Shown: one piece after another, positions 1 to 46,741 of the stretch
How positions within the stretch are numbered: position 1 is the stretch's first letter
Layout: each line of letters begins with the position of its first letter
Assembly: GCA_029777335.1 (NCBI GenBank)
Contig: JAKOSN010000037.1
Coordinates: forward strand, 1-46,741
Origin: Planctomycetota bacterium
Lineage (GTDB): Bacteria; Planctomycetota; Planctomycetia; Gemmatales; Gemmataceae
Length of the DNA stretch: 46,741 bases
Direction: 5' to 3'
Notes under the pieces: generated by a model
The model's input: only the letters and a program-made list of their open reading frames with translations
Databases searched by the model: none
What the model was told of the DNA's origin: nothing
Program-made: the position numbers and the translations under genes

Positions 1-2109
1 AGGGAGCGTGAGTGTGGCGGTCGTTTTGCCGTCGGCGAGGGTCCACAGCTTGATCGTTTTCCCCCCCAGGGTGGCCGCGTGCGTTCCCTCCTTGCTGAGC
101 GCCAGCGCCTGCACAGGAGTCCCGTGGGTCAACGTCTGCCTGGTGCTGCCATCCGCGAGATTCCAGATGCGAACGGTGCTGTCCTGGCTCGCGCTCAGGA
201 CCAGATCTCCCCGAGGAGTGCAGACGATATCGTTGATGGAGCCGGTATGCCCGGCCAGGGACTTGATTTCCTTGTCCCTGGTGACATCGTACCGTCGCAG
301 AGAGTTGTCGGCGAACCCGGCGAGCACGGTGCCGTCCGGAGCAAAGGCAACACTCTGAACCGCGGCCGAGAGTTTCTCGAAGCGTTTCACCACCTTGCCA
401 TCGGCGAGATTCCAGATCGTCAAGGAGCGATCCGCCCCCCCACCTGCCACGTGCTTGCCATTGGTGGCGACACACAGCACTCCCAGGGTGTTGCCCGAAA
501 AACTTCGTTCGCTCTGCCCCGACGCGAGATTCCACAGACGCACCAACTTGTCGGCACATGCCGTGAGCAATTTACCATCCGGGGTAAGAGTGGCACCGGT
601 GACCGCGTCGGCATGCGCGAGCAACAACGGAGCAGTCGCCGGCACCTGCCACAGCTTGACCGTGCCATCGCTGGATGCCGAGACAATCTGTTGCCCATTG
701 GGGTGAAACACCAGCGAATTGATGCTGTCGTCGTGGGCACCAAGCACAAACGCCTGATCGCCCTTGTTCTGATTCCAGAAGCGAATGGTGCGATCACCGC
801 CGCCCGAGGCGAGCAGCTGGCCATTGGGACTGACCGCGACCGCCGAGACGGCCACCGTATGCCCGGTGAATTGACGCTCCACCTGGTTGTTGGCGGTGCT
901 CCAACTCCGCAGCAGGCCATCACTGCTCCCGGTGAAGACACGCTTGCCATCCGGGCTGAGAACTGCCGCCAGAACGGGTTGATTGTGCGTCAACGTCCGC
1001 GTCGGGGTGGGAGGCACCGCCCACTGTTTCACCAATCCCTCCTGGCCGGCGGTGAAAAGTTGTCTGGAATCGCCAGCAAACGCCAGCGCACTCACCGTTC
1101 CCTCGTGGGCCGGGGTCTGCTGCAGAACCTTGCCATCGGCAGCATTCCACACGAGCAGGTCCTTCCCACTCCCCGCGGCAAGCAGGGTGCTGGCGCCCGC
1201 CAGCGCAGCACTGGTGATGGGCCCCGGCGCTCCGGCGAAGGCGCGCGTCTGCTGTCCATTGGCAGCGCTGGATAGCCGCACAGTTTTATCCTTGCTCGCA
1301 GTGAGAATCTGGTTGCCATCGGCCGAGAGAGCCAGAACGGTGACCGCATCGCCATGGGGCGCCGAGAGCGTGCGCGCCGCGGTGGTTGGCAACTGCCAGA
1401 ACTTGAGCATGCCGTCCTCGCCCACGCTGAAGGCGGCAGTATTGCTGTTGGGACTGAACACCACCCCTGTTGCCGGTCCCGTGTGCGCACCAATCACCGT
1501 GATCGACTGGCCGTTGGTGGCGTTCCAGAAGCGCACTGTCTGATCCTGGCCGCTGGAGGCGAGTACCTGGCCGTTGGCGCTGAAGGACAACCCAGTGATC
1601 GCTCCGGTATGGCCCTTGAGAGTGAACAGCTCCTTGTTGTCGGCATTATTGAGGATCTTGATTATCCCATCTTTGGTACCCACGGCGAGCCGGGTGCCGT
1701 CCCCCGTGAGGGCAAGCGCCTGCACCGCCTCGGCCTGCGCCAGCGAGCGCATCGCCTTGCTGCTCGGGAAATCCCAGAATTTCACTGTGTTATCGGAACT
1801 CCCGGAGGCGATCGTGGTCCCCTCTGGATTGAGGGCCAAACTCAGCACCAGGTTCTGATGGCCGGCCGTCCCGCTGAAGGTCTTGAGATCCTTGCCCGTG
1901 GCGGCATCCCAGATCTTGATGGAGCGATCGAAACTCCCGGTGATGATGGCCTTGCCGTCGGGGGTCATGGCGATGCCATAAACGGCGTCGGTGTGGCCCT
2001 TGAACGTGGCCAGCACCCCGGGGGACAGCGCGGGTTCCTGGGCCGTTCCCGCCAGAAGTCCAAGTAGCAGCACCGGAACAGCCAACCAGTAGAGGGAGGT
2101 GCGGACCAT
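1..2109 (-). CDS. Secreted WD40 repeat protein (3' end outside window)
   Basis: The frame is open from an ATG at 2109 to the window edge, giving at least 703 residues with no stop, so the C-terminus is missing. Residues 1-23 form a signal peptide (hydrophobic LAVPVLLLGLLAG, then AQ). The rest is a run of about 14 WD40 repeats, recognisable by recurring blocks such as GHTDAVYGIAMTPDGKAI, GSFDRSIKIWD and FSPNGQLLASGGGDRTIRFW. Such repeats fold into beta-propellers used as protein-binding scaffolds; no catalytic domain is visible. The start is supported by a GGAGGAA ribosome binding site about 8 bases upstream. It lies 81 bases downstream of the epimerase gene on the same strand and may share its transcript. 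Secreted all-WD40 proteins are common in Gemmata-like planctomycetes; their partners are unknown. Confidence 0.9.
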   Translation of the reverse strand, partial: MVRTSLYWLAVPVLLLGLLAGTAQEPALSPGVLATFKGHTDAVYGIAMTPDGKAIITGSFDRSIKIWDAATGKDLKTFSGTAGHQNLVLSLALNPEGTTIASGSSDNTVKFWDFPSSKAMRSLAQAEAVQALALTGDGTRLAVGTKDGIIKILNNADNKELFTLKGHTGAITGLSFSANGQVLASSGQDQTVRFWNATNGQSITVIGAHTGPATGVVFSPNSNTAAFSVGEDGMLKFWQLPTTAARTLSAPHGDAVTVLALSADGNQILTASKDKTVRLSSAANGQQTRAFAGAPGPITSAALAGASTLLAAGSGKDLLVWNAADGKVLQQTPAHEGTVSALAFAGDSRQLFTAGQEGLVKQWAVPPTPTRTLTHNQPVLAAVLSPDGKRVFTGSSDGLLRSWSTANNQVERQFTGHTVAVSAVAVSPNGQLLASGGGDRTIRFWNQNKGDQAFVLGAHDDSINSLVFHPNGQQIVSASSDGTVKLWQVPATAPLLLAHADAVTGATLTPDGKLLTACADKLVRLWNLASGQSERSFSGNTLGVLCVATNGKHVAGGGADRSLTIWNLADGKVVKRFEKLSAAVQSVAFAPDGTVLAGFADNSLRRYDVTRDKEIKSLAGHTGSINDIVCTPRGDLVLSASQDSTVRIWNLADGSTRQTLTHGTPVQALALSKEGTHAATLGGKTIKLWTLADGKTTATLTLP

Positions 2110-2190
2110 GGGGGAATTCCTCCTCGGGAGAGACGGTGGGAAGGGCCAGGGATGGCTCCAGCCTGGAGAACGCATCGGGCAGGCGATGAA

Positions 2191-3171
2191 CTACACAGCA
2201 TCGAGGTCGGCGGTATCGAGGCGTCCCTGAGCATGCAATGCAAGGAACTGCTCCAGGGTACGGCGGATGCCGTCATTGAGCGGGGTCCGTGGCATGGGGC
2301 CGAGATCGCGCTGCAACGCGCTGTCGTCCAGATCATAGGCGATGGCAATCTGCCGGGTGCCGAAGGTGATCAGCGTCTCGGCGCGCGCATCCACGGTGCA
2401 CAGCGCGCGGTGGAACGTGGGCAGATCCACCACATGGCCGCGCAGGTGATACGACTTCGCGCCCCGGTACGGCGCCTCCAGACAGCGCAGGAAGATTGCC
2501 GCCACATCCTCGACGTACTGCAAATCCTGCCAGCCGCCGTAGCTGATGTGGTAACTCCTTCCCAGCGCCAGCGACTTGATCGCCTTGGTCGGTTCGCTGG
2601 TCATGCCAAAATCGCGGCCCACGCCGAAGACGGTCCAGGGGCGCAGACCAATCGACGACAGCCCGTGATCCAGATAGTAGACCCGAGCGTTGCCCTCATT
2701 GCAACACTTGAAGTAACCGTAATGCGTTGTCGGTGTGAGCGGGGCATCGTTGGCGATCGGCTGCTGCTGATAATCCTCCGGCGGACCGAGCACCGCGGCG
2801 GACGAGGCATACACCAGCCGTTCGATCTGAGCGCCGGCGGCCTTGCATGCCTCGAAGACCGCCAGGGTGCCGATCACATTCACGCGCGCCCCCAGGAGAG
2901 GATCGGCCCGGCAAACCGGCACCTGCAAGCCGGCAAGGTGGACCACGTGCGTGATCTCATGGTCCTGCAACACCCGCTTCAAATTTGCCAGATCGGTGAC
3001 ATCGCCCTGGAGAAAGGTCACCTGTCGCACCTGCTCATCGGGGAGCAACAGGCGCAGCCGGCGCGGATCTTCCTTCAGATCGTAGATGAACGCCTGATCG
3101 TCGCGTTCGAGCAGCTGCTTGACAATCCAGCTGCCAATACAGCCATAGCCGCCAGTGAGCAAAACACGCAT
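2191..3171 (-). CDS. NAD-dependent epimerase/dehydratase (extended SDR)
   Basis: A 326-residue extended short-chain dehydrogenase/reductase. The N-terminus carries the Rossmann motif GGYGCIG (GxxGxxG) right after the first strand MRVLLT. The segment HLAGLQVPVCRADP and the later region around YASSAAVLGPPEDY to HYGYFKCCNE fit the Ser/Tyr/Lys catalytic area, although the Lys is three residues after Tyr in YGYFK rather than a textbook YxxxK. Family members convert or reduce nucleotide sugars in the cytoplasm; the substrate cannot be told here. I chose the ATG at 3171; a TTG six bases upstream is the alternative. It sits between mogA and the secreted WD40 gene on the same strand. Confidence 0.85.
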   Translation of the reverse strand: MRVLLTGGYGCIGSWIVKQLLERDDQAFIYDLKEDPRRLRLLLPDEQVRQVTFLQGDVTDLANLKRVLQDHEITHVVHLAGLQVPVCRADPLLGARVNVIGTLAVFEACKAAGAQIERLVYASSAAVLGPPEDYQQQPIANDAPLTPTTHYGYFKCCNEGNARVYYLDHGLSSIGLRPWTVFGVGRDFGMTSEPTKAIKSLALGRSYHISYGGWQDLQYVEDVAAIFLRCLEAPYRGAKSYHLRGHVVDLPTFHRALCTVDARAETLITFGTRQIAIAYDLDDSALQRDLGPMPRTPLNDGIRRTLEQFLALHAQGRLDTADLDAV

Positions 3172-3210
3172 GACCAATCACCAGAGGTTCGAGGGCGTTG
3201 CCACGAGGGA

Positions 3211-3747
3211 TCACTTTTTCTGCGGGCGAAACGCCTTGACCACGCTCTCGTGGGTGGTCAGGTAGGGACCTTCAATCAGGTCGATACAGTAGGGGACAGC
3301 GGGGAAAACGGCGAGCAGACAATCGCGGATGGCGCTCGGTTTGCCCGGAAGATTGATCAGCAGCGAACTCCCGCGAATGCCGGCGATCTGGCGCGACAGG
3401 ATGGCGGTCGGCACCACCTGGAGCGAAACGGCGCGCATCTGTTCCCCGAAGCCATCGAGGATCTTGTCGCAGACTGCCTCGGTGGCCTCGGGAGTCACAT
3501 CGCGCCGGGCCGGGCCCGTGCCGCCGGTGGTCACGACCAGACAGCATCTTTCACGATCGCACAACTCGCGTAAGGTCGCCTCGATCACCGGGCGTTCATC
3601 GGGGATCAAACGCGGCACCGCTTCCCAGGGGCAGGAGAGAATCTCGCTCAGGCAGGCCTGAATGGCGGGGCCGCCCAGGTCCTGGTAGACTCCCTGGCTC
3701 GCGCGATCCGAGATCGTGACAATGCCAATCCGAACCGGCTCAGTCAT
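3211..3747 (-). CDS. mogA: Molybdopterin adenylyltransferase MogA
   Basis: A 178-residue protein of the MogA/MoaB family, which adenylates molybdopterin before molybdate insertion in molybdenum cofactor synthesis. Visible family motifs are the N-terminal RIGIVTISDRASQG, the central TTGGTGPARRDVTPEAT and the C-terminal GSSLLINLPGKPSA, all in the usual order and spacing. Length matches the family. The gene begins 16 bases after the stop of the upstream WD40 gene, so the two are probably cotranscribed. No other Moco genes are in the window. MogA is preferred over MoaB because of the DVTPEAT and LPGKP motifs, though the two subfamilies are close. Confidence 0.92.
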   Translation of the reverse strand: MTEPVRIGIVTISDRASQGVYQDLGGPAIQACLSEILSCPWEAVPRLIPDERPVIEATLRELCDRERCCLVVTTGGTGPARRDVTPEATEAVCDKILDGFGEQMRAVSLQVVPTAILSRQIAGIRGSSLLINLPGKPSAIRDCLLAVFPAVPYCIDLIEGPYLTTHESVVKAFRPQKK

Positions 3748-3763
3748 AACAACAGCTCTTCTC

Positions 3764-4729
3764 TTATTGGTCGACAGCAGTCAAGGCGCGCACCCGAATC
3801 GTGTTGCCGTCGCTGCTCACCAGCAACTTCCCGTCGGGGGAGATCGCCAGCGCGGTGGCGGCATTCTTCTGTTCGATCAGGGCCTCGGATTTCCCGGTGG
3901 TCGGGCTCCACAGGACAATGGTGAGATCGTCACTCCCCGTGGCCAGGCGCTTGCCGTCGGGGGTGAAGACAATCGCACGCACCGCTCCCTTCTGCCCTTC
4001 CAGCGTACGCGTCTCGCGGCCGGTGGCAACATCCCACAGACGGAGGGAGCGATCCTCGCTCCCCGAGGCGAGCATCTTGCCATCCGGAGAAAAGCCGACA
4101 CACAGCACCGGGCGCGTGTGGCCTTCCAGGCGACGCAGCTGTTCCCCTGTCACGGGATTCCACAGCCGCACCGTGTTGTCTCCGCTACCTGTCACCAGGA
4201 GTTTGCCGGCGGGAGCGAAGGTAACGCAGTTGACAGCACGCGTGTGGCCGAGGATCGCCAGGAGTTTCTTGCCGCTGGCGACCTCGAAGAGTTGCAGCGA
4301 GGCATCCTCGCACCCACAGGCAAGATGTTTGCCATCGGGAGAAAAGGCGACGGCGAACGCTCCCTCGCCCTGCTCTCCCTTGCCGAGCGTGACGATCCGG
4401 AGCACCTTAGCGGTGGCGGCATCAAGCAGGCGAACGGTGGCATCCTCGCCGGCAGAGGCCAGCAACTTGCCATCGGGAGAGAACACCACCCCGCGCACGG
4501 CTCCCTTGTGTCCCCGAGCGGAGATCACTTCGCGGCCCGTGGCGAGATCCCAGAGTTTGACCTCGCCGTCGCTCCCTGCACTGGCCAGACGCTTGCCATC
4601 GGGTGAAAGCGCGAGCGCAGTCACGTCGCCGCGATGGCCCTTGAGCACCAGGCGTTCGCGCTGCGCTTGCGCGAAAGTGCTCCCAGGCAAGGTCAGGATC
4701 GCCAGCACGATCAAGTTACGTGTTCCCAT
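3764..4729 (-). CDS. Secreted WD40 repeat protein
   Basis: A 321-residue protein with a signal peptide (MGTRNLIVLAILTLPGSTFAQA) followed by about seven WD40 repeats, enough for one beta-propeller. The repeats show SPDGKRLASAGSDGEVKLWD, SPDGKLLASAGEDATVRLLD and similar blocks. The reading frame continues upstream of 4729, but the extension is not hydrophobic and would bury the signal peptide, so the ATG at 4729 was chosen. It is divergent from the DUF4139-like gene at 4868, leaving a 138-base shared upstream region, and is followed after 16 bases by mogA. A role as an exported binding scaffold is inferred from the fold alone. Confidence 0.9.
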   Translation of the reverse strand: MGTRNLIVLAILTLPGSTFAQAQRERLVLKGHRGDVTALALSPDGKRLASAGSDGEVKLWDLATGREVISARGHKGAVRGVVFSPDGKLLASAGEDATVRLLDAATAKVLRIVTLGKGEQGEGAFAVAFSPDGKHLACGCEDASLQLFEVASGKKLLAILGHTRAVNCVTFAPAGKLLVTGSGDNTVRLWNPVTGEQLRRLEGHTRPVLCVGFSPDGKMLASGSEDRSLRLWDVATGRETRTLEGQKGAVRAIVFTPDGKRLATGSDDLTIVLWSPTTGKSEALIEQKNAATALAISPDGKLLVSSDGNTIRVRALTAVDQ

Positions 4730-4867
4730 GGTTTCTCCCTGTGCGGTGGGGCGCACGATTGCGGGGTAAGGAGGATTATGGCCCGCTGCGGCGGACGAGT
4801 CAACCAGCTGGGGATAACATGGTCTGGGATTCGCACGCGCGCAACTCGCTGTCTGGAGCCCACAAAG

Positions 4868-6826
4868 ATGACGACTCTCCCCCTCACCCGGATTGTTCTG
4901 TACAAGCACGGCGTTGGCTACTTCGAACGTGAAGGATCCCTCGAGGGCGACACCCTGCTGCAGCTCACCTTCAAACAGGCGGAGGTGAGCGACGTGTTAA
5001 AATCCCTCACCGTGCTCGATCTCGATGGCGGCCGGGTCGCCTCGGTTTCCTACGATTCCACGCGCCCGCTGGAGCAACTGCTTGGTGACATCGCCCTGTC
5101 CATCCCCGACGAGCAGAGCCTGGTGGGGTTGTTACCGCAGCTCAAGGGAGCGCGCGTCGCGGTGGAATCCGGCACGATGCGCAACGAGGGACTGCTCCTC
5201 GGCATCGACCGCAGCGAACGCCGCAGCGCGGATGGCGTGGTCACCATTGTCCTGCTTTCGCTCTTGAGCGACGAGGGCGAGATTCGCTCCTTCGATCTGC
5301 ATCAACTGGGGAAGGTGGAACTGCTCGATCCGGGATTGCGACGTGATCTCGATTACTACCTGCGCACACACCTTTCGGCCAAGAAGAAGGATGCCCGCAC
5401 CTTCACCTTCTTCGCCCAGGGAGAAGGCAAGCGCAGGGTCCGGCTCAGCTACACCCTGGAGGCGCCAGTGTGGAAGGCGACCTATCGCCTGATTCTTGGC
5501 GGCAAGGATCACCCTCCGCTCATCCAGGGCTGGGCGGTGGTGGACAACACCCAGGATGAGGACTGGGATGAGGTTCACCTGTCGCTGATCGCGGGATTGC
5601 CTGTTTCATTTATGCACGATCTTTATACTCCGCGTTATCTGCGACGTCCCGAGATCAAGGTGGCGGAGACCACGGGCGTTCTCCCCCCAATGCTGGAAGA
5701 AGGCATCCCGGCCGAGTCTGTCGGCGCGGCTCCCTCCCTCCCTGCGATGTGTGTCATGGAACCGCCGAGCGAGGCGCGCCTCCTGCGCGCGGCTCCCTCC
5801 GCAAAAACCTGGGGCAGTTCCGCGCCGGCCCAGGTGCGAGAACGCAAGATCGGCGATCTCTTTGAGTACACCATTGAGCACCCCGTGACGATTCGACGCA
5901 ACCAGTCGGCGCTGGTGCCGATTGTGCTGCGCTCCTTCGAGGGGCGGACCGTTCTCTACTACAACAAGGCGAATCGGGCCGAGAATCCAATGCGCTCGGT
6001 GGAGTTGAAGAACACCACGGGATTGACCCTGGAAGGCGGACCGGTCACCGTGCTCGAAGAAGGCAGCTACGTCGGCGAGGCGATGCTCGACACGCTCCGC
6101 CCCGACGAGGAGCGGCTCGTCCCCTACGCGGTCGAACTGGCGGTTCAGGTGCTCGATAACCTCAATTCTCACCAGGAACATGTGAATCGGATTCTGCTCC
6201 GTAATGGGATTTTGGAGATCCATTTTGCCGATGTACGCACCACCACCTACACGCTGAACAACAAGAGCAAGGAAACGTCCACCGTTTATCTGGAGCATCC
6301 CCGCGCCGCGGCGTATCAACTCTTCGACACCCCGGACCCGCGGGAGATCACCGAGAGTTTCTGGCGGTTTCGTTTCGCGCTCCCCGCCGCATCGGTCACA
6401 CAGTTCGTGGTCAAGGAACGCTCACCCATCCTTCGGCGCTATGGGCTCTCCAGCGAGCTCAATCCGGCCAATTTGGAAATGTGGATCGAGCGCCGCTATG
6501 TCGATGCGCGCAGCCAGGAACAGTTGCGGCAAGCATTGGCGGTGCGCGAAAAGATCGCCACGCTGGAACGAGAGAACCGCCAGCTGCGCGACGAAAACCG
6601 GTCGATTCATGAGGAGCAGGGGCGCATTCGCGGCAATCTGGGCTCGCTGGGAGATCGCTCGGCTGAAAAGGAGTTACGCGATCGCTATGTGCGCACCTTG
6701 AACAACCAGGAAGATCGGCTGGCGGCCATCCAGCGCAACACGGAAGAAAACACAGCCGCCCTCACCTCGCTGCAACAGGAGTTAACCACCTTGCTTGAAC
6801 ATCTCAACTATGAGGTGACGTTCTGA
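4868..6826 (+). CDS. DUF4139-like protein with C-terminal coiled coil
   Basis: A 652-residue protein. The N-terminal block starts RIVLYKHGVGYFER and contains FKQAEVSDVLKSL. The middle contains LEAPVWKATYRLIL, then VVDNTQDEDWDEVHLSLIAG, which matches the pattern of DUF4139 (mucoidy inhibitor A-like) domains: a W-x-A-x-Y strand followed by NxxxEDW. The C-terminal 110 residues are rich in E, R, Q and L in heptad-like spacing (from about YVDARSQEQLRQAL to the end) and should form a coiled coil. No signal peptide or membrane segment is evident. The longer upstream frame overlaps the divergent WD40 gene and looks non-coding, so the ATG at 4868 was used. Function is unknown. Confidence 0.85.
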   Translation: MTTLPLTRIVLYKHGVGYFEREGSLEGDTLLQLTFKQAEVSDVLKSLTVLDLDGGRVASVSYDSTRPLEQLLGDIALSIPDEQSLVGLLPQLKGARVAVESGTMRNEGLLLGIDRSERRSADGVVTIVLLSLLSDEGEIRSFDLHQLGKVELLDPGLRRDLDYYLRTHLSAKKKDARTFTFFAQGEGKRRVRLSYTLEAPVWKATYRLILGGKDHPPLIQGWAVVDNTQDEDWDEVHLSLIAGLPVSFMHDLYTPRYLRRPEIKVAETTGVLPPMLEEGIPAESVGAAPSLPAMCVMEPPSEARLLRAAPSAKTWGSSAPAQVRERKIGDLFEYTIEHPVTIRRNQSALVPIVLRSFEGRTVLYYNKANRAENPMRSVELKNTTGLTLEGGPVTVLEEGSYVGEAMLDTLRPDEERLVPYAVELAVQVLDNLNSHQEHVNRILLRNGILEIHFADVRTTTYTLNNKSKETSTVYLEHPRAAAYQLFDTPDPREITESFWRFRFALPAASVTQFVVKERSPILRRYGLSSELNPANLEMWIERRYVDARSQEQLRQALAVREKIATLERENRQLRDENRSIHEEQGRIRGNLGSLGDRSAEKELRDRYVRTLNNQEDRLAAIQRNTEENTAALTSLQQELTTLLEHLNYEVTF

Positions 6827-6911
6827 CTGAAAACCGCCTGGGCCCCGTTGACAGGCGCCACTCCGAGCGATGAAATGAGCACATCCCTCGCCCCGTGCTG
6901 GAGAGGTGCCG

Positions 6912-7298
6912 ATGTCCGCTGCAAAATCGCTTTATGAACGTCTGGGGGGGGTCTATCCCATTGCCGCGGTGGTCGATGACTTTATCGATCGGGTGATGGA
7001 TGATCCGCGTTTGAACGCCAATCCCCGGGTGAACGAGGCGCATCATCGGGTGGCCCGGGCGGGTTTCAAGTACCTGGTGACGGAACAGGTGTGCGAGGCG
7101 ACCGGCGGACCACAGCGTTATACCGGGCGAACCATGCGCGATTCACACGCGCATCTGGAAATCACCGAGGGAGAATGGGCCGCCTTCCTCGACGACCTGC
7201 ATCAGACCCTCGCCAAGTTCAACGTCCCCGCTGTCGAGCAGCAAGAACTGTTCGCCATCGTGCAGAGCACCCGCAACGACATCGTGCTGCCCCGCTAA
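6912..7298 (+). CDS. Group 1-type truncated hemoglobin
   Basis: A 128-residue globin of the short 2-over-2 class. It shows SLYERLGG at the N-terminus, FIDRVMDDPRLN, the segment KYLVTEQVCEATGGPQRYTGR and the proximal-histidine helix with M75 and H79 (MRDSHAHLEI), ending in the usual E.QELFAIVQSTRNDI helix. These proteins bind O2 or NO through heme and often serve NO detoxification or oxygen sensing in the cytoplasm. The ATG at 6912 has GAGAGG just upstream; an in-frame GTG at 6906 is less likely. It is followed after 14 bases by the Mut7-C gene, so the two are probably one transcript. Confidence 0.92.
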   Translation: MSAAKSLYERLGGVYPIAAVVDDFIDRVMDDPRLNANPRVNEAHHRVARAGFKYLVTEQVCEATGGPQRYTGRTMRDSHAHLEITEGEWAAFLDDLHQTLAKFNVPAVEQQELFAIVQSTRNDIVLPR

Positions 7299-7312
7299 CT
7301 CAGGAGCCCGCC

Positions 7313-7792
7313 ATGCCCGAGGAAGCCGTGATTCGCTTCGGCTGCGATGCCATGCTTGGCGGACTGGCGCGCTGGTTACGCGCCGCCGGCTATGACGCCA
7401 GTTGGCGCGTGGACATTTCCGATCCTGAATTGATCCAGTTGTGCGCGCGCGAGGGACGTGTGCTGCTCACCTCCGACACCGGGATTTTGCACTATCGCCT
7501 GGTGCGGGATGGACGAATCCCGGCCCTGTTTCTGCCGCATCGCGCCAACCTCCAGGAGCAATTGACGCTGGTCCTCAATCAACTGGAACTTCCCCTGCGC
7601 GAGCCGCGTTGCATGAGTTGTGGCGGACAGTTGCAGGAGGTAGCACGGGACCAGGTGCGCGAACGGGTGCCGGTGCGCAGTTTTACCTGGCTGGAACGGT
7701 TCTGGGAATGTCAGCGCTGTGGCAAGGTGTTCTGGCATGGCACTCACTGGCAGCGCATCACCGAGCGGCTGCACCAGGCAGTCACCCACTGA
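7313..7792 (+). CDS. Mut7-C RNase-type PIN-like protein with zinc ribbon
   Basis: A 159-residue protein matching the Mut7-C family. The N-terminal part has FGCDAMLGGLARWLRAAGYD, with acidic D12, and LLTSDTGIL with D55, the sort of acidic residues that bind metal in PIN-like nucleases. The C-terminal part is a zinc ribbon with C100/C103 (CMSC) and C133/C136 (CQRC). Family members are predicted ribonucleases, but activity is inferred from the fold. An AGGAG-like site (CAGGAGCC) precedes the ATG at 7313. It lies directly behind the truncated hemoglobin gene and 59 bases before the ThuA-like gene. Confidence 0.88.
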   Translation: MPEEAVIRFGCDAMLGGLARWLRAAGYDASWRVDISDPELIQLCAREGRVLLTSDTGILHYRLVRDGRIPALFLPHRANLQEQLTLVLNQLELPLREPRCMSCGGQLQEVARDQVRERVPVRSFTWLERFWECQRCGKVFWHGTHWQRITERLHQAVTH

Positions 7793-7851
7793 GCGCTGCC
7801 CGGTCGGTTGACCAACGAGTTTCTTCGCCCCGCACAAGAGGATTTCCTTCG

Positions 7852-8763
7852 ATGACCTGGGATTTCACCCTCTCGCGTCGCGCGTTTCTCGCCACGACCA
7901 CGCTCGCCGCGCTCACCCCGGCGGCTCTCCCGGCTGCCGAGCCCCGGAAAAAGAAACTTGTGATGCTGGCGGGCCGACCCAGCCACGGCCCCTTTGAACA
8001 TGAGTTCAACGCGGGTGTGCTCCTGCTCAAGAACAAGCTGGACCGTGTGCCAGGGCTGGAGGTCGCTCATTACAAGAATGGCTGGCCGGACAACGAAAAG
8101 GCGTTCGAGGGTGCCAGTGGGATTTTCCTCTTCGCCGATGGTGGCGGCGGACATCCGTTCATTCAGAACAATCGCCTGCAACTGCTGGCGGACCTGATGC
8201 GCCGGGGCGTGGGGTTGATGTGTGTGCACTACGCCGTCGAGGTTCCCAGGGACAGGGGCGGCAAGGAATTGCAACAGTGGATCGGCGGCTACTATGAACA
8301 CGAGTGGTCGTGCAACCCCATGTGGACGCCGGAGTTCACCGAGTTGCCCTCCCACGAGATCACCCGCGGGGTGAAGCCATTTTCCATTCGCGATGAATGG
8401 TACTTCAACATGCGGTTCCGCCCCGGGATGAAGGGAGTGACCTCGATTCTGTCCGCCAAGCCGAGCGACGCCACGCGAGACGGCCCCTACGTCTACCCGC
8501 GCGGTCCCTATGCCCACATTCAGAAGGCAAAGGGGCAAACCGAGACGATGATGTGGGCGGTGGAACGCCCCGATGGCGGACGTGGGATCGGCTTCACCGG
8601 CGGACACTTCCACAAGAACTGGCAGAACGACAACTTCCGCAAGGTGGTGCTCAACGGCGCCCTGTGGATCTGCCACCATGAGGTTCCCAGGGACGGGGTC
8701 GCGTCCACGGTGAGCGATGAGGAGATCAAGGCGAATCTCGATCCCAAAACTCCGCGAAAATAG
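7852..8763 (+). CDS. Tat-exported ThuA-like domain protein
   Basis: A 303-residue protein with a twin-arginine signal: SRRAFLATTTLAALTPAALPAAEP at residues 8-31 contains the SRRAFL motif and an alanine-rich hydrophobic core. The mature part has the ThuA (glutamine amidotransferase-like, trehalose utilisation) features: LVMLAGRPSHGPFEHEFNAG, a glycine-rich GIFLFADGGGGHP, VGLMCVHYAVE and the C-terminal GIGFTGGHFHKNWQ with a fixed histidine pair. ThuA-like proteins are frequent in planctomycetes near carbohydrate and cytochrome genes; their reaction is not settled. It converges on the HEAT-type gene ending at 8777, only 13 bases away. Confidence 0.9.
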   Translation: MTWDFTLSRRAFLATTTLAALTPAALPAAEPRKKKLVMLAGRPSHGPFEHEFNAGVLLLKNKLDRVPGLEVAHYKNGWPDNEKAFEGASGIFLFADGGGGHPFIQNNRLQLLADLMRRGVGLMCVHYAVEVPRDRGGKELQQWIGGYYEHEWSCNPMWTPEFTELPSHEITRGVKPFSIRDEWYFNMRFRPGMKGVTSILSAKPSDATRDGPYVYPRGPYAHIQKAKGQTETMMWAVERPDGGRGIGFTGGHFHKNWQNDNFRKVVLNGALWICHHEVPRDGVASTVSDEEIKANLDPKTPRK

Positions 8764-8776
8764 CGTCGCCCGCGCC

Positions 8777-9409
8777 TCAGCGCTTTGGTTTCAACGCTGC
8801 CTCGATCTGTTGAATCGCCCAGTGCGCATGAACGTGTTCGGGAACAAGATCTGCCAGGGTGTAATCGCGTCGATAATCGTCCGGATCGGCCTTGGCGTTC
8901 TCCACCACTTTCCGCAACTGGGGAAGCGCCGCGGCGGCCGCCTTGCCACAGGCTCCCAGGGCGCTCATGGCACGCGCGCGCACCTTGGCGTCCTTGCTCT
9001 CCAGATCCTTTCTCAGCGCCTGGATGTGTGGTTCGGGAGCGTCGCCCGCCTGCACCAGAAAGGCATGAGCCAGTTGCGGTTCGAGCCATCCTTTCGCCAG
9101 GGCATCGCGCAAAACGGCGCGCGTGCGCGTGTCGGTCGGCACCAGCCGCAGGAGGTGAGGCACCGCCAGCGGAACAAAGACCCCGGGATCGGCGCGGGCC
9201 ATCTCCCGGTGAAGCGCTTCAATCGCGTCGTCGATCTCCTTTTGCGGCAACCCCTGATGAACCTGGTTAACGCGCGCCAGCACGGCACGCATCTCCGAGG
9301 TGATGGGATCTTTTTTCACGGGGGGTGGAGTTTCCCCTCGCAGGGTGCCGACCACAAGAGAAAGGAGCACAACCACCCCAGCAACACCGACCGAGCGAAA
9401 GAACGCCAT
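8777..9409 (-). CDS. Exported HEAT-repeat-like protein
   Basis: A 210-residue protein. Residues 1-26 form a signal peptide (hydrophobic SVGVAGVVVLLSLVVGTLRG). The mature part is helical, with HEAT-like pairs such as VPLAVPHLLRLVPTDTRTRAVLRDAL and KDAKVRARAMSALGACGKAAAAALPQL. The start is well supported by AAAGGAGA seven bases before the ATG. Proteins of this kind are common in planctomycetes and are presumed to act as periplasmic binding modules; no enzymatic motif is visible. It faces the sulfite reductase gene across a 214-base divergent region. Confidence 0.8.
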   Translation of the reverse strand: MAFFRSVGVAGVVVLLSLVVGTLRGETPPPVKKDPITSEMRAVLARVNQVHQGLPQKEIDDAIEALHREMARADPGVFVPLAVPHLLRLVPTDTRTRAVLRDALAKGWLEPQLAHAFLVQAGDAPEPHIQALRKDLESKDAKVRARAMSALGACGKAAAAALPQLRKVVENAKADPDDYRRDYTLADLVPEHVHAHWAIQQIEAALKPKR

Positions 9410-9623
9410 GGTGATCTCCTTTCTCCGTCACCCCTGGGGTGAGGATCGCCCACAGCAGACGCAGCCCCCCATGCGCTCTATTGTGACAGAACATTCGGTG
9501 GTGTCAAACCAGGACGGTCCCCGCGCCACTGGCAGATCCCTCTTGGCGTGCAGGGCGTTTTCTGGTAATAGTTATCTGTAGTTATCAAGTTGCTGATGAT
9601 TCTCGCCCCTGAAGGATTCGGTC

Positions 9624-11342
9624 ATGTCGAACGATGCCCCTTCCTCGGAACCCAAACGCTCAGCAGTCGAGGCGATGAAGGAGACGAGTCGCTATCTGCG
9701 CGGCTCCATCATCGAGACACTCCAGGGCGAGGTCGATCACTTCTCGGATGCCGATAAGAACCTGCTCAAGTTCCACGGCACCTATCAGCAAGAAGATCGC
9801 GATGCGCGCAAGGCCCGCACGCAGGGGGGGGTGCGCAAACATTACATGTTCATGGTGCGCTGCAAGATCCCGGCTGGCCGGGTGACTGCGGACCAGTATC
9901 TGGCTCTGGACGCCATGGCCAGCCAGTATGCCAACGGCACCCTGCGCTTCACCAGTCGCCAGGGGATTCAGTTTCATGGGGTGCTCAAGGGCGACCTGCA
10001 TGGCACCATTGCCGGCATCAATCAGACCCTGCTCACCACCCTGGGCGCCTGTGGCGATGTGGAACGAAACGTGATGGCCTGTCCGGCTCCCGATGCGGAA
10101 GGCTCGGTGCGCCACCAGTTGCAGGAGGCCGCCCGCCTGCTCGCCACCCAGCTGGCGCCACGCACCCGCGCCTACCACGAGATCTGGATTAACGGCCAGG
10201 CGCTGAACAAGGACGAAAGCGAGACGGTCGAACCGCTTTATGGCAAGACCTATCTACCGCGCAAATTCAAAACAGGGTTGGCGTTGCCCGAGGATAACTG
10301 CATTGATGTGTACGCGCAGGACCTGGGTTTGCTGGCCCATGTCCAGGGAGGGCAGATCGTCGGCTACAACGTCCTTGTCGGGGGCGGAATGGGGATGACC
10401 CATGGCAATGCCAACACCTTCCCGTTCATGGCGCGCCCCATCTGCTACACGCGCGCCGAGGACCTGGTGCCCACCGCCGAGGCAGTGATCAAGCTGTTCC
10501 GCGATCATGGCAATCGAGCCGACCGCAAACGGGCGCGCATCAAGTATCTGGTGCACGACTGGGGAGTGGAACGTTTCCGCGCCGTTCTCGCCGAGTATCT
10601 TCCCGGGCCGTTGCAAGCGCCGCTCCCTCTCGAAGTTACTGGCTTCGAGACGCATCTGGGCTGGCATCCCCAGGGCAATGGGAAGTGGTACTACGGGCTC
10701 AGTGTGGAGAACGGCCGGGTCAAGGACGAAGGCACCTTGCGCCTGCGGACCTGTCTGCGCACCCTGGTCCAGCGTTTCCGCCCCGAACTGCGCCTGACCG
10801 CGTTGCAGGATGTTCTGTTGTGCGACCTCCCCGGCACAGCACTTGCCGAGATTAATCGCGTGCTGGAGGAGCATGGGATCACGCCCTCGGAGAAGGTCTC
10901 GCCTGTGCAAAAATACAGCCTGGCGTGCCCGGCAATCCCCACCTGTGGCCTGGCGATTTCCGAGGCCGAACGTGCCTTGCCTCTCATCATTGACGAACTG
11001 GAACTCGAACTGCAGCGTCTGGGATTGAGCGAGATTCCGCTCAGTGTGCGCATGACGGGTTGCCCGAATGGGTGCGTGCGTCCCTATCAGAGCGATATTG
11101 GCATCGTGGGCCGCAGTGGAGACAAGTACACGATCTTTGTCGGCGGCGAGGTGGAGGGACGCCGGCTGAACTTCCTCTACCAGGACCTGGTGCCGCGCGG
11201 CGAGATCGTCGCCGTGCTGCGTCCCCTGCTGGAACGCTTCCGGAGCGAACGCCGGAATGGGGAGCGGTTTGGCGACTGGTGCCAGGCCCATCGTGACGAG
11301 TTGAGCGCGCCAGCTCACGCCCACGCGGCGAGCCCTGCCTAG
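9624..11342 (+). CDS. cysI: Assimilatory sulfite reductase hemoprotein (CysI type)
   Basis: A 572-residue siroheme/4Fe-4S reductase that would take sulfite to sulfide. The first half has KFHGTYQQEDRD and the substrate-binding LRFTSRQGIQFHG; the second half has the cluster cysteines C435 and C441 (ACPAIPTCGLA) and C480 and C484 (TGCPNGCVRPY), the standard four ligands that also bridge to siroheme. Length and TGCPNGC spacing fit CysI better than nitrite reductase. No CysJ flavoprotein is next to it, so the electron donor may be ferredoxin or a distant partner. It is followed after 18 bases by a DUF1499-like gene. The methionine genes metX/metY about 20 kb away would use the sulfide product. Confidence 0.92.
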   Translation: MSNDAPSSEPKRSAVEAMKETSRYLRGSIIETLQGEVDHFSDADKNLLKFHGTYQQEDRDARKARTQGGVRKHYMFMVRCKIPAGRVTADQYLALDAMASQYANGTLRFTSRQGIQFHGVLKGDLHGTIAGINQTLLTTLGACGDVERNVMACPAPDAEGSVRHQLQEAARLLATQLAPRTRAYHEIWINGQALNKDESETVEPLYGKTYLPRKFKTGLALPEDNCIDVYAQDLGLLAHVQGGQIVGYNVLVGGGMGMTHGNANTFPFMARPICYTRAEDLVPTAEAVIKLFRDHGNRADRKRARIKYLVHDWGVERFRAVLAEYLPGPLQAPLPLEVTGFETHLGWHPQGNGKWYYGLSVENGRVKDEGTLRLRTCLRTLVQRFRPELRLTALQDVLLCDLPGTALAEINRVLEEHGITPSEKVSPVQKYSLACPAIPTCGLAISEAERALPLIIDELELELQRLGLSEIPLSVRMTGCPNGCVRPYQSDIGIVGRSGDKYTIFVGGEVEGRRLNFLYQDLVPRGEIVAVLRPLLERFRSERRNGERFGDWCQAHRDELSAPAHAHAASPA

Positions 11343-11360
11343 GAGAGGGATTGGCGCGTT

Positions 11361-11723
11361 ATGAAGTTTCTTTTTCTCACGATCCGCAATCGCGCCGACC
11401 TCGACGAGGGAGGGACGCCCGAGTTGCAGAATGTGGTTCTTCCGCTCTCCGCCGAGCAAACCGTGGCGCGGTTGCAGGCTGTGGTTCCCGCTCTCCGGGG
11501 CTGGCGTGTGGAGAAGATCGAAGGCGAGCAGATCCATCTGACACGTACCACCCGACTCTGCCGCTTTGTGGACGACATCCACCTGCGCCTGGAGGTGGTC
11601 CCACAGGGAACGCGTTTGCACGGGCACAGCCAGAGTCGTGTTGGCCTGTCGGATCTGGGACAGAATCGCCGCAATCTGCTGGAGTTAGTCCGGGCCCTTC
11701 GTCAATCCGCTGGATCAGCCTGA
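11361..11723 (+). CDS. DUF1499-like protein
   Basis: A 120-residue protein without signal peptide. The C-terminal half carries the DUF1499 pattern: FVDDIHLRLEVVPQGTRLHGHSQSRVGLSDLGQNRRNLLEL, in particular the DD, the SRSR-like SQSRVG and SDLGQN. DUF1499 proteins have no settled function. It begins 18 bases after cysI on the same strand, so it is probably cotranscribed. Its last 22 bases overlap the 3' end of the retron RT gene, which runs the other way. Confidence 0.8.
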   Translation: MKFLFLTIRNRADLDEGGTPELQNVVLPLSAEQTVARLQAVVPALRGWRVEKIEGEQIHLTRTTRLCRFVDDIHLRLEVVPQGTRLHGHSQSRVGLSDLGQNRRNLLELVRALRQSAGSA

Positions 11724-13108
11724 CCCGGATGCTGGAGTGCGCGCGTCAGCGCCTGGCGCAGGGCAGGAGCACGCGGGGGATCGACCATGCACACAAAATC
11801 GACGCGCCCCCTGAGATAGGCGGCAAAATCCGGGTGCTGGTTGCGATTCTGACTCTCCAGCCCGTATTTCGCCACATTATGGAGAATCGCTCGCAATTCG
11901 CGCACCTCCTGGCGCGACACCGTCGGGCGCGTGTTCACCGTGACCCCCGTGACTTCCTGACGCCGGGAGCGACGCATCACCTTCGTTTTGCGCTGGTGTT
12001 CCGTAAACCCCTCGTTTTCCAGGATCGAGCGCACACTGCGCAGGAGTTTCCCCACCGCCGCGGCACGCTCCCCCGAGAAGGTCAGATCGTCGGCATAGCG
12101 TGTGTAGGTGAACCCATGACGGTCCGCGAGCCCTTTCAGGCGTCGATCAAGCCGGCGACATAGCGCGTTGGTGAGAGCAGGACTGGTACACGCCCCCTGG
12201 GGCAACACCCGCTGCCCCAGGGCAACGTGATACATCTTGCCGTCGAATGCGGTCGCCAGGCGGGGCGGTTCGGTCACCAGCAGAGCGAGCACCGTCGCCA
12301 CGTGTTCACTGTAGCCAAGTTTGTGAAAGAGCCCTTTCACCCGGCGAAACGTGACCGAGGGAAAGAAATCCTTCAGATCAAGATTGATCACAAGGGCGCG
12401 GTTGACATGGGGAAGCGCATTGGTTCGCACCGAACGCGCCTTGATGAATCCGTGGGCGGACTGCTCGGGCTCCAGTTTGGCGAGGATGGTATCGAGCACC
12501 CACTGCTGCGCGCGTTTCAAGGCCGGTTTCGGAGCGGAAATATAGCGGACTCCGCCAGTCTTCTTGGCAATGCTGTAACGATGGTAGTGCACCAGGGTCG
12601 CGGACCGTCGATGGTATGTCAGCCAGCGCAGCACCTTCAGCTCGATCCCAAGCAACCCCGCGAGATCGGCGCCCGTGTGCATCACGGGGAGCCCGCGTGC
12701 CTGCAGTTTGGCGACGTCGCTTGCGGTGTGTTGCAATCCGGCGCTGACGCCGGCGCCGGTGTGCACGATCGAGGCGTGGCGAACCACCTCCCAGGCGACC
12801 CGGCGCTGCCGCCGTTCCCGCTCACGTTGTTGCTTGCGCTGAGCGCGCCGTTGCTTGCTCTCCTCCCAGCGGCGTTTGCGTTCGGCGGCCAGCGCGGCGT
12901 CGACGTCCTTGACCGGGGAGCGTTGCGCACAAAGCCGGTCGATTTCATCCTTGATGCGCTGACGCTCGGCGACCTCCTGCGGGGGATCGTGAGGAACCTC
13001 CTGATCGACGGGCCAGAAGCCAAGGAGGCGCATCCGTTCGAGCACTGTTTCGTCGTCGGTGCTCTGCACGATCTGGCGATACAGGCGCGCCTTGTCGTCG
13101 TCGGTCAT
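11702..13108 (-). CDS. Retron-type reverse transcriptase with N-terminal extension
   Basis: A 468-residue reverse transcriptase. The RT core begins near residue 150: RYISAPKP at 188-195, the retron-specific NAxxH motif as NALPH at 230-234, motif A NLDLKDFFPSV with D244, LPQGACTSP at 302-310, the catalytic YADD at 338-341, and the retron VTG motif as VTGVTVN at 386-392. In retrons this enzyme copies part of its own structured RNA into branched msDNA. Residues 1-145 are an unrecognised extension; 77-105 are almost all R, K, E and Q and should form a charged helix. The ATG at 13108 has AAGGGAG upstream. Two msr-msd-like units lie immediately upstream (13136-13616). It is the last gene of the accessory locus and converges on the DUF1499-like gene with a 22-base overlap. 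Confidence is high for the family; the exact retron subtype rests on the neighbours. Confidence 0.95.
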   Translation of the reverse strand: MTDDDKARLYRQIVQSTDDETVLERMRLLGFWPVDQEVPHDPPQEVAERQRIKDEIDRLCAQRSPVKDVDAALAAERKRRWEESKQRRAQRKQQRERERRQRRVAWEVVRHASIVHTGAGVSAGLQHTASDVAKLQARGLPVMHTGADLAGLLGIELKVLRWLTYHRRSATLVHYHRYSIAKKTGGVRYISAPKPALKRAQQWVLDTILAKLEPEQSAHGFIKARSVRTNALPHVNRALVINLDLKDFFPSVTFRRVKGLFHKLGYSEHVATVLALLVTEPPRLATAFDGKMYHVALGQRVLPQGACTSPALTNALCRRLDRRLKGLADRHGFTYTRYADDLTFSGERAAAVGKLLRSVRSILENEGFTEHQRKTKVMRRSRRQEVTGVTVNTRPTVSRQEVRELRAILHNVAKYGLESQNRNQHPDFAAYLRGRVDFVCMVDPPRAPALRQALTRALQHPGQADPAD

Positions 13109-13135
13109 GGCAGGCTCCCTTGGGTTGCGAAGACA

Positions 13136-13367
13136 CAGAGGAAGAAGGAGCGAGGTTTACGAACATCCTGTGGACGTGCTCGTTCCACTGAAGCGGATAT
13201 CCCGGTGGTCGTAGCCCGCGGGATCCGGCGGATCCGACCCAGCGGCGGGCTGACCACCGGGATATCCGCGTGTGACGAACGGGCGCGTGACGAGTGCAAT
13301 GCACGGATGCCTGCACGGCGTAACGCCGTACCAATGGCTAAATCGCTCCGCTCCTCTTCCTCCTCTG
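13136..13367 (-). ncRNA. Retron msr-msd unit A (RT-proximal)
   Basis: A structured RNA on the RT strand. The 5' arm a1 (13367 down to about 13338) pairs with the 3' arm a2 (13160 down to 13136): CAGAGGAGGAAGAGGAGCG against the complement of CAGAGGAAGAAGGAGCG, with small bulges. a1 ends in TTTAGC, the motif expected around the priming guanosine (candidate G at 13338). The msr part has a perfect 6-bp hairpin ACGGCG-TTA-CGCCGT and a GTGC-ATT-GCAC hairpin. The msd part is a long hairpin: 18 perfect pairs (13193-13210 with 13252-13269), a 2-base bulge, 7 more pairs (13213-13219 with 13245-13251), and a loop holding two GGATCC sites. Called from structure and position; msDNA production is not shown. 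Confidence 0.85.
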
Positions 13368-13382
13368 CTTGCCCAGTGATTC

Positions 13383-13616
13383 CAGGGAGAACACCACAGC
13401 GCGGTTTACGAACATCCTGCGGACGTGCCTGTTCCACTGAAGCGGACCCGGCACCTGCCGTAGCGTGCGGGATCCGGCGGATCCGACCCAGCTGCACGCT
13501 GGCAGGTGCCGGGTCCGCGTGTGACGAACGGGCGCGTGACGAGTGCAATGCACGGATGCCTGCACGGCGTAACGCCGTACCGATGGCTAAATCGCTCCGC
13601 TGGGTGCCCTCCCCTA
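13383..13616 (-). ncRNA. Retron msr-msd unit B (second copy)
   Basis: A second copy of the same RNA, 249 bases further from the RT gene. Its a1 arm starts within the stop codon of the SWIM gene (13616-13614) and pairs with a2 (13409 down to 13383): GGGGAGGGCACCCAGCG against the complement of AGGGAGAACACCACAGCG, with two G-U pairs and small bulges. TTTAGC with candidate priming G at 13587, the two msr hairpins and the loop sequence are the same as in unit A. The long hairpin has the same size (18 pairs, 13442-13459 with 13501-13518; bulge; 7 pairs, 13462-13468 with 13494-13500) but a different stem sequence, fully self-complementary. Confidence 0.85.
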
Positions 13617-15305
13617 GTTCAGATCGCCCGGGGCATCCTCGGCCGCCAGGCGCTCCATGTGTGCCAACCGCAGGGCCAGAATGTGCTCACAGGGCCCCTG
13701 CGTCAACTGTTTTTCCTGATAAAACTTGCAAGTACACAAGGCCTCGACCAGGTGTCCTTCCTGATCGACGTGCAGTTGCGGACGGACGCGCTGGCCATCA
13801 AGCCCCTTGGCCGAGCCGCTCAGTTTGTAGCCCCCCGACTCCACGGGACGGCGCGCGATGATCTTGATATCGCCCTTCTCGAAGATCGTCTGGGCGGCGC
13901 GCTCCTGCGGAGTTGCTGGTTTGCGCGCCGCCTTCACCAGCGCGGCCGCCTCCTGCGTCGTGAATGGTTCACGGAACAGATCGCGCTGACGGTAGACGTT
14001 TCCACCCAGATCGAACATGGCCCGTCCAATTTGACAGAGATAAGAGAGTGCACTTCGTGCTTTCTCCAACCCCAGTCCGCTCATCTGGGCCAGGAAGCCC
14101 TCGGTCCCAACGCGCGTGCGTTTCAGGGCATCATAGGTCTGGGTTAATTCACTGGCGGACACATTTAAACGGCGCGTGAGCAGATCAAACTTCGCCCCGC
14201 CAGTCCAGTCGTTATCGGTCCACCCCGAGAGAGCCAGGGTAAAGGTGAGCGGACCCAGATCAAGCACATAGATACTGGGAAGACCAAAACCCGCCAGATA
14301 AACGTCAATCCGCCGGCAGATGGGGAGGAGCCGACCAAGTACCTGCAAGCGATTGCGACCCCAGGTGCGGATGGTTTGCGCCTTCGCCCCGTCGTAGGTT
14401 GTGGTCAGTTCCACCACGTGATTCCACGGCTCAAGGATTACCCGAATGCGCTTCCCTGGTTCCAGCTCATAACGCAGGGCGCGAGGCGATTTGCGCGTTT
14501 TGTAACGTCGCAAATAGCGACAGATGTTGAACAGATCGACCGCAGCCATCGAGAACCTTGTCATCCCCAGCGTCATCGTGCTGTGGACCTGCAAAAAGCC
14601 CATCACCCAGCTTTCCGGAAGATCGATCTTCTTCTCCCTGTGCGTGGTTCCTTCCATCTGCACGCCAAATCCACCGGGAGCGATATCAAAGCGGGTGCGC
14701 CTGTAGCTGCGCATCCGCTCCAGTTCGTTGTGCAGATGCGTGCTAAAATCAATATTCGTGGTTCCGCACTCAAAGGCATCGACTTTTTCAAAGAGGTCGA
14801 AGCGTGCCGCCAACCGGGCATAGGTGCTCTCATCGCGCGAAAACGCCTCGAATGACACCTCGTCGGGATGCACGGTGATTACCGGATCGAGAAGCAACTG
14901 CAGCTCAAATTGATTTTCATAAAGGTAATTAAAATAGTCCATGCGGGCTCGGTGATAGGGCCGCATGCGCTCATTGCGAGCAGCGTTCAACTCGGCCTGG
15001 CGGGCATCCAGGTAAGCCATGCGCTGACGCGCCAATTCGGAACGAAGATTCAAACTGGCAACAAATTTGCGGTCCTGTTCTTCCAGCCAGGCCCAGAACG
15101 CCAGCCGATCGCGCGGACGATACTTGTGATCACTCACCACCACCTGATACAGGGCCGCCAATGCTTCGCGGAAGAGCAGCGGTTGAGCCAGCGTGCCTTG
15201 CAAAAAGGTGGCTTCGCGCAGTCTGTTGGTGGCGAAGGCGACTCGTCCCTCGGACAGACCGTTGACAATGGCACTGCGGCCGGCATATTCCATCTGCAGG
15301 ATCAT
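13614..15305 (-). CDS. Winged-helix/SWIM zinc-finger protein (WHSWIM-like retron partner)
   Basis: A 563-residue protein. The C-terminus has a SWIM zinc finger with C524, C526, C539 and H541 (CTC...GPCEH, the CxCxnCxH pattern), a fold that binds DNA or protein. Before it, around 405-445, LGLEKARSALSYLCQIGRAMFDLGGNVYRQRDLF looks like a winged helix. The N-terminal 400 residues are not recognised. Its ATG overlaps the stop of the HEAT/ARM gene by four bases (ATGA), so the two are translationally coupled, and its own stop codon lies in the a1 arm of msr-msd unit B. This pairing with ARM and RT genes resembles type XIII retrons as I recall them; a nucleic-acid recognition role is inference. Confidence 0.88.
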   Translation of the reverse strand: MILQMEYAGRSAIVNGLSEGRVAFATNRLREATFLQGTLAQPLLFREALAALYQVVVSDHKYRPRDRLAFWAWLEEQDRKFVASLNLRSELARQRMAYLDARQAELNAARNERMRPYHRARMDYFNYLYENQFELQLLLDPVITVHPDEVSFEAFSRDESTYARLAARFDLFEKVDAFECGTTNIDFSTHLHNELERMRSYRRTRFDIAPGGFGVQMEGTTHREKKIDLPESWVMGFLQVHSTMTLGMTRFSMAAVDLFNICRYLRRYKTRKSPRALRYELEPGKRIRVILEPWNHVVELTTTYDGAKAQTIRTWGRNRLQVLGRLLPICRRIDVYLAGFGLPSIYVLDLGPLTFTLALSGWTDNDWTGGAKFDLLTRRLNVSASELTQTYDALKRTRVGTEGFLAQMSGLGLEKARSALSYLCQIGRAMFDLGGNVYRQRDLFREPFTTQEAAALVKAARKPATPQERAAQTIFEKGDIKIIARRPVESGGYKLSGSAKGLDGQRVRPQLHVDQEGHLVEALCTCKFYQEKQLTQGPCEHILALRLAHMERLAAEDAPGDLN

Positions 15306-17839
15306 ACCACCTCTCCCTGCAGAGCCACGCGAGCCGCCACCTCGGGGTACGCCAGTTTCAGGCGCACCAACCCTTCCAGCGCTCGCTCAAAATCGGCTCG
15401 CCCCTGAAAGTACACCACCTCGTGAAGGAGGACACAGGCGGTCTCTGCCTGCGCCGGTTCCTGCAATCCGCGTGCGATCAGCAATTCCACCACCAGCCGC
15501 TTTTCCCGGCGACTCGGCCACAAATCAAAGATCGCCGAGCGGAAAAAGCGGTGTAACTTCCCCAGCGCTTCGGCTCCCGGGGCAAGATGTTCGCTCACCA
15601 GTTCAACCGCGAACCGTCGCATGCGCGGGTGTGGATGCTGCACCAATCGATCGAGCAACTCCGCCGTGGGCCAGCTGGCGAAGTGCTGAATCACCAGTTC
15701 CCGTCCCATCTCCTGCACATCCAGGCGATTGGAATCGAGCAAGCCGACCAGGCCATCCAGCCCCAGTTGCTGGGCGTCGATCTTTGTGCGCAACAGATCG
15801 AAGGCCGCTTGCCGGGTGTCCGCCCATTCGCTTTCGACCAGGATGAACAAACACGAGGGATCACGCTGGAGCCATTCGGCCGCGGCTCGCAACAGATGGT
15901 GAGATGCTGCCCGGACCGCGGCGATTTCATGCTCGGCCAGCAACAACAGCCGTTCGAGTCCCAGTTCCTGCACCGCCTCCGGACGATACCCCAGGAGTTC
16001 GCCCGCCAGCATCTGGGCCGAGGGTGAACCCGAAGTGATCAACGCCAGAAGGGCGGACACACTCGCGAGCGCATTCAGATCTCCCAGCAAGCAGGTGTGC
16101 GCCAGGAGCACCATCCCCGTGTGACTTCCCGCTGTCACTTCCGGTTTTCCCAGCCGATCCAGGATGAGGCGTGCGAGTTCCTGACGCAGTTCCGGCTGTA
16201 CCGCCAGGGTATCGCGTGCCAGGCTAATAATCAGGTCGTGATTTTCGCTGTAGGGCGCTTGCAGAAAAGCCAGAATCTCGTGAGCGGACAGGGTCCACAG
16301 CTGCATCGTTTGGCGCAACCAGCGTCGACCAAGAGTGCGTGTCCTGGCGTTTTCATCACCCAGAAGGAGCGTGAGGAGTTCCCAGTCTGGTTGGTCAGGA
16401 TTGAAACGGCGATCGAGTTCATCCAGGCCGATTTCCACCGTTGGTTGATAGGGGGCGCGCAGCAAGGCCAGGATTTGCGCATGACTGGCGGCCCCGAGAA
16501 TGCTCAGATAGTTTGGGTGCGCCTGAAACGCACGCACGGCGAAATGATGCGCTTCCAGAATCCTCGCCCCACCCAGCACGCGCAGATAGGCCCACGGCTC
16601 CAGATCCCACCACTCCGCGTACGCTGCCTCCACCCGTCCTGTCGGCGGAACCGTGTGCCGCGCACTGCGGTAGCGAAAACGCAGCCGGCGTTCATCGAGG
16701 ACAAAGCGCTCACTCCCCCCCCAGAGAATGCGATGCAACAGATAGCAGGTGCTGTAGGGATCTTCCCCTAGTTGCGCCGGGCCAGCATCCTCGGGGCGAT
16801 AGGCAACCAGCACCTCGGCGGCGGCATGCGGATACTGCTCGGGGCGATGCTGCGCCAGCAGACGCAGATAACGCCACGACAGGCGGCGCATGTACATCTG
16901 CGTTTTCTGGCGAAAGATCCCTGTCTGACGCTGCTTGCCATCGTAACCCGATTTCACCAGTGCCAGCGTCCCGGTGCTGTGCCGGGCTTGCTGATCGATG
17001 GTATAACTGAGCAATCCAAACGTGACAGGGTCATGTCGCAACAGTGCTCGCTTGTAGATACTTTTGACATAACGCCAGACATGCGCCTGGTCGAATTGCA
17101 CCTGCCCCAGTGCCTGGCGCGTGACCTGCACCAGCAAGGGAGTTGCCAGTTCATAAAGCGTATCGAGCGCAAGGCCCAGGTCCTGGTTGGGAAGTTGGCT
17201 GAGTCCATCCAGCAACGATTGAACCGTTTCCGGCTCGCTATTGTCCTCGTCGAGGGTTTCGAGCGCCTGGCGAAGGTTGCCAGGAAGACGTTCCAGCGCT
17301 TGTTGCCGAATCTGAGCCAACCCCTCGGTATCGTTCAAACAACGCAGTGCCTCGACGGCGGAGCGCCGCCGCGAAAGCAATTTGCGCTGGGCGAAGGTGC
17401 GCAGTTCGGGGATGGCTTTGGCATCACCCACCGCGCCCAGGGCATCGAGGAGCGAACAGGTGTCATCGACCGCCTGGGGAAGCCGGGCCAGCAAGGAATC
17501 GACCGCCTCCCGTTGACGTATCCACCCAAGGCGTCCTGCCGCACGGGCGCGCACCCGTGCCTGCGGGCTCTTCAGATCGAGGAGTTGCGCGTGCAGGCCA
17601 GCCTTGAAATAGCCCTCGGTTTTGAGCTGTTCAACCGCCAGGCGCATCTCCTCGTGGATTTCCTCGATGGGAAAGGGCCCCTTGCGCTCGTCCTTGCCCA
17701 GCAGACGACGACGTGGCCCACGGCGAATCCGCAGCCAGTAGGTGTTTGCCTGGCCGGGAACCGCATCGGCAGACACCTCGGCGACCCGATCGACGCCCTG
17801 AGGGTGGTAGAGGCGCACTGGTAGAGGAATGGGAATCAT
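15302..17839 (-). CDS. Large HEAT/ARM-repeat protein (ARM-like retron partner)
   Basis: An 845-residue helical-repeat protein with no signal peptide. Clear HEAT-like pairs are at about 67-190 (SPQARVRARAAGRLGWI, then REAVDSLLARLPQAVDDT, GAVGDAKAIPELRTFAQRK) and at 640-760 (AAVRAASHHLLRAAAEWL, DTRQAAFDLLRTKI, HPRMRRFAVELVSEHL). The middle has unrecognised helical sequence rich in W, Y and R. Such solenoids bind proteins or nucleic acids. It starts three bases after the macro-domain stop and ends in a 4-base overlap with the SWIM gene, so macro, HEAT/ARM and SWIM genes form a tight operon. As a partner of a retron RT it fits the ARM component reported for one retron type (from memory). Confidence 0.88.
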   Translation of the reverse strand: MIPIPLPVRLYHPQGVDRVAEVSADAVPGQANTYWLRIRRGPRRRLLGKDERKGPFPIEEIHEEMRLAVEQLKTEGYFKAGLHAQLLDLKSPQARVRARAAGRLGWIRQREAVDSLLARLPQAVDDTCSLLDALGAVGDAKAIPELRTFAQRKLLSRRRSAVEALRCLNDTEGLAQIRQQALERLPGNLRQALETLDEDNSEPETVQSLLDGLSQLPNQDLGLALDTLYELATPLLVQVTRQALGQVQFDQAHVWRYVKSIYKRALLRHDPVTFGLLSYTIDQQARHSTGTLALVKSGYDGKQRQTGIFRQKTQMYMRRLSWRYLRLLAQHRPEQYPHAAAEVLVAYRPEDAGPAQLGEDPYSTCYLLHRILWGGSERFVLDERRLRFRYRSARHTVPPTGRVEAAYAEWWDLEPWAYLRVLGGARILEAHHFAVRAFQAHPNYLSILGAASHAQILALLRAPYQPTVEIGLDELDRRFNPDQPDWELLTLLLGDENARTRTLGRRWLRQTMQLWTLSAHEILAFLQAPYSENHDLIISLARDTLAVQPELRQELARLILDRLGKPEVTAGSHTGMVLLAHTCLLGDLNALASVSALLALITSGSPSAQMLAGELLGYRPEAVQELGLERLLLLAEHEIAAVRAASHHLLRAAAEWLQRDPSCLFILVESEWADTRQAAFDLLRTKIDAQQLGLDGLVGLLDSNRLDVQEMGRELVIQHFASWPTAELLDRLVQHPHPRMRRFAVELVSEHLAPGAEALGKLHRFFRSAIFDLWPSRREKRLVVELLIARGLQEPAQAETACVLLHEVVYFQGRADFERALEGLVRLKLAYPEVAARVALQGEVV

Positions 17840-17842
17840 GGT

Positions 17843-18571
17843 TTACTCGGCATCATCAAAATCGATCTCGCTGGTCTTGACCGAGGGGGTCGACGGTGGG
17901 GGGGGAGGCGCCTGGAGCGGAGCGGGCCCGCCGATCAGCGTCGCTGGTTTCTTTTTCGGCGTGGGTCCTAGCTCGCCCAGCTCCGCCTCCAGCGCCTGCC
18001 GCATGGAGAGAAAGTCCGGGAACGCCTTTTCACGAAAGAGCTTGTATCCCGTCCACATCAGGTCGGCACAGATCTCGACAGGCACCTTTCCGGTATTGGC
18101 GCCCAGGCCAGGGAGAGCGACCGAGTGAATGCTGCCAGGTTCCCGGGCATTTTGCATGTGCACCGCCTGAAAAGCGGCGGCACAGGCGAGGGCGACATTT
18201 AACGTATCGCTAATATCCTGTTCGGAGAGCGACATCGTGGGTGTGGAGATAAGGAACTTCGGCACGCCGGCGCCGGTGCGCACACACGTCGCATGCCCAA
18301 CCGGCATCACCCCCACATAAAGCCGATCGATCTCTTCCTTGACACGCTTTTGAATCTGCGCGCCAAAATGCTTCTTAATGGCGAGATCAAGACCGCCATC
18401 CATCAATCCGCGTGAATTGGTCGGTGAAACCCACGCATCAACCCCCTGATCAAGCATTGATCCCTGAATAATCTGCACCTCGGGATGAAACTCAAAGGTG
18501 TCCTTCCACGCCTTGATCATCTTTGGATTAATATCCACCAGTACAACCTGAACAGCCAAAGGAGATGACAT
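17843..18571 (-). CDS. Macro-domain protein (ADP-ribose binding)
   Basis: A 242-residue protein with a macro domain at about 30-190. The ADP-ribose-binding loops are visible: DAWVSPTNSRGLMDGGLDLAI at 45-65 (cf. the family DAIVNAAN...GGGVDGAI) and ALPGLGANTGKVP at 152-164. Macro domains bind ADP-ribose and many remove it from proteins or nucleic acids. The tail from about 203 is proline-rich and likely disordered, ending in an acidic patch (DFDDAE). It is the first gene of the tight operon with the HEAT/ARM and SWIM genes and follows the PARP gene across a repeat-rich spacer. A role as eraser, antitoxin or reader of the PARP product is inferred from adjacency. Confidence 0.9.
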   Translation of the reverse strand: MSSPLAVQVVLVDINPKMIKAWKDTFEFHPEVQIIQGSMLDQGVDAWVSPTNSRGLMDGGLDLAIKKHFGAQIQKRVKEEIDRLYVGVMPVGHATCVRTGAGVPKFLISTPTMSLSEQDISDTLNVALACAAAFQAVHMQNAREPGSIHSVALPGLGANTGKVPVEICADLMWTGYKLFREKAFPDFLSMRQALEAELGELGPTPKKKPATLIGGPAPLQAPPPPPSTPSVKTSEIDFDDAE

Positions 18572-18590
18572 GGGGATGCTCCTGGGAGTA

Positions 18591-18836
18591 GTTTTCAGTT
18601 TTCAGTTTTCAGTAAGAGAGTGTTCAGTGTCCAGTAAGAGAGTGTTCAGTTTTCAGTAAGAGTTTTCAGTGTTCAGTAAGAGGTTTCAGTACAGAGTGTT
18701 GAGATGAAAGACACAACATCTCAGCTTCTCCAACATTCGTCTGGGTCCCTTTTCCTCGAATGTCTCTCGTAACCTCAGTGCGAACCCTGAACTCTCTTCC
18801 TGAAAACTCTCTTACTGAAAACTGAAAACTGAAAAC
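18591..18836. repeat. TTTTCAG tracts forming a 31-bp inverted repeat
   Basis: The spacer between the PARP and macro-domain genes is filled with repeats of GTTTTCA and variants (TTCAGTAAGAG, GTGTTCAG). From 18591 to about 18698 they run in one direction; from about 18790 to 18845 they run in the other. The 31 bases at 18591-18621 are the exact reverse complement of 18806-18836, so the transcript can fold into a long hairpin with a ~184-base loop. The right tract runs up to the PARP stop codon. It may act as terminator or processing site, or mark a site of rearrangement; nothing in it decides between these. Confidence 0.85.
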
Positions 18837-18845
18837 TGAAAACTC

Positions 18846-20309
18846 TTACTCCGCCACCTCGACCAGGTATTCGAGACGTTGCTGTTGTGTTGTGTAGACG
18901 ACATACTCGTCGTCGGCGAACTGGGAGGGGTGTTTGCTGGTGTGACGGACGCCGTGACAGCTGTCGTAGCCATCGGGCGGGGCGGTCAGACCGTAGGTGA
19001 TCCTGGTGTATTCCTTCTTTTTCCCCAGCGCGACGCGAGCGATCGCCAGAAAGCGCGTCTTGTAGCGGCCTGGCGAGGCATAGTAGTAGCTTGTGCACGC
19101 GGCATCGCCAAAGTAGATGCCATTGCCCAGCCATCCCGCGTCTGTGCGATTGATCCCCATGCTCACCACAATTTTCGGCAGCAAAATGCCACGCGAAAGG
19201 ATGCCCACCCAGTTTTGAATGCGCGAGCCATGAAAGAGCAAACGCTGATTGTCCAGGTGTTGCGTGAAGGCTTCCCACTCCCCCTTGCGCCGTACGCGAA
19301 AGATATTGCGAACCTCGAGTCGCTTCATCTTGATCAGGCTGTGCGTGACATAATCCTCCAGTTCCAGGAACTGGGGATGGTCCTGCGGGAGCCAATCGAG
19401 TTCGCAACCCAGGGCGTTGTATTCCTGATCGACCTGGGCGTTGAAGAGGACACTGCCACTTTCGCCGTTCACCTGGAGCATGTCCTTCATCAGTTGCAGG
19501 GTATCCTGCTTTTGCTGGAACGCTTCCAGGCTATCGATCACCGCATTGTCCACGGCGCTGCGTGTCCGACCGATGCGATGCGGAATGGCGGTGTAGAACT
19601 CGCCGGATAACCGTTCCATCTCCGGGCGCGAGGTCGCGTTCTGTTGAAAAAGCTCGTAGAGTTCGCCCAGGATCTTTTCGCCCTTCTCGATCTGGCCGAT
19701 GGTCAGAATGCCGAGCGGAGTTTCGATGCCGTTGGCGGTGATGGTGGCCGCCACCGTGGTCGTCAGGGCACGAGTCGCCTCGTCGTAAAGGTAGCGCACC
19801 AGGTTCTGCACGGCGACGTTGAGTTTGCTCGGCTGTATCACCGGAGCAATCTGGCCCTCGCTCGCCTTGATCTTTTCCAGGGTACGCGCATCCACCTGAC
19901 CGCTACTGGTGCCGCGTGCCTTCTGCGAGCCAATCTTGCTCGAAGCGAGCGCGACTTCCTTGTAGCCCTTGCGCGGGGCGGTCTTCTCCCGGTAGATCGA
20001 ATCGTAGTTCGCCTGCGCCTCACCAAGGGTCGCAAAGAAACGGCACTCTTTCTGGCCGGCGTCGGGGTTGCTGTTGAGATCGTCGGTGCGACCGTAATGG
20101 GTAAAGACACGGTAGCAATCGGCGCCGTTGTGCGTCCCCTTGTGCAGTTCAATGGCGTAATACTTGTTGTGGTTGCTCTTGATGTCCGTCACCTGCAGGA
20201 CCGCCTTCTTGACGATCTCAAAGTCATCCGGGAAGAAGGGAGCGCTGGGATCGCCATACTTCCACGCCTTGATTGCTGCCATGATGACCTCGTTCTCGGT
20301 GACATCCAT
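18846..20309 (-). CDS. WGR-domain poly(ADP-ribose) polymerase (PARP1/2-like)
   Basis: A 487-residue protein built like the C-terminal part of eukaryotic PARP1/2. A WGR domain lies at about 41-118 (KYYAIELHKG, RVFTHYGRTDD, FFATLGEAQANY). A helical regulatory domain follows at about 155-290 (PLGILTIGQIEKGEKIL). The catalytic ADP-ribosyltransferase domain has the H-Y-E triad: LLFHGSR with H360, GNGIYFGD with Y399, and DEYVVY with E468. It would use NAD+ to ADP-ribosylate protein or nucleic acid, and WGR domains in PARP2 sense DNA ends. The frame is open to 20441 but the first 44 codons look non-coding; ATG 20309 was chosen, and ATG 20282 (with GAGG upstream) is the alternative. It is upstream of the macro-domain gene on the same strand. 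Confidence 0.9.
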   Translation of the reverse strand: MDVTENEVIMAAIKAWKYGDPSAPFFPDDFEIVKKAVLQVTDIKSNHNKYYAIELHKGTHNGADCYRVFTHYGRTDDLNSNPDAGQKECRFFATLGEAQANYDSIYREKTAPRKGYKEVALASSKIGSQKARGTSSGQVDARTLEKIKASEGQIAPVIQPSKLNVAVQNLVRYLYDEATRALTTTVAATITANGIETPLGILTIGQIEKGEKILGELYELFQQNATSRPEMERLSGEFYTAIPHRIGRTRSAVDNAVIDSLEAFQQKQDTLQLMKDMLQVNGESGSVLFNAQVDQEYNALGCELDWLPQDHPQFLELEDYVTHSLIKMKRLEVRNIFRVRRKGEWEAFTQHLDNQRLLFHGSRIQNWVGILSRGILLPKIVVSMGINRTDAGWLGNGIYFGDAACTSYYYASPGRYKTRFLAIARVALGKKKEYTRITYGLTAPPDGYDSCHGVRHTSKHPSQFADDEYVVYTTQQQRLEYLVEVAE

Positions 20310-20430
20310 CGTCTGGGGGAAGTGCAAGAGACGATGGTTCCTGTAGTTTGTCGGAACTCGCTCGTCTCTTGCCCAGTCATGAACGAAAGAATACCATCCC
20401 CCTGAGCAAGGCAACAGGTCAGCAGTACGA

Positions 20431-22506
20431 CTATTTTTCAACGGTGAGCAGGATGGGTTCGCTGGAGTAACTGACCTTCACCACGAAGTTGATGGACACG
20501 TGCGTGAGCACACTGAGCGGGACGTTTTCGATGGGGGCCGCGTTGGGAGCCGCCTTGAGCACAAGATGTCCCTTTGAGGCCGTTCCCAGCAGCGTTTTGC
20601 TCTTCCCCTCGACAATGGTTACCCCCGGTGGAAGGGGATTGCCATAGACGCTCCCCAGATGGCGAAGCAGAATGTCCAACGAGATGGGCTTGTTGTAATC
20701 GGCGCGCCGCACCACGTTCACTTCGAGTTTCACTTCCTGGCCGGGTTTGAGGCGAATTTGCCGGGGAGTTACATCCACCTTGAGGATATCCGAGGGGAGG
20801 GTGACCGCCACCGTTTGCATCTCCACATCGAAGCGCCCGCGGCCTCCGCCGGGGAGATAGATTTCCTGGTTGGGAGTGACTGCGCGCGTGAGAGTGGTCG
20901 ACTTGCCCTCGGCGCCCTTCCACGTTGCCGTTCCGGTGATCGTCACATTGCTCACCCCCAGCGGCGCCTGGGCGTTGGCAGTCAGCACCACCACCCCCTG
21001 CGTCATGGTGGGGGGAATGGTCAATGGGCTGGCGGTCACGCCCCTGGGGAGATTTTTGATCTCGATTGTCACTGGTTCCTGAAATCCGTTAACGCGCGTC
21101 ACATGCACAAACCAGGCAGCACTCGAACCGGGGCCGATCATCGCCTTGTCTGGATCGCAGCGCAGCGTGAAATCCGGGGTGGCCCAGTCCAGTTCGAGAA
21201 AGTAAACCGCGCTCGGGGCGCCCTTGCTGTTGAGATCCCGAATGCGAATCACATAGTCGAGATCGGCGGGCGGAGTGAAGACCAGGCCCGGATCCTTGCC
21301 ATAGGTATCATCGCTGCTGGCGAGCACCTTGCCGTCGAGGGTGAGGATATCGAGCACGCCATCGAGGCTCGATTGGAGCACCGTCCCAAACCGGCGCGCG
21401 TGCATCTCCATGCGGATCGCCTTCCCCTTCGTCCCCTTGAAGACAAAGTGATCCAGCTCGCGCGGGGTGGCAATTCGCCCATTGATCCCGCACGGCACCT
21501 GGACGCGCTGCGCCTGCTTTGGTGTGTCGTTGGGTTCCTGCTCCAGCACCTGCGGGAGTTCGCTCACCATCAGCGCGGTCCGGTTGGTCGGTTTGCCCTT
21601 GATCTGGAGCGGCACCTCGTGCAGACCGAGTTCCCTGGGAGCAGTCAAGGCGACACGGGCTTGCACCAGGCTGGCAGAGCCGACGGGTTCAACCTGCACG
21701 GTTTGTCCGGGCGCGACCGCCAGAGGATACAGGTGGGAGACATAAGGAGCGCTGGTGAGAGCCAGGGCATACACCCAGCGCGGATCGCCATCGTACTTGG
21801 AGTCACGTACCTGGATGTAATAGGTGCCGGCCCTGGTGAAAGTGTAGCTCAGCAGGGGATCGGCGAAGTAGAAATCGTCGTTGTCCGCCAACTCCCGCCC
21901 GGTCGCATCGAAGAGAGTGAGCTTGGGATCGAGGTGCTTTTGCAGATCGTGAATCTTGTCTTCCAGGCGCGCCCCCTGGACCTCAAAGGTGAGCGTTTGC
22001 CCGGCCTGCACCTCGAAAGCGTAGTAATCGACATCCTCGGCCAGTTCCACTCGGCCACTCACCACGCAGGGAACGGGAACCTTTGTCGCCTTTTCCAGAG
22101 TGTTATTCTCGGCTTTTTCCTCGATCACCGGATCGTCCACCACCAGAATCTGGCCAATGCTGGACAATCCGAGAGAAGAGACCAGGCGAAAGTCGCGCAC
22201 GCCGGGAGCAGCATCGGCGGCCACCGTGAGCTTCACCTTGACGCTGCGCACCGGGGTGGCAGGGATGGGCCCGCTTGGAGGAGTCGCAGGGAGCCCCTCT
22301 GCCTTGATCCCCGTTCCCTGAAAGAGCGCGTGATAGACGCCGAAGAAGTTTTGCTGCCCCTGAACGAGCACCTCCGTGGTTTTGCCGCGCTGAACGGCGA
22401 CCGGGGTGGTGTGGGTGATCATCGGGTACGAGGTCTGGGCGTGGAGGAGCGAACCAAGGGTGAGCAGAAGGGCCGTGGGGAGAACAAGGCGGGTGAGAGT
22501 ACGCAT
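20431..22506 (-). CDS. Exported protein with PPC-type domains
   Basis: A 691-residue protein with a signal peptide (MRTLTRLVLPTALLLTLGSLLHAQ). The mature part contains at least two bacterial pre-peptidase C-terminal (PPC)-like beta-sandwiches: EDVDYYAFEVQAGQTLTFEVQ with DPKLTLFDATGRELADNDD, and RELDHFVFKGTKGKAIRMEM with DGVLDILTLDGKVLASSDD. More beta-rich, immunoglobulin-like repeats follow. No protease motif is seen. Proteins of this design are typical of planctomycetes and are exported or cell-surface. The upstream extension of the frame lacks a signal peptide, so the ATG at 22506 was chosen. Its stop lies 121 bases before the PARP start. Confidence 0.85.
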   Translation of the reverse strand: MRTLTRLVLPTALLLTLGSLLHAQTSYPMITHTTPVAVQRGKTTEVLVQGQQNFFGVYHALFQGTGIKAEGLPATPPSGPIPATPVRSVKVKLTVAADAAPGVRDFRLVSSLGLSSIGQILVVDDPVIEEKAENNTLEKATKVPVPCVVSGRVELAEDVDYYAFEVQAGQTLTFEVQGARLEDKIHDLQKHLDPKLTLFDATGRELADNDDFYFADPLLSYTFTRAGTYYIQVRDSKYDGDPRWVYALALTSAPYVSHLYPLAVAPGQTVQVEPVGSASLVQARVALTAPRELGLHEVPLQIKGKPTNRTALMVSELPQVLEQEPNDTPKQAQRVQVPCGINGRIATPRELDHFVFKGTKGKAIRMEMHARRFGTVLQSSLDGVLDILTLDGKVLASSDDTYGKDPGLVFTPPADLDYVIRIRDLNSKGAPSAVYFLELDWATPDFTLRCDPDKAMIGPGSSAAWFVHVTRVNGFQEPVTIEIKNLPRGVTASPLTIPPTMTQGVVVLTANAQAPLGVSNVTITGTATWKGAEGKSTTLTRAVTPNQEIYLPGGGRGRFDVEMQTVAVTLPSDILKVDVTPRQIRLKPGQEVKLEVNVVRRADYNKPISLDILLRHLGSVYGNPLPPGVTIVEGKSKTLLGTASKGHLVLKAAPNAAPIENVPLSVLTHVSINFVVKVSYSSEPILLTVEK

Positions 22507-22589
22507 GGCGGGACCATCCGGGGTGGAGAGTGCAAGAAGCGCAAAACCGTCCTTCCAGCCCAGCATTATCGTTCGCCGCAGTGAACAAA

Positions 22590-22814
22590 TCAACAAGCGA
22601 GCAGCTGAAAATCGGAGGCGCGACGGAGCAGACGATAATGGCCCTGTTCGAGCAGAAGCATCTCTTCGGGAGTGGCTTCGAGGATTTCATAGAAGAGGGC
22701 TTCCAGTGCCTCCAGGGTGAAGGATTCGTCTCCGTCGTAGGCGATCAGCATCAAGTTCTGTGCCTGCACCTCGGCAGGGAGGAGTAATCCATCAAGGAGA
22801 CATCGTAAAATCAT
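22590..22814 (-). CDS. Small acidic protein, unknown function
   Basis: A 74-residue frame with a good ribosome binding site (GAAGGAACG before the ATG at 22814). The sequence has a leucine- and glutamate-rich centre (EALEALFYEILEATPEEMLLLEQGHYRLL) and no membrane segment. It is 83 bases upstream of the PPC-type gene on the same strand. I do not recognise the family; the ribosome binding site is the main support. Confidence 0.55.
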   Translation of the reverse strand: MILRCLLDGLLLPAEVQAQNLMLIAYDGDESFTLEALEALFYEILEATPEEMLLLEQGHYRLLRRASDFQLLAC

Positions 22815-23293
22815 CGTTCCTTCTCCGAGCAGAACCAGGCTTCCTCCACCTCGCCCAGTTTAGTCTGGGCGGAGAAGAGGGAGTAGGTCAGTAGGAGAAC
22901 CGTTGCTGGATGGGGTGCGCGAGGAGCGGAGTCCGAACCATCATCTGAAAGGTTTGGATTGATTGAGGTTACGACATGGCAATGGAAGGCCATCCCCCGC
23001 GCCCGGTCAGGAGAGGTGCCGATCGGGCTGAGTCTATGGAAAAAATCGGGCTTGCTTTTCATGCCGGGTTTCGGGTAGAAAGGTGCTTCGCTAGATCAGA
23101 GCAGGGACGCTCACGGCAATAAACGTTGCTGCTCGGTAAGGATGCCGACCTCTGGCACTGTTCAGTACACACACCGTAGTTAAGCTCCTCTGAACCTTCT
23201 CCCTTCTCGGTTGTGTACCCGTGCATACTGCATCAGTGTGCCGAATCGGTCCATCCCCGGGTCGCCTTGCCTTTGCCGTGAAAGGAGTAACCC
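22815..23293. other. Intergenic region between divergent small genes
   Basis: About 480 bases with no gene I can support. It separates the 74-residue gene (minus) from the 94-residue gene (plus) and must hold both promoters. A short frame on the minus strand at 22811-23062 has no ribosome binding site or recognisable product. I could not pick out a convincing promoter pair or hairpin. Confidence 0.6.
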
Positions 23294-23578
23294 ATGCTCG
23301 AGCTGTTTACCCTTCTCGATTCCGAGTTGACCACTTCATCTTCTACCCCCGAAGTCTGCGTACATGAGGACAATACCCCTGCGCAGAGCGAGGAAACACT
23401 TGCTCCCTCGACCGATTTGCGTTTGAAGATTCTCCAGATTGGCATCTGGGAAGCCCGGCGCCGTTGGTTGCAGGGCGATACCAATGCTCTGGGTAGCTTG
23501 CTCGCCAATCTGGATGAGGATGTGCAGTTGTTGCGGTTGCAACTCGAAGACGAAGCACGTGTTGCCACCGAATGTTAA
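23294..23578 (+). CDS. Small protein of unknown function
   Basis: A 94-residue protein preceded by a strong ribosome binding site (AAAGGAG, 7 bases before the ATG). The first 40 residues are rich in S, T and E (ELTTSSSTPEV); the second half is a charged helix (LKILQIGIWEARRRWL, LDEDVQLLRLQLEDEARVA). No signal peptide or known domain. It may be cotranscribed with the HEAT-type gene 159 bases downstream. Confidence 0.7.
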   Translation: MLELFTLLDSELTTSSSTPEVCVHEDNTPAQSEETLAPSTDLRLKILQIGIWEARRRWLQGDTNALGSLLANLDEDVQLLRLQLEDEARVATEC

Positions 23579-23737
23579 GTCATTTCCTTGGCTGGCCCCG
23601 TCTCCCTTTTTGAGACGGGGCGGCAGCAGGCGGTTCCCTCCTTTGATTGGGTCTGGTTGCCTTCTTCTCTCCCTCCCCTTACACTCCACATCGTCCCGGT
23701 TCATGAATCCTTCACCGTTTGCAGGAGGTCGTTCGGA

Positions 23738-24409
23738 ATGCGCCAGGCGTTGCTGTCCGTGATTGGCTTGACTGTGCTCGCAACGCCTCCCCTCTGGGCC
23801 CAGTCAAAGGAGCTGGCTCCGTTGCTCAAGAAGCTGAATGGCTCGTTTTCGGCCGATGTGAAGGCAGGGGCAGCCGGGCTGGGCGCGCTTGGCGCCGAGG
23901 CCCGCAGCGCTTTGCCCAATCTGGCCACGGCGCTCAAGAAGGCCAGCTTCGACACTGAGCGAACCGCCATCGCGCGGGCCATTGAACGCATCGTGCGCGA
24001 GTGCCGGGCGCGTGCGGCCACCCTCCAGGGACAACTGAAAACGGCCAGGAGCGAGGTCGAGCGCGTCGCGTTACAAAAACAGATCGACGAACTCAATGCG
24101 GCCTCGTCGGTGGCCATCCCCGCGCTCACCGAGGTACTGAAAACCAGGGCGCGGTTTCGCGAGGAACGGATCGCCATCTGCAAGGCACTGGGGACCAGCG
24201 GCCCGGCGGCCCGTGACGCGGTTCCTGCATTGAGCAGCGCCATCAAAACCGGGTTCGACGAGGAGCGGATCGCGGCCTGTCAGGCGCTGGGGGAAATTGG
24301 CCCGGCCGCCGCCGCCGCCATCCCAGCCCTGACCGAGGTCTCCAAGACAGGATTTACCAGCGTCCGCGCCGCCGCCAATGCCGCACTCGTCAAGATCCAG
24401 AAGAAATAA
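23738..24409 (+). CDS. Exported HEAT-repeat protein
   Basis: A 223-residue protein with a signal peptide (MRQALLSVIGLTVLATPPLWAQ) and HEAT-like repeats, the clearest being VAIPALTEVLKTRARFREERIAICKALGTSG, DAVPALSSAIKTGFDEERIAACQALGEIG and AAIPALTEVSKTGF. A charged helix at about 85-125 links the first and later repeats. AGGAGG eleven bases upstream supports the ATG at 23738. Presumed periplasmic scaffold; the binding partner is unknown. It precedes the WD40 kinase gene by 232 bases. Confidence 0.8.
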   Translation: MRQALLSVIGLTVLATPPLWAQSKELAPLLKKLNGSFSADVKAGAAGLGALGAEARSALPNLATALKKASFDTERTAIARAIERIVRECRARAATLQGQLKTARSEVERVALQKQIDELNAASSVAIPALTEVLKTRARFREERIAICKALGTSGPAARDAVPALSSAIKTGFDEERIAACQALGEIGPAAAAAIPALTEVSKTGFTSVRAAANAALVKIQKK

Positions 24410-24641
24410 CTCGTCTCACTGCCAGCGCCACGGACGCGGCTCCGCTTCCTCTCCCCCGCCAGCTCGTCGTGGAGTCCGAGCGACGCCCGTGTGCCTCGCG
24501 GTGCGCCGCGGATTCGATGAAAACCCCGCACAGCGCCAGGGCGCAGGGAAACTGGCACCGGAAATGTGGTGGTGTTCCTCCGTCGCGCTGGGATAATACC
24601 CTCTTCTCTCGATCTCCTTTACACGACAGGGAGGGTGCCCG

Positions 24642-27600
24642 ATGACGCCGACCAACGACAACGACTCCCTGCGCACCACCGAGCACCATCCGCAGGCGGA
24701 AACATCTGGTTCAAACCTCAGCGCGGATTGCGCCCAGAGCTTGCCTCCCGCCGGTGCCAGGACCGCCTTGTATGTGCCTGACCAGCCCACGATGCTGAAG
24801 GGCGCGCCACTGACACCTGAGGGACAAGCCCTTGCAGTGCCAGGATACGAGGTCGAGGGCGTACTTGGTCGTGGCGGTGTTGGCGTCGTTTACAAGGCCC
24901 AGCATCGGACCCTGAAACGCCCCGTGGCCCTCAAGATGATGCTCGCCGGCTGTCACGCCGGACCGAATGAACTGGCACGTTTCCGTCTCGAAGCCGAGAC
25001 CGTGGCCCGTCTGCAGCATCCCAACATCGTGCAGATTCATGAGGTGGGCGAGGCAAACGGGCATCCCTACTGCGCCCTGGAATTCGTCGAGGGAAGCACG
25101 CTGGCCACCAAGCTGGGCGGCAAGCCGATGCTGGCCCGAGAGGCGGCGACACTGGTGGAAGTGCTGGCGCGCGCGATGCAGCTGGCGCACAGCCGGAACG
25201 TGGTCCATCGCGATCTGAAGCCAGCCAACATCCTGCTGACGACCGAGGGCATTCCGAAGATCACCGACTTTGGGCTGGCCCGACAGTTGGACAGCGAGAG
25301 CGGCGAGACTCAAGCCGGCGCGATCATGGGCACGCCGTCGTTCATGGCTCCCGAGCAAGCGTCGGGACGCACCCACGAGGCTGGCCCCGCGGCGGACATC
25401 TACGCGCTGGGGGCGATCCTCTATAACTGCCTGACCGGTCAACCGCCTTTCAAAGGGAAGACGTCGGTCGAGACGCTCGATCAGGTGCGCACCCAGGAGC
25501 CCGTTCCGCTCTCGCGCGTGCAGGTGAACGTGCCGCTGGACCTGGAGACGATCTGCCTGAAGTGCCTGCGCAAGGAGCCGGAGAAACGCTACGCCTCGGC
25601 CGCCGAGTTGGCGGATGAGTTGCGCCGCTACCTCCGCGGCGAACCGATCCTGGCGCGCCCGGTGAGTCGCCTGGAACGCGGTTGGCGCTGGTGCCGGCGC
25701 AACCCCAGCCTGACGCTCCTGTCGGGTGCGTTTGTGGTGGCGCTCCTCGCCGGCCTCGTTACCTCCGTCCACTTCGCTCTGGTCGCGAGGGCAGAAGCAG
25801 ACGACGCACGGAGCGCGCGAACCCAGGCAGACGAGCGTGCGCGCGAAGCCCTGGCTGCCCAATCGCGGGCGGATCAGAACGCGGTCAGGGCCCGCGCCAA
25901 CGAACAGCTGGCCTTCGACCGCGCCTACAGTTCGGACCTCCGCCTGTTCCAGCAGGCGTGGGACAAGAACCAGTTCGACTTCGCCCACGACCTGCTGAAC
26001 CGCCAGCGTCCCGAGAACACAGACGGGGTGGAACGGCGAGGCTTCGAGTGGGACTACTGGAATCGCCAGAGCAACCTCCGCCTCCTCACTTTCACCAGAC
26101 ACCCCGCGTCGGTGGGCTGCGTGGCCTTCAGTCCCGACGGCAAACTCCTGGCCTCAGGAGGGGAAGGGGACTTCGCGAAGCGGACCTCGCTGTTGAAGAT
26201 CTGGGACGCCGCCACGGGGCGCGAAATGCACTCGTGGACCGGCAAGGGACGGCGTGTGACCGGCCTTGCCTTCAGCCCCGAGGGGAAGCGCCTGGTGACC
26301 ACCACCCAGGAAGAAACGGCCCACGTCTGGGAGATCAAGACGGGGAAGGAACTCTTCGCCCTGACCGGACACACCCAGTACCTCAAGGCGGTGGCCTGGA
26401 GTCGCGACGGTCACCATCTCGCCACAGCAAGCGGGGATTTCACCGCGCGATTGTGGGACGCGACCACGGGCAAGGAACGACTCGTACTCAAGGACGCCAA
26501 TCAAAGTCAGGTTCAGTGCGTCGCATTCAGCCCAGATTCCACGCGCGTGGCGACGGCGGGCGACGGGGATTACGCCCTGCGCGTGTGGGAGGTCGCCACT
26601 GGCAAGAAAGTGCTCACCCTCCCTGGACATCGCGGAACCGTTCTGACGGTCGCCTTCAGCCCGAACGGCAAGTGGTTGGCCTCCGGGAGCGTTGACGGTC
26701 GCATGACAATCTGGAACGCCGCCCACGGAGGGAACGTGCGGACCCTTCCGGTGAGCGCTGGCAACGTCTCCAGTGTCGCCTTCTCGCCCGACAGCAGAAG
26801 GCTCGCGTCCGTCAGCGACAGAGATGGCGTGAAACTTTGGGACGTCGGAACAGGCCAGCATCTGTTTACCTACAAGGGACAGATCGGGTATCTCACCAGT
26901 GTGGTGTTCAGCCCGGAGGGCAAACGGCTAGCCTCCGCCGATGGGGAGGGTAAGGTGACAGTCTGGGATGCCACGGCGGGGAACCTGGCGGTCATCCTCT
27001 CACCGAACGGACAGATTCAGTCCCTCGCTACCAGTGCGGACGGCAAGTGGATCGTTGGCGGGGTTCAGGATGGGACGGCGCACGTGTGGGACGCGACCAC
27101 GAGCGAGGAGTTGCGTCGGTTCGGCACCCCACCCTCGCCCATGCGTGCGCTGGCAGTTCACCCCAGGGGGCACCAGGCCGTCATCCAGGGCATCGGGGCG
27201 AAACTGGAAGTGTGGGATCCCCGCGACGGGACCCTCCTGCACCGCGAACAGTCGGGCGCGCTCGACATCCAGGCGGTGGCCTATTCCCCGGAGGGAACCC
27301 ATTTCGCCACGACGGGGTTCAACGCGATCGTCTCCCTCTGGTCGTCCACCGATTTCAAGCTGGTGCATCAATTCAAGGGCAACGGCCAGGGATTCGCCCT
27401 CACCTATGGTGGCCAGGGCAAATATCTGGCCTTGCGCGACTCCGAAGGCGTCAAGATCTGGGAGGTGGCCAGCGGGCACCGCGTGGCGGAGTTCTCCGAT
27501 CCGACCGCCTTCGTCGGGGCCCTGGCGATGAGCCCCAACGGGGAGCAGGTCGCCAGCGGCAATCACCTCGGAATGGTTACTATCTGGGATCTGAAAACTC

Positions 27601-27851
27601 ATCGAATCCGTCACCGCCTCACGGGTCACACCGCGTGGATCACGGGACTGGCGTACAGCCCGGAGGGGAAACGCCTCGCCTCGTGCAGCGGCGACAAAAG
27701 TGTGAAAATCTGGGAGCCGGTCGCGGGGGAGGAACTTCTCACGCTCGGGGGAGGCTCGGAGTTGTTCCATTGCGTGGCCTTCCACCCGAACGGCAAGTCC
27801 CTCCTGGCCGGGGCCGATGGCGGCATCCGCATCTGGGCGGGCCAGAGGTAG
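24642..27851 (+). CDS. Transmembrane Ser/Thr protein kinase fused to WD40 repeats
   Basis: A 1069-residue protein. Residues about 70-330 form a Hanks-type kinase: LGRGGVGVVYKA (ATP loop, near 75), VALKMMLAG with the ATP-binding Lys, HRDLKPANIL (catalytic loop, near 189), DFG, and MAPEQ (near 237). A membrane segment follows at about 352-378 (SLTLLSGAFVVALLAGLVTSV), then a coiled coil rich in A, R and E (EADDARSARTQADERAREAL). From about 475 to the end there are some 13 WD40 repeats (FSPDGKLLASGG, WDAATG). The kinase is cytoplasmic and the propellers should be outside the cytoplasm. This layout is a hallmark of Gemmata-like planctomycetes. GGGAGGGTG before the ATG supports the start. Confidence 0.93.
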   Translation: MTPTNDNDSLRTTEHHPQAETSGSNLSADCAQSLPPAGARTALYVPDQPTMLKGAPLTPEGQALAVPGYEVEGVLGRGGVGVVYKAQHRTLKRPVALKMMLAGCHAGPNELARFRLEAETVARLQHPNIVQIHEVGEANGHPYCALEFVEGSTLATKLGGKPMLAREAATLVEVLARAMQLAHSRNVVHRDLKPANILLTTEGIPKITDFGLARQLDSESGETQAGAIMGTPSFMAPEQASGRTHEAGPAADIYALGAILYNCLTGQPPFKGKTSVETLDQVRTQEPVPLSRVQVNVPLDLETICLKCLRKEPEKRYASAAELADELRRYLRGEPILARPVSRLERGWRWCRRNPSLTLLSGAFVVALLAGLVTSVHFALVARAEADDARSARTQADERAREALAAQSRADQNAVRARANEQLAFDRAYSSDLRLFQQAWDKNQFDFAHDLLNRQRPENTDGVERRGFEWDYWNRQSNLRLLTFTRHPASVGCVAFSPDGKLLASGGEGDFAKRTSLLKIWDAATGREMHSWTGKGRRVTGLAFSPEGKRLVTTTQEETAHVWEIKTGKELFALTGHTQYLKAVAWSRDGHHLATASGDFTARLWDATTGKERLVLKDANQSQVQCVAFSPDSTRVATAGDGDYALRVWEVATGKKVLTLPGHRGTVLTVAFSPNGKWLASGSVDGRMTIWNAAHGGNVRTLPVSAGNVSSVAFSPDSRRLASVSDRDGVKLWDVGTGQHLFTYKGQIGYLTSVVFSPEGKRLASADGEGKVTVWDATAGNLAVILSPNGQIQSLATSADGKWIVGGVQDGTAHVWDATTSEELRRFGTPPSPMRALAVHPRGHQAVIQGIGAKLEVWDPRDGTLLHREQSGALDIQAVAYSPEGTHFATTGFNAIVSLWSSTDFKLVHQFKGNGQGFALTYGGQGKYLALRDSEGVKIWEVASGHRVAEFSDPTAFVGALAMSPNGEQVASGNHLGMVTIWDLKTHRIRHRLTGHTAWITGLAYSPEGKRLASCSGDKSVKIWEPVAGEELLTLGGGSELFHCVAFHPNGKSLLAGADGGIRIWAGQR

Positions 27852-27894
27852 CAACCGCGCTGCCAGGAGGGGATCGTCTCCTCCGCGCCCCCGC

Positions 27895-29487
27895 TCACCG
27901 GTTGGAATGCTTGACTGCGACGCACGATTCGTCGTCCACCTGGGGAACATAGATGATGTAGCCTTCGACGACGCGGTCCGGACGATACCGGGACCGAATC
28001 GCCCGCGCCACCGCCGTGCCCAGATGACGCTCTTCAATGTTCTTCCGGTCCGCGCGATCGACGCCAAGCCGGGCCGGATCCATCAAGACGATCTTGTCGA
28101 ATTCCTGGTTGTGGATGCGCCGAATCAGGTTCTCCGCCGAGCGGGGCTGCGTTTTCACAGTCCGGGCCAGGGAGCAGGCATCGAGAATGACCGGCCGCTG
28201 CCCCCGTGAGACAACCACCCAGGGATCATCGGAGAGGAGTTTTTCCTGATCGCCCACGTAGCCCGCCAGCGGTTTGGCTGGATAGCGATGGCTGTGGTGG
28301 CCCGAGCGGACCTCGGCCAGAGTATCGCGCGTCTCGTGCCCCAGCACCGTCGCCCAGCACGAACACATTGTCCACCCCAGCACCGCGGCCAGAACGGGTT
28401 CAAGCAAGGCGATCTGCGACCGCGCCTGCTGCGCCGTTTGCCACATCGCGCCCACCACGAGGACGGCGAGCACCACCAGGTCAAGGAGGTGATTACTCAC
28501 CGTCCCCGCATCGGAGAAGATGACGATCTGGATGGGCACACAGAGAACCAGGGCGGTGTGGTAGATGGTCCAGCAGCGCTGTTTCCAGGCCAGCCAGCAG
28601 CCCAGCGCCATCAGGGGCGCCAGGATGTGAACTCCCGAGCCACTTTTGGCCATGAAATACAGGGTGCGGAAGGGTGCCTTGGCGAAACTGGTAATGCCAT
28701 TCATCCCGGCAGCGGACAGAGCCAGAAAGTTCTCCATCATGTGGCCCTGGCTGAGGTGATTGAGCCATGCCAGCGCTCCGGACAGCGAGCCCAGCCAGAC
28801 GACGGTAAACACCAGACAGTGGCGTCGATCCTGGCGAAGGTAGTGCAGCAGGATGGCGCCAGCTGCCCAGACCGCCGTCATCTTGGCCAGAACCGCCAGG
28901 GCACAGAGCACCCCGGCGAGAACAGCCCGGCGCCAGCTTGCTTGTTTCCCCGCAGCCAGGAGCGCTCCCAGCTGGAGCAAGACCGACAGGGAATCGCCGT
29001 GGATACTCGTGGTCGCCAGAAAGCCCGACCCGCTGGCCAGAACCAGCGCGGCCAGCGCCAGCGCGCCCACCGTCGGGCATTCCAGCCGACGAAGCATCAC
29101 AAGGATCGCGGTAAAGATCAGCAGCCCCACTCCCAGGGCAAGGAGTTTGCCCGCCAGCAGAGGATCGCCGAGCAGGCTGATCAGGTGCGCATGGAGGATA
29201 AATCCCAGAGGCATGTAGCGCGTGCCGCCAAAGACATCGCCGCTGTGCAGATCGGGGTAAAGGTGCCCCGCGCGATAGTCCTCGGCCAGGGCAATCCAGA
29301 TGCCGCTGACGTGGTTGATCTGGTAGCAATCGTTGCGGTGCCAGCAGGCGATCAGCAAACAGGAACCGAGCAGCACAAAGGCCAGCGCGACCAGCATCGC
29401 AGCCATCCCATACACCCCCAGATGGGCGGGGCGAGGGTGAGGCAGCGTTGGTTCCTCGGAAACCGGCGTCGAGAGGGATTGAGACAC
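27895..29487 (-). CDS. Polytopic membrane protein, glycosyltransferase-like (GT-C/GT39 type)
   Basis: A 530-residue protein with about ten hydrophobic segments, e.g. LGVYGMAAMLVALAFVLLGS at 24-43 and LLALGVGLLIFTAILVMLRR. The acidic loop after the first membrane segment (GIWIALAEDYRAGHLYPDLHSGD) and the long chain of helices resemble GT-C glycosyltransferases of the GT39/ArnT kind, which use lipid-linked sugars at the outer face of the membrane. No decisive active-site motif is seen, so the assignment is by layout only. It converges on the WD40 kinase gene (44 bases apart). Confidence 0.7.
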   Translation of the reverse strand: MSQSLSTPVSEEPTLPHPRPAHLGVYGMAAMLVALAFVLLGSCLLIACWHRNDCYQINHVSGIWIALAEDYRAGHLYPDLHSGDVFGGTRYMPLGFILHAHLISLLGDPLLAGKLLALGVGLLIFTAILVMLRRLECPTVGALALAALVLASGSGFLATTSIHGDSLSVLLQLGALLAAGKQASWRRAVLAGVLCALAVLAKMTAVWAAGAILLHYLRQDRRHCLVFTVVWLGSLSGALAWLNHLSQGHMMENFLALSAAGMNGITSFAKAPFRTLYFMAKSGSGVHILAPLMALGCWLAWKQRCWTIYHTALVLCVPIQIVIFSDAGTVSNHLLDLVVLAVLVVGAMWQTAQQARSQIALLEPVLAAVLGWTMCSCWATVLGHETRDTLAEVRSGHHSHRYPAKPLAGYVGDQEKLLSDDPWVVVSRGQRPVILDACSLARTVKTQPRSAENLIRRIHNQEFDKIVLMDPARLGVDRADRKNIEERHLGTAVARAIRSRYRPDRVVEGYIIYVPQVDDESCVAVKHSNR

Positions 29488-29823
29488 AGGTGACCTCCTG
29501 TTGGGGGGAAGTCAACGCTGAAGGCAGGAGCAAGGGTAGCAGCGGGCCCATCCCTGGCCGAGCGTCGCACGCAAGGGCGTCGTTTTAATGAGAGAGGCAT
29601 TATTGCGCCCTGGCGTCAGGAAATCTAGAGGAACTGCACGAGAAGAAGCGCGGTGACGCGGGAAAAAGGAGATGCGCCGATGCGCGGGAAAACTTCAAGA
29701 GCGCCGATTGCGCTGGTCGATGGACTAGTCAGAAACACGATCGTAGCGATTGTGCCGTCCGACGGCAGGGGCGCTGTCATCGGAGGGGCGCTTCGGGCTC
29801 AGTTCGGAGGCTGGGAGACGACC
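29488..29823. other. Upstream region of the BBP7-like gene
   Basis: About 335 bases between the divergent membrane-protein gene and the barrel gene. An in-frame ATG at 29680 with AAGGAG upstream would add 48 residues to the barrel protein, but that would bury its signal peptide. No clear promoter or hairpin was found. Confidence 0.55.
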
Positions 29824-31188
29824 ATGACCAAAGGGTACACTCGGGGAGCCCTGCTGATCGGCTGGCTGGTGCTGGGGTCGACAGTCGCTGCCCAGACCGT
29901 GCCGACCTATTCACCCAGCGGCCCGATGGGCTTGCCCGCTTCCCCACAGGTGGGACTGAGCCAGGGCGAACCCCACGGCACCCCCCCGCCGCATCCCAAT
30001 ATTCAGGATCCCCCGTTCCTGGCACCACCGCCAGGCGACGGCATCGCCATCACCGAGTTTCCGGCCGAGGCGACCGCGGGGGGTTACGAACCCTGCTGGG
30101 CAGTTCGGTTCGACTATCTGCTGTGGTGGGCCAAGAACCGCGGGGTGCCCGCCCTGGCCACCTCGGGGTTCACCATCGATAACCCGCCCGGTGCAGTTGG
30201 TCAGCTGACCACGCGCGAGGTCATTGGAGGCATCACCAGTCCCAACTTCGACGCCAACAACCATACCGGCATTCGTGCCGTGGGAAGTGTCTGGCTCGAT
30301 AGCGCCCAGACCCTCGGCCTGGAGGCGGGCTTTTTCTACCTCTTCCAGCGCACGGGGATGGCGAACGCCGATTCGCGAACCCTCAGCCAACCGGGTGATT
30401 TCTTCCCGCTGGTGCTGGCCCGACCATTCTTCAACCTGACCGCCGACCGGCAAGATGCGGTCCAGGTGTCGAATCCGGGCGTGACCGACGCCACCATCAC
30501 CGTGAGTCTCCCGCGCACCTTCTGGGGCGCCAACGCCACCTTCCGCTGCATGGAACCATTCAGCACCTATGGCCTGGGGCGCTGGGGACTGCTGTTCGGG
30601 TACACCTATCTGAATTACCAGGCGGACCTGAATGTGGACCAGACCACCTTCCCGACCAATGCTCCCCCGCAGGTGATGACACGCACTTCTCTGAGCGAAC
30701 AATTGAAAGGATCGAACCAATTCAACGGTGGGGCGATCGGGGCGGAGTACGAGGCGCGCTACGGCCCCTGGGTGTTGAACCTGGCGGGGAAGGTTTCGAT
30801 GGGTGCGCTCTATTCAAAAATGGAGTTGCACAATCAATTTACTTCGACCAACGTCACGGGAGCCACCGTTACCAGCGTCGCCGATACCACCGGAGTTCTG
30901 GTGCGGCCCACGAATGTCGGCAGCTGGAGCAAGACTCAGTTTAGCTATGTGCCCGAACTGGCGATCAACCTCTCCTACGACTTCAATCCCTGGGTGCGCG
31001 TAACCGCAGGCTATACCTTGCTCTACTGGGACAAGGTGGTGGAACCGGAAGACCAGATTGATCCGTTTGTGAATGCGGCCGGGATGGGACGCCCTTCGAC
31101 GGGTAGCGTCGGACGCCCAGCAGTTCGTCTCAAGCCGGACGACTTCTGGATGCAGGGGCTCAATGTGGGGTTACAGTTCAGCTTCTAG
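29824..31188 (+). CDS. BBP7-like outer membrane beta-barrel protein
   Basis: A 454-residue protein with a signal peptide (TKGYTRGALLIGWLVLGSTVAAQ), then a proline-rich linker, then CWAVRFDYLLWWAKNRGVP, the sequence pattern of planctomycete BBP7-family barrels. The remainder has alternating beta segments (TLGLEAGFFYLFQ, WGLLFGYTYLNYQ, AINLSYDFNPWVRVTAGYTLLYWDKV) and ends in the aromatic strand GLNVGLQFSF, typical of outer-membrane barrels. The substrate or pore role is unknown. It converges on csrA; a terminator lies between them. Confidence 0.88.
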   Translation: MTKGYTRGALLIGWLVLGSTVAAQTVPTYSPSGPMGLPASPQVGLSQGEPHGTPPPHPNIQDPPFLAPPPGDGIAITEFPAEATAGGYEPCWAVRFDYLLWWAKNRGVPALATSGFTIDNPPGAVGQLTTREVIGGITSPNFDANNHTGIRAVGSVWLDSAQTLGLEAGFFYLFQRTGMANADSRTLSQPGDFFPLVLARPFFNLTADRQDAVQVSNPGVTDATITVSLPRTFWGANATFRCMEPFSTYGLGRWGLLFGYTYLNYQADLNVDQTTFPTNAPPQVMTRTSLSEQLKGSNQFNGGAIGAEYEARYGPWVLNLAGKVSMGALYSKMELHNQFTSTNVTGATVTSVADTTGVLVRPTNVGSWSKTQFSYVPELAINLSYDFNPWVRVTAGYTLLYWDKVVEPEDQIDPFVNAAGMGRPSTGSVGRPAVRLKPDDFWMQGLNVGLQFSF

Positions 31189-31213
31189 GGAAGAGAGGGC
31201 GGGCGGAAAAAAC

Positions 31214-31245
31214 GCGAAGGGCAGGCTTGTGAACCTGCCCTTCGC
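31214..31245 (-). terminator. Rho-independent terminator of csrA
   Basis: A perfect 12-bp stem (GCGAAGGGCAGG with CCTGCCCTTCGC) around an 8-base loop. On the minus strand it is followed by GTTTTTT, the usual U-tract, so it terminates transcription from csrA about 80 bases upstream. On the plus strand no U-tract follows, though the hairpin may still help end the barrel transcript. Confidence 0.85.
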
Positions 31246-31324
31246 ATCTAAATAGAAGATCAACCACCGGATCAAGAGGCATCCCTGCCGATGGATTCAA
31301 ACCCACCCAAACCGAGCCAGAAGC

Positions 31325-31528
31325 TCAGCGTGTCACGGCCGGAGTCTGATTAGCAGTTGCGTTCACTTCATTCCCTTTGAGGGGAAGCAGTTCCTGACGA
31401 TAGATCGGGACATCGCGGGGCGCTTCAATCCCAAGGCGAATTTTCCCACGATCGATATCCACGACCGTGATACAAACATTTTCGCCGATATAAATCTTTT
31501 CGCCCAGTTTTCGGCTGAGGACCAACAT
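31325..31528 (-). CDS. csrA: Carbon storage regulator CsrA
   Basis: A 67-residue RNA-binding regulator. It opens with MLVLSRKLGEKIYIGENV and has ITVVDIDRGKIRLGIEAP, the full CsrA beta-strand core with the RNA-contacting L4, R6 and R44-region residues in the usual places, followed by a short helix and a T/N-rich tail. CsrA dimers bind GGA motifs in mRNA leaders and block or stabilise translation. GAAGGAGAG lies before the ATG. It stands alone between the barrel and metX, with its own terminator; no FliW gene is in the window. Confidence 0.95.
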   Translation of the reverse strand: MLVLSRKLGEKIYIGENVCITVVDIDRGKIRLGIEAPRDVPIYRQELLPLKGNEVNATANQTPAVTR

Positions 31529-31843
31529 GTCGCTACTCTCCTTCGAGCGAAATCGTGAGTAACTTCCTGCCTAATTCTACGTCACGAATGCCCTTGCCGA
31601 TGTCAAAGGGGTGACATTTTTGCCCTCTTCAGGGGGGTAGGCGCCTGCCCCTGATCGCCCCAGACCGCACAGCCCGAACGATCGCGCAGAAACGGTCAAT
31701 CGTAACAACAATTATTTCATGTAGTTGCGATCGGAAGGTGCAAACCCTCCCGTCCCCGTCGCTCTCACTGACCACGCCAGAAGGATTCACAACGGATTGA
31801 TGTTCATCCCTGGATGGACAGTTGGTTTGTCAAGGGGGGAAAG
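31529..31843. other. Intergenic region upstream of csrA
   Basis: About 315 bases between csrA and the end of metX. On the minus strand TTGACA is followed 21 bases later by TAGAAT, about 45 bases from the csrA start; the spacing is long for a standard promoter, so this is only a candidate. Nothing else stands out. Confidence 0.4.
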
Positions 31844-32926
31844 TTACTCGTGCAGAGCTGGGTTGAGCAAGGGAGAGAGCTGGGGTAAATCGGCGAGAAA
31901 GCCGTCGTGCCCATGGGAGGAATCCAGTTCCTCGTAACGCACCGAGATGCCCAGGGTGCGCATGCGTTCGGCCAGGGCGCGAATATCCTCGGGAGGAAAG
32001 AGCCAGTCGGAACTGATGCCGATCAGGATCACCCCGGCGCGAATGCGCGCCAGCAAGCGCGCTTCTTCCTCGAGGGTAGCGCCGAATTCAAAGGTGTCCA
32101 TCGCCCGGCTGAGGTAGAGATAACTGTTGGCATCGAAGCGACGCAGAAAGATGGCTCCTTGATGATCGAGATAGCCCCCCACATCGAAGCGTCCCTGAAG
32201 CGACCGACGCGGATCATCCCCGGCCCGATTGGGGCGCCGGCCAAAGCGCTCTTGCAGCAGCTCCGCCGATTTGTACGAACAGGTGGCGATTCCCCGCGCC
32301 AGGGACAGCCCCGCCAGAGGTGGTTCGTCGGGAGAGTAGTACCCTCCGCGCCAGGCGGGATCGAGCTGAATCGCCTGTTGCTGCAAGTGACTCAAGGCCA
32401 GCCCCATCGCAGACAGAGGCGCAGCACCGATGGCGATGCACCGCTCCAACCGTTCGGGAAAGAGCGTCGCCCACGCCAGCGCCTGCAATCCGCCAATCGA
32501 TCCTCCCACCACCGCCCGAACGCGCTCGATGCCCAGATGATCCAGCAAGTGCGCCTGGGCACGCACCATGTCCTGGATCGTCAGCAGCGGAAAATCTCCC
32601 CCATAGGGTTTTCCCGTGCGCGGATCGATGCTCGCAGGGCCAGTTGAACCGTAGCAGGAACCGAGCACATTGCTGCACACCAGGCAAGAGCGTTGCGGAT
32701 CGAGGGGCAAACCTGGGCCGATCAGATCAGGCCACCAGTCAGCCGCCCGCGCGGAGCCCGAGAGGGCATGGCAGATCAGAATCACATTGTCGCGTGCCGG
32801 AGCCAGAGTCCCGTAGAGCGCATAGCGCAGCGTGACCGGCGACAATTCAGCTCCGCCATCGAGCCGGAATGGCTGCTCGGTGGCAAAGGTAAAGTCGGCC
32901 TCGTGCGTTGGCTCCAGAGGTGGCAT
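31844..32926 (-). CDS. metX: Homoserine O-acyltransferase MetX
   Basis: A 360-residue alpha/beta-hydrolase fold enzyme that acylates homoserine from acyl-CoA in methionine synthesis. The catalytic triad is visible: S143 in GGSIGG, D307 in SSDWLFPPED and H338 in SSHGHDGFL. Other family marks are CHALSGSARAADWW, NVLGSCYGSTGP and GRFDVGGYLDHQG. I cannot tell acetyl from succinyl donor by sight; the adjacent MetY, which prefers O-acetylhomoserine, favours acetyl. It is 39 bases downstream of metY on the same strand. Confidence 0.93.
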   Translation of the reverse strand: MPPLEPTHEADFTFATEQPFRLDGGAELSPVTLRYALYGTLAPARDNVILICHALSGSARAADWWPDLIGPGLPLDPQRSCLVCSNVLGSCYGSTGPASIDPRTGKPYGGDFPLLTIQDMVRAQAHLLDHLGIERVRAVVGGSIGGLQALAWATLFPERLERCIAIGAAPLSAMGLALSHLQQQAIQLDPAWRGGYYSPDEPPLAGLSLARGIATCSYKSAELLQERFGRRPNRAGDDPRRSLQGRFDVGGYLDHQGAIFLRRFDANSYLYLSRAMDTFEFGATLEEEARLLARIRAGVILIGISSDWLFPPEDIRALAERMRTLGISVRYEELDSSHGHDGFLADLPQLSPLLNPALHE

Positions 32927-32965
32927 GGCTCGACTTCCGTTGACAACTCCCCCGTGCGGAGGACT

Positions 32966-36699
<3,734 letters not shown>

Positions 36700-37153
36700 G
36701 ACCGAATCCACCAGGAGAGAAGGGACAACACCTCGAACGTCCTCGCCCAGAAAGCGAGCAGCGCGGGCTTCTAGCACATCGCGCAGGCACTCTCAAGCCC
36801 AAGATACACAGAGGGAAGATGCGCTGATGGACAGCGTTGGCGCAGAAAGGAGAATGGGCCGAGGAATGAGCATCCGCCTCGATCCGGAGCCATCATGAGC
36901 GCCCAGAGGATGTTTTTGTTGACCGCGGGAATACTTGATGGGGTGGGAATCGTGTTGCGGCTCGCCATCTCCCCGCGATTCAACACCCGTGGCGAACCTC
37001 CTGGTTTCCGGGCGGGGCACCGGCAGGGACCGTCCGCATCCAGAATCCCGAACGGAGGAGTAAAGATTCGCTACCCTGCTCTTGACGCTTCCTGGTTGGG
37101 CTCTAAGATGATGGTTTTGATTGCCCCCGCTATTGCACGAGATGAGTAGAGCG
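36700..37153. other. Intergenic region upstream of rplM
   Basis: About 450 bases between the TPR gene and rplM, which point away from each other. A candidate promoter is listed separately at 37082-37109. Short frames on both strands have no ribosome binding site or recognisable product. Confidence 0.6.
37082..37109 (+). promoter_or_regulatory. Candidate sigma-70 promoter of rplM-rpsI
   Basis: TTGACG and TAAGAT are separated by 16 bases, close to the sigma-70 consensus, and lie 45 bases before the rplM start. Fits a strong constitutive promoter for the ribosomal protein operon. Inferred from sequence only. Confidence 0.55.
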
Positions 37154-37600
37154 ATGTCCACCTTCATGGCCAAACCGGGGAGCCTTCCCCAGCGCTGGTT
37201 TGTGATCGATGCCACCGATCAGGTGGTGGGGCGGTTGGCGGTTCAGATCGCCAACATCCTGCGCGGCAAGCATCGGCCGGAATACACGCCGCATTGCGAC
37301 ACGGGCGAGTTCGTCATTGTGATCAATGCCGAAAAGATTCGCTTCACCGGCAGTAAACTCGATACCCAGACCTATCACTGGTACACTCGTTATCCGGGCG
37401 GTTACAAGACCGTGCGGGCGCGCGACTGGCTGGAGACCCATCCCGACCGTATCCTGCGGGAAGCGGTCAAGCGCATGGTGCCGCGCAACCGACTCGGCCG
37501 TCAGCAGATGACCAAGCTGAAAATCTACGCTGGACCCAGTCATCCCCACCAGGCGCAGCAACCGATCGAGCTGCCCACGGAGTTCCAGAAGAAGAAATGA
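37154..37600 (+). CDS. rplM: 50S ribosomal protein L13
   Basis: A 148-residue protein with the L13 features: STFMAKP, WFVIDATDQVVGRLA, ILRGKHRPEYTPH, the GDFVIVINAEKI-like GEFVIVINAEKI, and RMVPRNRLGRQQMTKLKIYAG. It binds 23S rRNA early in large-subunit assembly. The ATG at 37154 gives the normal N-terminus; ATGs at 37142 and 37166 are alternatives. It is followed after 17 bases by rpsI, the usual L13-S9 pair. Confidence 0.97.
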   Translation: MSTFMAKPGSLPQRWFVIDATDQVVGRLAVQIANILRGKHRPEYTPHCDTGEFVIVINAEKIRFTGSKLDTQTYHWYTRYPGGYKTVRARDWLETHPDRILREAVKRMVPRNRLGRQQMTKLKIYAGPSHPHQAQQPIELPTEFQKKK

Positions 37601-37617
37601 CACGGGAGTGAGCAAAC

Positions 37618-38094
37618 GTGGCCGAGACCAAAGCGAAGAAGAAGTGGTACCTGGGCACCGGACGACGCAAGACCGCCGTGGCGCGCGTCCGGGTGTCGGA
37701 AGGCTCCGGCAAGATCTCGATCAACGGTCGTCCGCTCGATGGCTACTTCACCGAGATCAAGGATCGAGCCGCGATCCTCGGGCCGCTGGAAGTGACTGAT
37801 ATGCTCACCCGCCTCGATGTGGAGGCCCGGGTGCAAGGCGGCGGCTTTACCGGCCAGGCTGGTGCTGTCTCTCAGGGGGTCGCCCGCGCCCTCAAGGACA
37901 TGTTTGGCCTGACCACCGAGGCCGAACCCGCTGCTCCCCCCAGCGCCGATGGCGAATCCGCCGAGGAGCCCGCTCCCAGCATGGCCAAGCGCCTGCGTGA
38001 CTCCGGCTTCCTCACACGCGACAGCCGCATGAAGGAACGCAAGAAGTACGGCCGCAAGGGGGCGCGCAAGAGCTTCCAGTTCTCCAAGCGTTAA
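37618..38094 (+). CDS. rpsI: 30S ribosomal protein S9 with internal insertion
   Basis: A 158-residue protein starting at GTG. The N-terminal half has YLGTGRRKTAVARVRV, GGGFTGQAGAVSQGVARAL, and the C-terminus has LRDSGFLTRDSRMKERKKYG and ends FQFSKR, the conserved tail that reaches the P site. Between them, at about 96-122, is an alanine-, proline- and glutamate-rich stretch (EAEPAAPPSADGESAEEPAP) where most bacteria have a few residues. The insertion makes the protein about 25 residues longer than usual. It follows rplM after 17 bases in one operon. Confidence 0.96.
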   Translation: MAETKAKKKWYLGTGRRKTAVARVRVSEGSGKISINGRPLDGYFTEIKDRAAILGPLEVTDMLTRLDVEARVQGGGFTGQAGAVSQGVARALKDMFGLTTEAEPAAPPSADGESAEEPAPSMAKRLRDSGFLTRDSRMKERKKYGRKGARKSFQFSKR

Positions 38095-38122
38095 CCCTCT
38101 CCCTCCCGTGGAGATTCTCTCA

Positions 38123-38157
38123 GGGCGACCGGAAGTTTGCTAACCTCTGGTCGCCCC
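38123..38157 (+). terminator. Candidate terminator of rplM-rpsI
   Basis: An 8-bp stem (GGGCGACC with GGTCGCCC) closing an 18-base loop, 28 bases after the rpsI stop. There is only a weak T-rich stretch after it (CTTGG), so termination here is likely but not certain. Confidence 0.55.
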
Positions 38158-38234
38158 TTGGCTGCGCATCCCTCTGGGGAGATCCTTCCCCAAACCGACT
38201 TTTCTGTCCCCTCCGCGCCGAGCAAGGAGCAACC

Positions 38235-38678
38235 ATGCCCTCTGGACCGCTACTCGCCCTCGCCCTCGGGACTCTGCTGAGTCTCCAACCGACCCCAAAA
38301 GACGATCCCGCCGCCAAGGAAGCGAAAACGCTGCAAGGGACCTGGAAGGTCGTTGCGTTGGAGGTCGATGGCAAGGCCATCCCTGCGGAACAGGGCCCCA
38401 GGGAACTCGTCTTCAAGGGCGACGAGTTGCTCGGCCTCGCTCCCAATGCGAAGTTCAAACTCGATCCCACCCAGAAACCAAAGCATCTGGATCTGATCAA
38501 CAAAAACGATCCGAAAAAGATCTTTCCACTCATCTACGAATTGAAGGACGACGAACTCCGCATCGCCGTCCCCCTCGTCGAACGAGGCAAGGGTGCCGAG
38601 GCCAAGCGCCCAACCAGTTTCACCGGTAACAAGGAAGCTCCGATCGTCGTGCTCAAGGCCAAACGTGAAAAGAAGTAG
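38235..38678 (+). CDS. TIGR03067-like protein
   Basis: A 147-residue protein with a short hydrophobic N-terminus (GPLLALALGTLLSL) and the planctomycete TIGR03067 pattern: LQGTWKVVALEVDGKAIP, ELVFKGDELLG, FKLDPTQKPKHLDL and IYELKDDELRIAV. The fold resembles lipocalin-like small-molecule binders, but the function is not known. GCAAGGAGCAACC before the ATG is a good ribosome binding site. A strong hairpin at 38696 follows. Confidence 0.88.
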   Translation: MPSGPLLALALGTLLSLQPTPKDDPAAKEAKTLQGTWKVVALEVDGKAIPAEQGPRELVFKGDELLGLAPNAKFKLDPTQKPKHLDLINKNDPKKIFPLIYELKDDELRIAVPLVERGKGAEAKRPTSFTGNKEAPIVVLKAKREKK

Positions 38679-38695
38679 CCGCGGACAGTCCCTTC

Positions 38696-38726
38696 GCAAT
38701 CGCACCACGACCCCTGGTGCGATTGC
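38696..38726 (+). terminator. Hairpin downstream of the TIGR03067-like gene
   Basis: A perfect 12-bp stem (GCAATCGCACCA with TGGTGCGATTGC) with a 7-base loop, 18 bases after the stop codon. Only GTT follows, so it is a terminator with a weak U-tract or an mRNA 3'-end stabiliser. Confidence 0.65.
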
Positions 38727-39027
38727 GTTCACCTTCCTGTCAGAATCCCCCTGCCAAAACCGGTCCCTCCTTTCCTCCGAGACCATCCCCGTTCCTCTCT
38801 GTCACGCCATAACTCCCTTGCAAGAATAGACCTGAGAAAATCAACTCTTTTTTCATCACTCGGCATCATTCTTGCTAGGAACACTGAAATGAGGAGCGCG
38901 TTCGGGCGTACCTGGATTGTGCCGTTCTGAAGCCGGCTCGCTGCGAGGGGCGTAGGGTTCTGTCTGCGCCGCGAATCCGTACAGGGAATCAACGCTCCCT
39001 TCCACTCACTTTCAAGGAGCGTGCCAC
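38727..39027. other. Intergenic region upstream of clpB
   Basis: About 300 bases before clpB. I looked for CIRCE and for HspR-type inverted repeats and found neither. A short minus-strand frame (38729-38992) has no ribosome binding site or family. The AAGGAG before the clpB start is the only clear element. Confidence 0.5.
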
Positions 39028-41628
<2,601 letters not shown>

Positions 41629-41647
41629 CTGACGACGCTTGCACTCG

Positions 41648-41698
41648 CCAGGCGTGAAGTCCCCGAGACCGTACCGTCCTGGGCCGCTTCACGCCTGG
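41648..41698 (+). terminator. Candidate terminator hairpin after clpB
   Basis: Inverted repeat of 12 perfect bases (CCAGGCGTGAAG with CTTCACGCCTGG) with a 27-base loop, starting 19 bases after the clpB stop. There is no U-tract, so termination is plausible but not certain. Confidence 0.5.
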
Positions 41699-41718
41699 TT
41701 CGCCAACCACGACGTTCA

Positions 41719-41760
41719 TTCCTGCCACATTCGGCGCAAATCGCTTCATCGTGGCAGGAA
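41719..41760. repeat. Inverted repeat between clpB and lon
   Basis: TTCCTGCCAC and GTGGCAGGAA, ten perfect bases each, are separated by 22 bases in the 380-base region between clpB and lon. It may be an operator or an RNA hairpin in the lon leader. It matches neither CIRCE nor HAIR. The rest of this region (41761-42008) shows no gene. Confidence 0.6.
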
Positions 41761-42008
41761 GGCAAATCATTAGCCAGGCAAAGGATCGCCACAAATCCAA
41801 ACCAAAAATGAAGTTGCAAATTCAATCCCCTCACACTCACGCAATGGCATAGGAATTGCTCGTTAGAACTGGTGTGGATCAAGTCACCGGGTGACGCGAG
41901 GCAAGCCTCTCCCTTCATTCCCCCGTTGCACCCGGCCTAACAGAACAAGGATGCGGCCCGCGTGGTGAGAACGCACGGTCGCTTTTTCAACCCTCAGGAA
42001 GGTGCTTC

Positions 42009-44366
42009 ATGAGCGAGCCGAACGTGATGGTGGCGGCCCTTCCCGTGCTGCCGCTTCGCAATACGATTCTCTTTCCCGACCTCTTCATTCCGCTGTCGGT
42101 CGGCCGCCCGAACTCCGTCGCCGCCATCGAGTCGGTCCTCGCCACGGAAGAGAAGACGTTTGTCGTCGTCGCACAACGCGATCCCGCGCAGGATACCCCC
42201 CGCGTGGAGGATCTCTACACCGTGGGAACGCGCGCCGTGATCAAAAAGCTGGCGCGCAGCGACCAGGGAGTGGAGATGCTGGTTCTGGGCATCGAACGAG
42301 TCCGCCTCGTGGAGACGATCCAGACCGAGCCGTTCTTGAAGGTGCGCGTTGAGCCCTGGCCCGTCCCCGACGATCGCAGCACCGAGGTCGAGGCACTGCA
42401 CCGGGCCATCGTGCAACTGGCGGGGCGCGCCTTTGAGCTGGCGCAACCGCCAACGCCCATCAACTTGCAACAATTGCTCGCCCAGGCAGAAGATCCGCTC
42501 AAGCTCGCCTATCTCCTGGCGTCGATGCTCAATCTGGAGGTGTACAAGGAGCAGGAGTTGCTCGAAGCCTCCACGCGTCGCCAGGCGCTGGAATTGCTGC
42601 ACAGCTACCTGACTCACGAGGTGCAGGTGCTGGAGTTGCGTCAGCACATCACCAGCCAGGCACAGAGCGAGATCAACAAGGATCAGCGCGATTATCTGCT
42701 GCGCCAGCAGCTGCGCGCCATTCAGGAAGAACTGGGCGAAAAGAGCCCCGAAAAGAGCGAGGTCGAGGAACTGCGTCGCCGCTTCGAGGAGACGGAGTTG
42801 CCCGAGGCCGTGCGCAAGGAAGCAGCGCGCGAGTTGCAACGGCTGGAGCGCATGCCCGCCGCCGCACCGGACTTCCAGATCACCCGCTCGTATCTGGAAC
42901 TGGTTCTCGAATTGCCCTGGAGCCGGAGCAGCGAACAGCTCATCGATCTGCCCCGCGCCCGGGAGATCCTGGACCAGGATCACTACGATCTGCAGGAGAT
43001 CAAGGACCGTATCCTCGACGACCTCGCGGTGCTGAAGTTGAACCCCAGCGCCAAGGCACCGATCCTGTGTCTGCTGGGGCCTCCGGGCGTGGGCAAAACC
43101 TCGCTGGGGCAGTCGATCGCACGGTCGATGAATCGCAAGTTCGAGCGCATGAGTCTGGGCGGACTGCACGACGAATCGGAACTGCGCGGCCACCGGCGCA
43201 CCTATATTGGTGCCATGCCGGGGCGCATTTTGCAGGCGATTCGCCGGGCCGGGGTGAACAACCCGGTGCTGATGCTCGACGAGGTGGACAAGCTGGGTCG
43301 AGATTTCCGCGGCGATCCAGCGGCGGCGCTACTGGAGATCCTCGACCCAGCCCAGAACTCCGCTTTCCGCGATAACTATCTCGATCTGCCGTTCGATCTG
43401 TCGAAGGTGTTCTTCATCTGCACCGCCAACACCCTCGATTCGATCCCGCGGCCCTTGCTCGACCGCATGGAAGTGCTCCGCCTGGCCGGCTACAGCGAAG
43501 AAGAAAAGCTCACCATCGCGCAGCGTTATCTGCTGCCCCGTCAGCTGGAGCACGCGGGTTTGAAGCCAGAGAACCTGACGCTACCGCAGGAGGTGTTGCA
43601 GCACATCATCAGCCGGTACACCCGAGAGGCCGGGGTGCGCAACCTGGAGCGAACGCTCGGACAGGTGGCGCGCAAGGTGGCGCGGCGCTTTGCCGAAGGG
43701 CACACCGAGCCGGTCACGGTTGCCCTCGAGAACCTCTATGACCTGCTGGGCAAGGAGCGCATCCGTCCCGAGCGCAGCCGGCAAGCGCTCCCTCCGGGAG
43801 TGGCGACCGGCCTGGCCTGGACCGAGGCGGGCGGCGATGTTCTCTACATCGAGACCACGCTTTTGCCGGGCGGAAAGGGGATGCGCCTGACTGGCCAGCT
43901 CGGCGATGTCATGCGGGAATCGGCGCGCACGGCACAGAGCTACGTCTGGTCGCATGCCCGTGAACTGGGAGTGCCTTCGCGCAGTTTCCGCGAGTCGGCG
44001 GTGCACGTCCACGTTCCGGCGGGCGCGGTGCCCAAGGATGGCCCCTCGGCGGGGGTGGCGCTGGTGACGGCACTCGTTTCGCTGTACACCGCACATCCGG
44101 TGCGCAGTGACACGGCGATGACCGGCGAAATCACCCTGAGCGGACTGGTGCTCCCGGTGGGCGGCATCAAGGAGAAGGTGCTGGCGGCCCGGCGCGCTGG
44201 AATCAAGCAGGTGATTGTGCCGCGCGACAACGAAAACGACCTGCGCGATCTCCCCGACGAGGTGCGCGATTCGTTGCAGATCGTGTTGGCGAAACGCATC
44301 GAGGAAGTGCTCGAAGCCGCCATCCCGGAACTCGCCTCGCACCTGCATCCGGTGCTGCGGAACTAA
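42009..44366 (+). CDS. lon: ATP-dependent protease Lon
   Basis: A 785-residue LonA-type protease that degrades damaged and regulatory proteins. The N-terminal substrate domain starts [19 protein letters not shown]. The AAA+ module has Walker [11 protein letters not shown] near 357-366 and Walker [13 protein letters not shown]. The proteolytic domain has the catalytic Ser near 680 in PKDGPSAGV and Lys near 722 in [14 protein letters not shown]. Length fits LonA. Ribosome binding site is AGGAAGG before the ATG. A strong terminator follows. Confidence 0.96.
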
Positions 44367-44373
44367 CCCCTCA

Positions 44374-44412
44374 CCCAGCGAGCGGCCTCTTTCAGGAGCG
44401 CCGCTCGCTGGG
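44374..44412 (+). terminator. Terminator of lon
   Basis: A 13-bp perfect stem (CCCAGCGAGCGGC with GCCGCTCGCTGGG) and 13-base loop, eight bases after the lon stop, followed by TTT. It lies in the narrow space between the convergent lon and cytochrome genes and may serve both. Confidence 0.75.
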
Positions 44413-44419
44413 TTTCGCC

Positions 44420-46741
44420 TCACTTCTTCTGGCTCACCTGAATCAAGTAACTAATCAGATCCGCAACATCCTGTTTGGTCAATTGCATCTCCAACCCTTC
44501 GGGCATCAGTGATTTGCTGGTTGTCTGGATCTCCTCGATCTGGCTGCGCAGGATCACATCCTCGGCTTTTTCTCCCCGTCGCAACGTCAGGCTCGATGCC
44601 GTCTCCGCGATCACCATCCCCGTCAGCGTTTGGCCGCGCCGCGTGGTGACCACGTAATTGAGATAACGCGGATCGACTTCCTTGCTGGGATCGAGAATAT
44701 CATTGAGCAGTTGCTCCGACGCCTTGTTGCGCAGCACGCCCAGCAAATCGGGGCCAACCTCGAACCCCTCGTTCTCCAGACGGTGGCAGGTGGTGCAGTT
44801 CTTCTTGAAAACCGCCTTGCCGCGCACAGGATCGCTCTTCAACTCCAGCACAGCGCGATAGGCAGTCACCACCTTCTGGCGTTCCGCCGCCGAACTCCCG
44901 ACCAGGAGTTTCTCGGCGCGCTGACGAATCGCCGCCACGCGATGTTTGCGCAACTGATCCACGCGCACGGGCTCCAGATGCTGGGGCAAAATCGTCTTCG
45001 CCTCGACCTGATCGAGCAAGGTGTGTAACCGCTCGGTGCGCGCGAAGAGCGCCTCCACCACCTCACGGCGCACGACCGGGCTGTACCCGTTCCACCCGGA
45101 CAGGAGATCCTTCGCCACTGTTGGCGTTTCCTGCTGTGCGAGGGCGCGCACGGCGGCCAGCTGCACGGTGGAGGGCTGGCGCGGGGTGAGCAAGTCCCGC
45201 AGCACTGGTTCGGCCAGCGCAGCGGGTGCTTCTCCCAGCAACCGAATGGCGGCCATCCGGCTCTCCAGCGGCGCCTTCTCGGCGCGCGCCTCCGTGACCG
45301 CTTGATCAAAGAACGGCCGAACCTGAGCCAGCGCCTTCTTCATCTCGGCGGATCCCTGTTTGGCGAGCCGTTCGTACGACCGTTGCGTACCGCGCATCCC
45401 CTGGAGCAATCCCTGGAGCAAGGCGACCTGCCAGGCGGCCGTCTGCTTCGCTCCGCTGGCCAGCGCCAACACCGCCAGCAGGTCGCGCTCGTTCTTGCTC
45501 ACACTCCCCACCAGGGCGGCGATCTCGGTGAGCGCCTGCAACTGCTGCTCACTCGGATTCTTCAGATAACTGGGATCGCGAATAAGGGCAGTGAGCAAAT
45601 CGCCGGGGCGCTCGCCACAGGAGCTGAGCACGGCGGTGCGCGTCCAGGGATCGTTGTGATCATGCTGAAAGAGGCGCGCCAGGGCGCCTGCGGTCTCCGG
45701 ACCAGGCGCGGCACCGAGCGCAAGCGCCAGCTGAAAGCGTACCTTGGGCGAAGGATCCGCCGCCAGGGGAGCCACGGCACGGCGCAGCGCGGCGGACTTC
45801 GCCAGACGCAGTTCCGCCAGGCGCACTCCCTGTTCGCGCACCCCCGCCTCGGCATCCTTCAAGGCGGCCACGATTCGCTCCTCGCTCAGGGCATTCAGTC
45901 CCTGCAACGTCCACAGGGCATGGGCGCGCCCGGCGGGATTTTTCCCCGTGGCCGCCAGTTGTTCCAGCGGCTTCACCGCTGCGCGATCCTGTCGCTCCAC
46001 CAGCAAACGTTGCGCGGTGTAACGCCACCAGGCATTGGCGTGCGCCAGGTGCTGCACCAGGGTCTCGGTGGTTGCCTTGCCCAGCTGTGGTTTCTCGAAC
46101 TTCCTTGTTCCCTCCGGGACAATGCGCCAGATGCGCCCGCGCCCCCGGCTCTCCAGGTTCAGTTTCTTCTTGATATCGTCGGGGAGCGAGCGCGGGGTCT
46201 CGATCACCTCGCGGTAAAAATCGAGCACGTAGAGGGCGCCCTCAGGGCCAAGCGTCAACCAGACCGGGCGGAACCAGTTGTCCGTGGAGGCGAGGAATTC
46301 GCAGTCGGCGTCGCCGCGCCGCGCCACAAAGGTCGCCCCCTGATCCTCCAGCACATCGCGATGGATCAGGTTATTGGCTGGATCGCACACAAAAACATTA
46401 CCCCGATAGGCCGCTGGAAAGAGATCCGCCAGGTAGATCAAGGGGCTGCAGGTCGAGGTCGAGAATCCGCCAGGAACCAGTTCGGTCGTGGGGAAACGAT
46501 GGGCGTCGGGCCCTTCCTTGCGACGGCGCGTCCGTTCCACGCGCCACCCTTCAAACGGACTGATGCGAAACACCTTGCAGGCCGGACCATGATCGGGAAT
46601 ATCGAGGGTGACGGCACGCACCGGCAACGAGGGATTGCGGCGCAGCGCATGATCGGGAAGCACCACATGGCGCAGATGCTGACTGTTGGTGTTCACAAAC
46701 CAGCGGCCCCACAGATCCTCCGTTAACCCATACTGTCCCCC
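44420..46741 (-). CDS. PVC-type cytochrome c protein with HEAT repeats (5' end outside window)
   Basis: The frame is open to the window edge (a GTG at 46696 is internal), giving at least 773 residues with the N-terminus missing. The first part (YGLTEDLWGRWFVNTNSQHLRHV, LYVLDFYREVIETPRSLP) is the beta-propeller sugar-dehydrogenase-like domain of planctomycete membrane-bound dehydrogenase proteins. HEAT repeats follow (KDAEAGVREQGVRLAELRL, DPSPKVRFQLALALG). The C-terminus is a cytochrome c domain with the heme site CTTCH (NCTTCHRLENEGFEVGPDL) and DILDPSKEVDPRYLNYVV. It should work outside the cytoplasm in electron transfer from an unknown substrate. Proteins of this type are found in great number in planctomycetes. 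Confidence 0.92.
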   Translation of the reverse strand, partial: GGQYGLTEDLWGRWFVNTNSQHLRHVVLPDHALRRNPSLPVRAVTLDIPDHGPACKVFRISPFEGWRVERTRRRKEGPDAHRFPTTELVPGGFSTSTCSPLIYLADLFPAAYRGNVFVCDPANNLIHRDVLEDQGATFVARRGDADCEFLASTDNWFRPVWLTLGPEGALYVLDFYREVIETPRSLPDDIKKKLNLESRGRGRIWRIVPEGTRKFEKPQLGKATTETLVQHLAHANAWWRYTAQRLLVERQDRAAVKPLEQLAATGKNPAGRAHALWTLQGLNALSEERIVAALKDAEAGVREQGVRLAELRLAKSAALRRAVAPLAADPSPKVRFQLALALGAAPGPETAGALARLFQHDHNDPWTRTAVLSSCGERPGDLLTALIRDPSYLKNPSEQQLQALTEIAALVGSVSKNERDLLAVLALASGAKQTAAWQVALLQGLLQGMRGTQRSYERLAKQGSAEMKKALAQVRPFFDQAVTEARAEKAPLESRMAAIRLLGEAPAALAEPVLRDLLTPRQPSTVQLAAVRALAQQETPTVAKDLLSGWNGYSPVVRREVVEALFARTERLHTLLDQVEAKTILPQHLEPVRVDQLRKHRVAAIRQRAEKLLVGSSAAERQKVVTAYRAVLELKSDPVRGKAVFKKNCTTCHRLENEGFEVGPDLLGVLRNKASEQLLNDILDPSKEVDPRYLNYVVTTRRGQTLTGMVIAETASSLTLRRGEKAEDVILRSQIEEIQTTSKSLMPEGLEMQLTKQDVADLISYLIQVSQKK

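Follow-up and report, generated by a model that had tools for sequence, protein, structure and literature searches.

A predicted type XIII retron in which one reverse transcriptase is preceded by two msr-msd units with different stems

To our knowledge, retrons are normally described with one template per reverse transcriptase (RT); their msDNA is joined to the template RNA at a branching guanosine. In the stretch of planctomycete DNA analysed here (46,741 nucleotides, hereafter the window) a retron RT is preceded by two direct repeats that have the form of msr-msd templates, nearly identical outside the long msd stem and different within it. Does one RT serve both templates, and how did the stems come to differ? 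We consider it probable that the window holds a type XIII retron whose single RT is preceded by two complete templates, predicted to give two msDNAs that likely act as two sensors for one effector set.

Two template units in a type XIII retron locus

The features of the locus are as follows; R1 is a covariance model described below.

11702..13108, minus strand: retron RT, type XIII, 468 aa (PADLOC RT_XIII, E 2.1e-169; Pfam RVT_1, E 7.4e-22)
13131..13148, minus strand: unit 1 a2 extension, end approximate (fold; own versus sister pairing)
13149..13352, minus strand: msr-msd unit 1, RT-proximal, 204-nt core (direct repeat; exact comparison; R1 match 13158-13349, 38.3 bits, E 1.7e-7)
13193..13219, minus strand: unit 1 msd stem, 3' arm, 27 nt including a 2-nt bulge (exact comparison)
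13245..13269, minus strand: unit 1 msd stem, 5' arm, 25 nt, 18 + 7 bp (exact comparison)
13353..13370, minus strand: unit 1 a1 extension, end approximate (fold, pairs with 13131-13148; own pairing stronger than sister pairing)
13382..13397, minus strand: unit 2 a2 extension, end approximate (fold; own versus sister pairing)
13398..13601, minus strand: msr-msd unit 2, SWIM-proximal, 204-nt core (direct repeat; exact comparison; R1 match 13407-13598, 40.0 bits, E 6.4e-8)
13442..13468, minus strand: unit 2 msd stem, 3' arm (exact comparison)
13494..13518, minus strand: unit 2 msd stem, 5' arm (exact comparison)
13602..13616, minus strand: unit 2 a1 extension, end approximate, touching the SWIM stop codon (fold; own versus sister pairing)
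13614..15305, minus strand: SWIM zinc-finger protein of type XIII retrons, 563 aa (PADLOC SWIM_XIII, E 5.1e-183; Pfam SWIM)
15302..17839, minus strand: HEAT-repeat protein of type XIII retrons, 845 aa (PADLOC WGR_XIII, E 1e-109, and HEAT-ARM_XIII, E 6.2e-67; Pfam HEAT_2)
17843..18571, minus strand: macro-domain protein, candidate operon member (Pfam Macro; same place in L147 and L149)
18846..20441, minus strand: WGR-PARP protein, candidate operon member (Pfam PARP, PARP_reg and WGR; same place in L147, 66% identity, and L149, 71%)

The RT fits the type XIII clade, since RT_XIII is matched with E 2.1e-169 versus 1e-111 for the next best PADLOC model, RT_other, and a SWIM protein adjoins it as expected of this type. 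Its translation contains YADD, which we take to be the catalytic motif, and VTG, to whose meaning the same assumption applies. Along the minus strand the genes and units run PARP, macro, HEAT, SWIM, unit 2, unit 1, RT. With the type XIII retron as defined in PADLOC the window shares the RT, the SWIM protein, a HEAT-type protein and the placing of template units between SWIM and RT; it differs by having two templates per RT, by the PARP and macro genes in the row, and by its HEAT protein, which matches WGR_XIII and HEAT-ARM_XIII yet has no Pfam WGR domain, this domain sitting instead on the PARP protein two genes upstream. The order PARP-macro-HEAT-SWIM is kept in two relatives (L147 in genome G018, L149 in G038), and the first two genes may therefore be part of this type XIII branch, possibly as an ADP-ribosylation arm (17843-20441). 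In G018 SWIM is followed by one unit and then the RT; in G038 the contig breaks off within SWIM, the RT being on a different contig. A nitrite/sulfite reductase-like gene (Pfam; 9624-11342) adjoins the retron on the opposite strand.

The initial annotation, made from the sequence alone, had described the two repeats as working msr-msd RNAs with compensated stem differences, and a recount gives exactly its figures. A repeat search returns two direct repeats 249 bases apart, each with one 37-nt inverted repeat. Outside the stem the 204-base units differ at 6 of 154 positions; inside it 12 of 25 pairs differ, all 12 being changed on both arms, so that in either unit all 25 pairs are Watson-Crick (18 + 7, with the same two-base bulge on the 3' arm), and a GGATCC-bearing loop is common to both. 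The a1/a2 extensions, which had been said to differ between the units and to be self-complementary in each, are indeed unlike between units 1 and 2 and paired within each, as judged both by the fold and by comparing own with sister pairing. Folds around the units (240 and 232 nt) each reach z -7.4 against dinucleotide shuffles, none of 200 shuffles being as good. A TTTAGC motif after a1 is a candidate for the site of the branching guanosine. No family reached its gathering score in an Rfam scan of the whole window.

A covariance model was obtained from relatives. Same-family genomes were searched with the RT and 80 stretches were fetched; an alignment (A1) of 21 units from 16 loci in 16 genomes gave the model R1, from which the window sequence was excluded and in whose training set one unit (L053) comes from another contig of the window's own genome. 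The fold of A1 has 55 predicted pairs, 36 of them having changed at both partners. In either window unit the R1 match covers all 185 model positions (40.0 and 38.3 bits; E about 1e-7). Moreover, when each a1 was paired with its own a2 and with that of a sister unit in the same locus, own pairing was the stronger in 56 of 56 ordered tests. The arrangement of a retron ncRNA, lying upstream of the RT with its a1/a2, its msr and its msd hairpin, is thus found by the folds, by R1 and by a1/a2 pairing, and the claim of two msr-msd units beside one RT is supported, given also the flanking type XIII proteins and the relatives with several units described below.

It might be that only one unit is used, the other being a spare, a decaying copy or a repeat regulating the operon, such as a terminator or attenuator between SWIM and RT. 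Long hairpins in an intergenic gap would suit this, as would degraded units elsewhere (L132, L134). However, both window units retain the full stem, the msr and their own a1/a2, complete units also occur upstream of SWIM and elsewhere, and conservation extends beyond the hairpin to loops and msr, and we regard this explanation as improbable.

Unit number and position in related genomes

The initial annotation had held that one RT making two msDNAs with different stems would be new. The window is not a one-off case, since R1 has at least two matches in 21 of the 28 same-family genomes with any match and at least three in 12 (lower bounds). In 95 same-family genomes R1 matched at least 28, with at least 69 matches in all and 7 in the genome with the highest count (again a lower bound); the single-contig genome G008 has seven. 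In a class-wide scan at least 67 of 397 genomes were matched, and of 39 outside the family at least 3 had two matches. These counts are lower bounds because at most 27 candidates were scored per genome in the 95-genome run and at most 6 in the 397-genome run; both runs missed the window's own weaker units. R1 also misses the window-like single unit of G018, which BLAST finds, so for the window-like subtype R1 counts are lower bounds in any case.

The closest RT clade comprises 30 RT matches (E up to 1.3e-99), 25 of them with SWIM on the same contig (L033, L041, L053, L056 and L061 were left out). By R1, counting matches of at least 50 bits except for the window (two weaker matches) and G018 (BLAST), the 25 loci carry three units in 4 cases, two in 12, one in 7 and none in 2; the count leaves aside a truncated second match at the contig end of L039, and L057 stops just short of SWIM. 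Thus 16 of 25 loci, window included, have two or three units, and several of these lie in genomes of 1-4 contigs. Units stand before SWIM, between SWIM and RT, or in both places; in G050, for example, a tandem pair precedes SWIM. Outside the family, 20 stretches were fetched from 19 of the 39 genomes, and of these 16 have both RT and SWIM, with one unit in 14 and two in 2; L166 (SWIM only) and L167, L178 and L179 (RT only) were left out, L178 having a second, weaker match. One of the two-unit loci (L162 in G276, of another family) has a tandem pair between SWIM and RT in the same layout as the window; its units agree at 110 of 115 flank positions and 9 of 21 stem positions, with arms 21/21 and 20/21 complementary, and on this comparison it is an independent case like the window.

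R1 also matches a unit on a Methylobacterium bullatum plasmid (L182 6735-6925, 47.7 bits) between SWIM and RT, which indicates that the system crosses phyla. The record of this plasmid lists no feature at its single R1-type unit. A plasmid search with the window repeat gave no match, and a contig scan of the genome collection with the window RT found no relative. In a second SWIM-RT clade, with RTs about 42-45% identical (L068, L070, L071, L074, L075, L079, L091 and others), R1 has no match at E 0.1. Long hairpins of CACAGAGG-like repeats are present around the RT start in this clade (L068, L070 and others); they are possibly its template RNA, or else a common repeat.

Units also occur by themselves. 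At 19 fetched loci 21 units have no RT or SWIM match within the stretch, up to about 5 kb on each side (short extra fragments in L132 and L134 are left out of this count); some of these stretches stop at contig ends (e.g. L114, L116, L124, L135), and the gene could be situated past the end. Within genus g17 and certain other genera the solitary units stand beside the same genes across several genomes (L114, L116, L118, L120, L123, L132, L133, L134; L113, L115, L117, L122; L124, L128, L135). The units of L132, which is the solitary locus of G102, and of L134 are visibly degraded, that of L132 outside the stem. At L125 of G008 (5201-5874) three tandem units have three different stems, and neither RT nor SWIM is matched for about 5 kb around. 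Solitary units would be either used in trans by an RT or relics. Elsewhere in the window's own genome the components are found apart: on contig C216 (L137) two units accompany SWIM, the fetched sequence giving no match to an RT, and on contig C49 (L136) one unit accompanies an RT, with SWIM unmatched over the stretch taken. This is possibly a split system or an effect of assembly.

Units scattered away from RT genes, as in a REP-like repeat, had been named as evidence against the retron reading. Such units exist in relatives, as just described, but they are few per genome and many stand beside the same genes in several genomes, so that they are not REP-like in look; in the whole of the window's own genome the 88-nt conserved part occurs at 2 places. 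A related explanation, that a hairpin family of low copy number, mobile or retrocopied, merely happens to lie beside the RT, has been proposed for the msDNA-like repeats of Nannocystis. Retron-Nex1 (Ne160) of Nannocystis exedens is reported to have duplicated msr-msd repeats with no RT within a kilobase (PMC6868368); it shares with the present case more than one msr-msd copy per genome and copies without an RT nearby, whereas the window units differ by the adjoining RT and SWIM, by their own a1/a2 and by compensated stem differences. The solitary units fit this explanation, and in 7 of the 20 scored, own a1 and a2 pair about as weakly as those of unrelated units (mean -23.3 kcal/mol, sd 7.8); equally weak pairing is seen in two units whose loci do have SWIM or RT (in L137 and L138). 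Against it, the other 13 pair their own a1 and a2 clearly (at -29 kcal/mol or stronger), and a copy derived from cDNA would lack such pairing; besides the shared neighbours, the number of R1 matches is at the highest 7 per genome (a lower bound), and copies of the window type number two in its own genome, a third match there being the hairpin read on its reverse strand. We find this explanation very hard to credit.

Divergence of the msd stem

The initial annotation had further suggested that the stem is under pressure to diversify. In 30 pairs of units from the same locus (solitary rows included) stem identity is below 0.6 in 27, the exceptions being one pair each in L142 (0.72), L138 (0.67) and L180 (0.96), and flank identity is above 0.75 in 29, the exception being L137 (0.71); the loop of one L045 unit contains two unread bases. 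Stem difference within a locus is not required, since the two stems of L180 are identical at 25 of 26 pairs, the single changed pair being compensated.

Taken singly, the window pair could have arisen by compensated drift. Duplication followed by such drift would mean that both units work and are kept for dosage, the stem needing only to be a perfect duplex and its sequence drifting freely while the RT holds the remainder constant. The flanks of the window units are about 4% different, and the units could thus be old enough for many paired changes, so that this pair is by itself insufficient to prove pressure to diversify. Likewise, L040b and L058b have 106 of 111 flank positions identical (95-96%), yet their 4-fold degenerate sites are about 64% identical, and L180 looks like a young duplicate with one compensated pair change out of 26.

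Close relatives speak against drift as the general explanation. Stems at matching positions were compared against the identity of 4-fold degenerate sites in RT and SWIM; shuffled arms are 30% identical (sd 10%). Among G100, G101 and G102 the following identities were found.

G100/G101 (4-fold 85%): unit 1 7/22, unit 2 22/22, unit 3 3/19, solitary unit 9/22
G100/G102 (4-fold 80%): unit 1 22/22, unit 2 11/21, unit 3 8/22, solitary unit 21/22
G101/G102 (4-fold 77%): unit 1 7/22, unit 2 11/21, unit 3 4/19, solitary unit 10/22

Of these 12 comparisons, 3 have 21-22 of 22 positions identical and 9 have 3-11 of 19-22, that is, stems of which roughly half or more has been altered beside unchanged neighbours, a mixture that drift does not predict; the flanks of the RT-proximal unit 3, which include another helix, are identical at 109-110 of 111 positions in all three genomes. 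Conversely, even where 4-fold identity between genomes is down to 54-61%, some stems are kept at 17-21 of 22 positions without gaps (unit 3 among G042, G102 and G108; unit 2 of G042 with G100 and G101), which is too conserved for free sites and is as expected if the stem sequence matters. Intermediate changes also occur, namely 15/22 in unit 2 of G107/G104, and in unit 2 of G102 versus G100 and G101, where 11/21 ungapped becomes 16/21 with gaps. Long stasis in some stems, together with changes at half or more of the positions in neighbouring ones in close relatives, favours block replacement over drift. These alignments suggest that stems probably change by replacement of blocks more than pair by pair, and replacement of a stem that matters fits the stasis and the abrupt changes better than free drift, which we consider rather unlikely as the whole explanation.

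In the window, the outer stem of unit 2 is identical to that of the G018 unit at 13 of 18 positions and that of unit 1 at 8 of 18; from this faint likeness, perhaps unit 1 rather than unit 2 received a new stem.

Predicted mechanism, known retrons and stem sequence

Retrons studied so far keep an effector in check through the RT-msDNA complex, which a phage factor then disturbs, and the msDNA of Eco8 is described as the sensor of phage SSB; the same paper states that variation in sequence is tolerated and calls the link between sequence and specificity unclear (PMC13158370). At the present locus synthesis by the RT would begin close to where a1 ends and turn the msd into a DNA hairpin, so that two templates would place two different hairpins on the same guard. 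The RT-msDNA complex would control the SWIM and HEAT proteins, and perhaps the PARP and macro proteins, as in studied retrons. The stem sequence may help to set what triggers release, and its exchange would then change specificity while the contacts of the RT stay fixed; the conservation of msr, loop and flanks suggests such fixed contacts. Stem blocks could be swapped by recombination between units or strains through the conserved flanks, although this is a guess. From the comparisons given above, one RT with a predicted role in phage defence likely makes several different msDNAs whose stems are exchanged as blocks. More tentatively, type XIII retrons may be multi-template systems in which one RT serves a repertoire of units, nearby and elsewhere, and in which the stem is an exchangeable cassette setting the phage factor that is sensed, kept for long and then replaced whole, which would make it a module of specificity built from reverse-transcribed DNA; this extension is possible, and we hold it with low confidence.

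The retrons Eco1 (also known as Ec86) and Eco8 have a single ncRNA and share with the present loci the a1/a2, the msr, the msd hairpin and the RT; they are normally described with one template per RT, whereas the present loci have two or three that differ in their stems. Neither multiple templates for one retron RT nor swapped msd stems were reported among the literature listed (titles and abstract openings, a set apart from the main retron classification and census papers), and as far as this scope reaches several templates with different stems are a new variant. A natural swap has seemingly been run, with one RT, near-identical flanks and different stems in a single locus, and close relatives supply the same position with kept or changed stems, so that the role of the stem is directly testable by comparing the units of one locus. 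If one RT takes many stems, it could also serve to make several DNAs simultaneously.

As to where the stems come from, copying from other DNA of the same genome was considered and rejected: the 18-nt stem parts of the window have no other match there at 0-1 mismatch, and at 2 mismatches match only 2 and 3 places. Neither the 21-nt stem arms of the window nor the 17-nt loop of relatives has an exact match among the viral contigs searched, although phages outside this set may carry one. The idea that stems carry restriction sites was likewise dropped, since 6-base palindromes are not enriched (25 versus 28.6 expected in 61 distinct arms). In the same 61 arms gapped dyad symmetry is counted 233 times versus 198.6 (sd 7.4), a value reached in none of 1000 shuffles; the shuffles were of single bases, the arms share ancestry, and trimming by a fixed 4 nt damaged some arms of the window type. 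Seen against this weak control, the gapped dyad symmetry resembles that of protein operators.
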